Source: Nitrospira japonica | Lineage (GTDB): Bacteria > Nitrospirota > Nitrospiria > Nitrospirales > Nitrospiraceae | Assembly: GCF_900169565.1 (NCBI RefSeq) | Contig: NZ_LT828648.1 | Location: 1,676,876-1,740,875, forward strand | Direction of reading: 5' to 3' | Length of the DNA: 64,000 bases | In this document: in pieces, positions 1 to 64,000 of the stretch | How the letters are laid out: every line of letters starts with the position of its first letter | Position numbering within the stretch: position 1 is the first letter of the stretch | Made by a program: the position numbers and the translations under genes | The notes under the pieces: model-generated | Seen by the model: the letters and a program-made list of their open reading frames with translations, nothing else | What the model was told of the DNA's origin: nothing | Databases searched by the model: none

Positions 1-1
1 T

Positions 2-769
2 GACTCCGACGTCGTGCACGTAGCCGGTCGGGTCGATCCGCTCCGCGACATTGGCGTCATCGAGACCGAGTTGATGCTGGCCGATTTGGAGGCCCTGGAC
101 CGGCGCAAGCAGAAGACGGAAAAAAAAGTGCGGGCCGGTGATAAAAAAGCGGCCTTCGAGATGGACTTTCTCGCACGTTTGATCGGAATGCTCGATAAGG
201 GGGAATGGCTCGGTAACCTGGCCTATCAACCGGAGGAGCGCGCATTGCTGGACGAATGCCAGCTTCTTTCGGCAAAGCCGGTCTTGTTCGTGGCCAACGT
301 ATCGGAAGGACAACAGGCCGACGAGGCAAGGGTCGAAGCGGTACGAGAATTTGCCGCACGACGCGGGGCGCGAGTAGTCAGGATCTGTGGACAATTTGAG
401 GCGGAGGTCTCGTCGCTGGCCGAGGCTGAGCGGGCCGACTTCCTGAAGGAGATGGGCTTGAGCGAATCCGGCCTCGTGCGCCTCACGCGTGAGGCCTATG
501 CGTTGCTCAATCTCATCACGTTCTTTACGGCCGGTGAAATCGAGTCCCGCGCCTGGCCGATCGTCAAGAATACCAAAGCGCCGCAGGCCGCTGGAAAGAT
601 CCATTCGGACATGGAGCGGGGATTCATCCGCGCCGAAGTGTATACCTACGACGATCTGTTGGCACATGGATCGGAGGCCAAGGTCAAAGAAAAGGGACTC
701 TTTCGTCTCGAAGGCAAAGACTACGTGATCAAAGAGGCGGATATCGTCTACTTCCGATTCAACGTCTAG
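2..769 (+). CDS. ychF: Redox-regulated ATPase YchF (5' truncated by window)
   Basis: This is the C-terminal 255 residues of the Obg-family P-loop ATPase YchF; the G1/Walker A part lies before the window. The first visible residues match the conserved D-S-D-V-V-H-V-x-G-x-V-D-P segment, followed by the helical coiled-coil region with basic residues (about 30-60 of the visible part). The end is the TGS domain, closing in D-I-V-Y-F-R-F-N-V, the usual YchF terminus. YchF binds ATP and the ribosome and is linked to oxidative stress responses. The open frame runs through the window edge at base 2, so GTG at 14 is not the true start. Confidence 0.95.
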   Translation, partial: DSDVVHVAGRVDPLRDIGVIETELMLADLEALDRRKQKTEKKVRAGDKKAAFEMDFLARLIGMLDKGEWLGNLAYQPEERALLDECQLLSAKPVLFVANVSEGQQADEARVEAVREFAARRGARVVRICGQFEAEVSSLAEAERADFLKEMGLSESGLVRLTREAYALLNLITFFTAGEIESRAWPIVKNTKAPQAAGKIHSDMERGFIRAEVYTYDDLLAHGSEAKVKEKGLFRLEGKDYVIKEADIVYFRFNV

Positions 770-839
770 GCGGTTTCTCGATCAACATGCCCGACATCGA
801 TTCCTTTCCTCGAAATCACGGATCATAGAGAGGCATCAC

Positions 840-1427
840 GTGCGTCAGGCCCGGGGGCGCGGGAAGCTGCGATATGCGTGTGTCGTCTGGCTCTGGATCG
901 TCGGGGTCGGTTCGCTTGGATGGGCCGGCGAGTTCAGGCTCGAATCGTTGGCGGTGAGAGGGGGGTTCAGCGGCATCTCGCCCCTCGAAGAGGAGCAGAA
1001 GTATTACTTTCGGCAGGCCGATCTCGTGCTTACAGCGCGACTTCCCTGGGAGCGGGATCTCGGGACGGACTGGGTTCTGGGGACTAAACTGCTGACTTCA
1101 GGCGGAGTGCTCAATGCGGCCCAAGAGACCAATGGAATTTTTACATTGGTGCCGTTGGATGTCCTGATCGGCAGGAAGGACGGACTGTTGTCCTTTGACA
1201 TGGGTATCGGTGGCGCATTGCTTACCGATCACAAGTATGGCGTGCAGAATTTCGGCGGTGCATTTCAATTTGTCTGGACCTTTGGCGTGACCAGCCGCTT
1301 CCTCGGACCGCTTGGACTCGGGTATCATTTTCAGCACTACTCCGACGCGACCCTCTACGGTTCTCATTCACGTGGAGGCGACTTCCACCTCTTCGAACTG
1401 ATTTATTGGTTCAAGACCGGCAGGTAG
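840..1427 (+). CDS. PagL-like lipid A 3-O-deacylase (acyloxyacyl hydrolase family)
   Basis: A 195-aa outer-membrane beta-barrel candidate. It has a GTG start behind a purine-rich gagagg, and a signal peptide at about residues 8-30 ending in W-A-G. The C-terminal H-Y-S-D-A motif corresponds to the PagL catalytic H-x-S-N-A, and a later Glu in H-L-F-E-L could complete the His-Ser-Glu triad. PagL enzymes remove the 3-O acyl chain from lipid A in the outer membrane. The S-D instead of S-N variation and the alternating hydrophobic strands fit the family, but assignment rests on the short C-terminal motif. It stands alone between ychF and the convergent mutasome operon. Confidence 0.7.
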   Translation: MRQARGRGKLRYACVVWLWIVGVGSLGWAGEFRLESLAVRGGFSGISPLEEEQKYYFRQADLVLTARLPWERDLGTDWVLGTKLLTSGGVLNAAQETNGIFTLVPLDVLIGRKDGLLSFDMGIGGALLTDHKYGVQNFGGAFQFVWTFGVTSRFLGPLGLGYHFQHYSDATLYGSHSRGGDFHLFELIYWFKTGR

Positions 1428-1532
1428 GATTCGCACCCCGGTTCACCAACAGTTAGTTCGGCCCTCAAGACAAGGCGCAGCGTTGCGCTCTCGAGTTGTG
1501 AAAAGCCCGTCTATGGCTCCGGTTGACATGGG

Positions 1533-2177
1533 CTAGGCTGCCTGGTTGCGTACGAATCGTCCGATGCGTCGAAGATCCTCGACCAAGCGACCAAATGCTT
1601 CACTGCGCGCGGCTGCGTCCGGATATCGGAGAATCGCCGAGGGGTGGATCGTCACAAATACGTGGGTTGCCAGTGCGGTATCCCACGGCCGACCTCTTAA
1701 CTCGCTCAGTCGGACCGTCTTGGCGAATACCGATTGCGCGGCCGTGACACCGAGGCAAACGAGTGCATGCGGCTTCAACACCGAGACCTCTGCCTGCAGC
1801 CAGGGCCGGCATGCAGCCACTTCGGCGGCCGACGGCCGCTTGTGTTTGCGCTTCTTGCCTTGCGGTTCCCATTTGAAATGTTTGACGGCATTGGTGACGT
1901 ACACCTTGTCGCGTGCAATGCCCGCTTCGGCCAGGGCCCGATTCAACAGGGCTCCAGCCGGTCCGACGAAGGGCCGTCCCATCCGGTCTTCTTGATCGCC
2001 CGGTTGTTCGCCGACGAACACGATTGAGGGATGGCGTGGTCCCTCTCCGAAGACTGTTTGCGTGGCGGTCCGATAGAGATCGCAGCCGGTGCAGCAGGCC
2101 GCCGCACGCCGGAGAGCGGGAGGAGTCAGTCTTGGGGGAATGAACGAAGCGGCGGATTGGAAAGGATGCAGTTTCAC
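1533..2177 (-). CDS. udgX: UdgX-type uracil-DNA glycosylase
   Basis: A 214-aa member of the family 4-like Fe-S uracil-DNA glycosylases. Motif G-E-Q-P-G-D-Q (56-62) and H-P-S-A-I-L-R near the end are the two glycosylase motifs. The insert K-K-R-K-H (108-112) followed by K-R-P-S is the UdgX signature loop (K-R-R-I-H in mycobacteria), whose His forms a covalent bond to the abasic site after uracil release. C29/C32 and C123/C141 are candidate cluster ligands. The start is GTG, overlapping the dnaE2 stop as GTGA, so it is translationally coupled as the last gene of imuB-dnaE2-udgX. Expected role: capture or protection of uracil/AP sites during error-prone synthesis. Confidence 0.9.
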   Translation of the reverse strand: MKLHPFQSAASFIPPRLTPPALRRAAACCTGCDLYRTATQTVFGEGPRHPSIVFVGEQPGDQEDRMGRPFVGPAGALLNRALAEAGIARDKVYVTNAVKHFKWEPQGKKRKHKRPSAAEVAACRPWLQAEVSVLKPHALVCLGVTAAQSVFAKTVRLSELRGRPWDTALATHVFVTIHPSAILRYPDAAARSEAFGRLVEDLRRIGRFVRNQAA

Positions 2178-5100
2178 AAACCATCATACCATGGCTCGGA
2201 GGACAGCGATGGGGAGGACTCGTCTTTCGATACGCGATCGAGAAAACGTAGGTCCGAAACCGTGATGGTCAGGGCACCGAAGGAGCTTTCCACCACCCCG
2301 CATACCACATATGGCCGTCTGGACGACAGAAGTCGATGGCAGCGCCGGTAGACGTCCGGAAACAGGGTCGCATCATAGAGGGCGGTGGTGTCTTCCAGAG
2401 TGATAAATTCCATTGGAAGGCCGTCTTTGGTTTCTACCGGCTTTTCCGTGACGAGCCATCCCACCATGGTGATGTGGCGTCCGATGAACCGACCCATTTG
2501 TGAAGCCGGCACCGGCCGCACTCGCTCAATCTGATTCCGATACTGTGTCAGAGGATGGCGGGTCGCCAAAAAACCGAACGATTCGATCTCATGGGCCAAT
2601 GTCTGTTTGGGAGCGTAGTCATCGGGTATCGGCAACGGATCGGGCTCGGAAGTGCCCGCGTAGAGCCGCCAGAGCAGGGCCGGACGGGTCAATTCGCCGG
2701 CGATGGAATCGCAGCAGCCTGCGCGAACGAGCGCTCGAGCCTGCTCCGTGTCGGGGTTGATGCGCTGGAGAAAATCCCGAAAGGAGCGATACGGACCGTG
2801 AGCCGTCCGCTCCTTGACGATTCGGACGCAGAACTCTTCCGGCAGTGTCTTGACCTGCATCAGCCCCATGCGCAGCCGCTCACCTTCTCCCCGGTAGGCC
2901 CAGTCGCTGGCATTCACATCCGGAAGGAGGATCGCCAATCCCATTCGGCGTGCCTCGGAAAGATACGCGAGCGTCGAATAGAACCCGCCGTGATTACTGA
3001 TGACGGCCGCCATGAATTCCGCCGGATAATGGGCACGAAGATAGGCTGACTTGAATGAGACCTGCGCATAGCTGGCTGAGTGAGGTTTGCAGAAGCTGTA
3101 GCCGGCGAAGCTCATGATCATCGCCCAAATCTTCCCGACCACTTCCGGCGAGGCTCCGTTGCCCGCCGCGCCAAAGCAAAATTGCCGATAATAGTCTTGC
3201 AATTGCCGCCGCTTGTGCTTTTTGCTGATGATCTTGCGGAGGTGATCCGCATCTTCCACGGAAAACCCGGCCAGAGCCATCGCCACCTTCGTGACGTCCT
3301 CCTGGTACACCATGATGCCGAACGTCTCGCGCAGGATGGGTTCGATCAGCCGGTGCAACGGTTCGTAGGGTTCTCCGTGGGCGCGTCGGACAAATTCATG
3401 GACGAAGGTGATGGCGGCCGGTCTGACGAGCGACGACACGATGACCAGGTAGTCGAACACGTCGGGGGTCGGCTGCCGGTCCGGCGGCATGCCGAGCCAG
3501 AGTTTTTTCAATAGCAGCCTCGTGGCCGGCGATTCGATGTAGAAGCACCCGATCGTATCGCCTCGTTTGATGAGATCTTGCGTGGCCCGGTCGTGCAAGG
3601 GATCCCAGGCCGCGTAGTCGATGTGGCGGCCCGTATGACGCGCGACGGCCTCCAGCGCATCGCGGATGACGGCCAGCGAACGGTTCCCCAGGATGTCGAT
3701 TTTGACCAGACCCGCTTCTTCCGCCTGATCTTTTTCCCATTGAATAACCGGCCGGTTTTTGACCGTCCGTTCGATGGGCACATACCGTCTGACGTCATCG
3801 GGCGTGATCACCACGCCTCCGCAGTGCAGGGAGAGATGGCGGAAATGATTCTGTGCCCGCAGTGCCTGCCTCAAAATTTCAGGCCACGGGGCATTCAGGC
3901 CGAGGGCCGTTACGATCGCACGGAGCCACTGCGCGCCGGTTGGGGCATCAACGAAGGTCTGTTCACGAATGATGCGGGAGGTTACGGTCGAAATGTCCCC
4001 GGCCGGCATGCCGTAGACTTTCGCGGTTTCGCGGATGGCGGCGCGGAGGCCGAGATGGTTTTGGTTTGCGACCATTGCCGCCCGCCCGGCGTACTGCGTG
4101 AAGATTGTCTCGAATACCGCCTCGCGTTCATCCCAAGGAAAATCGATGTCGATATCGGGTGGATCGGTGCGGCCCGGATTCAAAAACCGCTCGAAGAACA
4201 GATTGTGCTTGAGCGGGTCCACGTGCGTGATCTTCAGGCAGTAGGACACGATTGACGCCGCCACCGAGCCGCGGCCGCACGTTTCGGATGTTCCGACGAG
4301 TTCGTGCACCACCAGAAAATAACGAGCGAAGCGTTTCTGCCGGATGATCCCGAGCTCTTTTTCAATGCGCTCCCGGATCTCCGGCGAGAGCGCGCCATAT
4401 CGTTCGGACGCACCCGCATAGGTGCGCAGGCGAAGGGTGTCGAATGCCTCGTCGTCCTTGAGGCTTCCGAAGGAAGGCGCGGCGACGTCGTGAACGGCCC
4501 ACTTGCTGTGACAGGACTCGGCGATCCGGACCGTATTGTCCAGCGCCGCCGGCGCATGGGGGAAGTGCAAGGCCATCCGAGCAGGCGGCATCAGCCATTG
4601 AGACGGTCCGCAGCAGGCTTCGGCTGGCAATCGCGACAGCGTGGTGTTGAGGGCGACCGCGCGCAGCAGACGGTGTGTGCCGTAGGCGTCCGGGCGTGCA
4701 AAATACACCCGGTTGGTGGCGACCGGCGGCAGCCCGCTGCGGCGGCTGAACTGCAACGTTCCGTACATGGCGGGACCGGGCGTCAATTCCACATAGAGAT
4801 CGCGAGTGGATTGCGTAGCCCACGCGGAAAGGGCCGCCTCGTCGTCGGTGAAAATGATCAAGCCCTGGCGATGGCGGGCCACGGCGGAAAGAACATCGAA
4901 TGGCCGATCGCCGTGCCGTTCGGACAATAGACGACAGAGATTGGCATAGCCCTCCGGTGTTTTGACCAGCAGCACGGCGCGGTGGCCGGCGGTCGTCAGT
5001 TCGGCGCCGAGAATGGGCCGCAGTCCCCGCTGCAGGGCGAGATCAATAAATCGGATGGCACCGTAGAGCCCGTTGGTATCGGTCAATGCCAGACAGGAGA

Positions 5101-5206
5101 GGCCTTGTTGCTGCGTTACGGCACACAACTCGTCGAGGGGAGATACGCCGCGCATGGGCGAGTAACTCGAATGGACATGAAGATGAACGAACGGAGGAGG
5201 CGTCAT
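2174..5206 (-). CDS. dnaE2: Error-prone DNA polymerase III alpha-type subunit (DnaE2/ImuC-like)
   Basis: A 1010-aa C-family polymerase. Order: N-terminal PHP domain (H-L-H-V-H-S-S-Y-S at 8-16), the catalytic palm with P-D-I-D-I-D-F near residue 350 and the third Asp in K-I-D-I-L-G-N, helix-hairpin-helix region, then a C-terminal OB fold. It is shorter than replicative DnaE, as expected for DnaE2. The ATG at 5206 overlaps the imuB TGA (ATGA). An upstream in-frame start at 5311 would lie wholly inside imuB and is rejected. Its partners are the Y-family pseudo-polymerase ImuB upstream and UdgX downstream. The family performs translesion synthesis and damage-induced mutagenesis. Confidence 0.9.
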   Translation of the reverse strand: MTPPPFVHLHVHSSYSPMRGVSPLDELCAVTQQQGLSCLALTDTNGLYGAIRFIDLALQRGLRPILGAELTTAGHRAVLLVKTPEGYANLCRLLSERHGDRPFDVLSAVARHRQGLIIFTDDEAALSAWATQSTRDLYVELTPGPAMYGTLQFSRRSGLPPVATNRVYFARPDAYGTHRLLRAVALNTTLSRLPAEACCGPSQWLMPPARMALHFPHAPAALDNTVRIAESCHSKWAVHDVAAPSFGSLKDDEAFDTLRLRTYAGASERYGALSPEIRERIEKELGIIRQKRFARYFLVVHELVGTSETCGRGSVAASIVSYCLKITHVDPLKHNLFFERFLNPGRTDPPDIDIDFPWDEREAVFETIFTQYAGRAAMVANQNHLGLRAAIRETAKVYGMPAGDISTVTSRIIREQTFVDAPTGAQWLRAIVTALGLNAPWPEILRQALRAQNHFRHLSLHCGGVVITPDDVRRYVPIERTVKNRPVIQWEKDQAEEAGLVKIDILGNRSLAVIRDALEAVARHTGRHIDYAAWDPLHDRATQDLIKRGDTIGCFYIESPATRLLLKKLWLGMPPDRQPTPDVFDYLVIVSSLVRPAAITFVHEFVRRAHGEPYEPLHRLIEPILRETFGIMVYQEDVTKVAMALAGFSVEDADHLRKIISKKHKRRQLQDYYRQFCFGAAGNGASPEVVGKIWAMIMSFAGYSFCKPHSASYAQVSFKSAYLRAHYPAEFMAAVISNHGGFYSTLAYLSEARRMGLAILLPDVNASDWAYRGEGERLRMGLMQVKTLPEEFCVRIVKERTAHGPYRSFRDFLQRINPDTEQARALVRAGCCDSIAGELTRPALLWRLYAGTSEPDPLPIPDDYAPKQTLAHEIESFGFLATRHPLTQYRNQIERVRPVPASQMGRFIGRHITMVGWLVTEKPVETKDGLPMEFITLEDTTALYDATLFPDVYRRCHRLLSSRRPYVVCGVVESSFGALTITVSDLRFLDRVSKDESSPSLSSEPWYDGL

Positions 5207-6396
5207 GGCCTGACCGCACCCCAAGAAACGGCTTGCACGCCGAACTTGGCGCGGATCCGGTCCACAGCCAGAGAGAGACGCTGGTGCACCGGCGGCGTCG
5301 AGGCCGGCCATGTTTCGAACAGTTCAAGCTGGTCGATCGGAGACTCCAATTGATCGACCTGAAGCGTGACGTGTTGCAGCCGGACGCGTCGCCGGAAGCA
5401 CCGGATGAACAGACGTCTGAGGACCGGCTGGAGATCGGCCTCCCAACAGGTCGCATGGTGAAGCCGTTGTTGGGCGAGCTGGTGCTGGTGATCGCTGTGT
5501 CGAACGAGGAGCTGCAGGCGCCGGCAGACTCGCCCTTGCTGCCGAAGAGTCGCGCAGAGATTCTCCAAGAGGACATATAAACGTTTCAGCAGCCTGTCGT
5601 CATCGATCTCATCGGGATTCAGTCCGAGCGACTGTTCGATTGCCGGTTGATCGGCCGGAGAACGCACAGGGGACGGATCGACTCCCGATGCCCAATCATG
5701 CAGCCACGTGGCCGCAGCGCCGAAAGCCGATTGCAGGTGAACCAGCGGTACGGATGAAACGGCTCCCATGGTCTTCAGATTCAAGTCTTCCAGCCGTTGC
5801 AGAATGTGTGACGCGCGCACGTGCCGCGCGTGATGCTGGAGGCCTGGAAGCCATGCGGCCGGCAAGGGGGCGAGAAACGATTGTTCCGAGCCGGCTTGAA
5901 TGGAGAGTATGTGCGGTGATGCGGTGAGAGAGGTCGCCGCCAGCTGCGAAACCAGCTTGCTGCCTGCCAGTCCGATGACAGTCTGTAATCCTTGCTGCCG
6001 GGTCAATGCCCGCCCGAGGCGGGAAACCGTATCGATGGGAGGGCCGAAGCAGCGAGCCGTTCCGGTGAGATCCAGGAACAGGGCTCCGAGTCCGATCGAT
6101 TCCCACGCCGGCGCGAACGGCAGAACGGTTCGTTGCACGGAGCGATGAGCCGCCCGCATTGACGGCAAGTCCGGCGGAATGAGCCGTAGGTTTGGACAGA
6201 GACGCCGGGCCAACTCGATTGGGATGCCGGGCCTCACGCCTTCCTGCATCGCTTCGCGAGAGGCTTCAAGGACCAAGGCGCGTGGAGTATGAAGAGGGGC
6301 CAGCACGACAGGACGGTTCCGCAGCACTGGGTCAGTGGCTTGGGCGAGGGCAATCCCAAAACATGGGATCTGCACGTAGGCGATATGGCGATCCAT
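5203..6396 (-). CDS. imuB: ImuB-like catalytically inactive Y-family polymerase, mutasome adaptor
   Basis: A 397-aa protein with DinB/UmuC-fold organisation. Catalytic carboxylates are missing: the first-strand D-M-D of active enzymes reads V-Q-I-P (8-11), and the S-I-D-E motif is S-I-G-L-G-A (100-105) before the retained F-L-D-L-T-G. This is the hallmark of ImuB. A clamp-binding type motif Q-L-E-L-F lies at 356-360. ImuB links DnaE2 to the beta clamp in other bacteria. The start is ATG at 6396, with a GTG immediately upstream at 6399; no clear Shine-Dalgarno is seen. It is the first gene of the operon, behind a promoter overlapped by a palindrome. No imuA is found beside it. Confidence 0.88.
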   Translation of the reverse strand: MDRHIAYVQIPCFGIALAQATDPVLRNRPVVLAPLHTPRALVLEASREAMQEGVRPGIPIELARRLCPNLRLIPPDLPSMRAAHRSVQRTVLPFAPAWESIGLGALFLDLTGTARCFGPPIDTVSRLGRALTRQQGLQTVIGLAGSKLVSQLAATSLTASPHILSIQAGSEQSFLAPLPAAWLPGLQHHARHVRASHILQRLEDLNLKTMGAVSSVPLVHLQSAFGAAATWLHDWASGVDPSPVRSPADQPAIEQSLGLNPDEIDDDRLLKRLYVLLENLCATLRQQGRVCRRLQLLVRHSDHQHQLAQQRLHHATCWEADLQPVLRRLFIRCFRRRVRLQHVTLQVDQLESPIDQLELFETWPASTPPVHQRLSLAVDRIRAKFGVQAVSWGAVRP

Positions 6397-6410
6397 CACA
6401 AGCGTGCTCG

Positions 6411-6426
6411 ATTGGAAGTATCCAAT
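6411..6426. promoter_or_regulatory. Perfect palindrome, candidate repressor operator of the imuB operon
   Basis: attgga-agta-tccaat: perfect 6-bp arms around a 4-bp spacer, ending 14 bp before the imuB ATG and overlapping the end of the predicted -10 and the start-site region. This is the expected place for a repressor. It does not match the E. coli (CTGT-N8-ACAG) or Bacillus (GAAC-N4-GTTC) LexA boxes. Identification as a LexA-type site is inference from the operon's role. Confidence 0.5.
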
Positions 6427-6454
6427 GGTTACAAATGAAGATGCCCGATGTCAA
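6425..6454 (-). promoter_or_regulatory. Predicted sigma70 promoter of imuB-dnaE2-udgX
   Basis: On the minus strand a consensus TTGACA (6454-6449) is followed after 17-18 nt by TAACCA/AACCAT (6431-6425). The -10 is weak, consistent with a regulated promoter, and abuts the palindrome at 6411-6426. Confidence 0.45.
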
Positions 6455-6638
6455 TCATGCGGTGAGGCCGATGGCAACGGCGATTTGTATGCGGACTCAC
6501 GCGTGCGTCATGAGTGATGGAGAACAGAATGTTGATGAGGGGTCATAAGAAAGCGTGAAAGAGCAATGCATGATTGGCAGCGTGCCATGCTCCCATTTTT
6601 GCTATATGTGTGGGTGCATGGTAGCTTCCGCGCGTACG

Positions 6639-7253
6639 ATGAATCTGGTCGAGCGAGCAAAAAACATCGTGTGTCAGCCTGAGGCCGAATGGCCGGTGAT
6701 CGAACCGGAGCAGATCTCCGCACAGGTGCTCTACACCGGATACATCATGCCGCTGGCCGCAATCGGGCCAGTTGCGATGCTGATCGGCATGTCCCTCATC
6801 GGCCTAGAGATCCCCTCCATTGGAACCGTGCGGATACCGCTTCCAACCTTGGTTCCCCAGGTGATGGTCGGCTACGGATTGGGATTGGCAGCTGTGTATG
6901 TGCTCGCTCTGATCATCGATGCGCTGGCGCCGACTTTCGGTGGCAAGAGAGATCGAATGCAGGCATTGAAGGTCGCGGCGTATGGCGCGACGGCTTCCTG
7001 GGTCGGCGGGATCTTTCATCTCGTGCCCGCGTTGGGCATCTTGGGGCTGTTGGCGGGATGCTATACGCTCTATCTATTTTCTTTGGGGCTGCCAGTCCTC
7101 ATGAAGTCTCCGCCCGAGCGGTCTCTCGGCTATGCAATGGCGATCATGGTCGCCGCGATAGTACTGACCGCCGTCGTTGGGATACTCAGCGCCGTATTCG
7201 TGGAATTTCCGGCTCCTGGAGGTTCGATGTCGTCGGACCCGGTGTCGCCATAA
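6639..7253 (+). CDS. Yip1-family integral membrane protein
   Basis: A 204-aa protein of the bacterial Yip1/YIP1 domain family, beginning M-N-L-V-E-R-A-K-N-I and containing the typical E-W-P-V-I stretch before the first membrane span. Hydrophobic segments at roughly 35-55, 75-100, 120-140, 145-165 and 175-195 suggest five spans. Function of these proteins in bacteria is not established. ATG 6639 is chosen from family similarity; longer starts at 6618 and 6555 are open and no good ribosome site distinguishes them. The gene is monocistronic, 160 bp before the rpsF start. Confidence 0.75.
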   Translation: MNLVERAKNIVCQPEAEWPVIEPEQISAQVLYTGYIMPLAAIGPVAMLIGMSLIGLEIPSIGTVRIPLPTLVPQVMVGYGLGLAAVYVLALIIDALAPTFGGKRDRMQALKVAAYGATASWVGGIFHLVPALGILGLLAGCYTLYLFSLGLPVLMKSPPERSLGYAMAIMVAAIVLTAVVGILSAVFVEFPAPGGSMSSDPVSP

Positions 7254-7306
7254 GGGAATCTCGATCAACAGCCGGATGTCTCGAAGTACGTGGATACCTT
7301 CAAGGT

Positions 7307-7336
7307 TTGACAGCATTTTCATCCTTGTGTTAGGGT
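7307..7336 (+). promoter_or_regulatory. Predicted promoter of rpsF-ssb-rpsR
   Basis: TTGACA (7307-7312), 18-nt spacer, TAGGGT (7331-7336). The rpsF ATG is 83 nt downstream, leaving a leader in which an S6:S18 regulatory structure could form; none was identified by eye. Confidence 0.55.
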
Positions 7337-7418
7337 GCACCCTCTTTGCGCCTGGCTAAAGGCGCACCTACACCTCGCTCCGGACGTGATCCGGGGCCTT
7401 GTCCAGGAGGATGTCCGC

Positions 7419-7766
7419 ATGGAGCTCTACGAGTCTCTGTTCATTATCCGTCCGTCCGTGACCGATGAGGAAACGAACGCGCTCATCGAAAAGATGAAAG
7501 CGGTCGCCGACAAGACTGGCGTACAGTTCATCAAAGCCGAGAATTGGGGTCGAAAGAAACTCGCGTACGAAGTCCGACGGGAACGGAAGGGCACGTACGT
7601 CTACTTTTATTTCAAAGCGCCCAATAATACCGTCGCCGAACTGGAGCGAGCCTATCGGCTCGAAGACAACATCATCAAGTTTCTGACGGTTCACCTCGAG
7701 AAGGAACTCGTGCCGCGTCGGGCCGCCGAGGCGCCATCGGAGGAATTTGCCGGTGGCAGGGTTTAA
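7419..7766 (+). CDS. rpsF: 30S ribosomal protein S6
   Basis: A 115-aa S6 beginning M-E-L-Y-E-S-L-F-I-I-R-P-S, with the central W-G-R-K-K-L-A-Y-E and the L-x-R-x-Y-R-L-E-D-N-I-I-K-F-L strand typical of the family. ATG 7419 follows ccaggagg with good spacing; the extension to 7335 is not part of S6. S6 binds S18 on the small-subunit platform. The stop lies within the start of ssb, so the two are translationally coupled, in the common rpsF-ssb-rpsR order. Confidence 0.97.
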   Translation: MELYESLFIIRPSVTDEETNALIEKMKAVADKTGVQFIKAENWGRKKLAYEVRRERKGTYVYFYFKAPNNTVAELERAYRLEDNIIKFLTVHLEKELVPRRAAEAPSEEFAGGRV

Positions 7767-8163
7767 CAAAGTCATCCTTCTCGGCAATCTCACGCGCAAT
7801 CCGGAGCTGCGCTATACGCCCAACGGTACGCCGGTGGCGACGTTGGGGTTGGCGGTCAGCCGCCGGTATAAGCAGGGGGAAGATCTCAAAGAAGAGGTCT
7901 GCTTCGTGGATATCGTGGTGTTCGGTAAACAGGCCGAGCATTGCGGACAGTATTTGAGCAAAGGAAACGGCGTCATCGTGGAGGGCCGGCTGCAGCATCG
8001 ACGCTGGGAAACCGAAGACGGGCAAAAGCGGAGCAAACACGAGGTTGTCGCACAGACCGTGACGTTCATGCCCAAACGAGGCGATACGGGCGGTGGCGGC
8101 GGCGGAAGCGATCCCGCCGGTCATCATGAGGAACCGGCCTACGAATACGAAGACCCGCAATAA
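7753..8163 (+). CDS. ssb: Single-stranded DNA-binding protein
   Basis: A 136-aa SSB with an OB fold (residues 1-105): N-K-V-I-L-L-G-N-L, L-R-Y-T-P-N-G-T-P-V-A and F-G-K-Q-A-E are family motifs. A short Gly-rich linker and an acidic tail follow. GTG 7753 lies 9 nt after GGAGG and gives the usual N-terminus; TTG 7747 is too close to it. The tail ends E-Y-E-D-P-Q, so the usual D-D-x-P-F tip that recruits repair and replication partners is absent. It overlaps rpsF by 14 nt. It may be the main replicative SSB given its locus. Confidence 0.95.
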   Translation: MAGFNKVILLGNLTRNPELRYTPNGTPVATLGLAVSRRYKQGEDLKEEVCFVDIVVFGKQAEHCGQYLSKGNGVIVEGRLQHRRWETEDGQKRSKHEVVAQTVTFMPKRGDTGGGGGGSDPAGHHEEPAYEYEDPQ

Positions 8164-8188
8164 GCGGTGATCGCGAAGGAGAGCAGCG

Positions 8189-8455
8189 ATGGAACGAGAA
8201 CGAGGTGGCAGCGGTGGTGGTCGGGGTGACGGAGGCGGGCGGTTTTTCCAGCGCCGGCGCCCATGCCGTTTCTGCGTGGAAAAAGGACCGATTGATTTCA
8301 AGGACGTCGGTCTCCTGCGCAATTTTCTGACCGAGCGCGGACGTATCGTCCCGCGCCGCATCTCCGGCAACTGTTTGGGACATCAGCGTGAATTGACGAC
8401 CGCGGTGAAACGCGCCCGTCATATTGCCTTGATCAGTTTCGCCGAAGAGCGATAG
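8189..8455 (+). CDS. rpsR: 30S ribosomal protein S18
   Basis: An 88-aa S18 with a Gly/Arg-rich N-terminus, then R-P-C-R-F-C, I-D-F-K-D-V and the RNA-binding I-V-P-R-R-I-S-G core. The C-R-F-C pair suggests a zinc-type S18. ATG follows ggagagcagcg. It is the third gene of the rpsF operon and the S6 partner in the ribosome. Confidence 0.97.
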
Positions 8456-8465
8456 TACGGTTGTC

Positions 8466-9080
8466 ATGCTGGCTGGTGCGGCGATGGGACTGCTCACACC
8501 GCTGATCGCGGAAATCACCGCCGAGAACCTCTCGCTGGTCGGAGAAGTGACGGCCGACGAACTGGGGTTGACGGAACGGGACGCCGTGATTCGCGCTCCG
8601 CTGTCGGTGAGCCTTGATCTCATGAAGGCGGACGACATGATCGCCGTCACAGGGGTCGTAGAAGGCACGGCGGTCCGGCAGTGCGTCCGCTGTCTACGGG
8701 AATACGACGACGCACTGGCATTTTCCGTCCATGCGGCATATGCACGTGAGGGTAAAGAAGCCACGAAGGATCCTCACCCAGGCGGGCGCCAGACCCGGAC
8801 CTCCGATGTCCGTAAAGGCAAGCCTGTGCATGGAAAAGGTGAGCCTGTCGCGGAGGAAGAGGCTGAGGATGACGATCGATATTTTTATCAGGGCGATCAC
8901 CTGGACTTGGCCCCGATGCTTCGCGAACACGTGATCCTGGCCGCGCCCATGCAGCCGATCTGCCGCGAAGAGTGTGCCGGTTTGTGCCCGCGTTGCGGCC
9001 AGGATTTGAATGAAGGACCCTGTCAGTGTCCGGCGGAGCCGGTCCCGACGGCATTCAGGGTCATCCGGAACATGAAATAA
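8466..9080 (+). CDS. yceD: YceD/DUF177 family protein (23S rRNA accumulation)
   Basis: A 204-aa DUF177 protein. The conserved C-V-R-C-L pair occurs near residue 76-80 and the family C-terminal C-x4-G-L-C-P-x-C-G-x-x-L-N motif near 178-190, followed by a further C-Q-C. An unusual charged, low-complexity insert (about 97-140) separates the two halves. YceD proteins affect 23S rRNA accumulation and are almost always upstream of rpmF, as here. The start lacks a clear ribosome site; ATG 8484 is an alternative. Confidence 0.9.
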   Translation: MLAGAAMGLLTPLIAEITAENLSLVGEVTADELGLTERDAVIRAPLSVSLDLMKADDMIAVTGVVEGTAVRQCVRCLREYDDALAFSVHAAYAREGKEATKDPHPGGRQTRTSDVRKGKPVHGKGEPVAEEEAEDDDRYFYQGDHLDLAPMLREHVILAAPMQPICREECAGLCPRCGQDLNEGPCQCPAEPVPTAFRVIRNMK

Positions 9081-9134
9081 TCGGGCGACACCCGGCGGAT
9101 CACCGGCCGGTATCGACCGCTTGGAGGAATAACC

Positions 9135-9320
9135 ATGCCGAATCCGAAACATAAACATTCCCGAGCCCGACGTGACAAGCGGCGCACGCAGAAGCTGCGG
9201 GTCACGCCTCCGGGCATGTCCGTGTGCCCTCAATGCCACGAACTCAAGCTGCCGCATTACACCTGCCTCAATTGCGGAACATATAAGGGCAAGGCCGTCA
9301 TCCAGGTCGAAGAAGTCTAG
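9135..9320 (+). CDS. rpmF: 50S ribosomal protein L32
   Basis: A 61-aa L32 starting M-P-N-P-K-H-K-H-S and containing the zinc-ribbon pairs C-P-Q-C and C-L-N-C, so it is the zinc-binding (C+) form. ATG is preceded by ggaggaataacc. It sits in the standard yceD-rpmF-plsX-fab order. Confidence 0.97.
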   Translation: MPNPKHKHSRARRDKRRTQKLRVTPPGMSVCPQCHELKLPHYTCLNCGTYKGKAVIQVEEV

Positions 9321-9577
9321 GACGGATGGCAAAGCCGGCGCGCGTCTGGTGGCCCGGACGCACCGCTGGCGCGAGCCGATGGATTCATCAGAGTGCCCGC
9401 GCCGAGGCGGAGCCTGGTACGCGAAACAGGTCAAATTGAGATGCGGAATGGCCTGCTTCGAGTCCCCTGTTGTGTCGTCCGGGCTTCTGCTATAAGCTTC
9501 CAGGGCCGATGACGAACGCCTCCAGTGTCGCGGCTGATCAACCGAATCTTCAAGCACGAGTGACCACACCATCGCGG

Positions 9578-10603
9578 ATGAAAATTGCGCTCGATGCGAT
9601 GGGGGGAGACCACGGTCCCGCCCCCTGTATCGAGGGCGCCCTGTCCGCCGCGCAGGATTTCGACGTAGATGTCGTACTCGTCGGTGACGAGAAGGTTCTG
9701 GCCGACGAATGCCGCCGGCTGGGCTCTACCGATCCCCGCCTATCCATCAAACACGCGCCCCAGGTCGTCGAGATGCACGAATCGCCGGCCACCGTGGCCA
9801 GGAAGAAGCGCGATTCCTCGATCTGGATCGCGACGGAGTTGGTCAAGAACGGCGAAGCCGACGCCGTCGTCAGCCCCGGCAATACCGGGGCCAGCATGGT
9901 GGCTTCGTTTTTCGTGCTGGGCTTGACCAAGGGGGTCGAACGTCCGGCGATCGCTACGAGTTTGCCGACTCTGACAGGGGAAGCCATCCTGCTGGACGTC
10001 GGTGCCAATGTCGATTGCACCGCCCAGCACTTGACTCAATTTGCCATCATGGGCAACGAATACGGCAAACACCTGTTTCGCAAGCCGAACCCCCGGGTCG
10101 GGCTTCTCAGCATCGGCGAAGAGGACAGCAAGGGCAATGAAGTGACGAAGGAGGCGTTCAAGATCCTGAAAGGGAGCGCCCTGAACTTCGTCGGGAACGT
10201 TGAGGGACGAGACGTCTATAGCGGGAACGCGGACGTCGTCGTGTGCGACGGATTTATCGGAAACGTCGCCCTCAAAATTTCCGAGGGCGTGGCCGAGACG
10301 ATCAAAAAACTCCTATTCAAGGAAATCTCCGGGTCGCTGCTCGGGCGGCTCGCCTATCCGCTGATCGCCTCGCCGCTCCGAAATCTGAAGCGCCGGATCG
10401 ATTACGCCGAATTCGGCGGCGCGCCGCTTCTGGGCGTCAACGGCATCACGATGATTTGTCACGGCCGTTCATCCGCCAAAGCGATCAAGAACGCCATTCG
10501 GCGCGCAAAAGGATTGGCCGAGAGCCGGGTCGATGAATTGATCCAGCGGGACATCGAAGAAAGTCTGGCCCAAAGCCGGCTGCCGGAGGAGCCGTCGACA
10601 TGA
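9578..10603 (+). CDS. plsX: Phosphate acyltransferase PlsX
   Basis: A 341-aa enzyme making acyl-phosphate from acyl-ACP for phospholipid synthesis. It opens with the family N-terminus M-K-I-A-L-D-A-M-G-G-D-H-G-P, and has S-P-G-N-T-G-A and the C-terminal N-G-I-T-M-I-C-H-G-R-S block. ATG 9578 is chosen from the conserved terminus; ATG 9509 would add 23 residues. A TATAAG box at 9491-9496 could be a local -10. The stop overlaps fabH (ATGA), giving a plsX-fabH unit. Confidence 0.95.
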   Translation: MKIALDAMGGDHGPAPCIEGALSAAQDFDVDVVLVGDEKVLADECRRLGSTDPRLSIKHAPQVVEMHESPATVARKKRDSSIWIATELVKNGEADAVVSPGNTGASMVASFFVLGLTKGVERPAIATSLPTLTGEAILLDVGANVDCTAQHLTQFAIMGNEYGKHLFRKPNPRVGLLSIGEEDSKGNEVTKEAFKILKGSALNFVGNVEGRDVYSGNADVVVCDGFIGNVALKISEGVAETIKKLLFKEISGSLLGRLAYPLIASPLRNLKRRIDYAEFGGAPLLGVNGITMICHGRSSAKAIKNAIRRAKGLAESRVDELIQRDIEESLAQSRLPEEPST

Positions 10604-11574
10604 GGGCGCGCATTACCGGTACCGGGTCCTATGCTCCGCCGAAGGTCCTGACCAACCGCGATCTCGAAGCCATGGTGGCTACCTCGGATGAATGGATCAT
10701 CGAACGCACCGGCATCCGTGAACGGCGCGTCGCGGCATCGGGCGAGGCCTGCTCGGACTTGGCGGTGAGGGCGGCGGAGCAAGCCCTTCGTGCCGCCGGC
10801 GTTCGTGCCGAGGATCTCGACCTCATCCTTCTGGCCACCTGCACCGGCGATTATCCTCTTCCCGCCACGGCGTGCTTGGTTCAGCATCGGCTCGGAGCCG
10901 TGCGCGCAGCGGCCTGTGATCTCTCCGCCGCCTGTTGCGGGTTCGTGTATGCCCTGTCCGTTGCGGATGCGTACGTGCGGACCGGTATGCGGCATGTGCT
11001 GGTGATCGGCTCCGAGGTCATGTCGGCCATCCTCGACTGGAGCGACCGCAATACCTGTATCCTGTTCGGCGACGGGGCGGGTGCGGCGGTGGTCAGTGGT
11101 GTCCAAGGCGATGCAGGGATTCTGTCGACTCATCTCCGCTCCGACGGCGGACTGCATGAATTGATCGCCGTGCCGGCCGGAGGATCCCGGCTTCCGCTGT
11201 CCGAGAAAGTCATCGCGGAGAAAATGAACTGCGTCAAGATGAAGGGTAATGAGACGTTCAAGGTTGCGGTGCGCATGTTGGAAGAAATCGCCCGCGAAAC
11301 GTTGGCATCGAACAATCTTACGGTTGAGGACATCGATTTGTACGTGCCTCATCAGGCCAACATCCGCATCTTAAAAGCGGTCGCCGAGCGTTTGGGCCTT
11401 CCACTCGAGAAGATCATGTTGAATCTGGATCGTTACGGCAATACGTCGGCGGCCTCGATTCCCATCGCGCTCGATGAAGCGGTTCGGCAAGGTCGGATCA
11501 AAGAGGGATCGCTGGTGATGCTGGGCGCGTTCGGCGCGGGGCTGACTTGGGCCTCGGCCCTCATACGATGGTAG
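10600..11574 (+). CDS. fabH: 3-oxoacyl-ACP synthase III (first copy)
   Basis: A 324-aa KAS III that condenses acetyl-CoA with malonyl-ACP to start fatty acid synthesis. The triad is visible: Cys112 in A-A-C-C-G-F, His in V-P-H-Q-A-N and Asn in G-N-T-S-A-A. It starts at the ATG inside the plsX stop overlap. A second, divergent FabH is encoded at 62968-63960. Confidence 0.96.
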   Translation: MRARITGTGSYAPPKVLTNRDLEAMVATSDEWIIERTGIRERRVAASGEACSDLAVRAAEQALRAAGVRAEDLDLILLATCTGDYPLPATACLVQHRLGAVRAAACDLSAACCGFVYALSVADAYVRTGMRHVLVIGSEVMSAILDWSDRNTCILFGDGAGAAVVSGVQGDAGILSTHLRSDGGLHELIAVPAGGSRLPLSEKVIAEKMNCVKMKGNETFKVAVRMLEEIARETLASNNLTVEDIDLYVPHQANIRILKAVAERLGLPLEKIMLNLDRYGNTSAASIPIALDEAVRQGRIKEGSLVMLGAFGAGLTWASALIRW

Positions 11575-11641
11575 CCCCCTGTTCGCCTCCGGCGCGGCTC
11601 ACGGAGGGAAAGCTCGTGTGCGCGGCGGGGAACTTTTCCCG

Positions 11642-11670
11642 TTGACATTCCAAGGGATTTCTTAGATATC
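11642..11670 (+). promoter_or_regulatory. Predicted fabD promoter, possibly leaderless
   Basis: TTGACA (11642-11647), 17-nt spacer, GATATC (11665-11670) within the palindrome agatatct. The fabD ATG begins at 11680, only 9 nt after the -10, and no Shine-Dalgarno precedes it, so the transcript may start at or within about 3 nt of the ATG. Confidence 0.45.
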
Positions 11671-11679
11671 TAGCCCTCT

Positions 11680-12615
11680 ATGACTGCAGGAATCGGATTG
11701 ATTTTTCCGGGCCAAGGGTCCCAGTCCGTCGGGATGGGAAAGGCACTGTATGAGGCTCAGCCCGCGCTGAAACAGGTCTATGACGAGGCCTCCTCGGTGC
11801 TGGGATACGACGTCGCGGCCTTGTGTTTCGAAGGGCCCGCCGAACGCCTAAATCTGACCGAGTATACCCAGCCGGCATTGTTGGTCAGCAGCATCGCCGC
11901 GCTTCGGGCGCTCGAACCGGCGGCCATCAAGCCGGTCGCCGTAGCCGGTCACAGCCTAGGCGAATATTCCGCGCTGGTGGCGGCCGGGGGGCTTTCGTTC
12001 GGAGACGCAGTCCGCATTGTTCAGAAACGAGGCCGGTATATGTCGGAAGCCGTGACGCCCGGCACCGGCTCGGTCGCCGCCCTGTTGGGATTGAGCGCGG
12101 ATGCCGTCAGTGACGTGTGCCGCGAAGCCGCTTCGGCGGGTGTGGTTCAAGCCGCCAACTTCAATTCTCCCGGTCAAGTCGTCATCGCCGGTCAAAAAGC
12201 AGCCGTGGAACGCGCCATCGAAATCGCGAAAACAAAAGGCTGTAAAAAGGCCATCCCCTTGCCCGTCAGCGTCCCGGTCCATACGCCGTTGATGCAATCG
12301 GCCGCCGATCGGCTGGCCAAGGATCTTGCCGCGGTCTCCTGGTCGGACCTGGAAGTTCCTGTGATTACGAATGCGGAAGCCAAATCGTTGAAACGCGCGG
12401 CGGAGATCGCTCCATCCCTCGTCCGACAGCTTCCGTCGTCGGTGCTGTGGGAAGATTCGGTCCGGACGATGGCCGCAATGGGCGTCACGACGTTCGTTGA
12501 AGTCGGCCCCGGGGCCGTGCTGACCGGACTGATCAAGCGCATCGTGCCGGAGGTGGCGACGATGAACGTCAATGATCCCAAGTCGTTGGAAGCCGCGATT
12601 GCGGCCTTGAGATGA
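11680..12615 (+). CDS. fabD: Malonyl-CoA:ACP transacylase
   Basis: A 311-aa FabD that loads malonyl groups on ACP. G-Q-G-S-Q near residue 10, the nucleophile elbow G-H-S-L-G-E-Y (catalytic Ser) and the later V-P-V-H-T-P His region are intact. The start has no ribosome site and lies immediately after a predicted promoter. It is followed by fabG, acpP and fabF. Confidence 0.96.
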   Translation: MTAGIGLIFPGQGSQSVGMGKALYEAQPALKQVYDEASSVLGYDVAALCFEGPAERLNLTEYTQPALLVSSIAALRALEPAAIKPVAVAGHSLGEYSALVAAGGLSFGDAVRIVQKRGRYMSEAVTPGTGSVAALLGLSADAVSDVCREAASAGVVQAANFNSPGQVVIAGQKAAVERAIEIAKTKGCKKAIPLPVSVPVHTPLMQSAADRLAKDLAAVSWSDLEVPVITNAEAKSLKRAAEIAPSLVRQLPSSVLWEDSVRTMAAMGVTTFVEVGPGAVLTGLIKRIVPEVATMNVNDPKSLEAAIAALR

Positions 12616-12672
12616 CCCGGGATCGCCGGGGAAAGAGTCTTTCCCTGCCTCTGTAGAATTGAAAGGAGCGGC

Positions 12673-13419
12673 ATGGCATCGTTGGAAGGTCGGGTGGCGA
12701 TCGTAACCGGCGCAGCCCAGGGAATCGGGCGGGCCATTGCGGAATCGTTGGCGAAAGCGGGTGCGGATATCGTGGTGGCGGATCTCGATCCGGCCCGGTC
12801 AAAAGAGACGGTTTCGGCAGTCGAGCAGGCGGGGCGGAAAGCGCTCAACGTGAAGGTAAATGTCGCGGACGCCAACGACGCGAAGGCGATGGCCGATCAC
12901 GTACTCAAGGAGTGGGGAAAGATCGATATCCTGGTCAACAATGCCGGAATCACGCGCGACGGTTTATTGCTGCGCATGAAGGAAGAGGATTGGAACCTGG
13001 TCCTCCAGGTCAATTTGACCGGAACGTTCAATTGCACGAAGGCGGTCTTGCAGCCGATGACCAAACAGCGTTATGGTCGCATCGTCAATATCGCGTCGAT
13101 CGTCGGCGCTATGGGAAACGTCGGACAGGCCAATTATGCCGCCTCGAAAGCGGCGGTGATCGGATTCAGCAAGACGGTCGCCCGTGAGTATGCAAGCCGC
13201 AACGTCACCGTCAATGCGGTGGCGCCGGGATTCATCGACACGGCGATGACTCAGGGATTATCGACCGAGGTGAAGGAGACCCTGCAGAAACAGATTCCTC
13301 TCGGTCGGTTGGGGACCCCGCAGGACATTGCCGCGGCCGTCCGGTTTCTGGTATCGGAGGAAGCGGCGTATATTACCGGTCACGTGCTGCACGTGAACGG
13401 AGGAATGTTGATGTCATAA
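12673..13419 (+). CDS. fabG: 3-oxoacyl-ACP reductase
   Basis: A 248-aa short-chain dehydrogenase. Residues T-G-A-A-Q-G-I-G form the NADP-binding glycine motif, N-N-A-G-I-T-R-D is typical of FabG, and the catalytic Ser (N-I-A-S-I-V-G) and Tyr-Lys (Y-A-A-S-K) are present. ATG follows gaaaggagcggc. It performs the first reduction of each elongation round. Confidence 0.96.
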   Translation: MASLEGRVAIVTGAAQGIGRAIAESLAKAGADIVVADLDPARSKETVSAVEQAGRKALNVKVNVADANDAKAMADHVLKEWGKIDILVNNAGITRDGLLLRMKEEDWNLVLQVNLTGTFNCTKAVLQPMTKQRYGRIVNIASIVGAMGNVGQANYAASKAAVIGFSKTVAREYASRNVTVNAVAPGFIDTAMTQGLSTEVKETLQKQIPLGRLGTPQDIAAAVRFLVSEEAAYITGHVLHVNGGMLMS

Positions 13420-13550
13420 CCCGTGCCGAGGCGGGATCGAATCGTCGTCGAGGCGCCGGATCATTGGGGTTGACGGGACGTTGTCGCGGCGGTTTCGGCC
13501 GGCAGCGGACGTGAGTTCACAGTATAGTATAGAAGGAGGGTGGGACAGCC

Positions 13551-13784
13551 ATGGCAACGGTAGACGAACGGGTCAAGAAAATTATCGCCGAACAGCTGGG
13601 AGTCGAAGAAGACGAAGTGACGAGCGAAGCGAGCTTCGTAGAGGATCTTGGCGCCGATTCTCTCGACACGGTCGAGTTGGTGATGGCGCTGGAGGAAGAA
13701 TTCGGCATTGAGATCCCCGATGAAGACGCGGAAAAAATTCTGACGGTCGGCAAGGCATTGGACTACATCAAGGAAAAAGCCTAA
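13551..13784 (+). CDS. acpP: Acyl carrier protein
   Basis: A 77-aa acidic ACP with the phosphopantetheine site D-S-L-D-T-V-E-L. It has a strong ribosome site (aaggagggtgggacagcc-ATG) and lies between fabG and fabF, the usual order. Confidence 0.97.
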
Positions 13785-13796
13785 GCAGGGGCAGTC

Positions 13797-15047
13797 ATGG
13801 TCGAGCGATCAATCAGGCGCATCGTCGTCACCGGATTGGGGTTGGTGACGCCGCTGGGTACCGGGGTGGAAAAGGTCTGGAAGGCGTTGTGCGCCGGTCA
13901 ATCCGGAATCGGCCGCATTACGAAATTCGATCCCACCGGGTACGACGCTCAGATCGCAGGCGAAGTGAAGGATTTCGATCCCGCCCAGTTCATCGAAAAG
14001 AAAGAAATCAAGAAGATGGATGCGTTCATCCACTATGCGGTCGGGGCCGCGCAGTTGGCGGTGGACGATGCGGGACTGAAAGTCGCGCCGGAGGAAGCGA
14101 CCAAGGTCGGCGTGTATATTGGGTCCGGTATCGGCGGCCTCGGCTCAATCGAGCACTATCATACCGTGCTCAAAGACAAGGGGCCCGGTCGCGTGTCTCC
14201 CTTTTTCATTCCCATGACGATCATCAATTTGGCGTCGGGTCAGGTGGCGATTCGGCTCGGGGCGAAGGGGCCGAACTCCTGCGCGGTGACCGCTTGTGCG
14301 ACGGGTAATCACTGCATCGGCGATGCATTCAGGTTGATTCAGCGGGGCGATGCCGACGTGATGATCGCAGGGGGGGCCGAGGCGGCGATTACGACGCTCG
14401 GGGTGGCGGGATTTGCCGCCTCCAAGGCGCTTTCGTTCCGCAATGCCGAACCCACCAAGGCCAGCCGTCCGTTCGACAAAGACCGCGACGGGTTCGTCCT
14501 GGGTGAAGGGGCCGGCGTGCTGGTTTTGGAAGAGCTCGAACACGCGAGGCGTCGCGGCGCCCGCATCTATGCCGAGCTCATTGGATACGGCATGAACAGC
14601 GATGCCTATCATATTACTGCGCCGTCCGAAGGGGGGGAGGGTGCCGTCAGGTGCATGGAACTGGCCCTCAAGGACGCCGGGATTCGCAAAGACCAAGTCG
14701 GCTACATCAACGCTCACGGTACGTCGACGATGGCGGACGCCATTGAAACCAAGGCGATCAAGCAGGTCTTCGGGGACCGCGCATTTCAAATTCCCGTGAG
14801 TTCGACGAAATCCATGACGGGGCATCTGCTCGGTGCAGCCGGTGGCATCGAGGCTGTATTCACCGTGCTCGCCCTGCATCACGGGATGCTGCCTCCCACC
14901 ATCAACCTTGATAACCCCGATCCCGAATGCGACCTCGACTACATTCCCCACAAGGCCAGACCCGCGTCGGTGTCCGTCGCCTTGTCGAATTCCTTCGGAT
15001 TCGGCGGCGTCAACGCGTGCCTGTTGTTTAAGAACCCCGACGCGTAG
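13797..15047 (+). CDS. fabF: 3-oxoacyl-ACP synthase II
   Basis: A 416-aa KAS II elongating enzyme. The active Cys is in V-T-A-C-A-T-G, with the two catalytic His residues in N-A-H-G-T-S-T and [10 protein letters not shown]. It starts 12 bp after acpP. The C-terminal N-S-F-G-F-G-G-V-N is also typical. Confidence 0.97.
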
Positions 15048-15077
15048 CCGTTCTTCGCAGGGAATGCGCGGGCTCCC

Positions 15078-15785
15078 ATGACGCCCACCAATTCGATCGA
15101 CGTCTTACAGCAATCCTTGGCCTACCAATTTGCCGACGCAGCTCTTCTGCAGGAGGCCTTGACGCACTCCTCGTACGTTCATGAGCGGAGGCCGATCGGT
15201 GCAGCCCATAATGAGCGGCTCGAATTCTTGGGCGATGCCGTGCTGTCGCTGGTGATCAGCGAATATCTGGCCTCGCGGTTGTCCCATTGTTCGGAAGGAG
15301 CGTTGTCGAAACTCAAGGCCAAGCTCGTGAGTGAGTCCTCGCTGGTACGGGTCGCCAGGCGAATCAAGCTGGGCGAGCATCTCAGGCTAGGTCGTGGAGA
15401 GGAGCGTTCCAAAGGACGCGAAAAGCAATCCCTGCTGTCCGACGCAGTGGAAGCGGTCATTGCCGCCGTTCATCTGGACGGAGGATATGGGGCGAGCCGC
15501 GCGGTGACGCTGCGTCTGTTTGAGGACGAACTTCGTTCGTCCACCGACCAGGGAACGTATCCCGGCGCTGAGGATTTCAAGACCCAATTCCAGGAGTGGT
15601 GTCAGAAACGGCACGAGATGCTTCCTCGCTACGACATTGTTCGAGAAACAGGGCCGGATCACAATAAGGTGTTCGAGGTTGTCGTTGTGGTGAAGGACGA
15701 GCCCGTCGGGCAGGGGACGGGACGGAGTAAGAAAGAGGCGGAGCAGTCCGCCGCGAGGCAGGCGTTGCAGCGGCTCGAGCGATAG
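15078..15785 (+). CDS. rnc: Ribonuclease III
   Basis: A 235-aa RNase III: catalytic signature N-E-R-L-E-F-L-G-D-A-V-L at about 45-57, a second acidic site near D-A-V-E-A, and a C-terminal double-stranded RNA-binding domain (about 160-232; G-R-S-K-K-E-A-E). It processes rRNA and structured mRNAs. It follows fabF by 30 bp, a common arrangement. Confidence 0.96.
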   Translation: MTPTNSIDVLQQSLAYQFADAALLQEALTHSSYVHERRPIGAAHNERLEFLGDAVLSLVISEYLASRLSHCSEGALSKLKAKLVSESSLVRVARRIKLGEHLRLGRGEERSKGREKQSLLSDAVEAVIAAVHLDGGYGASRAVTLRLFEDELRSSTDQGTYPGAEDFKTQFQEWCQKRHEMLPRYDIVRETGPDHNKVFEVVVVVKDEPVGQGTGRSKKEAEQSAARQALQRLER

Positions 15786-15885
15786 ACCGCGGCAGCCATG
15801 GTATGATGAGCCGTCGGTGGCTCTCGTGCCGAAAGTTTGCCGACATGATGAATCAGCAGGATCGCGATATCGTGAGGAGGACATG

Positions 15886-16473
15886 ATGCAGATGTGGAAG
15901 CGGTTGATGGTAGGCGCGTGTCTCGGGGCAGGCCTCATTGCGGGAGCTTGGAATGCGGAGGGTGCCGACAAGATGTCCGGCAAGGCTGAAACGTCGCCAA
16001 GGGCGATCATCAAAACGAAGTTCGGCGACATGGAGATTGCGTTCTTTCCGGACAAGGCTCCCAAACATGTCGAGAATTTCCTGAAGCTGGCCAAGTCGGG
16101 ATTTTACAACGGGACGATCTTTCACCGTGTGATTCCCGGCTTTATGATTCAAGGGGGCGATCCCAATACCAAAGACGTGAACAAACCCGAGACCTACGGC
16201 CAGGGCGGGCCGAACGAGCGGCTGAAGGCCGAGTTCAACGACATCCCGCATCGCCGCGGCATCGTGTCGATGGCGCGGACGAACGATCCCAACAGCGCCG
16301 GGTCACAGTTTTTCATCGTCGTGAAGGACTCGAATTTCTTGGACAATCAATACACGGTATTCGGCGAAGTCGTGAAAGGCCTCGAAGTGGCCGATCAGAT
16401 CGCCAACCTGCCGAGAAATCCCCGCGACCTTCCGACCGAGCGGGTGGAAATGACGATTACCCTGGTGAATTAG
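15886..16473 (+). CDS. Cyclophilin-type peptidyl-prolyl isomerase, exported
   Basis: A 195-aa protein with a signal peptide (residues 4-25, ending near W-N-A-E-G-A) and a single cyclophilin domain: F-H-R-V-I-P-G-F-M-I-Q-G-G-D carries the catalytic Arg, and S-Q-F-F-I the active-site Phe. The start follows gaggagg; ATG 15883, 15886 and 15892 are all possible. Probably periplasmic. It is the first of two adjacent paralogues. Confidence 0.9.
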   Translation: MQMWKRLMVGACLGAGLIAGAWNAEGADKMSGKAETSPRAIIKTKFGDMEIAFFPDKAPKHVENFLKLAKSGFYNGTIFHRVIPGFMIQGGDPNTKDVNKPETYGQGGPNERLKAEFNDIPHRRGIVSMARTNDPNSAGSQFFIVVKDSNFLDNQYTVFGEVVKGLEVADQIANLPRNPRDLPTERVEMTITLVN

Positions 16474-16485
16474 CGGAGACCTCCG

Positions 16486-17094
16486 ATGCGAGTGTGCCGT
16501 CTTCTGTCGAAGATCGTCGCGATTGCCGCGATCGGGCTCGTGGTCGGCTGCGGTGGAAAAACAGAGGTCGTTCCGTCGCTGCCGCCGCCGGACCATGGCC
16601 CCAAAGCGATTATCAAGACCAAGTTCGGCGAGATGCACATGAAGTTCTATCCGGACCTTGCGCCCAAGCACGTCGAGAATTTCCTCAAATTGGCCAGGTC
16701 CGGCTTCTACAACGGCACGATTTTTCATCGGGTCATTCCCGGCTTTATGATCCAGGGGGGCGATCCGAACACCAAGAGTTCTCTTCGCAAGGAAACCTAC
16801 GGTCAGGGAGGCCCCAAGGATGAAAAGGGGAATCCGATCCTGCTGAAAGCCGAATTTTCCGAAACACCTCACAAGCGCGGCATCGTGTCGATGGCCCGTG
16901 CGAATGAACCGGATACTGCCGGATCCCAGTTTTTCATCGTCGTGGAAGTCTCGCCGTTCCTCGATCGCAAGTACACCGTCTTCGGTGAAATTACGCGAGG
17001 GCTGGGGGTGGCGGACAAGATTGCTGGCCTGCCTCGGAACGACCACGATTTGCCGAACGAACGGGTCGAGATGACGATAACCGTCATCGAATAA
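16486..17094 (+). CDS. Cyclophilin-type peptidyl-prolyl isomerase, predicted lipoprotein
   Basis: A 202-aa paralogue of the preceding gene. The signal ends in the lipobox L-V-V-G-C at about residue 22, so it should be membrane-anchored rather than soluble. The cyclophilin core F-H-R-V-I-P-G-F-M-I-Q-G-G-D and S-Q-F-F-I-V are kept. A short insert (D-E-K-G-N-P-I-L-L) separates it from its neighbour's sequence. Twelve bp separate the two genes, pointing to tandem duplication and division of location. Confidence 0.9.
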   Translation: MRVCRLLSKIVAIAAIGLVVGCGGKTEVVPSLPPPDHGPKAIIKTKFGEMHMKFYPDLAPKHVENFLKLARSGFYNGTIFHRVIPGFMIQGGDPNTKSSLRKETYGQGGPKDEKGNPILLKAEFSETPHKRGIVSMARANEPDTAGSQFFIVVEVSPFLDRKYTVFGEITRGLGVADKIAGLPRNDHDLPNERVEMTITVIE

Positions 17095-17231
17095 GCTGAC
17101 TCCCCCAACGACGACGCCTCCGCGTAGAATACCAAGATTCCCGCATGAAACGATTCCCGTCGTGTGACGGACCCATCTCAGTGGTTCGCTTCACGGGCGC
17201 GGCCGGATCGTCCGCAACCCCGTGTGTGTGA

Positions 17232-17930
17232 TTAATGATGGTGGTGTTCGCAACCAGGGCCGTGGACGTGGGGTTCCGGGGAGGGGGGCGCGAAGGATTG
17301 ATTGGGGAGCACGATGCGACCGGCTTCGTGCTGCTTCGTGAGGTGCGCCGCAATCTCAGGATGATAGGCGCGGACGTATCCGACGAGGCCGGCCAGAAAT
17401 CGCTGAGATTGAAATCCCGCGCCGGAAAATTCCGAAACGAAACGAATCGACCGATCCAGCACCTCGGGGGCGAGGGTTGCGTCGGCGATCTGCTGAGGAT
17501 TCTGTTTTTTGAACGAGTCGTATTCCTTTTTCAGGTGTTCGGCGAAGATGGGCATCGGGGCAGAGGGTACGTGAAGCGGGCTCAGCGTCCGTCGAAGAGC
17601 TTGGATCGCAGTGATGATTTCCGCGTCCTGTCCGTCGCGCCGATCCTGGAAATAACTGAACGTGACCACTTCGACGAGATTGTACAGGGCGACGGCTTTT
17701 TCACCCCCGAAATCCGCCAGTTGCCTGTAGAACTCACGTCGTAGCGGCATGAAGTGCTCTCCCAGCCGCTTCTGCTGATAGTCGCTTCCTGACTCCAAAT
17801 AGTCGCAATCTTGAGGGCAGGCAATCCGAACGATCCGGTGTTCTCCGCAGCAAAGAGGGCAGATCAGGCCGCCCAAGGCCGGACAGGAGCGTTTGCCCTT
17901 ACGTTGCTTGCAGTAGAGGCACTGACTCAT
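17232..17930 (-). CDS. Conserved Cys-rich protein with His-rich tail, unknown function
   Basis: A 232-aa protein without a recognised function. The first 45 residues hold C-x2-C, C-P-A-L-G-G-L-I-C-P-L-C-C-G and C-P-Q-D-C, looking like two or more zinc knuckles. The middle is helical and soluble. The tail ends H-V-H-G-P-G-C-E-H-H-H-H, a likely metal-binding segment. The ATG overlaps the stop of the upstream beta-propeller gene (ATGA), so they are coupled. It could be a metal-dependent factor or metallochaperone; that is a guess from residues only. Confidence 0.75.
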   Translation of the reverse strand: MSQCLYCKQRKGKRSCPALGGLICPLCCGEHRIVRIACPQDCDYLESGSDYQQKRLGEHFMPLRREFYRQLADFGGEKAVALYNLVEVVTFSYFQDRRDGQDAEIITAIQALRRTLSPLHVPSAPMPIFAEHLKKEYDSFKKQNPQQIADATLAPEVLDRSIRFVSEFSGAGFQSQRFLAGLVGYVRAYHPEIAAHLTKQHEAGRIVLPNQSFAPPSPEPHVHGPGCEHHHH

Positions 17931-18988
17931 TTGGTTGCTCCCCCGGCTCCCGGTTTTGGCGGCGGAGGGACAAAGCCATAGTCGGCGAGGGTGCGCTTTT
18001 CCTGCTTGGACTTGCCTTCGGACGGTGTTTCCAGGCCGTTCATCTCGGCCGCATGAGCCGACTCGTAAGGCACCAGGATCAGATTATTGGTGCGATCGAT
18101 GCCGAGATCTCCAGGCGACGGGAGATATTCGGCAATGACTTGAAATCGTTTGTCCCACGTCATGCGCCAGACTTTCCCCGTCGTAAAGTCCGAAACGTAC
18201 ATGTTCGCCCAACGATCGAAATCGACGCCCCTCAAGTTCGCGAATCGGCTCGAGAAGAATCCGTTGGACACCAATTCGGTGAGATGTCCGTCCGGGCTGA
18301 TCTCGAAGATTTTCCCTTTGTCCCAACTCACCGCGATCAACTGCCCGGATTTGGGGTGAAGGGCCAGCCCAGTCGGACCGGCGAGGTGAGGATCGGCGAT
18401 CAAGAGCGAGACTTTTCCGGAATCGATCTCGACGCGATAGATGCGGTTGGCCCGCTGGTCCGAACAATACAGCAACCGCTTACCGTCGAATGCCACATCG
18501 GTGAGGGACGCAGCGGAGGAACCGCCGCCCATACCGCTCGGGATCGTCACGGTCCCCGTCGAGTGACCGGTGGCGGTGTCGAACCCTCGGACGGCATCAA
18601 GGTCGGCGACGTACAAGGTGCTGCCGGCGAGGGCCATGCCTTTGGGGGCGTGAAGCGTCACGCCGTTCTTACCCCCCTGGATGAACTTCAGACTGGTCAG
18701 CTTGCCGCTGGCGTCCAGTTTCGTAATGAAGCCGTTGTTATCCGCTTGCTCCGGCTCTCCATTGACGCTGGAGATGAAATATTCATTCCCCGCGGGTCCG
18801 CTAACGAAACTGTACGGCGATTGGAGATCGACGACGGTCACCTGTGCGGCGGCTTGATGGACGGCGACGATCCCGATCAGCCAGACGCCGAGCAAAGTGC
18901 CCAGGTGGCGACGTCCGATGATGTGAGAGAATGGTGGGGAAATGGTGATCACGAATGGATTGGCATGATAGCCATGGTAATGAATCAT
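17927..18988 (-). CDS. NHL/SMP-30-like beta-propeller protein, probably exported
   Basis: A 353-aa protein with a hydrophobic export segment at about 27-47 ending A-A-A-Q, then repeated propeller blades (L-Y-V-A-D-L-D, G-L-A-L-H-P-K-S-G, N-M-Y-V-S-D-F) as in NHL or SMP-30/gluconolactonase-like proteins. Catalytic metal ligands of true gluconolactonases cannot be assigned. The C-terminus is a Pro/Gly-rich tail. ATG 18988 gives a long n-region; GTG 18952 is an alternative start. It is coupled to the Cys/His-rich gene. Confidence 0.7.
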   Translation of the reverse strand: MIHYHGYHANPFVITISPPFSHIIGRRHLGTLLGVWLIGIVAVHQAAAQVTVVDLQSPYSFVSGPAGNEYFISSVNGEPEQADNNGFITKLDASGKLTSLKFIQGGKNGVTLHAPKGMALAGSTLYVADLDAVRGFDTATGHSTGTVTIPSGMGGGSSAASLTDVAFDGKRLLYCSDQRANRIYRVEIDSGKVSLLIADPHLAGPTGLALHPKSGQLIAVSWDKGKIFEISPDGHLTELVSNGFFSSRFANLRGVDFDRWANMYVSDFTTGKVWRMTWDKRFQVIAEYLPSPGDLGIDRTNNLILVPYESAHAAEMNGLETPSEGKSKQEKRTLADYGFVPPPPKPGAGGATK

Positions 18989-19059
18989 CGTAGCCGTGCC
19001 GCGCAGAATCTGTCAAGAAACCGCGGCGAGAGCCGTCCAAGGCCTGACCGCGGCGCACG

Positions 19060-19089
19060 TTGACTTGCACAAAAATGCCCTGTTAAGGT
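19060..19089 (+). promoter_or_regulatory. Predicted promoter of folD-metF-panB
   Basis: TTGACT (19060-19065), 18-nt spacer, TAAGGT (19084-19089), 47 bp before the folD GTG. It lies in the divergent region between the propeller gene and folD. Confidence 0.5.
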
Positions 19090-19136
19090 GCGCGTTTAAT
19101 GGAACGATTCGTTGGCTGACAGGAACGGAGGGAGCC

Positions 19137-19997
19137 GTGGCAGCGAAACTCATTGATGGGAAAGCATTGGCACAACAGGTTCGGGACGGATTGGCGGCCC
19201 AGGCGGCGAAAGTCTTGGCCAAGACGGGAACGAAACCTGGACTGGCGACCATTTTGGTGGGGGATGATCCTGCGTCTCACGTGTACGTCAAGAACAAGCA
19301 GAAGGCGTGTGAATTGGCGGGCATCTACGTGGACGACCACAAGTTGCCCTCCAGCACGACCCAGGCCGAACTGCTGGCCTTGATCGACAAGAAAAACGCC
19401 GATCCGAAAATCCACGGGATCCTCGTGCAGCTCCCGCTGCCGAAACATATCGACAGCAAAGTGATCTTGGAAGCAGTGTCTCCGGACAAAGATGCAGACG
19501 GGTTTCACCCCTATAACTTCGGCCGGTTGGTCGAGGGGCATCCTGTATTTGAAGCCTGCACGCCGAAGGGCGTGATCAAGATGATCGAGTCCACCGGCGT
19601 GACCATCGAAGGTAAACGTGCCGTCGTGCTCGGGCGGAGCAACATCGTGGGCAAGCCGTTGGCGCTGATGCTGTTGCAGCGTAATGCCACGGTCACCATC
19701 TGTCATTCGAAGACAAAAGACCTGGCTGCCGTGTGTCGCGAGGCAGACCTCCTGCTTGTGGCCATCGGAAAGGCCAAGTTCGTCACAGCCGACATGGTCC
19801 GCGAGGGAGCCGTCGTCATCGACGTCGGCACGAACAAGACGTCGGATGGCAAACTGTGCGGAGACGTCGATTTTGAGCCGGTGAGCCAAAAGGCAGGCTG
19901 GATCAGTCCGGTACCCGGCGGAGTCGGTCCGATGACGATCGCGATGTTGCTGGACAATACCGTGGAGTCTGCTAGGAGAATGGCAGGAATCGCGTAG
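19137..19997 (+). CDS. folD: Methylenetetrahydrofolate dehydrogenase / methenyl-THF cyclohydrolase
   Basis: A 286-aa bifunctional FolD. The catalytic Y-V-K-N-K-Q-K-A-C is at about 50-58, with Q-L-P-L-P and the NADP site G-R-S-N-I-V-G-K-P. GTG 19137 follows ggaggga at good spacing and matches the family start; the open frame to 18996 is upstream noise. It interconverts methylene-, methenyl- and formyl-THF, feeding metF and panB, which follow on the same strand. Confidence 0.95.
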   Translation: MAAKLIDGKALAQQVRDGLAAQAAKVLAKTGTKPGLATILVGDDPASHVYVKNKQKACELAGIYVDDHKLPSSTTQAELLALIDKKNADPKIHGILVQLPLPKHIDSKVILEAVSPDKDADGFHPYNFGRLVEGHPVFEACTPKGVIKMIESTGVTIEGKRAVVLGRSNIVGKPLALMLLQRNATVTICHSKTKDLAAVCREADLLLVAIGKAKFVTADMVREGAVVIDVGTNKTSDGKLCGDVDFEPVSQKAGWISPVPGGVGPMTIAMLLDNTVESARRMAGIA

Positions 19998-20029
19998 GAG
20001 GAGGCGGGGAGCGAGCGAGAAGGAAGAAT

Positions 20030-20917
20030 ATGACGCGGGAGCCGAGTCGACTAAAAGACGTCCTTGATCGTAAACAGTTTGCCGTGACGGTCGAGTATAA
20101 CCCTCCCAAGGGGACGAACGTCACCGGCCTGCTGGACAATGCCAGGCAGCTGGTGGGTCGAGTACACGGCGTTAATGTGACCGACAACACGGCCGCCGTG
20201 GTCCGCGCCGGATCGTTGCCGGTCTGCCGGTTATTGTACGAGTTGGGGCACGACCCGGTGATGCAGTTGACCTGCCGGGATCGGAACCGAATCGCCATGC
20301 AATCGGATTTGATGGGCGCGCATCTGCTGGGCATCAGGAACGTCCTGTGCTTGACCGGCGACTATCCCACGGTCGGCGATCACAAGGATGCCAAACCGGT
20401 CTATGATTTGGATTCGGTCCAGGTCATGCAGTTGGTACAGGGCCTCAATGACGGCCGCGACATGGCGGGCAACAAGCTCGACGGCGCCACGGCGTTTCAG
20501 ATCGGCGCCGCAGTCACGCCCGAAGCCGATCCGTTGGGACCGATGCTCGCCAAATTCGAGGTCAAAGTCAAAGCCGGTGCGGGCTTCTTTCAGACGCAGG
20601 CCATCTACAATCCGGAACAGTTTGCGAGCTTCATGACGGCGGTTCGTCCGTTCAAGGTCAAGGTGCTTGCCGGCATTCTGGTATTGCGAAACGCCAAGAT
20701 GGCTGAATTCATGAACGCCCATATCCCCGGTGTGTCCGTCCCCCAAGCGATGATCGATGAATTGCGGGCCGCAGGCGACAAATCGGAGGATGCCGGCGTG
20801 GAGATCGCCGTCCGAACGATTGCCGCGGTGCGACCTCACTGCGACGGGGTTCATATCATGGCCATCAAAGCAACGCATCGGCTTGGAGAGATCCTCACCA
20901 AATCAGGCATTGGATGA
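20030..20917 (+). CDS. metF: Methylenetetrahydrofolate reductase (MetF-type, no C-terminal zinc domain)
   Basis: A 295-aa TIM-barrel MTHFR: N-terminal V-T-V-E-Y-N-P-P-K, the central L-T-C-R-D-R-N and L-C-L-T-G-D-Y blocks, and F-F-Q-T-Q-A-I-Y. It reduces methylene-THF to methyl-THF for methionine and the methyl cycle (ahcY and metK lie at 54-57 kb). It lacks the Cys-rich C-terminal domain found in acetogen-type MetV; a separate protein with that domain is encoded at 23989-24237. The stop overlaps panB (ATGA). Confidence 0.92.
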   Translation: MTREPSRLKDVLDRKQFAVTVEYNPPKGTNVTGLLDNARQLVGRVHGVNVTDNTAAVVRAGSLPVCRLLYELGHDPVMQLTCRDRNRIAMQSDLMGAHLLGIRNVLCLTGDYPTVGDHKDAKPVYDLDSVQVMQLVQGLNDGRDMAGNKLDGATAFQIGAAVTPEADPLGPMLAKFEVKVKAGAGFFQTQAIYNPEQFASFMTAVRPFKVKVLAGILVLRNAKMAEFMNAHIPGVSVPQAMIDELRAAGDKSEDAGVEIAVRTIAAVRPHCDGVHIMAIKATHRLGEILTKSGIG

Positions 20918-21702
20918 TGAAAGTTCCGGATCTTCGCCGGTACAAGCACGGAAAACGGCTGATCGTTGTGACGGCCTACGACGCCTTGTTTGCCCGCATC
21001 ATCGAACAGGCAGGGATCGAGACAATTCTGGTCGGCGACTCATTGGGGGTCGTCGTGCAAGGCAAAGCCAATACCCTGTCCGTTTCCATGGACGAGATGC
21101 TGTATCACACGAAGTTGGTCGCCGGGGCGGCGCAACAGGCCCTCGTGGTCGGCGACATGCCTTTCATGTCGTATCAGGCCAGCCGGGAGGATGCCCTGCG
21201 CAACGCGGGACGGTTTCTACAGGTCGGCGCGCATGCCGTGAAACTTGAGGGTGGGTCGGCGGTGGTGGACCGCGTGCACGATATGACGCAAACCGGGATT
21301 CCGGTGGTCGGGCATCTGGGAATGACTCCGCAGTCCGTCAATCAATATGGCGGGTATAAGGTGCAAGGCAAGGAGGCGGCTCAGGCGGAAACGATGGTGC
21401 AGGACGCCAAGGCGCTGGAAGCGGCCGGTGCCGTGGCCATAGTATTGGAAGCGATGCCGGCCGACCTGGCCAAGTCGATTACGGATACACTTGCCATTCC
21501 GACGATCGGGATCGGCGCGGGACCCCATTGCGACGGACAGGTTTTGGTACTGTACGATCTGTTGGGGCTGTTCGATGACTTTGTTCCGAAGTTCGTCAAG
21601 CCGTACGCCCATCTCAAAGCCGACGCCCTCCAAGCGCTGCGCCGTTACAAAGAAGAGGTGGAACAGGGCAAATTCCCCTCGGACTCGGAAAGCTATCGGT
21701 AG
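20914..21702 (+). CDS. panB: 3-methyl-2-oxobutanoate hydroxymethyltransferase
   Basis: A 262-aa PanB, the first step of pantothenate (CoA) synthesis, using methylene-THF as donor. V-T-A-Y-D-A-L-F-A, V-G-D-S-L-G and the H-D-M-T-Q-T-G-I-P / H-L-G-M-T-P-Q-S motifs are intact, and E-A-M-P carries the catalytic Glu. Coupling to metF groups three one-carbon enzymes in one transcript. Confidence 0.96.
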   Translation: MMKVPDLRRYKHGKRLIVVTAYDALFARIIEQAGIETILVGDSLGVVVQGKANTLSVSMDEMLYHTKLVAGAAQQALVVGDMPFMSYQASREDALRNAGRFLQVGAHAVKLEGGSAVVDRVHDMTQTGIPVVGHLGMTPQSVNQYGGYKVQGKEAAQAETMVQDAKALEAAGAVAIVLEAMPADLAKSITDTLAIPTIGIGAGPHCDGQVLVLYDLLGLFDDFVPKFVKPYAHLKADALQALRRYKEEVEQGKFPSDSESYR

Positions 21703-21766
21703 GGTGGTAAATAGTTTCGCCCTAGTCTGACTGTCCAATCGGTCCCGGTTGGCAGGAGTTGGGTTC

Positions 21767-22543
21767 ATGGAATGGTTCGAGTGGGTCTTCACTCGAGAGT
21801 TTCGGCAGTACCTCCTGGCTCATGATCTCGTTTTTCCCCTTCTTTTTCTGATCCGACTGCTCGGCGTGACCGCCATCGAATTGATCCGGCCGGCCAGAAA
21901 GGTCGAGTACAGCAGAGTCATCGTCTATGACTTCGCCGTTTTTCTCCTCTATCAGTTCATCATCTTTCCTATCGCAGGGTACATCGACTTGTGGATCGCA
22001 GTGCGTCCGAATCTGCCGGACGTCGTCTTGAATCTTCCACTGCCTCTGCGTGTCACGGCCTATTTCGTGATCGCAGATTTCGGTCACTATTGGATCCACT
22101 GGTTGATGCATACGGCGCCTGTCTGGCGCATCCACAAGTGGCATCATGTGCCGACGTACATGTACTGGCTTGCCGGCGTCCGAGCGACCATCCCGCAGCA
22201 GGTGATCGTGAATCTTCCCTATATCTTCGCCTACTCTTTTCTGGATCTCTCGCCTTGGTGGATGTACCTGGCGATCGGCATGTTCAATGCCCTTCAGAAC
22301 GACTGGATGCACATGAACGTCGCCTGGAGATTCAAGTGGCTCGAATGGCTGATCGTGACCCCACGGTATCATCATATCCATCACAGTAATCGTCCCGAAC
22401 ATTACACGGCAAATCTCGCCGCTCTTTTTACGGTTTGGGATCGATTGTTCGGAACCTATGTGGACCCCGACAAGGTTTCGGAACCGCTGTCGTTTGGAAT
22501 CGGAGAAAAGGTGCCTCTTCCCCGGCTTGCGCTGGGCGTGTGA
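21767..22543 (+). CDS. Sterol desaturase / fatty acid hydroxylase family membrane protein
   Basis: A 258-aa di-iron membrane oxygenase. The three His clusters are present: H-Y-W-I-H, H-K-W-H-H and H-H-I-H-H, with four or so membrane spans. The substrate (sterol, hopanoid, carotenoid or lipid chain) cannot be read from sequence. ATG 21767 has an aggag 10 nt upstream. Confidence 0.85.
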   Translation: MEWFEWVFTREFRQYLLAHDLVFPLLFLIRLLGVTAIELIRPARKVEYSRVIVYDFAVFLLYQFIIFPIAGYIDLWIAVRPNLPDVVLNLPLPLRVTAYFVIADFGHYWIHWLMHTAPVWRIHKWHHVPTYMYWLAGVRATIPQQVIVNLPYIFAYSFLDLSPWWMYLAIGMFNALQNDWMHMNVAWRFKWLEWLIVTPRYHHIHHSNRPEHYTANLAALFTVWDRLFGTYVDPDKVSEPLSFGIGEKVPLPRLALGV

Positions 22544-22561
22544 GAAAACGGCCAATGGCGG

Positions 22562-23371
22562 TTAGCGGTTTGGTCGCGGACCTTCAACTTGGAAGACGGC
22601 ACGATCTTCGAACCTGACGGCTGTCAGATATCGACCCCATACACATCCGCTGTCGATGGCCAAATGGTTGGGCTTGAGTTGCAGCCCCAAGGCGGCCCAA
22701 TGGCCGGTGACAATGGTGGTATCGGCGCTTCGACGGCCGGGGATACGGAACCAAGGTACATAGCCGGGGGGGACATCTTTCGGAGCGCCGGAAAAGCCGG
22801 ACATCTCCCCGGCCGGTGTACAGCTTCGAATTCGCGTCATCACTCGCGCCACACTGGCTCGCCGCATCCTTCCCGTCAGCGACGGATGCCAGGGTGGAAG
22901 CGAGGCATGAAAGAAGTCACGGAGAAATTCCCGGTACTCGGGTCCAGCCAGGGCTTCGTCCACCTCGTGCGCCAGTTGCATGGCGTCTGCCGCAGTCCAT
23001 TGCGGGAGCAATCCGGCATGGACCATGAGGGCGGACTGGTCATGGACCAGAAGCGGGAGCTTTCGCAGCCAGTCCATCAACTCCGGACGATCGTCGGCTC
23101 CGAGGACGTCATCAATGGTGTCCTTGGGGCGCAATGTCACGATGCCTTCCGCTGCGGCGAGCAAAAAGAGATCGTGGTTGCCCAACACGGCCAACGCCGC
23201 TGTGCCGAGGTTCTTGATGAGGCGCAAGACTCCGAGCGAATCCGGCCCGCGATTGACGAGATCGCCGACGAACCACAAGCGGTCCCGGGTCGGATCAAAG
23301 TGGATTCGGTCGATCAGACGGGACAGTTGATCTCGGCAACCTTGCACGTCTCCGATTGCGTAGGTAGCCAT
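22562..23371 (-). CDS. apaH: Symmetrical bis(5'-nucleosyl)-tetraphosphatase
   Basis: A 269-aa calcineurin-like phosphoesterase. G-D-V-Q-G-C, F-V-G-D-L-V-N-R-G-P and L-G-N-H-D are the metal-binding motifs, and the G-H-W-A block near the C-terminus is present. ApaH hydrolyses Ap4A to 2 ADP and also decaps Np4-RNAs in E. coli. It converges on the sterol-desaturase gene with an 18-bp gap. Confidence 0.93.
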   Translation of the reverse strand: MATYAIGDVQGCRDQLSRLIDRIHFDPTRDRLWFVGDLVNRGPDSLGVLRLIKNLGTAALAVLGNHDLFLLAAAEGIVTLRPKDTIDDVLGADDRPELMDWLRKLPLLVHDQSALMVHAGLLPQWTAADAMQLAHEVDEALAGPEYREFLRDFFHASLPPWHPSLTGRMRRASVARVMTRIRSCTPAGEMSGFSGAPKDVPPGYVPWFRIPGRRSADTTIVTGHWAALGLQLKPNHLAIDSGCVWGRYLTAVRFEDRAVFQVEGPRPNR

Positions 23372-23386
23372 CAGTCAAGAAATCGT

Positions 23387-23506
23387 TCAGTGTGATGCGT
23401 AGCGGTCATGTCGGGATTTCTTGATCTCGTCGGCAGGCAGGCTCGGCGGCTTGAGGGGGTTGAGCGAGCCGGAGCCGTAGTCGACAATGGAGCTGACCGC
23501 CGTCAA
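23387..23506 (-). CDS. Possible 39-aa ORF coupled to queF
   Basis: TTG overlaps the queF stop (TTGA) and opens a 39-codon frame with V-D-Y-G-S-G-S-L-N-P-L-K and P-A-D-E-I-K-K-S-R, more protein-like than neighbouring noise. There is no Shine-Dalgarno and no known family. It may be a small coupled peptide or chance. Confidence 0.25.
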   Translation of the reverse strand: MTAVSSIVDYGSGSLNPLKPPSLPADEIKKSRHDRYASH

Positions 23507-23901
23507 GGGTAGCGGGCTTCGATGACGCTCCGCAGCCCCCCGCGCGCGGCAAAGGTGCCGGTCACCTTTGCCCAAACGGGCCGGCAGGCCGTTACGACAT
23601 CCTGGAGCACGCGATTGACGGAGTTCTCATAGAAGATTCCGAGATTGCGGTAGGCGTGGATGTACATCTTCAGAGATTTGAGCTCCAGGCAATCCTTGTC
23701 CGGCATGTAGTGAATCGTGATCGTGCCGAAATCCGGCAGCCCGGTCTTCGGACAAATGGCCGTATATTCGGGAATCTCGATGGTGATCTCGTAGCCCTTA
23801 TATTGGTTAGGAAACGTTTCGATATCCGGCAAAGGGGCTGTAATACCGCTCTTGGCATGCCGATCGTTATACCCCAACTTCGTCTTGGACCTGCGGGTCA
23901 T
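23503..23901 (-). CDS. queF: NADPH-dependent 7-cyano-7-deazaguanine reductase
   Basis: A 132-aa type I (YkvM-like) QueF that reduces preQ0 to preQ1 in queuosine synthesis. The catalytic Cys is in A-I-C-P-K-T-G-L-P-D-F, with the general-acid Asp seven residues on, and L-E-L-K-S-L-K-M-Y is the NADPH motif. ATG 23901 has GAGG 10 nt upstream; ATG 23925 adds 8 residues. No other queuosine genes are beside it. Confidence 0.95.
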   Translation of the reverse strand: MTRRSKTKLGYNDRHAKSGITAPLPDIETFPNQYKGYEITIEIPEYTAICPKTGLPDFGTITIHYMPDKDCLELKSLKMYIHAYRNLGIFYENSVNRVLQDVVTACRPVWAKVTGTFAARGGLRSVIEARYP

Positions 23902-23988
23902 CTTCTGACTACCTCGTTCTGCCATGGTGTCGCGGCGGGCAGGCGTGTTAACGGCCGTCGGATTGTCCGACCTGAGAGCCGCGTAGAC

Positions 23989-24237
23989 TTACAGCTGTTT
24001 CATCCACTCGGTCTGGCCGATTTTTTCCAGTTCGATAAACAACGAAACCCAGGGGCATTTCATCTCGGGATACACCTCGCAGAGCCCTCCTTTTCGCACG
24101 CCCCCGCAGGGACCGTGGCTCATGAATTTCGGGCATTCGGCCTTTAACGAATTATCGGGGATGGGAGGGCGCTTATGGACGCCGCCCACATGTTGGGCTC
24201 CCTCATCTTCCCCGGGGATCATGACGCGCTGGTTCAT
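23989..24237 (-). CDS. Stand-alone MTHFR C-terminal (MetV-like) zinc domain protein
   Basis: An 82-aa protein with C-P-K-F-M-S-H-G-P-C-G-G-V, then L-C-E-V-Y-P and K-C-P-W-V. This is the Cys pattern of the methylenetetrahydrofolate reductase C-terminal domain (Pfam MTHFR_C), which in acetogens forms MetV or is fused to MetF. Here it is free, 3 kb from a MetF that lacks it. A promoter ends 6 nt before the ATG and no ribosome site is seen, so it may be leaderless. Likely role: metal/Fe-S or electron-transfer partner of MetF (inference). Confidence 0.75.
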   Translation of the reverse strand: MNQRVMIPGEDEGAQHVGGVHKRPPIPDNSLKAECPKFMSHGPCGGVRKGGLCEVYPEMKCPWVSLFIELEKIGQTEWMKQL

Positions 24238-24243
24238 AGTTCT

Positions 24244-24272
24244 AGTGTAGACACATTCGGCTGAATCGGCAA
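24244..24272 (-). promoter_or_regulatory. Predicted leaderless promoter of the MetV-like gene
   Basis: TTGCCG (24272-24267), 17-nt spacer, TACACT (24249-24244). The ATG begins 7 nt after the -10, where transcription would start. Confidence 0.5.
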
Positions 24273-24482
24273 TGTCCGTTATGCTTGGAGCGAGAGTACA
24301 TGCTCGCCTATGTCGCGGTTTTCCGCAAGTGGAGAATGGGGTTAGGGCGAATGGCCTATCGAAAGATGTGATGCTAGGCCTTCTTTCGGCGATAGTGGGC
24401 CTTCTGAGAAGTTGCGTTGATTATCAGGAAGTTATAGACTTTGACACAGTCGTGTCCGATCAGTAGGGAAGCAACATTGCCG

Positions 24483-24512
24483 TTGACAGTCTTTTTTCGG
24501 CTTTGCTACGAT
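24483..24512 (+). promoter_or_regulatory. Predicted promoter of the por operon
   Basis: Consensus TTGACA (24483-24488), 18-nt spacer with a T-run, TACGAT (24507-24512). The porB ATG lies 135 nt downstream, leaving a long leader. Confidence 0.55.
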
Positions 24513-24647
24513 GATCGAACTTTTGAAAGTCTGTGGAAGTATCAACGCAGTTCTTCCAGCCTCGATTTCCTGCAGGTTTGTTGCGCACAATCATAGTTGT
24601 TCACCGGCCGGTTGGGTGCCGGTGTTACGAGAGAGGGAGGTGTCCCG

Positions 24648-25550
24648 ATGAGTCTTGATTATGTGAAATTCTCCAATGGGTTTGAAAAGTTCATGCCGAA
24701 AGAATATCGGGACATGGTCGAGCACGGTCCCTTCGGCAAGAAGATCTCCGTCTCTCAAATGGGTAGCTTCAAGGAAGTACTCGAAGAACACCCGATGTGC
24801 GCCGGTTGCGCAATGACCCTCTTTATCAGGCTCGCCATGATCGCGTTCCCCAATCCCGAAGACACCATCACCGTCGGCACCGCCGGCTGCGGTCGTCTGG
24901 CGATTTCCCAGGCCGCCATCCCGTTTGTCTACGGCAATTATGGAGACCAGAACGGCGTTGCCAGCGGTCTTTCCCGTGGGCTCCGTCTTCGGTTTGGTGA
25001 TAAGCCCAAGGATGTGGTCGTAATGGCCGGCGACGGCGGTACGGCTGACATTGGATTCCAGCAGGTGCTCCATTCCTGGTTCCGGAAAGAGCGGTTCACG
25101 ACGATCATGTTGGACAACGAGGTCTATGGCAATACCGGCGGTCAGGAGAGCGGCATGACCAACCGCGGCGCCGTGCTGAAGATGGCTCCGCTGGGCAAGA
25201 AGTTTGAAAAGATGGACATGGTGCAAATGGCCAAGGTTGCCGGGTGCGCCTATGTCGCCACGGTGGTGCCGAATAATCCGCGCCGCGTCGAAAGCGTTAT
25301 CAAGAAAGCCGTGTTGATTGCCCGCGAAGTCGGATCCACCTATATCCAAGCGTATACGTCCTGCAACATCGAATACGCGATTCCGACCGATAAAGTCATG
25401 GAAGATGCGAAGACGGTCGAGAACGACCGCTATGCCTTCTCCGAGTACGTCAGCGACGAGGCCAAGCAGTACTTGACCGAACGGTACGGCTACAAGGAGT
25501 TTCTCGCCAAGCCGGCTGCTCCTGCCGGGGCGATTCCGAGCAAGGCCTAA
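24648..25550 (+). CDS. porB: 2-oxoacid:ferredoxin oxidoreductase, beta subunit
   Basis: A 300-aa thiamine-diphosphate subunit. M-C-A-G-C-A and T-A-G-C-G supply cluster Cys residues, while G-D-G-G-T-A-D-I-G-F-Q and L-D-N-E-V-Y-G-N-T-G bind ThDP/Mg. ATG 24648 follows gagagggaggtgtcccg. It opens the five-gene operon beta-gamma-delta-epsilon-alpha, the arrangement of five-subunit pyruvate/2-oxoglutarate synthases in rTCA bacteria such as Hydrogenobacter and Nitrospira. Whether pyruvate or 2-oxoglutarate is the substrate cannot be told from sequence. Confidence 0.93.
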   Translation: MSLDYVKFSNGFEKFMPKEYRDMVEHGPFGKKISVSQMGSFKEVLEEHPMCAGCAMTLFIRLAMIAFPNPEDTITVGTAGCGRLAISQAAIPFVYGNYGDQNGVASGLSRGLRLRFGDKPKDVVVMAGDGGTADIGFQQVLHSWFRKERFTTIMLDNEVYGNTGGQESGMTNRGAVLKMAPLGKKFEKMDMVQMAKVAGCAYVATVVPNNPRRVESVIKKAVLIAREVGSTYIQAYTSCNIEYAIPTDKVMEDAKTVENDRYAFSEYVSDEAKQYLTERYGYKEFLAKPAAPAGAIPSKA

Positions 25551-25573
25551 TACCCAGAGAAGGGAGACCGACC

Positions 25574-26290
25574 ATGGCAAAGCGATTTAACATTCGGATG
25601 GCAGGTGTTGGAGGTCAAGGGGTCGTGACGGGATCTCACATCTTGAGTACGGCCGTCATCAACGCCGGCGGGGAAAGCACGATTGTTCCATTCTATGGGT
25701 CGGAAAAGCGGATGGCGCCGGTCGAGAGCTATGTCCGCGTGTCGGACGAAGCGATTTATGAGATCGGCGAGATCACGTTCCCGCACATCATCATCATCTT
25801 CCATCCCCAGGTCATCACCCACGGCAAGTCCTATACGATGCCGTTCTACTTTGGGTTGAAGGAAGACGGAGTCGCATTGATCAACAACGACGGGCCGATG
25901 AGGTTGCACAAAGACCAAGCCCGCGAATTGGAAGAGCGCCGCGCGAAACTCTATTATTTCCCCGCGACCAAGATTTCGTTGGAAGTTGCCGGGATGGATC
26001 TCGCCACCAACATGGCGCTGATGGGCTGTATCGGTGCCATCACGGGGTTGACGAACATGGCGGGGTTGGACCAGGCAGTGAAAGACCGATTCCTCGGGAA
26101 AGGGTTCGTCGTTTCAGGCGGTACCGCGGCGTTGGACAGTGTGGTCGAGCGGAAGTTCAAGAAGAAGCAAGAATTGATCGAGAAAAATGTCGCCGTGATG
26201 CGGGCAGGGTGGAATTACGCCGTCGATCACGGATGGGCGGCCGCAGACGTCAAGCGGGCGGAAGAGCCCGTAGCGGCTGCCAACGCCTAA
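25574..26290 (+). CDS. porG: 2-oxoacid:ferredoxin oxidoreductase, gamma subunit
   Basis: A 238-aa gamma subunit. The opening R-M-A-G-V-G-G-Q-G-V-V-T-G-S glycine motif (CoA-related) and the N-x-G-G-E-S-T-I-V-P-F-Y-G-S-E-x-R segment are diagnostic. ATG follows agggagaccgacc. It is 23 bp after porB. Confidence 0.92.
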   Translation: MAKRFNIRMAGVGGQGVVTGSHILSTAVINAGGESTIVPFYGSEKRMAPVESYVRVSDEAIYEIGEITFPHIIIIFHPQVITHGKSYTMPFYFGLKEDGVALINNDGPMRLHKDQARELEERRAKLYYFPATKISLEVAGMDLATNMALMGCIGAITGLTNMAGLDQAVKDRFLGKGFVVSGGTAALDSVVERKFKKKQELIEKNVAVMRAGWNYAVDHGWAAADVKRAEEPVAAANA

Positions 26291-26299
26291 AGGAGCACC

Positions 26300-26623
26300 A
26301 TGTATCTCGTAGCCGATATCGATGTCGAAATTTGTGCCGCGAAGAGTTGCAAGCTCTGCACGCAGTATTGTCCGGAAGCCAATACCATTCTGTACAGCGA
26401 TGAGATGGGCAAGGACAAGGGGTTCAAGTACGGATCCGCCTATGTCGCCGTGGACCGGTGCAAGGGCTGCGCACAGTGCGTATGGGTTTGCGACAATATG
26501 GCGAAGAACAACGCCATCAAAATGATCATGATCGATCAATTGCCGAAAGCCGCTTTGACCGACAACATCACCTACGGCGAAAAGAGCACTACCGCGGTCC
26601 TGGCGAGTCCCGTAGTCGGGTAA
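26300..26623 (+). CDS. porD: 2-oxoacid:ferredoxin oxidoreductase, delta (ferredoxin) subunit
   Basis: A 107-aa 2[4Fe-4S] subunit with C-x4-C-x2-C-x3-C-P and C-K-G-C-A-Q-C-V-W-V-C. It relays electrons from ferredoxin to the ThDP site during reductive carboxylation. aaaggagcacc precedes the ATG, 9 bp after porG. Confidence 0.93.
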   Translation: MYLVADIDVEICAAKSCKLCTQYCPEANTILYSDEMGKDKGFKYGSAYVAVDRCKGCAQCVWVCDNMAKNNAIKMIMIDQLPKAALTDNITYGEKSTTAVLASPVVG

Positions 26624-26639
26624 GCACCAGAAAGGGGAG

Positions 26640-27410
26640 TTGGGCGTGGCGACGACACCAGATACAAGAGAAAAAATCATTGTCCCGGGGCCTGCCGGGT
26701 TTCATCCTCCTTCTGCGGCGCAGCTGGGCGTGGCGCTTCCCGATCCCGGTCAGGGGCTCTATTACGGTCTGCTGGAGCCCAACGAGGAAAAGGTGATCGA
26801 GGAAATGGCGCGGAAGATGTTGACCAGTCCGAACGCCACGATTTTCCCCGGTCCGTTGCTCCTGTGGGCGTGGAATGACCACGCGGTGGAAAAGGCCAAG
26901 GCCACGCTGGAAATCGCCGCGCAGATTCCCGAAGTCATGATCATTCCGATGCCGGATTATCGCCCGAAGTATCCGAAGATCGATCCGGAAGAAGTCATCA
27001 ACCCCAATCATCCGAATTTGACAATTTGGGGCAACAAGATCGAAGCGTGCATTTTTATCGGTGTCCATTGCCATTACGCGAATCTGACGTTGAAGATGAT
27101 CCGGGCGGGAACGAATTGCTGCACAATGGCGATCTGTGCGGAGCAAGGCCATGAGGATGCCATGCTCACGATTCGAGACTCCGATACCGCAAAGATCAAG
27201 CGGGTCGCGCAGATCTTCAAGAAGGTTCGTGAAGAAATGGGCATCAAGTTGCCGGAAAGCGGCGAGAACGTCCGGTTCACCGGTACGCAGTCCAAAGTCC
27301 ATGACGGGAAGACTCACACGAATCCGGCGGCCTTTGCTCCGACCCCCGGCGGGGCAGGCAGTGCGGCCATGTTCGGTCATTCCGCAGAACACATGAAACG
27401 AGAAGGGTAG
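26640..27410 (+). CDS. porE: 2-oxoacid:ferredoxin oxidoreductase, epsilon subunit
   Basis: A 256-aa subunit restricted to five-subunit oxidoreductases and related to the CODH/ACS small-subunit fold. P-A-G-F-H-P-P-S near the start, the F-P-G-P-L-L-L-W-A-W segment and the C-I-F-I-G-V-H-C-H-Y-A-N-L motif are the recognisable parts. Its role is structural or regulatory and not well defined. GTG or ATG near 26640 follows ggggagttgggc. Confidence 0.8.
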   Translation: MGVATTPDTREKIIVPGPAGFHPPSAAQLGVALPDPGQGLYYGLLEPNEEKVIEEMARKMLTSPNATIFPGPLLLWAWNDHAVEKAKATLEIAAQIPEVMIIPMPDYRPKYPKIDPEEVINPNHPNLTIWGNKIEACIFIGVHCHYANLTLKMIRAGTNCCTMAICAEQGHEDAMLTIRDSDTAKIKRVAQIFKKVREEMGIKLPESGENVRFTGTQSKVHDGKTHTNPAAFAPTPGGAGSAAMFGHSAEHMKREG

Positions 27411-27447
27411 CTGAGCGAATCGGCTCATCACTTAAAGAGGTGCGACC

Positions 27448-28791
27448 ATGAGTGAAGCGTTGGAAGCCCAGCAAAAGACCAACCCCCAGGGTGATCCGAT
27501 CACCAGCGTGGCGGCTCCGAAGGCGGACGGGAAGAAGGATCCGCATGCTGAGGCGAAGCGGCAGAAGGTTGTGACGCCCGAGTACATGTTCCATGAGGCG
27601 CCGCGTACGAAGGAATTCATCACGGGCAGCGAAGCGGCAAAGGAAGCCATTCGCCGTTCGAACGTCGATCTGGCCATCGCCTATCCGATCACCCCGCAAA
27701 GCGAAACGATGCAATTGGTCGGCGTCCTCTACGGCGAAGGCTACGTCAAGGAATATTATCGCGGCGAAGAAGAAGTCGGCGTGATGGCCGCGATTGCGGG
27801 CGGATCGCGGGCAGGCGTCAGGTGTTATACCGCGACCGCGGGACCCGGCACCTTGCGCGGTCTCGAAGGCATCGCCTCCTGGCCTGGCCATCGGCTTCCC
27901 GTGGTGGCCATGTTCACGTGCCGCGTCGTCAACGCCCCGCTGGCCATTCAACCGGACAACATCGAGGTGTCCTACCTGCTCAACTGCGGCATGATCGTCT
28001 TTCACGCCGAGAATCAGCAGGACATGTTCGACTTCACCATGGCCGGGTTCACCATCAGCGAAAAAAACGATGTGACGTTGCCGGTCGGCGTATGCTGCGA
28101 CGGTTTTTTCGTTACGCATGCCCGCGGGTATGTGCGCATGCAGGATAGAGGGATCAAGCTTCCTCCGCGCGAAGCGTGGCGTGGAGCGGTCCCGGTGCTT
28201 GATGCGGAGAATCCTCCCGCGCGCCTGTCCCGCGATGCCCCGGTTCAGAAATCGAACTTCATGGCCTACAACATCCACGCCGTATGGCAGCAGGAAGTCT
28301 GGGCGGCGGTGGAACGTTCGCGTAAATATATCAACCAATATATTGGTGGGTTGCTGAGCGCCGAAAACGTGGAAGGCGCCGATGCGATCATCATCGCTTC
28401 GGGAAGCGCCGCGGCCCAGTCGCGTGAGGCGGTCCGTATTTGCAAGGACAAGGGTTTGAACGTCGGACTCATCAAGATCCGTTCGCTCCGGCCGTTCCCG
28501 ACGAAGGAGCTCAGAGAACTCTGCGGAAAGGCCAAGCTGATCGTGGTGCCTGAATTCAACTACGTCGGTTGGCTGGCGAAGGAAATCGCGACGGCGATCT
28601 ACGGATTCTCGAAGGCGAAGATCATCGGCGGTCCGCGCGTGTACGGCGGTCAGTCGATGCCGGTGGAGTTGATCGTGGACGAAGTCGAATCCGGCTTGAC
28701 CGGCAAGAAATCCACGAACGTAGCGATGTCGCAGATCATGGGTGGCGCCGTCAATCCTGACGACGTGGCTCACTTCATGCGCAGCATCTGA
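27448..28791 (+). CDS. porA: 2-oxoacid:ferredoxin oxidoreductase, alpha subunit
   Basis: A 447-aa subunit with an extra 55-residue charged N-terminus before the T-G-S-E-A-A-K-E-A domain. Y-P-I-T-P-Q-S-E and E-E-E-V-G-V-M-A-A-I-A-G form the pyrimidine-binding half of the ThDP site; the C-terminal domain carries I-R-S-L-R-P-F-P. It is the last gene of the operon, followed by a perfect terminator hairpin. Confidence 0.93.
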   Translation: MSEALEAQQKTNPQGDPITSVAAPKADGKKDPHAEAKRQKVVTPEYMFHEAPRTKEFITGSEAAKEAIRRSNVDLAIAYPITPQSETMQLVGVLYGEGYVKEYYRGEEEVGVMAAIAGGSRAGVRCYTATAGPGTLRGLEGIASWPGHRLPVVAMFTCRVVNAPLAIQPDNIEVSYLLNCGMIVFHAENQQDMFDFTMAGFTISEKNDVTLPVGVCCDGFFVTHARGYVRMQDRGIKLPPREAWRGAVPVLDAENPPARLSRDAPVQKSNFMAYNIHAVWQQEVWAAVERSRKYINQYIGGLLSAENVEGADAIIIASGSAAAQSREAVRICKDKGLNVGLIKIRSLRPFPTKELRELCGKAKLIVVPEFNYVGWLAKEIATAIYGFSKAKIIGGPRVYGGQSMPVELIVDEVESGLTGKKSTNVAMSQIMGGAVNPDDVAHFMRSI

Positions 28792-28813
28792 GAAGCAGTT
28801 CGGAAAACAAAAG

Positions 28814-28846
28814 AGCCCGTCAGGATCCCATCCTGACGGGCTTGTT
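28814..28846. terminator. Intrinsic terminator of the por operon (probably bidirectional)
   Basis: 12-bp perfect stem agcccgtcagga / tcctgacgggct around tccca, followed by tgtttt on the plus strand. An A-rich stretch precedes it, so it can also stop the minus-strand gene at 28874-29122. Confidence 0.9.
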
Positions 28847-28873
28847 TTCCGGCTCCGTCGAGCGCGCCGCCTA

Positions 28874-29122
28874 CTATCCCTGTATCTCGTCCTCTATCAT
28901 CTCTTCGCTGGCCGGCATCCCATACGCAACGTATTTTGCATAGGATAAGTAGATCATGGCGCTGTCACGCATCGCCTTGGATCCCTGCGTCATGCGAACC
29001 ACCTTGTCGGAACCGGGCGGCTCCATATTCTGCAGCATCTGCGCATGGTCCTGCAGCAATCTGGTATAGCGTTCGACTGCCAGCTCGACCTCTTTATATG
29101 CTTTGAGGATCTCGTCCGTCAT
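28874..29122 (-). CDS. Small helical protein, unknown function
   Basis: An 82-aa acidic protein, mostly predicted helix (K-A-Y-K-E-V-E-L-A-V-E-R-Y-T-R-L-L-Q), without a signal or membrane span and with no recognised family. ATG follows ggaggacaacc, a strong ribosome site, which supports it as real. It ends against the por terminator and is divergent from the Rsm22 gene. Confidence 0.65.
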   Translation of the reverse strand: MTDEILKAYKEVELAVERYTRLLQDHAQMLQNMEPPGSDKVVRMTQGSKAMRDSAMIYLSYAKYVAYGMPASEEMIEDEIQG

Positions 29123-29159
29123 GGTTGTCCTCCATCAGGCCCTGAGCATACACTAGCCC

Positions 29160-30368
29160 ATGCATGGATCGAAAGCCCGCCCTCCAGCCGCTCCGTCCCC
29201 TCTGGTGCTCAAGGTGATGAATCAGGTCGTTCAGGCAGGAATTGGGGCCTGTCCCGTAGAAATCCCTTCCGCCGTCGCAGACCTTTCGCACCTGTTTACA
29301 AAGGGTAGAGGTTCGCTGGGGGCCTGTTATCTTGACGACTCCGCCTATGCCGCAGCCTATCTCAGCTATTTCATGCCGGTGAATTTATCAAAGGTGCAGC
29401 TCCTGCTCGATGAGCTCCCGCCGGACACCATGGTGAAGGAGGCTGGTACTCCCGTACGGTTTCTCGATTTGGGGGCGGGACCGGGGACCGGCAGTCTGGC
29501 ACTGCTCGATTGGATGCACAGACGTTATCCTGGATCGGCTGCGCGTCTTTCGACACTTGCCGTCGACTCATCCGGTGAAGCGTTGCGCCAGGCCGGTGAC
29601 CTCTGGAAGCGATACTGCCATGAAGCAGGAATTTCAGGAGCGGAACTGATCGGTTGCCAAGCCGATGTGGAGCGATCGGGGAAAGAGGCATGGCGTCGCA
29701 AGGCTGAGCGACAAGCCCCGTTCGATCTGATTCTCCTGGCCAACTGTCTCAATGAACTCTATCTGGATGCAGCAGATCCTGTCGCTGCCCGGGCTGCTCT
29801 TCTTGCCGAGCTGCTCCAATGGCTTGCTCCCCACGGCACACTGATACTGCTCGAGCCTGCCCTTCGTGACACGGCCAGGGCGCTCCATCAGGTCCGGGAT
29901 CGCCTGCTCGGGGAGAAGCGGTGCACCGTCTATAGTCCCTGCCTGCATCAGCAAGACTGCCCCGCTCTAATACATCCTGATGATTGGTGTCACGAAGAGC
30001 GGACATGGGACGCGCCCCGTTCAATCCGGGACATCGATGAAGCGGTCGGTTTCATTAAGGACGCGCTGAAGTTTTCCTATCTCCTGCTCCGAACCGATGG
30101 ACGTACGATTGCGCAGCGCTCGCCCCACACCTTCCGGATCGTCAGTGAATTGCGCGAACTCAAAGGAGATATCAGAGCCTGGGTTTGTAACGAACTGGGG
30201 CGCACCGAAATAGGCCGGCTCGATCGGGCAGAATCAGAAACCAACTGTGCTTGGAGCGAATGCCGACGCGGGACGATCGTGCAGATCGAAGGCCTGAAGC
30301 GAAAAGACGGGGCGACATTGGCCAGAATTCCGGCCGATGGAACAGTGGAAATCGTGCGGCCTAGTTAA
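29160..30368 (+). CDS. Rsm22-family SAM-dependent methyltransferase-like protein
   Basis: A 402-aa protein of the mitochondrial Rsm22/METTL17 family. Visible: Y-L-D-D-S-A-Y-A-A-A-Y-L-S-Y-F, SAM motif F-L-D-L-G-A-G-P-G-T-G, then Y-S-P-C-L-H, C-P-A-L-I-H-P and D-W-C-H-E-E, whose Cys/His residues match the Fe-S ligands of METTL17. The C-terminus has an OB/TRAM-like stretch. Homologues associate with small ribosomal subunits, so a ribosome-assembly role is likely; enzyme activity is unproven. Confidence 0.85.
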   Translation: MHGSKARPPAAPSPLVLKVMNQVVQAGIGACPVEIPSAVADLSHLFTKGRGSLGACYLDDSAYAAAYLSYFMPVNLSKVQLLLDELPPDTMVKEAGTPVRFLDLGAGPGTGSLALLDWMHRRYPGSAARLSTLAVDSSGEALRQAGDLWKRYCHEAGISGAELIGCQADVERSGKEAWRRKAERQAPFDLILLANCLNELYLDAADPVAARAALLAELLQWLAPHGTLILLEPALRDTARALHQVRDRLLGEKRCTVYSPCLHQQDCPALIHPDDWCHEERTWDAPRSIRDIDEAVGFIKDALKFSYLLLRTDGRTIAQRSPHTFRIVSELRELKGDIRAWVCNELGRTEIGRLDRAESETNCAWSECRRGTIVQIEGLKRKDGATLARIPADGTVEIVRPS

Positions 30369-30529
30369 CCCGAAGTGCTGACGGGGCACCTCTCGCCGGA
30401 GCCATCCAGTCGTATCATCAATGTTCTTAGCGCGGTCGAGCCGTAGCGTTGAGCAGCAGGACCGCTAGCGCAGAATCAGTAACCTAGTGAGCTAAATGCT
30501 AGGGAGCTGACTGCAAAAAGCTGGCAGGA

Positions 30530-30712
30530 CTAATCCGCTTCCGGTTCCGAGCTTCCGTGCTGATGACTCACACGATCCTCGTCGAACAGCTCTTCCATTT
30601 CCTCTGCGATCATATCCCGATCATTCGGCACGGAAATCAATGGGATTTCCTTCCGAGCTTTCGGCTGGCTTTCCGGTTCGGGGTCTTCCGATTTTTTGGG
30701 CTTATCCACCAT
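30530..30712 (-). CDS. Small acidic protein, unknown function
   Basis: A 60-aa charged ORF (E-E-M-E-E-L-F-D-E-D-R) with a Pro/Lys-rich start. No ribosome site is clear before ATG 30712. Soluble and probably disordered. It is 37 bp after the zinc-ribbon gene on the same strand and could be co-transcribed. Confidence 0.45.
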   Translation of the reverse strand: MVDKPKKSEDPEPESQPKARKEIPLISVPNDRDMIAEEMEELFDEDRVSHQHGSSEPEAD

Positions 30713-30749
30713 GGTGTCAGTATACACCTTCAACCAGAAGGAAAGCTGC

Positions 30750-31109
30750 CTATTCGAAGGCTTCCAAGAAGGACTTTTCAGGAAAGGCACGCTTGCAGTT
30801 CAAACAGGTCACGAAGTAAATGGCTTCACGGACGGACATGGTGATCCGGAAATCCAAGCTGACCCCGCGATGATTGCAGGCGGTACAGGAGATCTCCTTC
30901 AACCGGTAGGGCACATCCGGCTGGGTGCGCAGATAGAATTCCATGTCTGTATAGACCGGAAAGCTATAGAAGCATTTCTTGCACACCCCGCGCCATTCAC
31001 CGTCGGACTGCATGAAGCGCTGGTCGATGCCGAAGCTGGACCCCTTGCAGATCGCACACTGCACGGTGGACAGCCTGGATTCGACGTCCGAAACGGAGAG
31101 ATGGGGCAT
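30750..31109 (-). CDS. Small protein with two zinc-ribbon-like Cys clusters
   Basis: A 119-aa protein with four C-x2-C pairs: C-A-I-C, C-K-K-C, C-T-A-C and C-L-N-C, consistent with two four-Cys zinc sites. ATG 31109 follows ggaggatcgattta. No known function; regulatory or RNA-binding roles are possible for such ribbons. The frame extends to 31226 but that would overlap the divergent phosphatase start. Confidence 0.65.
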   Translation of the reverse strand: MPHLSVSDVESRLSTVQCAICKGSSFGIDQRFMQSDGEWRGVCKKCFYSFPVYTDMEFYLRTQPDVPYRLKEISCTACNHRGVSLDFRITMSVREAIYFVTCLNCKRAFPEKSFLEAFE

Positions 31110-31218
31110 TAAATCGATCCTCCTTCGCGATTCCGCCGAGTATAGCGTTGGGACCGAAATGACTGCAACTGTCGCATGGAAACGGACTTGATCACGAGTC
31201 CCATCGATTCTATAGTTG

Positions 31219-31665
31219 ATGGCCATGTATCAAATCACCGACAAATTGGCCGTGGGCAATGTGTCTGACGCCGAAAATCCGCCGGCCAGCATCGGGGCAT
31301 TGCTGATGGTGGCGGTCGAGTTGTCGATCATGCCGCCGGCAGGAGTGGCCTACGACAAGATTCCCTTGAAGGAATACGGAGAGGCTGGCATCTCCTCGCT
31401 GGATCAGGCGGTCGCCTGGATTGAAGCTCACCTGCCGGAAAATCGTGTGCTGGTGTGTTGCCGGGCGGGTATGGGACGTTCCGTCTCGGTCGTCCTGGCC
31501 TATCTCTGCTGCGCGGAAGACATGGCCTATCCGGATGCCTTGAGTCTGCTTCTGAAGCGGAGGCCTGGCGCGGTTCCGCTGCCGAACTTGCGGTGCGCCA
31601 TCGAAGCGCTGCAACAGCTTCGCGAATCCAGAAGAGTGAGCAATGCGTCAGGCCTGAGGGCTTGA
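31219..31665 (+). CDS. Dual-specificity protein phosphatase-like protein
   Basis: A 148-aa protein with the P-loop V-C-C-R-A-G-M-G-R-S, matching the C-x5-R catalytic signature of Cys-based phosphatases. The residue before the nucleophile is Cys rather than the usual His. A general-acid Asp cannot be placed with certainty. ATG 31219 or 31225 start. Divergent from the zinc-ribbon gene and upstream of mutM by 83 bp. Confidence 0.75.
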   Translation: MAMYQITDKLAVGNVSDAENPPASIGALLMVAVELSIMPPAGVAYDKIPLKEYGEAGISSLDQAVAWIEAHLPENRVLVCCRAGMGRSVSVVLAYLCCAEDMAYPDALSLLLKRRPGAVPLPNLRCAIEALQQLRESRRVSNASGLRA

Positions 31666-31748
31666 GACCCAGTCCAACCGAGAACGATTTGTATCCCCCC
31701 CTGTGCTATGGCTTGAGTCGCCGTCTGCGGAAATGGAGTCGTTCTTCT

Positions 31749-32633
31749 ATGCCGGAACTCCCTGAAGCGGAAGTCGTCGCCAGACAGATCCGGTCTCGTT
31801 TGACCGGTGCGAGACTGATCGATGCGGTGCTCGGCCGCCGCGACATCGTGAGGGAAGGGGTGGGCACCCTGTCCTGGTACCGAAAAACGCGTCTCGTTTC
31901 CGTCGAACGGTACGGCAAGAGTGTAGCGCTGAGGTTTGAGAAAGGCACCGAGGCGCGATACGTGGTGGCCGAGCTCGGCATGACCGGCCTCCTATTGTTC
32001 GACGCTGTTCCGATCAGACATCCGCGGCATGTCCACGCAGAGTTGATCTTCGAAGGAAGCGCCGAGCGGGCCCTTCGCTATTGGAATCCCCGCCGCTTCG
32101 GCCGCCTGTCACTCCTCGATGCGTCCGGGCTGGACCGCTATATCTCCCGCCGTTTCGGCTACGATCCATTGACGGTTTCGCGCGAGGAGTTTGCCGGTCT
32201 CCTGAGCCATCGGCGAGGCCGTCTAAAATCGTTGTTGATGCATCAGCAGACAGTGGCCGGGATTGGCAATATCTATGCGAACGAGATTTTGTTCCGTGCC
32301 GGTCTCCATCCGAATGCCCTGCCCAATCGTCTGCGGCCTGACAGAATCGATCGGCTCTTCCGGATTACCCGGGAAGTGCTCACGCAGGCGATCGACTGTG
32401 GCGGATCGAGCGTTCGGGATTTTTTCGCTCCGGACGGCACGGAAGGCATGTACAAACGACACCATCTGGTCTATGGGAAAGAGGGAGAGCCTTGTCCCAA
32501 CCGTTGCGGGGAGACTATTCGGCGACTCCAGAGCGAGCGAAGCTCGTTCATCTGTGTCAGCTGCCAGGGGCGGCGAGGTCCAGCAAGGGCATTCCGCACG
32601 AACGAAGAGGCGGCTTCCATAAAACACCATTAA
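31749..32633 (+). CDS. mutM: Formamidopyrimidine-DNA glycosylase family protein
   Basis: A 294-aa Fpg/Nei glycosylase. The mature N-terminus P-E-L-P-E-A-E-V-V supplies the catalytic Pro and Glu, R-Y-G-K holds the conserved Lys, and H-Q-Q-T-V-A-G-I-G-N-I-Y-A-N-E is the helix-two-turn-helix. The terminal zinc finger is C-P-N-R-C ... C-V-S-C, with three residues rather than two between the first Cys pair. It excises oxidised purines. The start is fixed by the required M-P terminus; the frame opens earlier but is not coding. Confidence 0.9.
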   Translation: MPELPEAEVVARQIRSRLTGARLIDAVLGRRDIVREGVGTLSWYRKTRLVSVERYGKSVALRFEKGTEARYVVAELGMTGLLLFDAVPIRHPRHVHAELIFEGSAERALRYWNPRRFGRLSLLDASGLDRYISRRFGYDPLTVSREEFAGLLSHRRGRLKSLLMHQQTVAGIGNIYANEILFRAGLHPNALPNRLRPDRIDRLFRITREVLTQAIDCGGSSVRDFFAPDGTEGMYKRHHLVYGKEGEPCPNRCGETIRRLQSERSSFICVSCQGRRGPARAFRTNEEAASIKHH

Positions 32634-32795
32634 AAATCGGGAGCTTGCGATTCTCATGCAGAGTACGACCTATCGGCTAGGCCTTTTGATCCCCTGCGAA
32701 TTAGTCCCTCTGGTGTATTGAGTCATCTCCGCTATTTCGCTACAATCCGGCTCCCTTGTTACCGCTTGCCACTCGCGTCACTAAGGAGACCAGTC

Positions 32796-33992
32796 ATGGC
32801 CAAAGTGCTCGAAGGTCCTGGTATGGGACTGATGAAGAAATGGGGAATCGCTGTTCCGCAGTACGTCGTCGTCACCTCCTCCGATGAACTCGCCAAGCTG
32901 GGACAAGCCAATGAATGGATGAAGAAAAGCAAGCTGGTCGCCAAGGCCCACGAGGCTTTGGGATCCCGGTTCAAGCTGGGGCTGGTCAAGGTCGGGCTTG
33001 ATTTGAATGAAGCGGTGGCCGCGACGAAAGAAATGATCGGCCGTCAGGTCGGCAGCATCACGGTGACTCAGGTCATCCTGTCCGAGATGATCCCGCATAA
33101 GGAAGAGTATTACTGCGCGGTCAAGTCGACCAGGGAAGGCAGCGAGATTCTCGTGGCCAACTGCGGCGGCATCGAAGTGGAGTCCAATTGGGAGAGGGTC
33201 AAGCGCTTGGTCTTGGATGTCGGCCAGCAGCCGACTGCTGAGGCGCTGGAGAAATTGGCCAAGGATGCAGGATTCTCCGGGGCTCTCACGAAGAAAATGG
33301 CGGATTTTTCTGGAAAGATGTTCACCTGCTTCGACAACGAAGACGCCCAGTATCTTGAAGTCAACCCGGTTGTCGTGCGGGAAAGCGACGGCGAACTGGT
33401 CGCCCTCGATGCGGTCACCCTACTCGACGGGGACGCCAAGTTCAGGCATCCGGACTGGAATTTTCAGTTTGCCGCCGAATTCGGACGTGCCTATTCCAAG
33501 GACGAGATGGAAGTGATGGCCGTCGACAGCAAGATCAAGGGCTCCGTGAAATTCATCGAAATTCCCGGCGGTGATACCGCGATGCTTCCGGCAGGCGGCG
33601 GCGCCAGCGTGTACTACTCGGACGCGGTCGTGGCGCGCGGTGGCAAACTCGCCAACTATGCAGAGTATTCCGGAGATCCTCCGGATTGGGCCGTCGAAGT
33701 CCTGACTGAGAAGGTCTGCTCGCTCCCGCATATCAAGCACATCATCGTCGGCGGCGCCATCGCCAACTTTACCGACGTGAAAAAGACCTTCGGCGGCATC
33801 ATCAACGGCTTCCGGAAGGCGAAGGCAGACGGCAAGCTCAAGCAAGTCAAGATTTGGGTCCGTCGCGGTGGTCCCAGGGAAAAAGAGGGGCTCGACGCCA
33901 TGCGGGCTCTCAAGGACGAAGGCTTCGACATCCACGTCTTCGATCGCAACACACCGCTGACCGACATCGTCGACAAGGCGCTTCTAAAATAG
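32796..33992 (+). CDS. aclB: ATP-citrate lyase, small (beta) subunit
   Basis: 398 aa, the same length as Chlorobium AclB. ATP-grasp and succinyl-CoA synthetase beta-like: M-A-K-V-L-E-G-P-G-M-G-L-M, later E-V-N-P-V-V-V and V-G-G-A-I-A-N-F-T-D-V. With AclA it splits citrate to acetyl-CoA and oxaloacetate, the diagnostic step of the reductive TCA cycle. ATG 32796 follows aaggagaccagtc. First gene of the nine-gene cluster. Confidence 0.95.
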   Translation: MAKVLEGPGMGLMKKWGIAVPQYVVVTSSDELAKLGQANEWMKKSKLVAKAHEALGSRFKLGLVKVGLDLNEAVAATKEMIGRQVGSITVTQVILSEMIPHKEEYYCAVKSTREGSEILVANCGGIEVESNWERVKRLVLDVGQQPTAEALEKLAKDAGFSGALTKKMADFSGKMFTCFDNEDAQYLEVNPVVVRESDGELVALDAVTLLDGDAKFRHPDWNFQFAAEFGRAYSKDEMEVMAVDSKIKGSVKFIEIPGGDTAMLPAGGGASVYYSDAVVARGGKLANYAEYSGDPPDWAVEVLTEKVCSLPHIKHIIVGGAIANFTDVKKTFGGIINGFRKAKADGKLKQVKIWVRRGGPREKEGLDAMRALKDEGFDIHVFDRNTPLTDIVDKALLK

Positions 33993-34075
33993 CGACAGGT
34001 CTGCAATGCCAGGTGTGGCGCCGGGAAGACCGGACCTCCAGGCCGCGCGGGCATTGAAGGAAAAGGGAGACTCCG

Positions 34076-35896
34076 ATGAGCATTCTGGCAAATAAGGACA
34101 CCCGCGTGGTGATACAAGGCGGACAGGCCGGGGTCAACGCCGCCCGCCGCATGGCTGAATTTTGTTACCTCATCAAGCGCCCGCTCAACGTCGAGGCGTT
34201 CGTGTATCCGCCCGACGCGGGCAAAACGAACGAGATTCCCTACGGAAGCGGACTCATTGCGATTCCCGTCTACAAGACCATCGCGGAAGCCACAAAGCAC
34301 CATCCGACGATCAATACCAGCCTCGTCTACATCGGGGCCGACCGCGCGATGAAGGGCGGCATGGAAGCCCTTGACGATCCTCATATCAAGCTCGTCTCCA
34401 TGATTACGGAGGGTGTTCCTGAGAAAGATTCCAAACTCCTCGGTGCGCATGCGCGGAAGCTGGGCAAGGTGTTCAACGGTCCGTCGTCGATCGGCATCAT
34501 TTCGGCGGGTGCCTGTCGTCTTGGCGTGATCGGCGGCGCATTCGACAACCTGGTCCTTTCGAAGCTCTATCGAGAGGGATCGTTCGGGGTCATCACCAAA
34601 TCCGGCGGGCTTTCCAACGAGATCATTTGGATTTGTTCCCAGTTTGCGGACGGAATTACCACGGCGATCGGCATCGGCGGCGACGCCTATCCTGGCACGG
34701 ACTATGTGAGCTATCTCGAAATGTTCGAGAATGATCCCCAGACGAAATCAGTCGTCATCGTCGGAGAAATGGGCGGCGACCTCGAAGAGCGGGCCGCCGA
34801 GTGGTACGGCGCCAAGAAGCGGCGGATCAAGTTGATCGGAGTGGTGTCCGGCTTCTGCCAGGAAAGTCTGCCCAAAGGTATGAAGTTCGGGCATGCCGGA
34901 GCCAAGGAAGGCATGAAGGGCGAAGGATCCGCCCGATCGAAGTCAGACGCGCTCAAGAAGTCCGGCGCGCTCGTGCCGCCCACGTTCGGGGCGCTGGGTC
35001 CGGCCATCAAGGAAACCTATCAGGAGCTGTTGAAGTCCGGGCAGGTGAAGGAGCCAGTTGAGCCGGCGGTGCTGCCGCGGTTGCCCAAGTCGATCGAAGA
35101 GGCGATGAAGGCGGACGAAGTGATGGTGGCGCCGCTGATTCGCACGACGATCAGCGACGATCGGGGAGATGAGCCCTGCTACGATGGTTATCCGGCCTCC
35201 GAGTTGATCAACAAGGGCTATGAGATCCCGCACGTCGTCGGCTTGTTGTGGGACAAGCGGCTCATTTCCAAACAGGAAGCCGAAATTATCAAGCGCATCA
35301 TGATGCTATCGGCCGACCATGGCCCTTGCGTCAGCGGAGCCTACGCGACGATTCTGGCGGCTTGCGCCGGCATCGGGCTCTCGCAATCGGTGGCGGCGGG
35401 TCTCATCATGATCGGGCCGCGCTTCGGCGGCGCAGTGACCGACGCCGGCCGATACTTCAAGTATGCCGTCGACAACAAGATGGCCGTGGACGAGTTCCTG
35501 GCCCACATGAAAAAGAACGTCGGGCCGGTCCCGGGAATCGGGCATCGGGTGAAGAGCCTGCGTAATCCGGACAAGCGGGTGAAGGAGCTGGTGGGATACG
35601 TCAAGAGTTTGAATATCAAGACGCCCTGCCTGGATTTCGCATTGGAGGTCGAGAAGGTGACGGCCGCCAAGAAGGACAATCTGATCCTCAACGTGGACGG
35701 AACGATGGCGGCGGTGCTCGTTGATATCGGGTTCCCGATCGACAGTTTGAACGGATTTTTCATCCTGTCGCGTACGATCGGATTGATCGGACATTGGGTG
35801 GATCAGAAGCGTCAGGACAGCCGTCTAATCCGGCTGTTCGACTACCTGGTCAACTACGCGGCGCCCAAGCGCCGCGAAGTGCCTCCGTTGAAATAA
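34076..35896 (+). CDS. aclA: ATP-citrate lyase, large (alpha) subunit
   Basis: 606 aa: N-terminal succinyl-CoA synthetase alpha-like part with the phospho-His site F-G-H-A-G-A (around 270) and a C-terminal citrate-synthase-like domain (about 345-606; G-I-G-H-R-V-K-S near the active site). ATG follows aagggagactccg. Partner of aclB, 83 bp upstream. Confidence 0.96.
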   Translation: MSILANKDTRVVIQGGQAGVNAARRMAEFCYLIKRPLNVEAFVYPPDAGKTNEIPYGSGLIAIPVYKTIAEATKHHPTINTSLVYIGADRAMKGGMEALDDPHIKLVSMITEGVPEKDSKLLGAHARKLGKVFNGPSSIGIISAGACRLGVIGGAFDNLVLSKLYREGSFGVITKSGGLSNEIIWICSQFADGITTAIGIGGDAYPGTDYVSYLEMFENDPQTKSVVIVGEMGGDLEERAAEWYGAKKRRIKLIGVVSGFCQESLPKGMKFGHAGAKEGMKGEGSARSKSDALKKSGALVPPTFGALGPAIKETYQELLKSGQVKEPVEPAVLPRLPKSIEEAMKADEVMVAPLIRTTISDDRGDEPCYDGYPASELINKGYEIPHVVGLLWDKRLISKQEAEIIKRIMMLSADHGPCVSGAYATILAACAGIGLSQSVAAGLIMIGPRFGGAVTDAGRYFKYAVDNKMAVDEFLAHMKKNVGPVPGIGHRVKSLRNPDKRVKELVGYVKSLNIKTPCLDFALEVEKVTAAKKDNLILNVDGTMAAVLVDIGFPIDSLNGFFILSRTIGLIGHWVDQKRQDSRLIRLFDYLVNYAAPKRREVPPLK

Positions 35897-36035
35897 CCGC
35901 GGGAGGTTCCGCCGTTTGAAGAGCGGTGGGAAGTGCCGCCTTAACAAGAGGCTATTGGTAAAGGGTGCGTGGTCGGGGGGAGCCCCTCCCTGGCTCCTGT
36001 TCTCAGAGGCCTAGCCCGTTTGCAAGGAGAGAGCG

Positions 36036-38282
36036 ATGTCACTCGAGCTTGCCAGAAAACTCTACGCCAAGATGCCCGACGTGCTCGGCAAGGCCAGAAA
36101 GAAGTTCGGCCGGGGCCTCACGCTCGCCGAGAAAATTCTCGTGTCTCACGCCGACAATTTCGATACGCAGGTTTGGGAGCGCGGGAAAGCCATGCTCGCG
36201 TTGAGACCTGACCGCGTGGCGATGCAGGACGCAACGGCGCAGATGGCGATGTTGCAGTTCATGCAGGCCGGCAAGAAGCAGGCGGCCGTCCCGAGCACGA
36301 TCCACTGCGATCACCTGATTCGCGCCGAGATGGGATCCCAGAAGGACCTGGTGCGGGCCATGGACGAAAACAAGGAAGTCTATAACTTTCTTGCGTCCGC
36401 CGCGAAGAAGTACGGGATCGGGTTCTGGAAGCCGGGGGCCGGCATCATTCACCAGGTGGTGCTCGAAAATTACGCGTTCCCGGGCGGCTTGATCATCGGC
36501 ACGGATTCCCATACGCCGAACGGCGGCGGGCTCGGCATGCTCGCGATCGGGGTCGGAGGCGCGGATGCCGGAGAGGTGATGGCCGGACTACCCTGGGAAG
36601 TGCTTCATCCCAAATTGATCGGCGTGCGATTGACCGGGCGGCTCAGCGGCTGGGCCTCGCCGAAAGACGTGATCCTCTATTTATGCGGGCTTCTGACCGT
36701 GAAGGGCGGAACCAACAAGATCGTTGAGTATTTCGGGCCCGGCGCAGAGACCATCAGCGCCACGGGCAAGGGCACTATCTGCAACATGGGCGCGGAATTA
36801 GGTGCCACGACCTCCGTGTTCCCCTTCGATCAAAAAATGGTCGCCTATATGACGATCACCGATCGCGCCGATCTGGCCAGCTTCACTCAATCGCACAAGG
36901 ATCTGCTGGTCGCCGATCCGGAAGTGTACCAATCGCCGGAGAAGTACTACGATCAGATCGTCGAGGTCGATCTGTCCACGTTGGAGCCGCACGTTGTCGG
37001 ACCGCATACGCCGGATCTTGCGCGGCCGATCTCCAAGCTGGCGGCCGAAGCCAAGGAGAAAGGCTATCCGGTCGAACTCAAAGCGGCCCTCATCGGGAGC
37101 TGTACCAACTCGTCGTATGAGGACATCAGCCGGTCGGCTCACATCGCCCGGCAGGGTTTGAAGGCCGGCTTGAAGGCCAAGGCATCGTTCCTTGTCTCGC
37201 CGGGATCCGAGCGGATCTATCATACGATGAAGCGGGACGGATTTCTGGAGACCTTCGAGCAGCTCGGCGGCACGGTCCTGTCGAATTCCTGCGGCCCCTG
37301 CATCGGCCAGTGGAAGCGCGCCGACGGAGTGAAAGGCAAGGCCGACTCCATCGTCAGCTCCTTCAACCGTAATTTCCCCGGTCGTAACGACGGCATCAAC
37401 GAGACCCTGTCCTTTCTGGCCAGTCCCGAAGTGGTCACGGCCTATGCGTTGTCCGGCGATCTGGGATTCGATCCGGTCAATCAGAAGCTGAAGGGCGCCG
37501 ATGGGAAGGAGTTCACGCTCGAGCCTCCGCACGGGGAAGAGCTGCCCGCCAAGGGATTTGCGAAAGGTGAAGAGGGGTTCGTGGCACCCGCCGAGAACGG
37601 GGAGGGCCTGACGGTGGACATTCCTCCGACGAGCGAGCGGTTGCAGCTGCTTCAGCCGTTCCCCCGGTGGGACGGAAAGGATTTTGAGAAACTTCCCCTT
37701 TTGATCAAGACGAAGGGGAAAACCACGACCGATCATATTTCTCCCGCTGGTCCGTGGTTGAAGTTCCGGGGCCACCTGGACAAGATCAGCGACAACATGT
37801 TTTTGGGAGCGAACAACGCGTTCTTCTCGGAGCCGGGCAAGGGCACGGACGTGTTGACCGGGGAAGCGGGATTGACGATGGCGCAGATCGCGCGCCGCTA
37901 CAAGGCAAAGAATATCGGATCGATCGTGGTGGGTGATGAGAACTACGGCGAGGGAAGCAGCCGCGAACATGCGGCGATGTCCCCGCGCTTCCTCAACGTC
38001 CGAGCGGTGATCACGAAGAGCTTTGCCCGCATCCACGAGACCAATCTGAAGAAGCAAGGGATCTTGGCGTTGACCTTCGCTGATCCGAAGGATTACGAGA
38101 AGATCGAGCAGCAGGACCGCATCAGTGTGACGGGGCTGACGAATCTGGCTCCTGGCAAGCCGGTGCAGGTGATCATTCACAAGACGGATGGGAACGCGCT
38201 CACCATCCAGGCGAACCACAGCATGACGGCACAGCAGCTTGCGTGGTTCAAGGCAGGTTCGGCGTTGAATGCGCTGAACTAA
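36036..38282 (+). CDS. acn: Aconitate hydratase
   Basis: 748-aa mitochondrial-type aconitase. The cluster Cys residues are in G-S-C-T-N-S-S-Y-E-D and C-G-P-C-I-G-Q-W, and the swivel domain holds G-S-S-R-E-H-A-A. It interconverts isocitrate and citrate, here running toward citrate for AclAB. ATG follows aaggagagagcg. Confidence 0.96.
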   Translation: MSLELARKLYAKMPDVLGKARKKFGRGLTLAEKILVSHADNFDTQVWERGKAMLALRPDRVAMQDATAQMAMLQFMQAGKKQAAVPSTIHCDHLIRAEMGSQKDLVRAMDENKEVYNFLASAAKKYGIGFWKPGAGIIHQVVLENYAFPGGLIIGTDSHTPNGGGLGMLAIGVGGADAGEVMAGLPWEVLHPKLIGVRLTGRLSGWASPKDVILYLCGLLTVKGGTNKIVEYFGPGAETISATGKGTICNMGAELGATTSVFPFDQKMVAYMTITDRADLASFTQSHKDLLVADPEVYQSPEKYYDQIVEVDLSTLEPHVVGPHTPDLARPISKLAAEAKEKGYPVELKAALIGSCTNSSYEDISRSAHIARQGLKAGLKAKASFLVSPGSERIYHTMKRDGFLETFEQLGGTVLSNSCGPCIGQWKRADGVKGKADSIVSSFNRNFPGRNDGINETLSFLASPEVVTAYALSGDLGFDPVNQKLKGADGKEFTLEPPHGEELPAKGFAKGEEGFVAPAENGEGLTVDIPPTSERLQLLQPFPRWDGKDFEKLPLLIKTKGKTTTDHISPAGPWLKFRGHLDKISDNMFLGANNAFFSEPGKGTDVLTGEAGLTMAQIARRYKAKNIGSIVVGDENYGEGSSREHAAMSPRFLNVRAVITKSFARIHETNLKKQGILALTFADPKDYEKIEQQDRISVTGLTNLAPGKPVQVIIHKTDGNALTIQANHSMTAQQLAWFKAGSALNALN

Positions 38283-40538
<2,256 letters not shown>

Positions 40539-40551
40539 ATCATGAACGAGA

Positions 40552-40578
40552 CGGCCGGGCCGCTTTGCGGCCCGGCCG
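40552..40578. other. Strong GC hairpin after icd
   Basis: Perfect 12-bp inverted repeat (cggccgggccgc / gcggcccggccg) with a ttt loop. No T-run follows on the plus strand, so it is more likely an mRNA 3'-end stabiliser, processing point or partial attenuator than a full terminator. Confidence 0.6.
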
Positions 40579-40634
40579 CAGTCAGTGCCTGGACAGTCGG
40601 TTTCGGCGGCGATTCAGCATGAGGATGCGGAGAA

Positions 40635-41345
40635 ATGGCTCAGGACGATACCAACGTCATCGATCAACCTGAGGTGCTCAAACCCAGGATGGTGACGATC
40701 GAAATCTCCGGGAAAAAGTACGAAGTCCCGGAAGGAATCACCGTCATCAAAGCCTTATGGTATACCGGCCAAGAAGTCGTCAGGGGCGCGGGCTGCCTCG
40801 GCGGTTTCTGCGGTGCCTGCGCGACGTACTATCGAACCAAGGACGATCCCAAGGTCAGAACCTGTTTGGCCTGCCAGATGGCGGTGCAGGACGGCATGTC
40901 GTTCACGATCATGCCGCCGTTCCCTGCCAGGAAGGCCATTTACGACATCCAAACCCTGAAGGATCCCAAGCAGGACCTCTTCAATCTCTATCCCGAAGCC
41001 CCGCTCTGTAGAAATTGCAACGCGTGCACGGAAGCCTGCCCCCAAAAAATCGACGTGCGTGAAGGCGTGTGGAAGGCCGTGTTCGGGGATTTTAAGAGCG
41101 TGTCGGAAATGTTCATGGACTGCGTGATGTGCGGAATGTGCACGCCGGTGTGTATCGCCGACATTGCTCCCAACCTCGTCGCGCTGTACGTGAGCCGCGC
41201 GCAAGGCGCGCACTTCGCGGAGAAACCGGCGGGATTGCAAGCCCGGATCAACGAGATTCAAGCGGGTCGGTTCAACGACGAGTGGAAGAAGATTCTCGCG
41301 ATGAACGACAAAGAGCTGGGAGACCATTGCGCGACGGTGAAGTAA
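40635..41345 (+). CDS. frdB: Fumarate reductase / succinate dehydrogenase iron-sulfur subunit-like protein
   Basis: 236 aa. The N-terminal plant-type [2Fe-2S] domain has C-L-G-G-F-C-G-A-C and C-L-A-C; then come C-R-N-C-N-A-C-T-E-A-C-P and C-V-M-C-G-M-C-T-P-V-C. Each of the last two has four Cys, unlike the [4Fe-4S]+[3Fe-4S] set of standard SdhB/FrdB and closer to TfrB/HdrC-like subunits. No membrane anchor gene is nearby. ATG follows gcggagaa. Confidence 0.8.
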   Translation: MAQDDTNVIDQPEVLKPRMVTIEISGKKYEVPEGITVIKALWYTGQEVVRGAGCLGGFCGACATYYRTKDDPKVRTCLACQMAVQDGMSFTIMPPFPARKAIYDIQTLKDPKQDLFNLYPEAPLCRNCNACTEACPQKIDVREGVWKAVFGDFKSVSEMFMDCVMCGMCTPVCIADIAPNLVALYVSRAQGAHFAEKPAGLQARINEIQAGRFNDEWKKILAMNDKELGDHCATVK

Positions 41346-41428
41346 GGTCGACCCATCCAGGGAGCGAGTTGTTGACCCGTTAGACACAGCAACGTTCCCC
41401 CCACATGCCGATGCAGCCGTAATCACCT

Positions 41429-43012
41429 ATGGATATACACGCCCTTCAGCAAATCGTTCACAAGACTCGAGATGCGCGCCGTAAGCAAACCATCCCGAAA
41501 TTTTCCCCCGACGACCGCGACCAGCTGATTCACAAGTACCATCCCGACTTTCGCGCGAGCGCGTATCGACCCATCCGCTTCGGACCCAATGCCGGTGACA
41601 AGACCGTCGTGGAACTGGCGACGTTGCTGGAAGGGGACAGCCCGATTCAAGCCGACAGCGACTTGACGCCGCACTATACGACTGACGTCCTGGTGGTTGG
41701 AGGCGGAGGCGCCGGCTGTGCCGCGGCGTTGCACGCGCACGGCGCCGGTTCCCAGGTCATTCTCGCCACCAAGCTCCGTCTGGGCGATTCAAACAGCGTG
41801 ATGGCCCAGGGTGGCATGCAGATTTCGGTCGCTCCGGAGGATTCGCCGGTCACGCATTTCATCGATACCCTCAAGGGCGGTCACATGCAAAACGACCATG
41901 CCCTGCTCAAGGCGATGGTGGAAGACGGACCCTCCATCGCGCAGTGGCTGATCGATCTCGGCGTGCTGTTCGACCGGCAGGCGGACGGCAATCTTCACGT
42001 GAAGAAGGGCGGCGGCAGCTCGAAGCCCCGTCTCCTGACCTGTTCCGACTACACCGGGCTCGAAATCATGCGGGTGTTGAAGGACGAGGTGATCAATCAG
42101 AAGATTCAATTACTCGAATTCTGCGCGGCAGTCGAATTGCTCAGCGATGACGAGGGCCGCTGCACGGGGGCGGTGTTCAAGGATCTCGATAACCACCGCA
42201 CGGTCGTGGTTGCGGCCAAGTCCGTAATTCTCGCCACGGGCGGGATCGGGCGTCTGCACATCCAGGGGTTCCCCACGAGCAATCATTACGGAGCCACCGG
42301 CGACGGACTCTGTCTGGCCTATCGGATGGGGGCCAGGCTTGCGCATGTCGACACATTCCAATATCACCCGTCCGGCGCCGTATATCCCGAGCAGCTGATC
42401 GGAGCCCTGGTGACGGAAGGCATCAGGTCCGAAGGCGGCCATCTCGTCAACGCCAAGGGCGAACGATTCGTAAACGAGCTCGATACGCGCGACGTCGTGT
42501 CGTCCTCCATTATCCGCGAATGCGAAGAAGGCCGCGGCATTCGCACGATGTCGGGCCGTGTGGGAGTCTGGCTCGATACTCCGCTGTTGGACGCGGAGCA
42601 TGGACCCGGAACGATGGAGAAACATTTTCCGGCGATGATGCTGCAGTTCGAGCGATTCGGCATCGACATCAGCAAGGATCCTGTTCTGATCTATCCCACG
42701 CTGCATTATCAGAACGGCGGGGTAAAGATCGACACGAATTCGGAGACCGACGTGCACAACCTCTTCGTCGCGGGCGAAGCTTCCGGCGGTCTCCATGGAC
42801 GCAACCGCTTGATGGGAAATTCACTGTTGGACTTGATGGTATTCGGCAAGCGGTCCGGTCTCACGGCCGCGTCCCGCGCCGGCTCGATGAAGCAAGGAAA
42901 GTTGACGCTGAAACACCTGCAACGGTTTCGGGCCGAAGCCGGCAAACACGGAAATTCCAGCGGAGTTGTTTCGCCGATGGTGCTGCCGTCCTATACGAGA
43001 AAAACAGGGTAG
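41429..43012 (+). CDS. frdA: Fumarate reductase / succinate dehydrogenase flavoprotein-like subunit
   Basis: 527 aa FAD protein. An 80-residue N-terminal extension precedes the Rossmann motif V-L-V-V-G-G-G-G-A-G-C-A-A-A. The usual S-H-T-x-x-A-x-G-G, whose His carries covalent FAD, reads S-N-S-V-M-A-Q-G-G, so FAD is probably non-covalent. Active-site segments H-P-S-G and G-E-A-S-G-G-L-H-G-R-N-R-L are kept. It should interconvert fumarate and succinate in the rTCA cycle with the preceding subunit. Confidence 0.85.
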   Translation: MDIHALQQIVHKTRDARRKQTIPKFSPDDRDQLIHKYHPDFRASAYRPIRFGPNAGDKTVVELATLLEGDSPIQADSDLTPHYTTDVLVVGGGGAGCAAALHAHGAGSQVILATKLRLGDSNSVMAQGGMQISVAPEDSPVTHFIDTLKGGHMQNDHALLKAMVEDGPSIAQWLIDLGVLFDRQADGNLHVKKGGGSSKPRLLTCSDYTGLEIMRVLKDEVINQKIQLLEFCAAVELLSDDEGRCTGAVFKDLDNHRTVVVAAKSVILATGGIGRLHIQGFPTSNHYGATGDGLCLAYRMGARLAHVDTFQYHPSGAVYPEQLIGALVTEGIRSEGGHLVNAKGERFVNELDTRDVVSSSIIRECEEGRGIRTMSGRVGVWLDTPLLDAEHGPGTMEKHFPAMMLQFERFGIDISKDPVLIYPTLHYQNGGVKIDTNSETDVHNLFVAGEASGGLHGRNRLMGNSLLDLMVFGKRSGLTAASRAGSMKQGKLTLKHLQRFRAEAGKHGNSSGVVSPMVLPSYTRKTG

Positions 43013-43071
43013 CGCCGGCACACCGGAGTGATCCATGACGTGCTCGGCGTCAGCGTGACGGAAGGAGCGAC

Positions 43072-44250
43072 ATGAACGTTCATGAATTTCAGGCCAAGTC
43101 GATATTCGCCCAGTTTGGTGTCCCCGTGCCTCGGGGGAAGGAGATCACCTCCCCGGCCGCGGCGACGGCCTGGGCGGATGAACTCAATACGCCCATGTTC
43201 GTCGTCAAGGCGCAGATTCATGCGGGCGGCCGTGGAAAGGCCGGCGGCGTCAAGATTACGAAGGACAAGGGGGCGGTGGCGGGGCTGGCCAAGGAGCTGA
43301 TCGGCAAGACGCTCGTGACGCATCAGACCGGGCCCAAAGGGCGGACCGTCCATCGGCTCTTGGTCGAAGAAGGGGCCAACATCGGCAAGGAATTGTATCT
43401 GAGCATTCTCGTCGACCGTGAGACCGGCCGGCCCACGTTTATCGCCAGCACGGAAGGCGGAATGGAAATCGAAGAAGTGGCGGAAAAGACGCCGGATAGG
43501 ATCATCAAGGAATCCATCGACCCGGCTGCCGGATTTCAGGCGCACAACGGGCGCAATGTGGCCTATGCGCTGGGTCTCCATACCCTCGAGCCGGCTGTCA
43601 TTACACCCTTCATCCAACTTCTCGGCAACCTGTATCGCTTGTTCATGGAGAAGCACGCCGCGTTGGTCGAGATCAACCCGCTGATCATCACGAAGGAAAA
43701 AACGTTGGTGGCCCTCGACGGCAAGGTGTCCTTCGACGACAACGGCCTGTTCAAGCATGAAGACGTGCAGAAGATGCGTGATTTGAACGAGGAAGAGCCG
43801 TTGGAGATCGAAGCAACGGCGAATAACCTCAACTACGTCAAACTCGACGGAAACATCGGCTGTATGGTCAACGGCGCCGGACTCGCGATGGCCACGATGG
43901 ACGTCATCAAACTCGCCGGCAGCGAGCCCGCAAATTTCCTGGACGTCGGTGGCGGCGCGACCAAGGACACGGTGGCGGCGGGTTTCAGGATCCTGCTCAA
44001 GGATCCGAACGTGAAAGGGATCTTCATCAATATTTTCGGGGGAATCGTCCGGTGCGAGCGGATCGCCCACGGGGTGATCGAAGCGGCGAAGGAAGTCAAG
44101 ATCACGGTCCCCTTGGTCGTGCGCCTGCAGGGGACCAACGCGGAAGAAGGACGAAAGCTTCTGGCGGAATCGGGTCTGAAGCTGGACGTGGCCAATGATT
44201 TATGGGAGGCCGCCCAAAAGATCGTCCAGTTGACGGGAAAGGCCGCGTGA
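43072..44250 (+). CDS. sucC: Succinyl-CoA ligase, beta subunit
   Basis: 392 aa ATP-grasp subunit: M-N-V-H-E-F-Q-A-K, the Q-I-H-A-G-G-R-G-K-A-G-G nucleotide loop, E-I-N-P-L and F-G-G-I-V-R-C-E-R. ATG follows ggaaggagcgac. sucD follows only after an inserted lipoprotein gene. Confidence 0.96.
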   Translation: MNVHEFQAKSIFAQFGVPVPRGKEITSPAAATAWADELNTPMFVVKAQIHAGGRGKAGGVKITKDKGAVAGLAKELIGKTLVTHQTGPKGRTVHRLLVEEGANIGKELYLSILVDRETGRPTFIASTEGGMEIEEVAEKTPDRIIKESIDPAAGFQAHNGRNVAYALGLHTLEPAVITPFIQLLGNLYRLFMEKHAALVEINPLIITKEKTLVALDGKVSFDDNGLFKHEDVQKMRDLNEEEPLEIEATANNLNYVKLDGNIGCMVNGAGLAMATMDVIKLAGSEPANFLDVGGGATKDTVAAGFRILLKDPNVKGIFINIFGGIVRCERIAHGVIEAAKEVKITVPLVVRLQGTNAEEGRKLLAESGLKLDVANDLWEAAQKIVQLTGKAA

Positions 44251-44372
44251 CGAGAGAAAAAGGCAGGGGCGATTGCTTGCCGGTCGGCTGGAAACGGGAA
44301 CCTATCACGGGACAGCGACACGAACGGTCTGGATACAAGCGGATCGGATTCGTCTTTTAACAGGACGCTGGA

Positions 44373-44966
44373 ATGTATTGGACGACGGGAATACTCGCGC
44401 TGCTCATCCTGACTCTGTCCGGATGCATGATGGTACGGGAGGGCAAGGTCAAGCCGCCGGCGCAGTGGCCTCCCCAACAGGCCCAACCGCAAAAGAAATC
44501 CATCGGATTGATCGTGACCGGGGCATTGGATCCCAAGGGGCTCACCCAGATGCCGCGCATGGAAACGGTGGAATCGGTGAGACGCCAGGCCTTTAAAGCC
44601 TATTCTGAGTCGGGCTTGTTTTCGGAGGTCGTCACGTCGGGAGAGCCGACGGACGTGAGGGCCGACGTCTCCGTCATCGAGGAGGAGGGCAGCGGTCCGG
44701 GGGTATGGGCGTATCTGTCGGCGTTGACGTTTGCGATGATCCCGGGATACGTGTCCGAGCAATTGATCGTCTCGACGAGTTTTTCAGACCGTCAGAAGCG
44801 GTCGCTCGACAGTGTGGAGCAAAATGAAGAACTGGGATTTTGGATGCAGTTCTTTTTGCTCTTTGCGATGCCGTTTACCGAATCCACCGCCTCGGTCAGT
44901 CAGTCGGTGCACTACGACATGCATCGGGCTACCATCCAGGAAGCCCACAGCAAGGGCATCTTTTAG
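44373..44966 (+). CDS. Predicted lipoprotein between sucC and sucD, unknown function
   Basis: A 197-aa protein with signal and lipobox L-S-G-C at residue 18, a Pro/Gln-rich linker (about 28-42), a soluble domain, then hydrophobic stretches at about 112-130 and 155-170. No family recognised. It interrupts the normally adjacent sucC-sucD pair on the same strand, 30 bp before sucD. A cell-envelope role unrelated to the cycle is likely. Confidence 0.75.
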   Translation: MYWTTGILALLILTLSGCMMVREGKVKPPAQWPPQQAQPQKKSIGLIVTGALDPKGLTQMPRMETVESVRRQAFKAYSESGLFSEVVTSGEPTDVRADVSVIEEEGSGPGVWAYLSALTFAMIPGYVSEQLIVSTSFSDRQKRSLDSVEQNEELGFWMQFFLLFAMPFTESTASVSQSVHYDMHRATIQEAHSKGIF

Positions 44967-44996
44967 CAACCAGACACCGGACAAGAGGATTACTCC

Positions 44997-45869
44997 ATGT
45001 CAATTCTCGTGAATAAGGCCACGCGCGTAGTGGTGCAGGGGATCACGGGCAAGGAAGGGTCGTTTCATGCGACCCAGTGCAAGGCATACGGAACGCAGAT
45101 TGTCGCGGGGGTGACACCGGGCAAAGCCGGCCAGGAAGTCGAGGGCATCCCAGTGTTCAATACAGTGTCCGACGCGGTCAAGAAGACCGAGTGCGACACG
45201 TCGCTGATCTTCGTGCCTCCTCCGTTCTGCGCCGATGCCATTCTCGAGGCGGCGGATGCCGGGGTGAAATTGATCATTTGCATCACCGAGGGCATCCCCG
45301 TGAACGACATGGTCAAGGTCAAGCGCGCCCTCCATGGCAGGGATGTCCGTTTGATCGGGCCGAACTGCCCGGGAGTCATCACCGTCGACGAGGCGAAAAT
45401 CGGCATCATGCCGGGCTTCATCCATAAAAAGGGCATCGTGGGCGTGGTTTCTCGGAGCGGCACCCTAACGTATGAAGCCGTGCATCAACTGTCGACCCTC
45501 GGCCTCGGTGAAACCACGTGCGTGGGTATCGGCGGAGATCCGGTCAACGGCACGGGTTTTGTCGACGTGCTGCCGCTGTTCGAGAAGGATCCAGAGACAC
45601 AGGCGATCGTCATGATCGGTGAAATCGGGGGAGATGCCGAAGAAAAGGCGGCGGAATTCATCAGAAAGCACGTCAAGAAACCCGTGGTCAGTTTTATCGC
45701 CGGGATTACGGCCCCTCCAGGACGCCGGATGGGTCATGCAGGCGCGATTATCTCGGGAGGGAAGGGAACCGCCACGGAAAAGATGAAAGCTCTGGAGCAG
45801 GCCGGTGTGAAGGTGGTGAAGAATCCCGCCGAGATCGGCAACGCGGTCAAGAAGGCGTTGGGCAAGTAG
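44997..45869 (+). CDS. sucD: Succinyl-CoA ligase, alpha subunit
   Basis: 290 aa. [21 protein letters not shown] opens the CoA-binding domain, and the phospho-His is in M-G-H-A-G-A. Last gene of the rTCA cluster; ATG follows aagaggattactcc. It resembles the N-terminal half of AclA at 34076, as expected from common ancestry. Confidence 0.96.
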
Positions 45870-45921
45870 CCACGCCGAATCCGCCGCGCGATTCGGTCCA
45901 CTCGTCGCCACGGAGGATGTT

Positions 45922-46791
45922 ATGATCGGTCGATTCGCGGGTGCCATTCCGACCACGCTCCTGATCGGCGCGGTGCTCATGGCCGCGCCGGTTTTCGCCG
46001 CGTCGCAGACCACGCTGATTTGGCACGGCCATGCGGCATTCGAAGTCCGGACGCCATCCGGCGCCGTCATCCTCATTGATCCCTGGCTGGCGAATCCCGT
46101 CAATCCCCTTGCCAAAGACAAACAGGATCCTCTCGAGCAGATCGCCAAGGCCGATTACATTTTGATCACGCACGGCCATTTCGACCACGTCGGTGACGCC
46201 GTGGCCATCGCCAAGAAAACCGGAGCGAGACTCGTCGCGAACTTCGAACTGGGGACCAACCTCGTCAAGTTGCAGGGCTTTCCCAAGGACCAACTGGGCT
46301 TCGATACCTTAATGAACCCCGGGGGGGAGATTCGGATTGCAAACGGGGAAGTACTGGTCGCGATGACGCCGGCCGTGCACTCCAGCGGAATGGGCAATCC
46401 GATGGCGAATGAACAGGAACCTGATCTCGTCTATGGGGGGAATCCCGGAGGCTTTGTGCTCAAGATCGACGGGGGGCCGACGCTGTACCATTCCGGAGAT
46501 ACGGCCTATTTCAAAGACATGGAAGTCATCGGCGAACAATATGCTCCGGACATCGCGTTGGTGAACATCGGAGGCCATTTCGGCATGGAACCGGCCATGG
46601 CTGCCAGAGCAGTGGCCAGTGTCAAGGCGAAGACGGCCATCGCGCATCATTACGGCACGTTTCCCGTATTGACCCAGGACACCAACGGCTTTGCCGTTGC
46701 GCTGAAGAAGCGGGGCATTCGGCTTCAGAAAATGGCGCCAGGCGGTTCGGTCACATTCGACGGAAAAGCCGTGGTCACGGCCGGTCGCTGA
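45922..46791 (+). CDS. Metal-dependent hydrolase, UPF0173-like, exported
   Basis: 289 aa with an N-terminal signal peptide ending V-F-A-A-S, then a metallo-beta-lactamase fold: W-H-G-H-A-A-F-E, T-H-G-H-F-D-H-V-G-D, Y-H-S-G-D-T and a final H-H-Y-G-T-F-P. Cytosolic UPF0173 members lack the signal, so this one is probably periplasmic. Substrate unknown. ATG follows cacggaggatgtt. Confidence 0.85.
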   Translation: MIGRFAGAIPTTLLIGAVLMAAPVFAASQTTLIWHGHAAFEVRTPSGAVILIDPWLANPVNPLAKDKQDPLEQIAKADYILITHGHFDHVGDAVAIAKKTGARLVANFELGTNLVKLQGFPKDQLGFDTLMNPGGEIRIANGEVLVAMTPAVHSSGMGNPMANEQEPDLVYGGNPGGFVLKIDGGPTLYHSGDTAYFKDMEVIGEQYAPDIALVNIGGHFGMEPAMAARAVASVKAKTAIAHHYGTFPVLTQDTNGFAVALKKRGIRLQKMAPGGSVTFDGKAVVTAGR

Positions 46792-46863
46792 CGGCCTACG
46801 CTGGTTCTTTTCCTGATCGCGCAGTCGTCTCCAGCCACGGTTAATCGCCGCGTTAGCGGCCGT

Positions 46864-47604
46864 CTACTTCGTTTCCAGCCCTGAAAGCAAGGCATCGGCC
46901 CATTGCCAAGGGGAACCCTCGTCCTCGTGCTTGCAATAGACGAAACAGTCTTCGCCTTGGCCCACGGCTTCCGCGATGCGGCGGGCCCATGCCTGTAGGG
47001 CCTCCGGTCCGTACGTCGTCCGGCGAAGGCGGACATACCAGAAGTCGGCCGTGTGATGCCATTGTGCCGGGCTGTCGTCCGTATCCGCGGCCACCCAGGA
47101 CACGTTGAAGTGTTTGAGGAGTGACTCGATCGACGGTTGATTCCAGGATGTGTGCCGAAACTCGACCGCCCAGCGAATCGTTGTCGGCAGCCGTTCCAGG
47201 AAACGGCCAAGACGGTCCTCGTCACGGCTGAAATTAGGGGGTAACTGGATCAGCAACGGACCCAAACGGTTCTGCTGTAGCAATGGCTTGAGTCGATCGA
47301 GCATCACCCCGACGAGGGGAACGCTCTCTGGCTTGAGCCGGTATTGATGCGTAATCTGCCGGTGAACTTTCGGGGCGAACAAAAAGTCGGAAGGGGTTGA
47401 CGCAATCCATCGCTGGACCATGGATTCCGCGGGAATTCGATACCAGGTCCCGTCTAACTCAACGGTGCGATAGCGAGTGGCGTAGTAGCCCAGAAATTCA
47501 GTTTGCTTGAGCCCGGGAGGATAGAATCGATCAACGCCTTGCCATGGCTTGTAGGAATAGCCCGACAATCCGATGTAGCTGTGCGCGTCTTGTGGCTTCT
47601 GCAC
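46864..47604 (-). CDS. DUF72 family protein
   Basis: 246-aa TIM-barrel protein. I-G-L-S-G-Y-S-Y-K-P-W, F-Y-P-P-G-L and E-F-R-H-T-S-W are DUF72 signatures (YecE family); biochemical role unknown. GTG 47604 with GGGGAG 8-9 nt upstream gives the family start. The open frame to 47715 would overlap the neighbouring transporter gene. Confidence 0.85.
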   Translation of the reverse strand: MQKPQDAHSYIGLSGYSYKPWQGVDRFYPPGLKQTEFLGYYATRYRTVELDGTWYRIPAESMVQRWIASTPSDFLFAPKVHRQITHQYRLKPESVPLVGVMLDRLKPLLQQNRLGPLLIQLPPNFSRDEDRLGRFLERLPTTIRWAVEFRHTSWNQPSIESLLKHFNVSWVAADTDDSPAQWHHTADFWYVRLRRTTYGPEALQAWARRIAEAVGQGEDCFVYCKHEDEGSPWQWADALLSGLETK

Positions 47605-47659
47605 GGTATAAGCTCCCCGACGTGATGTCTGTGTAGATCTGCCAAGAACCGGCAGCGTC

Positions 47660-48628
47660 TTACAGCGCGATGCCCCAGATGCGCTTGGCGAGTAGCCCGA
47701 TCCCGTAACTGACACTCACGGCCACCGTGATGATCGCCAGATTCAGCAGTATCCGACGCGTGATATCCATGCCGGACAGAAACGACAGGATGGTTGAGAT
47801 GATCACGACCATGAGGCCGGCGGTGATCACGGAAAACACAGCCGTATCCGCGCCGAGCAGCACCGGGAACACGGGGATGGTCGCACCAATGAGATAGGCG
47901 ATGCCCACGAAGGCCGCGGACGCGAGCGGCGGTTCGGCCATCACCGTCGATTCGGAGATTTCCCCCAGAAATCTTTTCTTGGCGCTCTCCGTCGCTCTGA
48001 CCTCCTGTTCGGAATTGAGCGCCAGGAAGGCCCCTGCCGCCATCGAGAGCGCACCGGCCACCGCGGTCGTCGACGAGGCGATCAGCACGAGCGAGGCGCT
48101 GCCAAAAGCTCCGAAAAATCCGCTGACGGCGCCAAGAATTTCGACCAGCCCGTCATTGAGGCCCAAGAAAATGTTGCGGATCTTCTCGGCGTTGATCTTT
48201 CGTTCGGTCAGACTGGTCACCAGCACGTCCTCATGTTTGAATTCGTCCATCAGAATGTCGTGGAGAGCCGCCCCCAGCGATTGGCCATGAAACTGCGTCC
48301 AGAGCGTCAGATACTTCCGAACTCCGTGGACTTCTATCGCTTCCAACACCAGATGCACGGCGGTCACTCCGAAGAGGCGGCAGGTAAGGGTGAGAAGCCG
48401 CAGCTTGATGGATCGGCGCACATCGAGGTGTTCGATATCCATGGCGAAGAAGCGTTTCCAGAAAGCCAGATGGTCGACTTCGACCGCAATCAGCGCATCA
48501 AGAATCCGTTGTGCGTCAGGGTCGCGCGTGATGTCACGCAACTTGCGATAGAGTGAGAGATCGAACAGTTCGTCCAGGATCAGAGTTCTGGCCAGGGAGA
48601 GATCGTGCGAAACGCGGGGGTCTGTCAT
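47660..48628 (-). CDS. Ferritin-like domain fused to VIT1/CCC1 iron-manganese transporter
   Basis: 322 aa. Residues 1-140 are helical with E-V-D-H-L-A-F-W and D-E-F-K-H-E-D, E/H patterns of a ferritin/rubrerythrin-like di-metal site. The rest is a VIT1/CCC1 membrane domain with about five spans (L-N-D-G-L-V-E-I-L-G at the first). Such fusions are thought to couple metal sensing to iron or manganese export or storage. ATG start; divergent from the PilZ-REC gene. Confidence 0.85.
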   Translation of the reverse strand: MTDPRVSHDLSLARTLILDELFDLSLYRKLRDITRDPDAQRILDALIAVEVDHLAFWKRFFAMDIEHLDVRRSIKLRLLTLTCRLFGVTAVHLVLEAIEVHGVRKYLTLWTQFHGQSLGAALHDILMDEFKHEDVLVTSLTERKINAEKIRNIFLGLNDGLVEILGAVSGFFGAFGSASLVLIASSTTAVAGALSMAAGAFLALNSEQEVRATESAKKRFLGEISESTVMAEPPLASAAFVGIAYLIGATIPVFPVLLGADTAVFSVITAGLMVVIISTILSFLSGMDITRRILLNLAIITVAVSVSYGIGLLAKRIWGIAL

Positions 48629-48804
48629 GGGGAGTGAATACCGGTTGCCGGATGATTATAGCGAATAGCCCCCCACACCGTCGACAGACCGTGAGCGCTG
48701 CAAGGATGAAACGTCTATTCCTGCGGTTTTCTTGACGAAGTCGCCGTACTACGATAGAAAACTTGAAGAGAACGGTCGGAACCGCCACGAAAGGCTTCAC
48801 GACG

Positions 48805-49635
48805 ATGCACCGCGCCCCCAGACGATCCCGCACCCTGATCAGGATCCAGGCAGAGTTCCAAGGCATCTCGGAAGATGCGTCGATCAAAGGAAAGGGGTAT
48901 ACGCTCGATCTGAATATCAACGGATGCAGGATTGAAAGCAACACCTCCGTGCCTCGGGGAAGTTATATACGGTTGAGACTGGCCATTCCCAAAGCTCCAC
49001 ACCCGGTGGAAATCGGCATGGCCCGAGTTCGATGGGTGCAAACCGGATCATTCGGAGTCGAGTTCATCCAGCGGTCAGCGGAGGACCTCCCGTACATCAG
49101 TCGAGCGACGACAGAGAGCAGCCGGGAGGTGACTGTTCAGGCGCTGCAGCCAAAGTCGGGAAAGGCTCCTTGCACGGTCCTCGTCGTGGAGGATGATCCG
49201 GACGTGCTGCATTTGTGTGCCAAGACACTCGAGGGTGTGGACTGCAAGGTCCTTAAAGCCTCGGGGAGCTCGGAAGCATTACAAATCTGCAGCACCCACA
49301 GTGGAGCGATTCATCTCCTCCTGGTCGATTTGGTTCTACGCCCGCCGGTGTTGCAACTGATGTCGGGACATGAACAGTATCCACGCGTTCATGGCTCTGA
49401 TCTCATCGAGCATATTCTCCGAATCAGGAAGAAGTGCCATGTGGTCTTCATGTCGGGTCATGATGAGACGGCGCTGAGGGCGCTCGGTATCGAAGTCGGT
49501 GGCGCCTTGTGTCTCCAGAAGCCATTCAGCCGCGAGGATTTACTGATGGCGATCAATCAAGCCATGGCGGGACCGCCCATGGTCTCCAAGGCTCCTCATT
49601 CGGGGGCGGTCAAGCGGGCCGTCAACGCAAGGTAA
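48805..49635 (+). CDS. PilZ-REC two-domain regulator
   Basis: 276 aa. PilZ domain at about 8-100: R-R-S-R-T-L-I-R and D-L-N-I-N-G-C, matching the R-x3-R and D/N-x-S-x2-G c-di-GMP contacts loosely. Receiver domain at about 120-250: V-V-E-D-D-P-D, phospho-acceptor Asp in L-L-V-D-L-V, then M-S-G-H and Q-K-P-F. It has no DNA-binding output. Likely integrates c-di-GMP with a phosphorelay. TTG 48763 is an alternative start. Confidence 0.85.
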   Translation: MHRAPRRSRTLIRIQAEFQGISEDASIKGKGYTLDLNINGCRIESNTSVPRGSYIRLRLAIPKAPHPVEIGMARVRWVQTGSFGVEFIQRSAEDLPYISRATTESSREVTVQALQPKSGKAPCTVLVVEDDPDVLHLCAKTLEGVDCKVLKASGSSEALQICSTHSGAIHLLLVDLVLRPPVLQLMSGHEQYPRVHGSDLIEHILRIRKKCHVVFMSGHDETALRALGIEVGGALCLQKPFSREDLLMAINQAMAGPPMVSKAPHSGAVKRAVNAR

Positions 49636-49913
49636 CGTCGGTTCCCCTCTCAAATTCTTCCCTTCGGCGAGGGCGCAGCCTCCGCCATCTTGGACGACGG
49701 TGTCCTCATTCAGTGATCTGTTGGACCGTATCGGCGTTCGATTTTCTGAATTGCGATCCGCACGCACGTCGGCGTGATGACTGGAAAAACGGAGCGTAGA
49801 AGACGCCCTCGGAAGACTGAGGTGTGGGCTTGTCGATCGACGGCCGGATCGCACACCAAACCCTTGGATGTTCCTCATCCGCTCGGCCGGCACCCGTTGA
49901 TCCGAGGCTCCGG

Positions 49914-50039
49914 TCAACCGATTAGGAAATACGCGCCAAGACCGGCGACCGTAAGCAGGACGATGCCCAGCATCGCCTTTTCATGGCCGCAGAGGCCTTC
50001 TTGTGCCTTACAAACTGCGAGGGAGCACATGACTGACAT
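49914..50039 (-). CDS. 41-aa single-span membrane peptide with Cys/His-rich N-terminus
   Basis: ATG 50039 follows ccgaaggagggacgactc, a strong ribosome site. The peptide has C5, C10, C17 and H19 in a soluble head, then one hydrophobic span (about 23-40, M-L-G-I-V-L-L-T-V-A-G-L-G-A-Y-F-L-I) and stops with Gly. Too short for usual gene calling. The head could bind a metal or form disulfides; function unknown. Confidence 0.7.
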   Translation of the reverse strand: MSVMCSLAVCKAQEGLCGHEKAMLGIVLLTVAGLGAYFLIG

Positions 50040-50150
50040 GAGTCGTCCCTCCTTCGGTGATGATTCAGGCTATACACCGGCCTGCTGGCGAGTCAACCCC
50101 GGCATTTGGAAGGGGTCGTTGAGGTTCGGCGGTATGACCGATCGGCATCA

Positions 50151-50819
50151 CTATTTAAATCGGTAACCCAACATCACGCCGGCTTGCACCATTTTGGCGT
50201 CGGGATCTTCAAAGCCGACCGATCGGAAAAACACCCCGACGGTGAAGTTGAACAGCCGAAGGCCGGCGTCCGCCGTCACACCTATCCGTGACGTAGGGTT
50301 CGGCGCGACATTTGCCGTCGCGGCAAAGGGCATCAGCACTCCGATCTTCGCATAGCAATGCTCGTATTCGGCCCCTCCGCCGACTGCTGCATAAGGAAAA
50401 TTAATGGAGGTCCAGGAGTTCACTGCGTTTTCCCGACTCCAATGCTCATAACCCAGACCGGCAAACGGATACAGTTCCAATTTCTCCGTCGGGCGAAAGC
50501 CATAGCGGAGGTCGGCGTAAAATCGGCGTCCTTCATTGGGAATAATCCCTGCGTCGTCGTCCAATTTTTCCCCCAACCACCAGTTCTCGAAGTTGAAACC
50601 AACCCCCAGGCGATCGAAACGCGCCAAGGCATTGATCCCCAGCGCGACAAGGGATTTGTGTCCCCCGACGCCTTCTAACTGGTCCCAGGCAATCGTGCCT
50701 CCTTTGGCATAGGGTTCAAGTTCGATCTCGGCCGGCCCCACAGTAAAGGCCTGAGCGGTTTCCCAGGGTTGCATGGCCAAAAGGCAGACAACCACGATCC
50801 CCAAAGCTCGCGCGATCAT
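50151..50819 (-). CDS. Outer-membrane beta-barrel-like protein, unknown function
   Basis: 222 aa with signal peptide (cleavage near A-Q-A-F at 24) and alternating amphipathic strands ending in L-G-Y-R-F-K, as in OmpW/OmpA-like small barrels. The final aromatic-Arg-Phe-Lys is close to the usual C-terminal barrel signal. ATG 50819 lies 6 nt after ggaaagg; ATG 50825 is too near that site. Alone on its strand. Confidence 0.7.
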   Translation of the reverse strand: MIARALGIVVVCLLAMQPWETAQAFTVGPAEIELEPYAKGGTIAWDQLEGVGGHKSLVALGINALARFDRLGVGFNFENWWLGEKLDDDAGIIPNEGRRFYADLRYGFRPTEKLELYPFAGLGYEHWSRENAVNSWTSINFPYAAVGGGAEYEHCYAKIGVLMPFAATANVAPNPTSRIGVTADAGLRLFNFTVGVFFRSVGFEDPDAKMVQAGVMLGYRFK

Positions 50820-51148
50820 GAGCATCCTTTCCTATCACGATGAGGTGGTGAGTCACGGAATAGGCTGACGGGAAGGTTGAACAGAATAAATGGTGAATCC
50901 TTTCGAATTCCTTCAAGGATCCATATAGATACAGGACCGGCGGTGCGCCGATCCATAACAATTTTCATCGGCCGGAAGTCTTTGAATTGCTTGTCGATAT
51001 CGGTGCGCTTTTGAAGTTGTAGTTCCCGGAACATTTTGTGCTCGAACGACCATCTGGATTACTTTGACGGGCGAATCCGCCTGCATGCGTGCGAGGGTTG
51101 GATGGCCGATGAGCAGGGCGCTAAAGGCTTCTCTTACGATCCGCTGAT
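50820..51148. other. 329-bp region before a decayed receiver gene
   Basis: It contains the leader of the barrel gene and, at about 51098-51148, the likely decayed first strand and helix of the receiver domain with in-frame TGA and TAA. No other gene, repeat or promoter could be supported. Confidence 0.5.
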
Positions 51149-51466
51149 ATGCTCAAGTCAGCCGGGTATGACGTTTTGGAATCGTGTGATGGGTTGGATG
51201 CGCTGGACCATTTGAGGAACATGCCGTCGCCGCCCGCACTTGTTCTCACCGATGTCATGATGCCACGGATGACCGGTCCTCAGCTCGCTGTTCAGATCGA
51301 GGCCATGATGCCGGGCGTTCGGTTGCTGTATATGTCGGGGTACTCGGATCAGATCTTGGGGCCGTTGGACGGTACGTTGCGGTCCTTCATTGCCAAACCT
51401 TTTCGGCGTCAGCACCTGATTCTCCGGATCCGAGAGGCGCTGCTAGGGAGAAGTGAGCCCGCGTAA
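51149..51466 (+). pseudogene. Response-regulator receiver domain missing its N-terminus
   Basis: 105 codons hold the receiver core: G-Y-D-V-L-E, phospho-acceptor V-L-T-D-V-M-M-P, Y-M-S-G-Y and A-K-P-F. The first beta strand and acidic pair are missing. Upstream in the same frame reads L-D-G-R-stop-A-G-R-stop-R-L-L-L-R-S-A-D before M-L-K-S-A-G-Y, which looks like a degraded D-D-E / R-x-L-L region. Best read as a remnant of a larger sensor or regulator; a short functional product is not excluded. Confidence 0.6.
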
Positions 51467-51523
51467 AGCCGAACGGCCGCTGGCGGGACCATACACCGGC
51501 AAGCTGCGGACCGACGAGGGGGA

Positions 51524-51889
51524 CTATCGGCAATTGGGCGGGGGACTGTTTCCGAAGACCTGTTTGAGGTTCGTCCACCGCTCGAATTCGCTGGGTGAGA
51601 GATCGCGGGCTCCCAGGCTGCTCGATTTCGTCGACAGCTTGACCCATTCCTCGTACATGGCACATTCCTCGGCCGAAGCGGCGGGAATCCGGGATTGCGT
51701 GTCCCTCATGGGTTTGACGTTCTCTCCGGGAGCCGACCCTTTCGAATTGAACTCCGGCGATTCGGGAATCGTGCTGAAGCCTTCCCGATTCGATTCCTGT
51801 AGCGGCTGGCAACCGGCACGAGGGGTGTCGGTATAGACGTCGCCCGGGCACACATACAAAGCCGCTGCAACCACGATGGCGTCCAGCAT
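51524..51889 (-). CDS. Small secreted protein, unknown function
   Basis: 121 aa; short hydrophobic N-terminus (A-I-V-V-A-A-A-L-Y-V), then Y-T-D-T-P-R-A-G-C, reminiscent of exported DUF4124-type proteins, and a Cys near the end (P-P-N-C-R). ATG follows gggagggatcc. No function inferred. Confidence 0.6.
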   Translation of the reverse strand: MLDAIVVAAALYVCPGDVYTDTPRAGCQPLQESNREGFSTIPESPEFNSKGSAPGENVKPMRDTQSRIPAASAEECAMYEEWVKLSTKSSSLGARDLSPSEFERWTNLKQVFGNSPPPNCR

Positions 51890-52017
51890 GGATCCCTCCC
51901 TTAGTCGGAACTCTGTGTTCCATCACCCTAGCATGGGTCGTTTAATCCCGAAAGCAAAACGAGGGTTTTGCAGAGAGGGGCACGAGTGGTTAGCAGCCCA
52001 TTCCAACGCGTGTCCCG

Positions 52018-53037
52018 TCACCGTTCCATGGTCAGTACCACACGGAAACGGGCTTGTCCGCTTATCATACGGTCATAGGCGGCCGACGCCTGTTCAAACG
52101 GAAACGTCTCAATCATCGGACGAATGCCCGTCAGGGCGGAGAACTTCAGCGTATCTTCCGAGTCGCGAGCCGTGCCCGACGGCCATCCTTGCACGGAACG
52201 CCTGGCTCCAATCAGTTGGATCGGTGTCACGGTAATGGGATCCGCGGCAGCTCCCACGACGAGCAATTTCCCGCCGACTGCGAGTCCATCGATCAGTTCC
52301 GACATGGCCCGGCTGTTCGGTGCGGTTGCGAGAATGACGGAAGCGCCCCCCATCTTGGCTAATTCACCTGCCGCGTTGACGGTTCCTCCGTCAAGGTAGT
52401 GCGAGGCTCCGAGTTTCAAGGCCAGGGCTTCCTTGTCCTTGCCGCGGCCGACGGCCACCGTGCGAAAGCCCATCTTGCTTGCGAATTGAATGCCGAGGTG
52501 GCCAAGGCCGCCGAGTCCCTGCACGGCTACGATATCGCCGGCGATGGCTCCGCTGTGACGGAGACTATTGAACGTGGTGACTCCCGCGCAGAGGAGCGGG
52601 GCGGCTTCTGCAGGAGAAAGTCCGTCGGGGATTGCAGCCACGGCTTCGCTACGGGCGATCATGAATTGGGCATATCCGCCGTCGCTCATGAATCCGGTGA
52701 CAATAAAATTCTGGCACCCCATGAAATCGCCTCGACGACAGGGCGTACAGCGACCGCAATGGCCGCCGTGCCAACCCACGCCGACCCGTTGGCCCTTCGT
52801 CCACTCCGTGACGTCGGCTCCCACGGCGTCGATCACTCCGGCAATCTCATGGCCGGTCACCCGCGGATATTGCAGCCCGGGCCAATGCCCTTCCTTGACG
52901 AAGACGTCGCTATGGCAAACGCCGCAGGCTTGGATTTTGATACGGACGGTGTTGGGCGTCGGTTCCGGGACATTTCGGCTTACGACTTCGAATCGGCCTC
53001 CCGGACTGTTGATTTGTATCGCGGTCATCTGAGCCAT
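52018..53037 (-). CDS. Zinc-dependent alcohol dehydrogenase
   Basis: 339-aa MDR family enzyme. Catalytic zinc ligands in C-G-V-C-H-S-D and G-H-E; structural zinc C-x2-C-x2-C-x7-C in C-G-R-C-T-P-C-R-R-G-D-F-M-G-C; NAD(P) motif G-L-G-G-L-G-H-L. Close to AdhP/CAD-type dehydrogenases; substrate undetermined. ATG follows aaggagatcgaac. Divergent from the cyclase gene. Confidence 0.92.
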   Translation of the reverse strand: MAQMTAIQINSPGGRFEVVSRNVPEPTPNTVRIKIQACGVCHSDVFVKEGHWPGLQYPRVTGHEIAGVIDAVGADVTEWTKGQRVGVGWHGGHCGRCTPCRRGDFMGCQNFIVTGFMSDGGYAQFMIARSEAVAAIPDGLSPAEAAPLLCAGVTTFNSLRHSGAIAGDIVAVQGLGGLGHLGIQFASKMGFRTVAVGRGKDKEALALKLGASHYLDGGTVNAAGELAKMGGASVILATAPNSRAMSELIDGLAVGGKLLVVGAAADPITVTPIQLIGARRSVQGWPSGTARDSEDTLKFSALTGIRPMIETFPFEQASAAYDRMISGQARFRVVLTMER

Positions 53038-53145
53038 GTTCGATCTCCTTGATGGGATGCGAAGGAATACTTCGAGCCTAGATGATTGGATCTTTCAGCG
53101 CAAGACGCGATATGGTTGACGAACGAAGTTGAGCCGGGAGGAGTG

Positions 53146-53997
53146 ATGAAAAGCGAGTCTGTGTTTCAGAGGGATCGTTATCCGACCGGATTGATGCTGG
53201 GACTCGGTATGTATGCGATGATGAGCGTGGCATGTGCTGAGCATCCCCCTCAACCTCCTTTCTCAGCTCTACCACAATCCCGGTTGGTCGATCTGACCCA
53301 TCCCTTCGGTAGCGAGACGATCGTGTGGCCCACCGAGCAGGACATCAAAGTGATCGTGCAGCACGCAGAGGATATGCCGGGTGGGTATTACTACGCCTCC
53401 AATCGCTTGGAACTTCCGGAACACGGCGGCACCCACATGGATGCACCCATACATTTTGCCAGGGGAACACAGACGCTGGATCAGATTCCAATCGATCGCC
53501 TCGTGGGTGGCGCGGTTCGCATCGATGTCGCCGATCAATGTGCCAACGACCGCGACTACCGCGTCGAGATCCGGGACCTTGAGCGATGGGAGTCAAGGCA
53601 TGGCCGGATACCGGTTCATGCGATCGTGTTGCTGGATACGGGATTTGGACGATTGTGGCCGGCGAGACAACAGTATCTCGGGACGGAGTTGAGGGGGGCA
53701 GAGGGGGTGGACGCGCTGCATTTTCCCGGCTTACATCCCGATGCGGCGGTTTGGCTGGTGCGTGAGCGACAGGTTAAAGCCGTCGGCATCGATACCGCGT
53801 CGATCGACTACGGTCGATCAACCAAGTTTGAGACGCATGTCGCGCTGCTCTCTCACAATGTGCCGGTGTTCGAAAATCTCGCCGACCTCAGCGGACTTCC
53901 CAATCATGGATTCGACGTGATTGCGTTACCGATGAAAATCGCCGGCGGTACCGGAGGACCACTGCGGATCATTGCCATTGTGCCAGAGCCGAGATGA
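53146..53997 (+). CDS. Cyclase-family (kynurenine-formamidase-like) hydrolase, exported
   Basis: 283 aa. A hydrophobic N-terminus (14-30) ends S-V-A-C, a weak lipobox. The domain has D-L-T-H-P and H-G-G-T-H-M-D-A-P-I-H-F, the metal-binding H-x-G-T-H-x-D-x-P-x-H motif. Cytosolic KynB homologues are shorter and lack the signal; the substrate here is unknown. ATG follows gggaggagtg. Confidence 0.88.
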   Translation: MKSESVFQRDRYPTGLMLGLGMYAMMSVACAEHPPQPPFSALPQSRLVDLTHPFGSETIVWPTEQDIKVIVQHAEDMPGGYYYASNRLELPEHGGTHMDAPIHFARGTQTLDQIPIDRLVGGAVRIDVADQCANDRDYRVEIRDLERWESRHGRIPVHAIVLLDTGFGRLWPARQQYLGTELRGAEGVDALHFPGLHPDAAVWLVRERQVKAVGIDTASIDYGRSTKFETHVALLSHNVPVFENLADLSGLPNHGFDVIALPMKIAGGTGGPLRIIAIVPEPR

Positions 53998-54054
53998 CCC
54001 AGCGGGAGATTCTTGGAGTGAGCATGAGAGCAGAGCCAGATACAGCTCAGGTAC

Positions 54055-54095
54055 CAAAAACATCGAAGGCCACCTCGGTTGAGGTGGCCTTCGAT
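54055..54095 (-). terminator. Intrinsic terminator of ahcY
   Basis: 15-bp perfect stem atcgaaggccacctc / gaggtggccttcgat around ggtt. On the minus strand it is followed by gtttttgg. It also lies 60 bp after the cyclase gene and may serve both. Confidence 0.88.
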
Positions 54096-54126
54096 ATGTG
54101 GCATCTCGCGAACGGACTACCCGCGA

Positions 54127-55401
<1,275 letters not shown>

Positions 55402-55441
55402 TTAAACGTCACACATGACGCGTAAATCTGAATGATTCCAG

Positions 55442-55473
55442 AAAAAAGGGGACGGGTTGCGACCCGTCCCCTT
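55442..55473 (-). terminator. Intrinsic terminator of metK
   Basis: 12-bp stem aaggggacgggt / acccgtcccctt around tgcg; on the minus strand it is followed by a run of T residues. Confidence 0.88.
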
Positions 55474-55503
55474 CTGGTTCTGTGCCTAGCGCGAGTCCAA
55501 GTG

Positions 55504-56652
55504 CTACAGTCCTGCTTCTTTGCGCAGGACTTTCGCCTTGTCGGTCTTTTCCCAGGTAAACTCCGGTTCGCTCCGGCCGAAATGGCCGTAGGCGGCGGTT
55601 TTTCTGAAGATCGGACGACGAAGTTTCAGGTGCTCGATGATGCCGCGCGGGGTCATTGGGAAATGTTTGCGCACGAGCTTGTCGAGGTTGTCGACCGATA
55701 CCTTCTCCGTGTTCTTCGTATCGACCAGGACGGAAACCGGATCGGCCACGCCGATCGCGTAAGCCAGTTGCACCTCGCACTTGTCGGCCAAGCCGGCCGC
55801 GACGAGGTTCTTGGCGATATAGCGCGCCATGTACGAGGCGGAGCGGTCGACCTTTGTGGGATCCTTCCCTGAAAATGCGCCGCCGCCGTGGCTGCCGTGT
55901 CCGCCGTAGGTATCCACGATGATCTTACGGCCCGTCAGACCCGTATCCCCCATCGGGCCGCCGACGACGAACCGGCCGGTGGGATTGATGTGATGCTTGA
56001 CGCTGGTCGGATCGTAGAGGCCTTTCGGCATGATCGGCTTGATCACCTTCTCCATGATGCCGCGTTCGATCTGTTTGTTCGTGACATCGGGGCTGTGTTG
56101 AGTCGAGACGACGATCGTGTCGATACGAACCGGTTTTCCGTTCCGATATTCCACGGTGACTTGAGACTTGCCGTCCGGTCGCACCCACGGCAGGATATTC
56201 TTCTTGCGGACCTCGGCGAGGCGACGGGTGAGACGATGGGCCAGGACGATCGGCATCGGCATGAGTTCGGAAGTCTCGTTCGTCGCGTAGCCGAACATCA
56301 GCCCCTGGTCGCCGGCCCCTCCGGAGTCGACTCCCATGGCGATGTCGCCCGATTGTTGGTGGATGGCCGTCAGGACCGAGCACGTATTGCAGTCAAACCC
56401 CCATGACGCGTCGGTATAGCCGACGTCTTTAATCACGTCACGGATGATATCGGGAATTTCCACGTAGGCCTTGGTCGAAATTTCGCCGGCCACGAACGCG
56501 ATTCCGGTCGTCAGGATCGTTTCGCATGCCACGCGGGAAAATTTATCCTGGGCGATGATGGCGTCCAGGATCCCGTCGGAAATCTGATCGGCGATCTTGT
56601 CGGGGTGGCCTTCCGTCACGGACTCCGACGTAAACAAATAATTGTTTCTCAT
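55504..56652 (-). CDS. metK: S-adenosylmethionine synthetase
   Basis: 382 aa. [13 protein letters not shown] at the N-terminus, D-Q-G-L-M-F-G-Y-A and the [16 protein letters not shown] loop are diagnostic. It makes SAM from methionine and ATP. No SAM riboswitch was recognised in the leader. Confidence 0.97.
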
Positions 56653-57017
56653 GGGCTCCTCAAATTCGGTGGACGATTGTCCGGCCTCTACCGTGTATTC
56701 AGCGCGGCTTGACCGGCAATTGCGTAGTTCTTGCGATAGTAGCGGAGAGAGGGTGGGGTTGTCTATCTATTCGATAGTATGGATGCGCACGCAATAGTGG
56801 TAGCGAGGCCCACCGGAATGCTCCACGCTCGCTTGACACTACTTTTCGGGCACTTGTAAGATGGCGCTTTCGAGGCCTTCCTCCCTTGGTTGTATCAAAG
56901 GACCTATCGCCAGTGACGGTATCTCCTTCCGGCCTGTAATCGTCCTTGTCAATCGGTGACGGCGCCCGGGGCCAGAAGATTGCGTGTCTGGTGTAGAGAA
57001 ATGGAATTTGTCAGACC
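56653..57017. other. 365-bp divergent region between metK and resB
   Basis: It holds a plus-strand promoter (56833-56862) and a small inverted repeat ctatc-tattc-gatag near 56764-56778. No riboswitch, RNA or small gene could be supported. Confidence 0.5.
56833..56862 (+). promoter_or_regulatory. Predicted promoter of the cytochrome c maturation operon
   Basis: TTGACA (56833-56838), 18-nt spacer, TAAGAT (56857-56862); leaves about 150 nt of leader before resB. Confidence 0.45.
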
Positions 57018-58445
57018 ATGAACGGTCAGCCTGACGCGACCGCCGAGCGCGAAACGCCCCGCAATCCCGCTCCTGGGCTTGGCTGGGAAGAATTCTCCCG
57101 CGAACTCGTGGAATTCTTCGCCTCGATCAAGCTGGCGATGTTTCTCTTCCTCTTCATCGCCGTTACCGCCACCATCGGGACGGTCATCCAACAGGGAGAA
57201 CGACCCGAGACCTACATTCAAGAGTACGGCGAGAACGCCTACCGGTGGTTTCTACGGTTGGGCATCACGGATGTCTATCATACGTGGTGGTTTACCAGCC
57301 TGCTGGGATTGCTGTGCGTCAATTCCCTGACGTGCTTCTATAAGCGATTTCCCTCGGTGTGGCGGTCGATGAAGCAGGACAAGGTCAGCGTGTCGATGGC
57401 CTTCGTCAAAGGCATGAAGCAACAGGCCGAGATTCCCGTCCGTGGCGACAAGGAAGCGGTCGCCCAGTCGCTGGCCCAGCATTTTATCGAGCGAGGCTAC
57501 CGCGTCTTGGCGAAGAATGAGGCGGGAGAAGTCACGGTATACGCCACCAAGGGCGTGCTCGGGCGCGTCGGTGCCCATATGGCACACTTGAGTGCGACGG
57601 TGATCGTCGTGGGCGGTCTGCTGGGCAGCTACTACGGATTTCAGGAGTTCGGCGTCTGTCTGGAGGGACAGACGTATCACATTCCACGCGGAGACTTCGA
57701 TCTCAAAGTCGATAAGTTCTGGATCGACTATCACGAGAATGGGGCCGTGAAGTCCTACAACAGCACCCTGACCGTCATCGAAGGCGGTAGGCCTCAGTTG
57801 ACCAAGACGATTACCGTGAACGATCCCCTCGTCTATAAAGGCATCTGGTTCTACCAGTCCAGTTACGGGGACGCCTGGGATCAGATCGAGATCGCACGGC
57901 TCAATATCAAGGACAAAGAGTCGGATAAAATCATCAAAACGGTCGACCTCGAATGGCAGAAAGAGCAGGCGATCGACGAGCTGAAATTGAAGCTGGCGCT
58001 TACGGACTTCGTCGCCGATTTTGCCTTCAACTCGACCGAGAAGAAGGTCTATTCCAAGACCGTCGAACATGCCAATCCGGCGATCAAATTGACCGTCAAC
58101 GAGCGGAGCACCGTGGACGCCACTCCGTGGATCTTCTATCAATTCCCCGACCTCTTCGACATCAAGGATTCAAAGTACCAGTTTGAATTGATCGGCTATA
58201 AACCGAAGAAATACACCGGGCTTCAGATCGCCAAGAATCCCGGCATCAACATCGTCTGGCTCGGTTCCACCATGATCGTGGTCGGCATCACGCTGTCGTC
58301 CTTCATCTACCACCGACGGTTGTGGACGAAGATCGTCTCGTCCGAGCAGGGCTCGACCGTGCATTTGGGCGGAACGACGCACAAGAGCCAGATCGATTTT
58401 CAGAAGGAATTCCGTAAGCTTACGGAAAAAATCCGTACGTTCTGA
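57018..58445 (+). CDS. resB: Cytochrome c biogenesis protein ResB/Ccs1
   Basis: 475-aa system II protein. F-A-S-I-K-L-A-M-F-L-F-L opens the first span, further spans at about 85-105 and 185-205 and a last one near 415-435 enclose a large periplasmic domain. With CcsA it exports and attaches heme to apocytochromes. First gene of the resB-ccsA-thioredoxin-ccdA operon. Confidence 0.92.
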   Translation: MNGQPDATAERETPRNPAPGLGWEEFSRELVEFFASIKLAMFLFLFIAVTATIGTVIQQGERPETYIQEYGENAYRWFLRLGITDVYHTWWFTSLLGLLCVNSLTCFYKRFPSVWRSMKQDKVSVSMAFVKGMKQQAEIPVRGDKEAVAQSLAQHFIERGYRVLAKNEAGEVTVYATKGVLGRVGAHMAHLSATVIVVGGLLGSYYGFQEFGVCLEGQTYHIPRGDFDLKVDKFWIDYHENGAVKSYNSTLTVIEGGRPQLTKTITVNDPLVYKGIWFYQSSYGDAWDQIEIARLNIKDKESDKIIKTVDLEWQKEQAIDELKLKLALTDFVADFAFNSTEKKVYSKTVEHANPAIKLTVNERSTVDATPWIFYQFPDLFDIKDSKYQFELIGYKPKKYTGLQIAKNPGINIVWLGSTMIVVGITLSSFIYHRRLWTKIVSSEQGSTVHLGGTTHKSQIDFQKEFRKLTEKIRTF

Positions 58446-58553
58446 TCTGCGACGGGGAGGTAGTCAAACGGCTGCTTTCTTGGGTATCATGACTGATGCT
58501 GGGCAAGACCGCCGCAAGTTGATTCGCAAGTTGATCCGAGAGACGGAGGCTGC

Positions 58554-59468
58554 ATGGTCCGATCACTTTTTCTGTTCGACATGACGTTCTGGTTGTATCT
58601 GGCGGCGTTGACGCTGTATGTCGCATATCTCTTCGCCAGGCGGCCTGCCATGGCGTTGGCTCCCGCAGGCCATCCGTCCGAGGATTTCGAGGAACGGGAC
58701 GGCGCCTGGGCGACGCAGTTGGGTCAGGTCGCCACGCTGGTCACCATCTTCGGATGGCTCGTGAATACCGGGGCGTTGCTGACCCGGGCGTTTGAACGGC
58801 TGGAACATTCCGGCACGTTCGCACCCTGGTCCAATCAGTTTGAAGCCATGGCCTATGTGTCATGGGCCATCATCCTGGGCTACGTGTTATTGGAGGTGCG
58901 ATACAAGATCAAGGCGATCGGCGCATTCGTCGTCGGAATCGGATTCATTGCGATGGGCGCGGCGTCGCTGTTGCCGTATCGCTACCAGACGGCCGAACCC
59001 CTCGTCCCGGCCCTCAACAGTTATTGGATTTACATTCATGTCTCCGTCACGCTGACGAGCTATGCGGCGTTTGCCATGGCGGGAGGACTCGGGTTGATGT
59101 ATCTGTTCAAAGAGCGGGCGGAGCTCCGGGGAAGCCAATCCCGCTTTTACGCGGCGTTTCCCGAGTTGGAGACCATCGATGAATTGGGCTACAAGGCCAT
59201 CATGATCGGGTTCCCGTTACTGGCCTTCGGCATCATCCTCGGCGCCATGTGGGCCAACTATGCTTGGGGCGGCTACTGGAGTTGGGATCCGAAAGAAACC
59301 TGGTCGTTGATTGTGTGGCTCATCTATGGCGCGTACATTCATGCCCGCATGACCCGAGGATGGGAAGGACGACGAGCCGCGATCTATGCGGTCTTCGGGT
59401 TCCTCATGGTGATCTTCTGTTTTTGGGGGGTGAACTTCCTCTTGTCGGGATTGCACGCCTACGCGTAG
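58554..59468 (+). CDS. ccsA: Cytochrome c biogenesis heme-handling protein CcsA/ResC
   Basis: 304 aa, about eight spans, with the tryptophan-rich heme motif W-A-N-Y-A-W-G-G-Y-W-S-W-D-P-K-E-T-W and conserved His residues in flanking loops. ATG 58554 follows cggaggctgc. Partner of resB. Confidence 0.94.
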   Translation: MVRSLFLFDMTFWLYLAALTLYVAYLFARRPAMALAPAGHPSEDFEERDGAWATQLGQVATLVTIFGWLVNTGALLTRAFERLEHSGTFAPWSNQFEAMAYVSWAIILGYVLLEVRYKIKAIGAFVVGIGFIAMGAASLLPYRYQTAEPLVPALNSYWIYIHVSVTLTSYAAFAMAGGLGLMYLFKERAELRGSQSRFYAAFPELETIDELGYKAIMIGFPLLAFGIILGAMWANYAWGGYWSWDPKETWSLIVWLIYGAYIHARMTRGWEGRRAAIYAVFGFLMVIFCFWGVNFLLSGLHAYA

Positions 59469-59585
59469 CAACGGGACGCTAGTCCCGGCCGCCGGCGCCA
59501 AGTTCGTTTGCCTGCTCTTCATTGTGCCGGATGTCGGCTCACCGTCAAGACGGCTGCGCGTGCCGGGTCGGTGAGTCACGGAGGG

Positions 59586-60209
59586 ATGCCCTTGCTTGAT
59601 CAATCCATGCCTGTCTCGACGAGCAAACCCGGCCCCACTCGGCTGCTGATTCTGATCGCCGGAACGGTGATTCTGGTTTTGACGTTCGCCATCGTCTGGC
59701 TCCAGAGTGCAAAGTACGAACCGCTGGCCGTGGGCAAATCGGCTCCGGACTTCGCGTTGTCCGATCTCAACGATAAATCCTATCGGTTGTCGGACTTTCG
59801 CGGAAAGGTCGTGTTCTTGAATTTCTGGGCGACGTGGTGCAAACCGTGCCGGGAAGAAATGCCGTCAATGGAGATCCTTAACAAGAACTTCGAGAAGGAC
59901 GGGCTGGTTATTCTCGCGGTGAGCATTGATCGCGTGACGACGACGAAGGAGATTCCTCCGTTCGTGAAGGGACTGAATCTGACTTTTCCCGTGTTGATCG
60001 ATTCCTGGGGCAAGACTGACAAGCCGTACAAGCGGATGGGAGTGCCCGAAACGTTTATCATCGACCAGGAGGGCATCATTCGGGAAATCGTGATTGGGCC
60101 CAGAGACTGGACGAGATTGGACAGCCTGCAGATATTGACCAAGTTGCTGAACGTCACCCCAAAGGCTGCGACCATCGGGCCGGCCGGATTGACGATTGTG
60201 AAGGGATGA
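59586..60209 (+). CDS. Membrane-anchored TlpA/ResA-like thioredoxin
   Basis: 207 aa: one N-terminal span (about 20-38), then a thioredoxin fold with W-A-T-W-C-K-P-C and a cis-Pro in V-P-E-T-F. Predicted to keep apocytochrome C-x2-C-H thiols reduced, fed by CcdA. The start is uncertain: GGAGGG touches ATG 59586 and fits TTG 59592 better; ATG 59607 is also open. The stop overlaps the next gene (ATGA). Confidence 0.88.
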   Translation: MPLLDQSMPVSTSKPGPTRLLILIAGTVILVLTFAIVWLQSAKYEPLAVGKSAPDFALSDLNDKSYRLSDFRGKVVFLNFWATWCKPCREEMPSMEILNKNFEKDGLVILAVSIDRVTTTKEIPPFVKGLNLTFPVLIDSWGKTDKPYKRMGVPETFIIDQEGIIREIVIGPRDWTRLDSLQILTKLLNVTPKAATIGPAGLTIVKG

Positions 60210-60745
60210 AACGCATTGCCTTGCAGGTAGGTCTCGTGGTGCTGGCGTTTGCCGGAGCCGGACCCCTGTGGTCCGATGCGGGCCCGGTTGTTCCGGTTGC
60301 CAAGCGCAGTCTGGTCAAGCCAGGGGACACGGCGCCGAACTTTCAGTTGCGGGATCTCGAGGGCCGGATGATGTCGTTGTCGGACCTGCGTGGTAAAGTG
60401 GTGCTCATCAATTTTTGGGCGACGTGGTGCGGCCCATGCCGGGTGGAAATGCCCGCCATGGAACAACTTTATCGGGACTATTCCAGGAATGACTTCGAAA
60501 TTCTGGCCGTGTCCACCGATCCCCAGGGCGTGGCCGTCACCAGGCCGTTCCAGCAGGAAAATCGGTTGACGTTCCCCATTTTGCACGACGCCGAATATCG
60601 CATCGGGCTCGTCTACGGCGCGCGCAGCCTCCCCATGACATTTATGGTCGATCGCCAAGGGGTCGTGCGCCATCAAATCTTCGGCGCGCGTGACTGGGCC
60701 GCCCCGGAGGCCCATCAACTGATCGACCTGTTGCTGAAGACATAG
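60206..60745 (+). CDS. Exported TlpA-family thiol-disulfide protein
   Basis: 179 aa with a cleavable signal (M-K-R-I-A-L to about W-S-D-A) rather than an anchor. Thioredoxin site W-A-T-W-C-G-P-C and cis-Pro in L-P-M-T-F. Paralogue of the preceding gene and coupled to it; one may reduce cytochromes and the other a different partner. Confidence 0.88.
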   Translation: MKRIALQVGLVVLAFAGAGPLWSDAGPVVPVAKRSLVKPGDTAPNFQLRDLEGRMMSLSDLRGKVVLINFWATWCGPCRVEMPAMEQLYRDYSRNDFEILAVSTDPQGVAVTRPFQQENRLTFPILHDAEYRIGLVYGARSLPMTFMVDRQGVVRHQIFGARDWAAPEAHQLIDLLLKT

Positions 60746-60756
60746 GCAGGCCGACC

Positions 60757-61503
60757 TTGTCCCAGTCGATGTCCAATATCTCGCTGATCGCGGCATTTTC
60801 CGCCGGGCTGTTGTCCTTCGTGTCGCCCTGCGTGTTGCCGCTCGTTCCTTCCTACATTTCTTACATCACGGGGTTGTCGATCGAGGAACTGACCGATGCC
60901 GGCACACGATCTCGCTTTCGATCGGAGATCGTGGCCAACGCGCTGTTGTTCATCGCGGGATTTTCGGCCGTCTTTATCGCGTTCGGCGCATCCGCCAGCT
61001 TCGTCGGCCAACTATTGATCACCTATCAGGACCACATCCGTCGCATCGGCGGCGTGTTGATCGTCATTTTCGGCCTCTATCTGCTCGGAATCTTGAACAT
61101 CAATTTTCTTCAGATGGAGCATCGATTCCAGTTTCGCAATCGGCCGGTCGGCTATGCCGGCTCCTTTCTGATCGGGATTGCCTTCGCGGCCGGATGGACT
61201 CCTTGCGTCGGACCGGTGCTCGGCACGATCCTTCTGTATGCGAGCACCACCGATTCGCTGATGACCGGAGTCTTGCTGTTGACCAGCTATTCCTTGGGGT
61301 TAGGACTTCCCTTGTTTCTGACGGCCCTCGGCGTCGACCGGTTCCTTGCATACTTCAAGCAGGCTCGTGCCTACCTCTGGGGAGTGTCGACCGTGAGCGG
61401 CGTGCTGTTGGTGGTCGTGGGCATTATGATCTATGCGAACTCGCTGACCATGATCACCAGCTTCCTGGAGCGGTACGGCATCGGCTGGTATCTCGGCCAG
61501 TGA
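60757..61503 (+). CDS. ccdA: Cytochrome c biogenesis protein CcdA
   Basis: 248 aa, six spans. S-P-C-V-L-P-L-V-P and G-W-T-P-C-V-G-P-V-L hold the two redox Cys residues that pass electrons from cytosolic thioredoxin to the periplasmic TlpA proteins. TTG 60757 is 11 bp after the previous stop; ATG 60769 is an alternative. Confidence 0.92.
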   Translation: MSQSMSNISLIAAFSAGLLSFVSPCVLPLVPSYISYITGLSIEELTDAGTRSRFRSEIVANALLFIAGFSAVFIAFGASASFVGQLLITYQDHIRRIGGVLIVIFGLYLLGILNINFLQMEHRFQFRNRPVGYAGSFLIGIAFAAGWTPCVGPVLGTILLYASTTDSLMTGVLLLTSYSLGLGLPLFLTALGVDRFLAYFKQARAYLWGVSTVSGVLLVVVGIMIYANSLTMITSFLERYGIGWYLGQ

Positions 61504-61868
61504 CGTGATGTTGAAAAAGTCCTTCAGCATCGTTCTCACGTCGCTCATTGCGGCCGACCGCGGAACGAAGCGTCTCGGCGCTTCGGGGATTCCTGTTTCT
61601 TCATAAGGCCTGCCTGAACGTTTCAAGGGGCTATCCTTCCCTCACTATCACCTCTTATCGGCAAGACCCCCTGAGGGCCTTGTGCGTCCGCTCGGAGAAT
61701 TCTCAGGGCGCGTCACGAGTTTTCGGGCTGGCGGAACAGCTTGTTCAGCGAGCGAGGAGCCGAAGCATACGTTGTTCGGTGAGTGAGGACGACGCAAGAC
61801 CGGGGCTATTCACCGCGGATGCCGATGAAAGCGTCCGGATAATCGCCTTCAAGCTGCTCGTCAGCCTG
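61504..61868. other. 365-bp intergenic region with a possible dispersed-repeat remnant
   Basis: Starts with gatgttgaaaaagtccttc, resembling degenerate interspersed segments seen in Nitrospira-type genomes. This is a recollection, not a comparison made here. No gene was found. Confidence 0.3.
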
Positions 61869-62807
61869 CTAGCACCAGGCTCCGAGGCGGCAATTGACGA
61901 ACGACCCTGTCAGCGAGCTGGCCGACGGGATCTGAACGGATCCGGCGGAGGGGGAAGAGCTGAGGCCATTGGCCAGAATGGAGGAGCCGTCGGAAGCGGC
62001 GGAACCCGTTCCGTCCGGTGATGGAGAAGCGGAGGCCGGTTTTTTGGCCACCACGGTATCGGATTTCGACGGGCCGATCTTGGCTAACAGTTTCGCCCCA
62101 TCACGGGAATGCCCGGCGTTCGGATATTTCTGCGCAAGCAGCGTCAGCTTGTCGCTGGCCCAATCGTCCGCGCCCATTTCATGATAGCTGAGGGCGAGGA
62201 AGTAGAGGGCATCCGGCGCCACGGACTTATCAGGGTAGAGCTGCATGATCTGTTCGAACCGATGTGCCGCGGCGAGGTACGAGCCCCGGCGATAGTAGAA
62301 CTGTCCTACGAAGAGGTGCATCTGGGCGAGCAGATCGTGGCATTCCTGGACCTTCTGCACGGCCTGCCCGTCATAGCGGCTGCCGGGATAATCTCGGCGT
62401 AGGCGATCGAAGGATTCGATGGCTTTCTGAACCGGTTCCGGGTCGCGCTCGATGCCCTTGGCGCGCTTCATTTGACTCTCACCGATGCGAAACGCGGCAT
62501 AGGAAGCCAGTTGATGGCTTCGATGGAGGTCGAGGAAATGGTTGTACTCGACAATGGCCTCGGCATACTCTTCTTTTTCGAAGAAGGCCTCGCCGCGCTT
62601 CATAATGACGTTCGGATCGTAGTTCTTCTCGATCGTATCCCCGAGAAAAATCGACTCGTCCGTTCCGCTGAGGGCCTTCTTCGACGCCTGGTCTCCGCTC
62701 TTGTGCGAGCTCGAACAACCCATGAGCAGGCCAAGCACGATGACGGGCAGGATGAACCGTCGTCCATCGCCTGCCACAGCGCGGAAATTATTGCCAAACC
62801 GACGCAT
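61869..62807 (-). CDS. bamD: Outer membrane assembly lipoprotein BamD-like
   Basis: 312 aa. Lipobox L-L-M-G-C near residue 29, then tetratricopeptide-type helices (about 70-235; Y-A-E-A-I-V-E-Y, Y-P-G-S-R-Y, A-A-H-R-F-E-Q-I) as in YfiO/BamD, followed by a Ser/Pro-rich C-terminal extension of about 70 residues unlike E. coli BamD. ATG 62807 follows a gaggttgt. Part of the beta-barrel assembly machinery. Confidence 0.85.
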   Translation of the reverse strand: MRRFGNNFRAVAGDGRRFILPVIVLGLLMGCSSSHKSGDQASKKALSGTDESIFLGDTIEKNYDPNVIMKRGEAFFEKEEYAEAIVEYNHFLDLHRSHQLASYAAFRIGESQMKRAKGIERDPEPVQKAIESFDRLRRDYPGSRYDGQAVQKVQECHDLLAQMHLFVGQFYYRRGSYLAAAHRFEQIMQLYPDKSVAPDALYFLALSYHEMGADDWASDKLTLLAQKYPNAGHSRDGAKLLAKIGPSKSDTVVAKKPASASPSPDGTGSAASDGSSILANGLSSSPSAGSVQIPSASSLTGSFVNCRLGAWC

Positions 62808-62967
62808 CACAACCTCGGTATTCTCAGGCCAGGAGCCAACCTGACGCAGGTCAGTTGTAGCAGGAGATGTGGTCAATTGCAACGAAGTCCGGCGAGTTGA
62901 CCCCTTGGGCAACGGGCCCTATAATCCCGCAGCTTATGCGATGTCATCAAGGCAACCGCGGCACGTC

Positions 62968-63960
62968 ATGATCCACGCCAGAATAGTCGGAACAGGCTCT
63001 TACCTGCCCGAACGGGTGGTATCAAATGCAGAGGTTGCCGGGACTCTTGGAATTGATCCTTCAACGGTGACCCGTCTCACCGGTATCGCCGAGCGGCGAT
63101 GGGCCGACCCGTCGCAAGCCTCATCCGATCTGGCCGTAGAGGCTTGCCGGCGAGCGATGGATGCAGCGGGGATTGCTCCCTCGTCGGTCGAAGCCATTGT
63201 TTTGTCGACGACTTCACCTGACATGGCCTTCCCGTCTACCGCCTGCCTTCTGCAACGCAAGTTGGGCTGCCCGGGGGGACCGGCTTTCGATCTGTCCGCG
63301 TCTTGCTCCGGATTTCTTTATGCGTTGTCGATGGCGGATGCCATGGTTCGAAGCGGCCAAGTGACCCAATGTTTGGTCGTGGCGACCGAGATCAAGTCGC
63401 GGACGCTGGATCCGAACGATGCCGACACCGCGCTGTTGTTCGGGGACGGAGCTGGTGCGGTTGTGGTCCGGGCCGAGCAGGCCGGAGCCCAACCTAACGG
63501 AGGCATTCTAGGCCTGCGGATCCATGCCGAAGGCGCCGGGCATGACTTGATCCGTATTCCTATGGGAGGCTCGCGAACGCCGGCGACGGAGGCGACATTC
63601 AGCAGGCCTGGGACCACCCTCCGCATGCGGGGAGGGCCGTTATTCCGATTGGCCGTGAAGAAATTGAACCAGGCGATCCGGGACCTTCTCAAGGAGTTCG
63701 GCGTGACGCTGGACGACGTGGCCCATCTGGTTTTGCATCAGGCGAACGGACGGATCCTATCCAGCCTCGCGGCCAAGCTTGGCCTCCCGGTTTCCAAACT
63801 CTGCTCGGTGATCGAACGTGCGGGCAACACCTCGTCCGCCTCGGTGCCGGTTGCCCTGGATTATGCGGTGCGTTCCGGCAGAATCAGGCAGCAGGATCTG
63901 GTGGTGCTGGGAAGTTTCGGAGGCGGGATCACCTGGGCGACGGGACTGATTCGGTGGTAG
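62968..63960 (+). CDS. fabH: 3-oxoacyl-ACP synthase III, second copy
   Basis: 330 aa KAS III paralogue. Cys113 in D-L-S-A-S-C-S-G-F, His in L-H-Q-A-N-G and Asn in G-N-T-S-S-A complete the triad. It is divergent in sequence from the copy at 10600 and is outside the fab operon; it may prefer a different primer or serve a secondary pathway. ATG 62941 would add 9 residues. Confidence 0.9.
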   Translation: MIHARIVGTGSYLPERVVSNAEVAGTLGIDPSTVTRLTGIAERRWADPSQASSDLAVEACRRAMDAAGIAPSSVEAIVLSTTSPDMAFPSTACLLQRKLGCPGGPAFDLSASCSGFLYALSMADAMVRSGQVTQCLVVATEIKSRTLDPNDADTALLFGDGAGAVVVRAEQAGAQPNGGILGLRIHAEGAGHDLIRIPMGGSRTPATEATFSRPGTTLRMRGGPLFRLAVKKLNQAIRDLLKEFGVTLDDVAHLVLHQANGRILSSLAAKLGLPVSKLCSVIERAGNTSSASVPVALDYAVRSGRIRQQDLVVLGSFGGGITWATGLIRW

Positions 63961-64000
63961 CGATTCCGAAGAGGCGGGACCGCGTTTTCGCCGCACCGGG

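Follow-up and report, generated by a model that had tools for sequence, protein, structure and literature searches.

UdgX in an ImuA-free DnaE2-iPolY operon of Nitrospira japonica and its recurrent association with bacterial mutasomes

The 64,000-nt stretch of Nitrospira japonica DNA analysed here (the window, whose numbering we use throughout) carries an operon of three ORFs on the minus strand, in the order iPolY, dnaE2 and udgX. The first gene (5203..6396; an alternative GTG start at 6399 is possible) encodes an inactive Y-family protein of 397 aa, the second (2174..5206) the polymerase DnaE2, and the third (1533..2177) the uracil-DNA glycosylase UdgX, of 214 aa. The dnaE2 ORF opens at 5311, but its likely start is at 5206, as Met36 of the ORF precedes the conserved PHP start and creates an ATGA overlap with iPolY (5206-5203); dnaE2 and udgX share a GTGA overlap (2177-2174). 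The three-gene unit with 4-nt overlaps that had been predicted from the window is thus confirmed. It had been described as imuB-dnaE2-udgX, a description which stands for the operon, dnaE2 and udgX but fails for the first gene, as its product stops at 397 aa without a C-terminal ImuB-C domain. The three-gene operon is real, yet it differs from the cassette originally named.

The iPolY protein matches the IMS and IMS_C domains (IMS at 90.4 bits), and the residues aligned with what we take to be the metal-ligand positions of Pol IV are Q, G and A, which indicates an inactive polymerase core. It contains a clamp motif (QLELF), and its residues 373-390 resemble the N-terminus of RecA (a score equalled by 1 of 500 shuffles), so that this C-terminal motif predicts a putative binding to RecA. 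The protein terminates after the RecA-NT-like motif; the Y-family proteins of three loci from other groups (L184, L114 and L120) extend further. Three ImuB-C queries gave a best E of 0.069 across 55 Nitrospiraceae loci while matching 6/6 positive-control loci, and in the window they gave only a 27-residue match (E 0.033). PF20114, which we take to be the ImuB-C domain, has matches in Caulobacter and none in the N. japonica genome, a weak test as this model likewise fails to match the C-terminal ImuB-C regions of L184 and L114.

DnaE2 shows a DNA polymerase III alpha core with PHP and HHH domains, and its DIDIDF and KIDILG motifs align to E. coli DnaE, with the polymerase Asp residues retained. 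In a 21-row DnaE2 tree, which has several long branches and contains no sequence that Timinskas and Venclovas labelled DnaE2B, it groups with Desulfosarcina, Emticicia and Nannocystis (98/97) and apart from the ImuA/ImuB-linked rows (100/100). The claim that ImuA is absent from the window is borne out and can be extended to the complete 4.08-Mb genome, where the single match to ImuA profile A2 is RecA (57.6 bits); the profile scored 236-305 bits in three control genomes whose own ImuA belongs to it. This negative result applies to ImuA within reach of A2: the ImuA of G392 (L120), which lies outside the profile, was missed by A2, so A2 is able to overlook divergent ImuA, and tblastn gave an ImuA-like stretch there (L120:5737-6297, 34% identity). 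A2 was used in place of the NF033429 ImuA model, which exceeded its cut-off in 0/172 family genomes but also in 0/14 controls and is hence uninformative.

UdgX scores 263.5 bits against family TIGR03914 (cut-off 189.95). Motif A is GEQPG, with Gln, and motif B (HPSAILR) departs from HPS(S/A)(L/V)(L/V)R by one conservative change, Ile for Leu/Val; His 112 occupies the nucleophile position, and the UdgX-marking positions His, Glu57, Gln58 and Arg110 are conserved. The R-loop is KKRKH rather than KRRIH, with Arg and His kept and Lys in place of Ile, at a position which is I, L or M in 82/82 other UdgX loci. N. japonica UdgX may cross-link, but the R-loop Lys means that this activity is not assured. 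UdgX of Mycobacterium smegmatis (PDB 6ajo, 6ail, 6iod) has motif A, Glu/Gln, the R-loop Arg and His, and motif B in common with the window protein, which differs by the Lys before His and by a loop two residues shorter. The genome contains a second, weaker UDG-model match (119.6 bits), probably of family 4.

Upstream of iPolY, 3' of a TTGACA box, lies the predicted operator TGTAACCATTGGATACT (6417..6433, minus strand; contig 1683292-1683308), which differs at 2 positions from the palindrome TGTAACCATnGGTTACA. This palindrome is found upstream of iPolY in 28/28 testable clade I cassettes (5 of the 33 clade I loci lacked a testable upstream region) and at 2/2 basal loci, and directly before iPolY at 0/16 clade II loci; the reversed pattern, used as a control, gave 0 matches. 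TTGAC sits 14-15 nt before the palindrome in 31 of 32 loci. At another place in the genome, a perfect copy precedes the gene for an XRE-S24 repressor, and in clade II an XRE-S24 repressor gene is located directly upstream of iPolY (16/16 loci). The repressor combines HTH_3 and Peptidase_S24 domains with a Ser (GESM), a Lys (EATIK) and an AG site, presumably residues of the self-cleavage type. A sigma-70 scan of window positions 1400-6600 found no promoter-like site. As a genome-wide operator scan (<=2 mismatches) is not significant alone, with an estimated 2 or so chance matches expected, the weight of the operator case lies in conservation across loci. These patterns predict that a LexA-like XRE-S24 repressor, acting at the operator, controls the window operon in Nitrospira-type bacteria, and the repressor would cleave itself after damage.

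Sixteen of the 175 Nitrospiraceae genomes searched bear UdgX, and in 11 of them its gene immediately follows dnaE2 in the same orientation (dnaE2 is frameshifted in one, G103, and runs off the contig in another, G105). Confinement of the linkage to a single genome, which had been named as fatal to the original prediction, is thus not what we observe; udgX is coupled to dnaE2 beyond N. japonica, under a damage-type operator common to the cassette (the conserved palindrome). In the UdgX tree (L047 and L049 excluded), 13 rows form one clade (99 SH-aLRT); changes counted on this tree are an upper bound, as the "unlinked" class includes short-contig loci. The udgX and dnaE2 distances correlate (Mantel r 0.91; 0/9999 permutations as high; 10 taxa), and udgX differences at the three codon positions among these taxa (0.21/0.16/0.54) look as under purifying selection. 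Rows with UdgX occur on either side of the clade I DnaE2 tree, from which L041, L043, L045, L046 and L047 were excluded as having too little DnaE2, and udgX remnants persist downstream of dnaE2 in L049 and L067. Intact udgX is absent from 22 of the 33 clade I DnaE2 rows, so the polymerase is retained without UdgX. On this evidence udgX appears to evolve with dnaE2 and to have been lost repeatedly in Nitrospiraceae. In G030 (L041), the UdgX frame is still open beside remnants of the polymerase genes, and UdgX may be able to work without DnaE2 because its frame outlives them. Of the orphan copies, that of G107 has an internal stop and that of G104 is missing the first 32 residues.

UdgX is also found in or beside lexA/imuA/imuB/dnaE2 cassettes of Manganitrophaceae, Opitutaceae relatives, Alphaproteobacteria, an acidobacterium and Nannocystis (L184, L168, L203 (=L114), L200, L120, L099 and L106), in gene orders that vary among groups and with ImuA present in most; no DnaE2 was found at L099. 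It joins a lexA-imuA-imuB-dnaE2-type cassette at L184, L203 and L200, and one LexA box lies between imuA and the UdgX operon in Bradyrhizobium (10/10). The DnaE2 operons that include udgX belong to two mutasome types. Clear mutasome genes lie within 8 kb at 14 of 80 UdgX loci of named genomes, these being the best query matches of >570 and not a random sample; L109 is additional. L112 and L126, with partial LexA- or ImuA-like matches, were left uncounted. Within the taxonomic order that includes G391, 4 of 6 UdgX loci have no mutasome gene, nor is one present in two annotated regions around rhizobial plasmid UdgX, one of which contains a radical-SAM gene.

In Alphaproteobacteria, 21 of the 22 rSAM-UdgX operons compared have a LexA box in front, against an expectation of 0.14 (4 of 26 loci were dropped as having no rSAM match); these include loci where no imu gene was found nearby. 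The control genome of Caulobacter vibrioides also has a match above the UdgX cut-off. The actinobacterial LexA box near UdgX has no clear support (2 of 17 actinobacterial loci). COG4277 is, we assume, the radical-SAM partner of UDG. In the loci examined, TIGR03914 UdgX is the enzyme of SOS-type UDG operons, and we predict that it is induced by damage and has joined mutasomes on several occasions.

Among known systems, the DnaE2B-iPolY-RecA (or DnaE2X) module, as outlined by Timinskas and Venclovas (PMC6511836, PMC12926913), has an inactive Y-family protein with a RecA-NT motif and no ImuB-C, a DnaE2 outside the ImuA/ImuB-linked group, and no ImuA, as in the window, which differs in having the XRE-S24 operator and, as a third gene, udgX. 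The main text of PMC12926913 contains none of the words uracil, UDG and glycosylase. A stand-alone ImuB-C in the genome would point to DnaE2X rather than DnaE2B. The window operon thus fits an ImuA-free DnaE2-iPolY type already published, so that UdgX is not a replacement for ImuA. SOS control of some UDG operons is likewise known from other phyla: passages of PMC8565304, citing da Rocha 2008 and Erill 2016, describe an SOS-regulated COG1573-COG4277 operon in Alphaproteobacteria, Verrucomicrobia and Bacteroidetes, propose UDG under LexA control as a common SOS feature tied to error-prone polymerases, and suggest that such UDGs handle misincorporation by these polymerases. This is very likely the rSAM-UdgX operon of our alphaproteobacterial loci, but those passages do not name UdgX, describe covalent capture or place the UDG inside a DnaE2 operon.

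The Deinococcus lexA-imuY-imuBCt-dnaE2 operon is similarly LexA-controlled and without ImuA, but has a separate ImuB-C gene, and UdgX is not mentioned in the passages that describe it (PMC9510100). In some Yersinia pestis and Salmonella strains, a PF03167 UDG domain is coupled to a C-family polymerase (DnaEX-UDG) according to a passage of PMC3919608, in one fused chain, whereas UdgX and DnaE2 are separate in the window. The lexA-imuA-imuB-dnaE2 SOS cassette has a self-cleaving-type repressor, an inactive Y-family protein and DnaE2 in common with the window, which lacks ImuA and ImuB-C and whose repressor has an XRE-type helix-turn-helix and is encoded elsewhere. SRAP/YedK, for which the window genome has no match, presumably captures AP sites, in agreement with the annotation "protein-DNA covalent cross-linking". 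Like the window UdgX, this unrelated protein is encoded beside error-prone SOS polymerases (noted in part of PMC3765255).

The operon, the conserved linkage, the common operator, the co-evolution and the conserved active-site residues can all be read at the sequence level. They are best explained as a whole, with about an even chance of being right, by a damage-inducible, ImuA-free operon for error-prone synthesis in which UdgX caps uracil/abasic sites. The XRE-S24 LexA-like repressor would bind the operator before iPolY, and its self-cleavage after damage would relieve repression; iPolY would form a bridge between RecA, the sliding clamp and DnaE2, the last of which would carry out synthesis. 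UdgX from the same message would excise uracil and bond covalently to the resulting abasic site, capping uracil and abasic sites that become accessible where DNA is damaged or single-stranded in the SOS period, preventing cuts that turn them into breaks, and leaving them to RecA-dependent or error-prone resolution. Covalent abasic-site capture during error-prone synthesis is thus the likeliest role that we infer for UdgX. Excision of uracil, covalent bonding to the site and a proposed AP protection are reported in passages of PMC10359453, which state that the precise nature of its physiological role "remains largely unknown"; the shielding of AP sites suggested in the original prediction agrees with that proposal and seems plausible. 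More tentatively, and rather less probably, the covalent trapping of abasic sites derived from uracil may be a regular component of SOS mutagenesis in bacteria, with UdgX an SOS enzyme recruited independently several times to ImuA-type and RecA-type DnaE2 mutasomes, acting at the sites being copied and deciding between break, bypass mutation and recombination. UdgX, which bonds to its own product, has found use both as a research probe and as a component of base editors, and the recurrence of its mutasome partnership in several unrelated bacterial groups offers a testable lead on its function. Its placement within DnaE2 operons of two mutasome types and the predicted repressor and operator in Nitrospira-type bacteria are new and make direct tests of its role feasible.

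UdgX could instead be an SOS-induced base-excision or AP-protection gene that merely shares the polymerase promoter, with no action at DnaE2 forks and no effect on mutagenesis. We consider this possible but doubtful. The alphaproteobacterial LexA boxes at loci with no imu gene found nearby, the earlier account of a UDG operon under SOS control (as given in part of PMC8565304), the survival of UdgX in G030 and the many clade I polymerases without it all speak for promoter sharing, but the location of udgX within polymerase operons, with varying gene order and on both DnaE2 branches, exceeds what shared regulation needs, and the orphan copies are interrupted by a stop (G107) or truncated at the start (G104). 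It is unlikely that UdgX feeds mutagenesis, converting deaminated cytosines into blocked abasic sites whose bypass by DnaE2 yields transversions: such a role would suit a gene in the operon of an error-prone polymerase and would be the natural counterpart of the engineered C-to-G editors, mentioned in PMC7925527, in which a deaminase is fused to UdgX and polymerases, but a passage of the same paper cites harm done by UdgX to C-to-G editing, and the covalent adduct may block bypass. Slighter still is the chance that Nitrospira UdgX (R-loop KKRKH or KRRKH, not KRRIH) does not cross-link and is a plain UDG clearing uracil inserted or exposed in DnaE2 synthesis. In the sets compared, only the linked Nitrospira clade has Lys at the Ile108 position, H109 mutants acquire ordinary UDG activity (a passage of PMC10359453), and SOS UDGs have been suggested to act against error-prone misincorporation (in part of PMC8565304); the UdgX-marking positions are nevertheless conserved, and the genome already has its second UDG-model match. 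Finally, the original framing of UdgX as a mutasome member in ImuA's place, suggested by its third position and the lack of a detected ImuA, is very improbable and not borne out, as UdgX accompanies ImuA in other cassettes (L184, L114/L203, L200 and Bradyrhizobium), UdgX is missing beside iPolY and DnaE2 at the 16 clade II loci, and UdgX is a glycosylase whereas ImuA is a RecA relative.

The cassette consists of three minus-strand genes encoding an inactive Y-family protein (iPolY, 6396-5203), DnaE2 (5206-2174, 5206 being a start at Met36) and the uracil-DNA glycosylase UdgX (2177-1533), and is flanked on the plus strand by genes for a PagL-like protein (840-1427) and a Yip1-like protein (6555-7253). 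The 4-nt overlaps of the original prediction are present: GTGA lies at 2177-2174, and ATGA at 5206-5203 provided that DnaE2 begins at Met36. NCBIfam identifies the third product as UdgX (TIGR03914, 263.5 bits vs a cut-off of 189.95), and it matches the M. smegmatis UdgX structures. It retains motif A (GEQPG), the R-loop Arg (110) and the His (112), and its motif B is HPSAILR. Its R-loop reads KKRKH, vs KRRIH: all 82 other UdgX loci have I, L or M at the position preceding the His, while Nitrospiraceae sequences with a readable loop have Lys (linked clade) or Arg (genomes G034 and G044). The Lys is residue 111 (window 1845-1847) and also occurs in the linked sequences of loci L033-L044. Covalent cross-linking by this Lys-loop variant is predicted and unproven.

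At the three places that we take to be the Pol IV metal-ligand positions, the Y-family protein carries Q, G and A. It retains the clamp motif QLELF, and its C-terminal end resembles the N-terminus of RecA (RLSLAVDRIRAKFGVQAV; one of 500 shuffles scored as high). It lacks the ImuB-C domain, which is present at L184 (in G314, a genome of the same class), L114 (Rariglobus) and L120 (an alphaproteobacterium). ImuB-C queries found none beside 55 Nitrospiraceae loci. A stand-alone ImuB-C elsewhere in the genome of the window (a single contig of 4,084,817 bases, 99.96% complete) was sought with PF20114 alone, which gave no match but likewise fails to detect the domain at L184 and L114. For ImuA, profile A2, which can miss divergent members, finds only RecA in this genome; in 13 Nitrospiraceae genomes the profile gave nothing above 64 bits, whereas three genomes that carry ImuA scored 236-305 bits. 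DnaE2 retains the polymerase Asp residues and, in a 21-sequence tree, groups with those of Desulfosarcina, Emticicia and Nannocystis, the ImuA/ImuB-linked sequences lying apart. The DnaE2 of G314 is sister to that of Candidatus Manganitrophus (Nitrospirota), in agreement with the assignment of the window to Nitrospirota and the basis for calling its family Nitrospiraceae. The Desulfosarcina context in this tree is lexA, DUF72, iPolY, DnaE2; in Desulfosarcina ovata (L192) it lies on a mobilizable plasmid, its iPolY annotated merely as a hypothetical protein. These features of the window system agree with the DnaE2B-iPolY-RecA type described by Timinskas and Venclovas (PMC12926913), their DnaE2X type being a possible alternative assignment; ImuA is expected to be lacking in both.

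UdgX exceeds the cut-off in 16 of 175 Nitrospiraceae genomes, and in 11 of these 16 udgX lies directly 3' of dnaE2 on the same strand. In G030, and in G104, where the first 32 residues of UdgX are missing, it adjoins remnants of iPolY and dnaE2. The UdgX of G107 is an orphan interrupted by an internal stop; that of G034 and G044 is divergent (50% identity) and encoded away from DnaE2. Some of the broken genes may reflect frameshifts in draft genomes. The linked UdgX proteins form one clade of 13 sequences, including the G107 orphan (support 99). Among the 33 sequences of DnaE2 clade I, to which the window cassette belongs, UdgX accompanies 11, on both sides of the clade. UdgX and DnaE2 distances are correlated (r 0.91, 10 taxa, 0 of 9999 permutations as high), and udgX remnants lie 3' of dnaE2 at loci L049 and L067. 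The simplest reading is that udgX was gained once, before clade I diversified, and was then lost many times.

A palindrome, TGTAACCATnGGTTACA, lies upstream of iPolY in all 28 testable clade I loci (of 33) and in both basal loci, while the reversed pattern, used as a control, is found in none of them; TTGAC occurs 14-15 nt 5' of the palindrome in 31 of 32 loci. The window copy occupies 6417-6433. A perfect copy precedes the sole LexA-family match found in the same genome (TIGR00498; 2711371-2711923, loci L174 and L185), a LexA-like protein made of an XRE-type helix-turn-helix and an S24 peptidase. Allowing up to two mismatches, these are the only two sites in the genome; six further sites have three mismatches, and the reversed control gives eight matches at up to three. 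Judging from its conservation, the palindrome is the predicted operator of both genes. In all 16 clade II loci (DnaE2 ~60% identical), the gene for this repressor (56-67% identical) lies immediately upstream of iPolY, and a TGTnnC-GnnACA-type palindrome precedes the repressor start, by 16-17 nt in 15 loci and 83 nt in one. Because the clade II repressor gene directly precedes iPolY, the operator in clade I probably marks a former repressor-iPolY-dnaE2 cassette from which the repressor gene has since relocated. The clade II operator sequence varies among these XRE-S24 repressor-iPolY-dnaE2 loci (L070-L087 except L076 and L078); in L081 and L084 it departs from the clade I palindrome at five positions. 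Some Nitrospiraceae genomes hold both cassettes.

UdgX also occurs in mutasome cassettes of other groups. At L184, udgX, lexA, imuA, imuB (with ImuB-C) and dnaE2 all share one orientation, and a Manganitrophus plasmid (L168) has the same order in broken form. In Manganitrophus GAC2, lexA-imuA-imuB-dnaE2 stands at the end of CP114558 (L196) and udgX at the start of CP114559 (L169), the two plasmid records facing like halves of one broken cassette. UdgX is found in 9 of 295 genomes sampled across the phylum, and around G314 in one of 18 genomes of the order and one of six of the family (G314 itself). In the order of Rariglobus (Opitutaceae) it occurs in 6 of 223 genomes, two of which have lexA, imuA, imuB, dnaE2 and udgX consecutively. 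Among 80 loci from named genomes (the best matches out of more than 570), clear mutasome genes occur no more than 8 kb from UdgX in 14: L120, L099, L106, L114 and ten Bradyrhizobium loci, L109 being added later. At L120, udgX lies between imuB and dnaE2, with an ATGA overlap with the latter; in L099 (an acidobacterium) it is divergent from imuA-imuB, with no dnaE2 found nearby, and in L106 (Nannocystis) from a DnaE2-like gene on a long branch. Mapping linkage onto the UdgX tree takes at least eight changes of state (seven excluding Bradyrhizobium). Linked DnaE2s fall on both major DnaE2 branches, and at least two recruitments are therefore required.

All ten Bradyrhizobium loci carry a single GTTC-N7-GTTC box in the interval that separates imuA from the divergently oriented UdgX operon. 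The gene upstream of UdgX in L121 is a radical-SAM gene (TIGR03916), and in Bradyrhizobium (L121:7128-8588) the UdgX domain forms the C-terminal portion of a frame of 486 residues whose N-terminal part is presumably DUF4130-like. UdgX activity has been demonstrated for B. diazoefficiens (PMC10359453), a species absent from the Bradyrhizobium loci analysed. In 21 of 22 alphaproteobacterial radical-SAM-UdgX loci (L119-L167), a LexA box is present 26-97 nt upstream of the radical-SAM gene start (0.14 expected), also where no imu genes were found near, as in Sphingomonas and rhizobia. Box density over 26 alphaproteobacterial loci is 0.322 per kb near UdgX vs 0.032 elsewhere. SOS control of such an operon is already known in kind: PMC8565304 cites earlier reports of it for a uracil-DNA glycosylase-based operon (COG1573-COG4277) in Alphaproteobacteria and Verrucomicrobia, extends it to Bacteroidetes, and proposes that it handles misincorporation by error-prone polymerases, although the enzyme is not named UdgX in its available text. 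The open-access papers searched include none joining UdgX, under this or its older name, to dnaE2, or UdgX to the SOS response or LexA; among papers mentioning uracil-DNA glycosylase and imuB, the accessible text describes no such enzyme inside a DnaE2 operon.

We propose that DNA damage would load RecA and trigger self-cleavage of the S24 repressor, whose relief would allow joint production of iPolY, DnaE2 and UdgX, with iPolY predicted to bridge the clamp, RecA and DnaE2. For a bacterium presumed to live on nitrite, we suggest cytosine deamination by nitrous acid as a fitting source of uracil. UdgX would covalently cap the abasic sites derived from uracil, and its discoverers propose that RecA-dependent pathways resolve such capped sites (PMC10359453). 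Against this explanation, the majority of the examined cassettes, and of the examined UdgX genes, are unlinked, and in G030 UdgX persists after polymerase decay. Those of the trees built by a quick method also have many weakly supported branches.

SOS response-associated peptidase (SRAP) genes lie close to the DnaE2/PolY cassettes of L168, L193, L195 and L196, and the genome of the window gave no SRAP match. Finally, five phage matches (H33-H36 and H41) show family-4-like uracil-DNA glycosylase similarity within genes annotated as DNA polymerase, a further coupling of polymerase and glycosylase.

Follow-up and report, generated by a model that had tools for sequence, protein, structure and literature searches.

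What controls the error-prone polymerase genes of Nitrospira, a genus of major nitrifiers, is the question raised by a short intergenic segment within the 64,000-nucleotide stretch of Nitrospira japonica DNA analysed here (the window). A sequence-only reading had placed a perfect palindrome, ATTGGA-N4-TCCAAT, at a repressor's position over the imuB promoter, behind a TTGACA, and had suggested that it could be the SOS box of this lineage, bound by the host LexA and repeated before lexA and recA. The analysis points to a different, overlapping 17-mer, which is very probably the operator of a non-canonical LexA in Nitrospira's order, one that would repress both itself and imuB-dnaE2-udgX and be relieved by RecA. 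No description of this system was found in the open-access literature on Nitrospira with LexA, SOS, or imuB.

The imuB gene (5203–6396, minus strand; ATG at 6396) encodes a Y-family polymerase homologue (Pfam IMS, E 1.4e-25; IMS_C, 1.7e-10), with a β-clamp-like QLELF motif near the C terminus of its translated product. Its stop codon is overlapped, through ATGA, by the start of a gene for a dnaE2-type error-prone polymerase (2174–5206, minus strand; Pfam and NCBIfam), and imuB thereby lies beside dnaE2 in one operon, as in ImuB/DnaE2 mutagenesis cassettes. The dnaE2 stop is in turn overlapped (GTGA) by a gene for a UdgX-family uracil-DNA-binding protein (1533–2177, minus strand; TIGR03914, E 1.6e-78), and the three genes probably form a single operon with the UdgX-type gene third.

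The promoter of this operon lies on the minus strand and reads TTGACA-N15-TGTAACCAT, with the −35 element TTGACA at 6449–6454. By sigma-70 rules, TGTAACCAT (6425–6433, minus strand) is a probable extended −10, composed of TGn and AACCAT with an 18-bp spacer. The operator itself, TGTAACCATTGGATACT, runs from 6433 to 6417 on the minus strand, 15 bases past TTGACA and 20 bases ahead of the imuB ATG, so that the probable −10 falls within its left half, and a bound dimer would be expected to block RNA polymerase. When the imuB promoters of relatives are aligned, TGTAACCATTGGTTACA or one-letter variants of it occupy the same place, and the consensus before imuB and before the gene of the candidate regulator is TGTAACC-ATT-GGTTACA. 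The operator, its conservation, and its position in the promoter are direct observations, and they uphold two parts of the earlier reading, namely a repressor position over the imuB −10 and a sequence unlike the textbook LexA box. The window's own imuB operator departs from the consensus by two mismatches, both in the right half; thus, repression there may be weak.

Further sites were sought by pattern searches with mismatches allowed, rather than with a weight matrix. At up to three mismatches genome-wide, the sole perfect site, TGTAACCNNNGGTTACA, lies 2 bp ahead of the ATG of a gene encoding an XRE helix-turn-helix joined to a Peptidase_S24 domain (XRE-S24), and only this site and the one before imuB have TTGAC at the right distance. 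The promoter and operator together, with up to two mismatches, were found in 54 of 118 relatives, whereas the reversed control gave a handful of matches. S24 homologues were also collected without reference to the motif, from a protein search: 82 distinct XRE-S24 promoters were read, one of them masked. Each of the 81 readable promoters contains the operator or a variant that keeps its symmetry, ending at the start codon or up to about 20 bases 5′ of it (eleven were missed by the strict script pattern and were read by eye). The variants preserve the dyad symmetry, as in TGTATCC/GGATACA, TGTGACC/GGTCACA, TGCAACC/GGTTGCA, and TGTAACA/TGTTACA. In the 11 genomes with separate promoters, the imuB and S24 operators co-vary within genomes (total Hamming distance 10 versus 20.5 when shuffled; p 5e-5, uncorrected for relatedness), and genome G096 has TGCAACCATTGGTTGCA at both.

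Because the same site precedes the genome's only LexA-like S24 gene and the imuB genes of relatives, the 17-mer is probably the DNA-damage (SOS) switch of the lineage. The earlier proposal of a lineage-specific SOS box survives in that form, with different letters, different partner genes, and a different type of LexA. The site expected before recA was absent from this genome and from 35 relatives, in which the best matches had four to seven mismatches and were scattered. The observed target set is tiny, and the best reading is that of a small regulon centred on mutagenesis, under a LexA-like repressor.

The earlier reading had the host LexA in view as the binding protein. A profile search, for which control genomes were positive as expected, found no LexA DNA-binding domain (PF01726) in this genome. 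Its one Peptidase_S24 protein, of 181 residues, is encoded at C1:2711390–2711935 and consists of an HTH_3 head and an S24 body (PF00717, E 3.4e-30); it passes the NCBIfam lexA model through residues 45–178 only. In comparison with PDB sequences, the body matches LexA (E 2.7e-23) and UmuD (2e-12), and lambda CI gives no match at 0.001. It shares 42% identity with the LexA body of E. coli, and the alignment with LexA spans the cleavage site VAAG as well as the catalytic Ser and Lys; A66-G67, S100, and K137 are invariant in 36 homologues. A canonical LexA is accordingly ruled out for this host, which has no PF01726 winged helix-turn-helix, an HTH_3 head instead, and no pair of sites before lexA and recA. 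The C-terminal S24 domain with its Ala-Gly site and Ser/Lys dyad is that of LexA, and the combination of HTH_3 with S24 in a LexA-less genome, with a palindromic operator in front of both its own gene and error-prone polymerase genes, is that of a non-canonical LexA.

An AlphaFold2 model of XRE-S24 (mean pLDDT 87) has a four-helix head and a body resembling LexA bound to the RecA filament (8gms; Z 15.8, rmsd 2.6 over 120 residues). Taken by itself, the head resembles HTH domains of the Aca10/Aca2 type (Aca10, 7xi5; Z 11.1, rmsd 0.9 over 54 residues). These VIA-align matches back shared folds and are no proof of function. In a tree of S24 bodies, all XRE forms fall in one group; the deep forks are weak and the branches long, and the tree does not settle descent of the body from LexA.

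From these features we infer that XRE-S24 binds the site, represses from it, and is cleaved upon a RecA trigger. A dimer would bind TGTAACC-N3-GGTTACA across the −10 of its own promoter and that of imuB-dnaE2-udgX, where it would exclude RNA polymerase and keep both promoters off. Upon DNA damage, RecA filaments would promote cleavage of XRE-S24 at the conserved Ala-Gly, by analogy with LexA; the cleaved dimer would then leave the DNA, freeing both promoters and allowing the error-prone repair proteins to be made.

The regulator's own locus shows two further features. Many genomes contain a second XRE-S24 copy within the imuB operon (loci L160, L182, L183, and L195; L158, L188, L190, and L192), with operators that differ yet are symmetric (TGTATCC/GGATACA or TGTRACA/TGTYACA); this suggests paralogous SOS switches, each with its own specificity. 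At 13 of 93 loci, the XRE-S24 gene is followed on its own strand by a gene for a RecA/Rad51-like protein of about 260 residues (L299:3314–4102, equal to G000:C1:2712313–2713101), a possible ImuA-like partner that would share an operon with the repressor.

Some evidence runs against XRE-S24 as the protein that uses the site. Genome G006 has the imuB most similar in sequence (ImuB 83% identical) and a 99% complete assembly. Its imuB operator is retained (G006:C2:725287–725324, locus L110), yet the genome has no XRE-S24 match, and its only two S24 proteins (L169 and L172) belong to a different family. The case of G101 (91% complete) is similar, with the imuB site kept and no XRE-S24 gene in the assembly. 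These assemblies may lack the gene, it may have been lost recently, or the site may serve another protein. The last of these would fit a genuine operator belonging to a different regulator, which would govern both XRE-S24 and imuB and have the S24 protein merely as a target. We consider this improbable, given that the site stands at the start of the XRE-S24 gene in every readable promoter, that copies within one genome are differently mutated and still symmetric (TGTATCC/GGATACA and TGTAACA/TGTTACA), and that in many cases the S24 gene and imuB lie in one operon. Together, these three features are the signature of autoregulation.

The palindrome of the sequence-only reading, ATTGGAAGTATCCAAT, is present at 6411–6426 (unstranded) upstream of imuB, as is the minus-strand TTGACA at 6454–6449. 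It is perfect, lies just past the −10 region, and overlaps the genuine site, six bases away. However, perfect 6-N4-6 inverted repeats number 22 in the window (307 with spacers of 0–12), the exact ATTGGA-N4-TCCAAT is unique in the genome (a single contig of 4.08 Mb), and it does not precede imuB in any relative read, including the one with an 83% identical ImuB. For these reasons, the palindrome is probably a product of chance: it is real as letters, its overlap with the operator's right half looks coincidental, and there is very little likelihood that ATTGGA and TCCAAT are operator half-sites. It was dropped as a regulon motif, having a single genomic place. Least credible of all is a conserved strong promoter without any repressor, for which the extended −10 in the left half at the right distance from TTGACA would account, but not the equal conservation of the right half 3′ of the −10, the joint change of both halves with symmetry kept (TGTGACC/GGTCACA, TGCAACC/GGTTGCA, and TGTATCC/GGATACA), or the restriction of the pattern genome-wide to three gene families.

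The operator of a non-canonical LexA, as preferred here, was also followed beyond the relatives by searching about 85,000 species for the exact pattern TTGAC-N15/16-TGTAACC-N3-GG(A/T)TACA. The scan returned 80 readable places, all with the fixed TTGACN-N14/15-operator spacing, and 77 of them lie directly before an XRE-S24 gene (63, including 10 where imuB follows in the operon), imuB (7), or a member of a small gene family (7). The remaining three, which precede none of these, are TTGACG-N14-TGTAACCATGGGATACA sites in Nocardia (L258, L271, and L280) and are probably unrelated. Outside Nocardia, the records are named Nitrospira, Nitrospirales, or Nitrospirota with five exceptions: a Proteobacteria record and a Nitrospinota record, each with its site ahead of an XRE-S24 gene, and three that bear the label uncultured Nitrosospira. 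XRE-S24 itself gave strong matches in 67 of the 118 relatives; across 395 genomes sampled from the phylum, strong matches were confined, among those listed, to the order of the window genome, with only weaker ones elsewhere in the phylum. Candidatus Nitrospira defluvii (FP929003) also has the gene (L238:2028–2576, minus strand). About a dozen relatives possess a full LexA, and in the genomes searched it never coincides with XRE-S24.

The small gene family encodes proteins of 118–127 residues, and its members immediately follow the operator in some genomes of Nitrospira, chiefly in genus g5 (L215:2311–2664, L225:1967–2323, L230:2720–3079, L246:5611–5964, L266:4053–4433, L274:4265–4618, and L282:3862–4215). 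The family has no Pfam match, no member was found in the window's genome, and a structure model was too poor for use (mean pLDDT 58). Most members end in QLR(L/M)F(D/E)D, which resembles a β-clamp-binding motif, and a new SOS-induced replication factor is possible.

With regard to the origin of the system, a source in phages was considered and rejected: viral contigs held no match to a slightly wider promoter-operator pattern, and phage records match the S24 body alone, never 80% of the protein. A tentative alternative, to which we give somewhat less than an even chance, is that a cellular LexA in the order's ancestor had its head swapped for one of the XRE/Aca/MqsA type. Rewiring of the SOS response would then have come about through a domain swap and not through the capture of a phage repressor, and the regulon would have shrunk to one centred on mutagenesis, with XRE-S24 itself, imuB-dnaE2, and, in some species, the small protein with the clamp-binding-like motif. 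A LexA-like body on a foreign head bears on how the SOS network becomes rewired, and with operator and regulator named, induced mutagenesis can be tested directly in this phylum.

Among known systems, canonical LexA combines PF01726 with PF00717 and recognises CTGT-N8-ACAG. The Nitrospira protein shares its S24 body, VAAG scissile site, and Ser-Lys dyad; in contrast, its head is of XRE type rather than the LexA winged helix, and its operator is not CTGT-N8-ACAG. The non-canonical LexA of Bacteroidetes, an autoregulated HTH_3 (PF01381) and S24 protein, controls error-prone polymerases in LexA-less bacteria; its operators are GGA-N5-TCC and CTAA-N5-TTAG, its regulon is large and includes recA, and it is phage-repressor-like and restricted to Bacteroidetes (PMC8565304). 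The two systems are alike in HTH_3 and S24 architecture, a site at the regulator's own gene, polymerase targets, and a fixed-spacer palindromic operator. They differ in that the Nitrospira operator, TGTAACC-N3-GGTTACA, conforms to neither Bacteroidetes motif, its regulon is tiny and lacks recA, and its S24 body is nearer to cellular LexA.

HdiR of Streptococcaceae is likewise a non-LexA S24 regulator of itself and of a mutagenesis cassette, but it belongs to an unrelated lineage and clusters with Streptococcus phage repressors (PMC8565304). FddR of Francisella, which also contains S24 and autoregulates, stands at the head of a small DNA-damage network in bacteria that lack LexA; however, its operator is GTG-N11-CAC, and it clusters with lambdoid phage repressors (PMC13148647). 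UmuDAb of Acinetobacter resembles the Nitrospira protein as an S24 domain furnished with a DNA-binding head that represses error-prone polymerases, yet it derives from UmuD, requires DdrR as corepressor, and acts at an atypical SOS box (PMC8565304, PMC11332147). The Nitrospira system appears to be an independent case of non-canonical LexA control of the SOS response, with a LexA-like body and a foreign DNA-binding head: its architecture and regulatory logic are those known from non-canonical LexA systems, and its operator, its lineage, and its LexA-like body set it apart from them.
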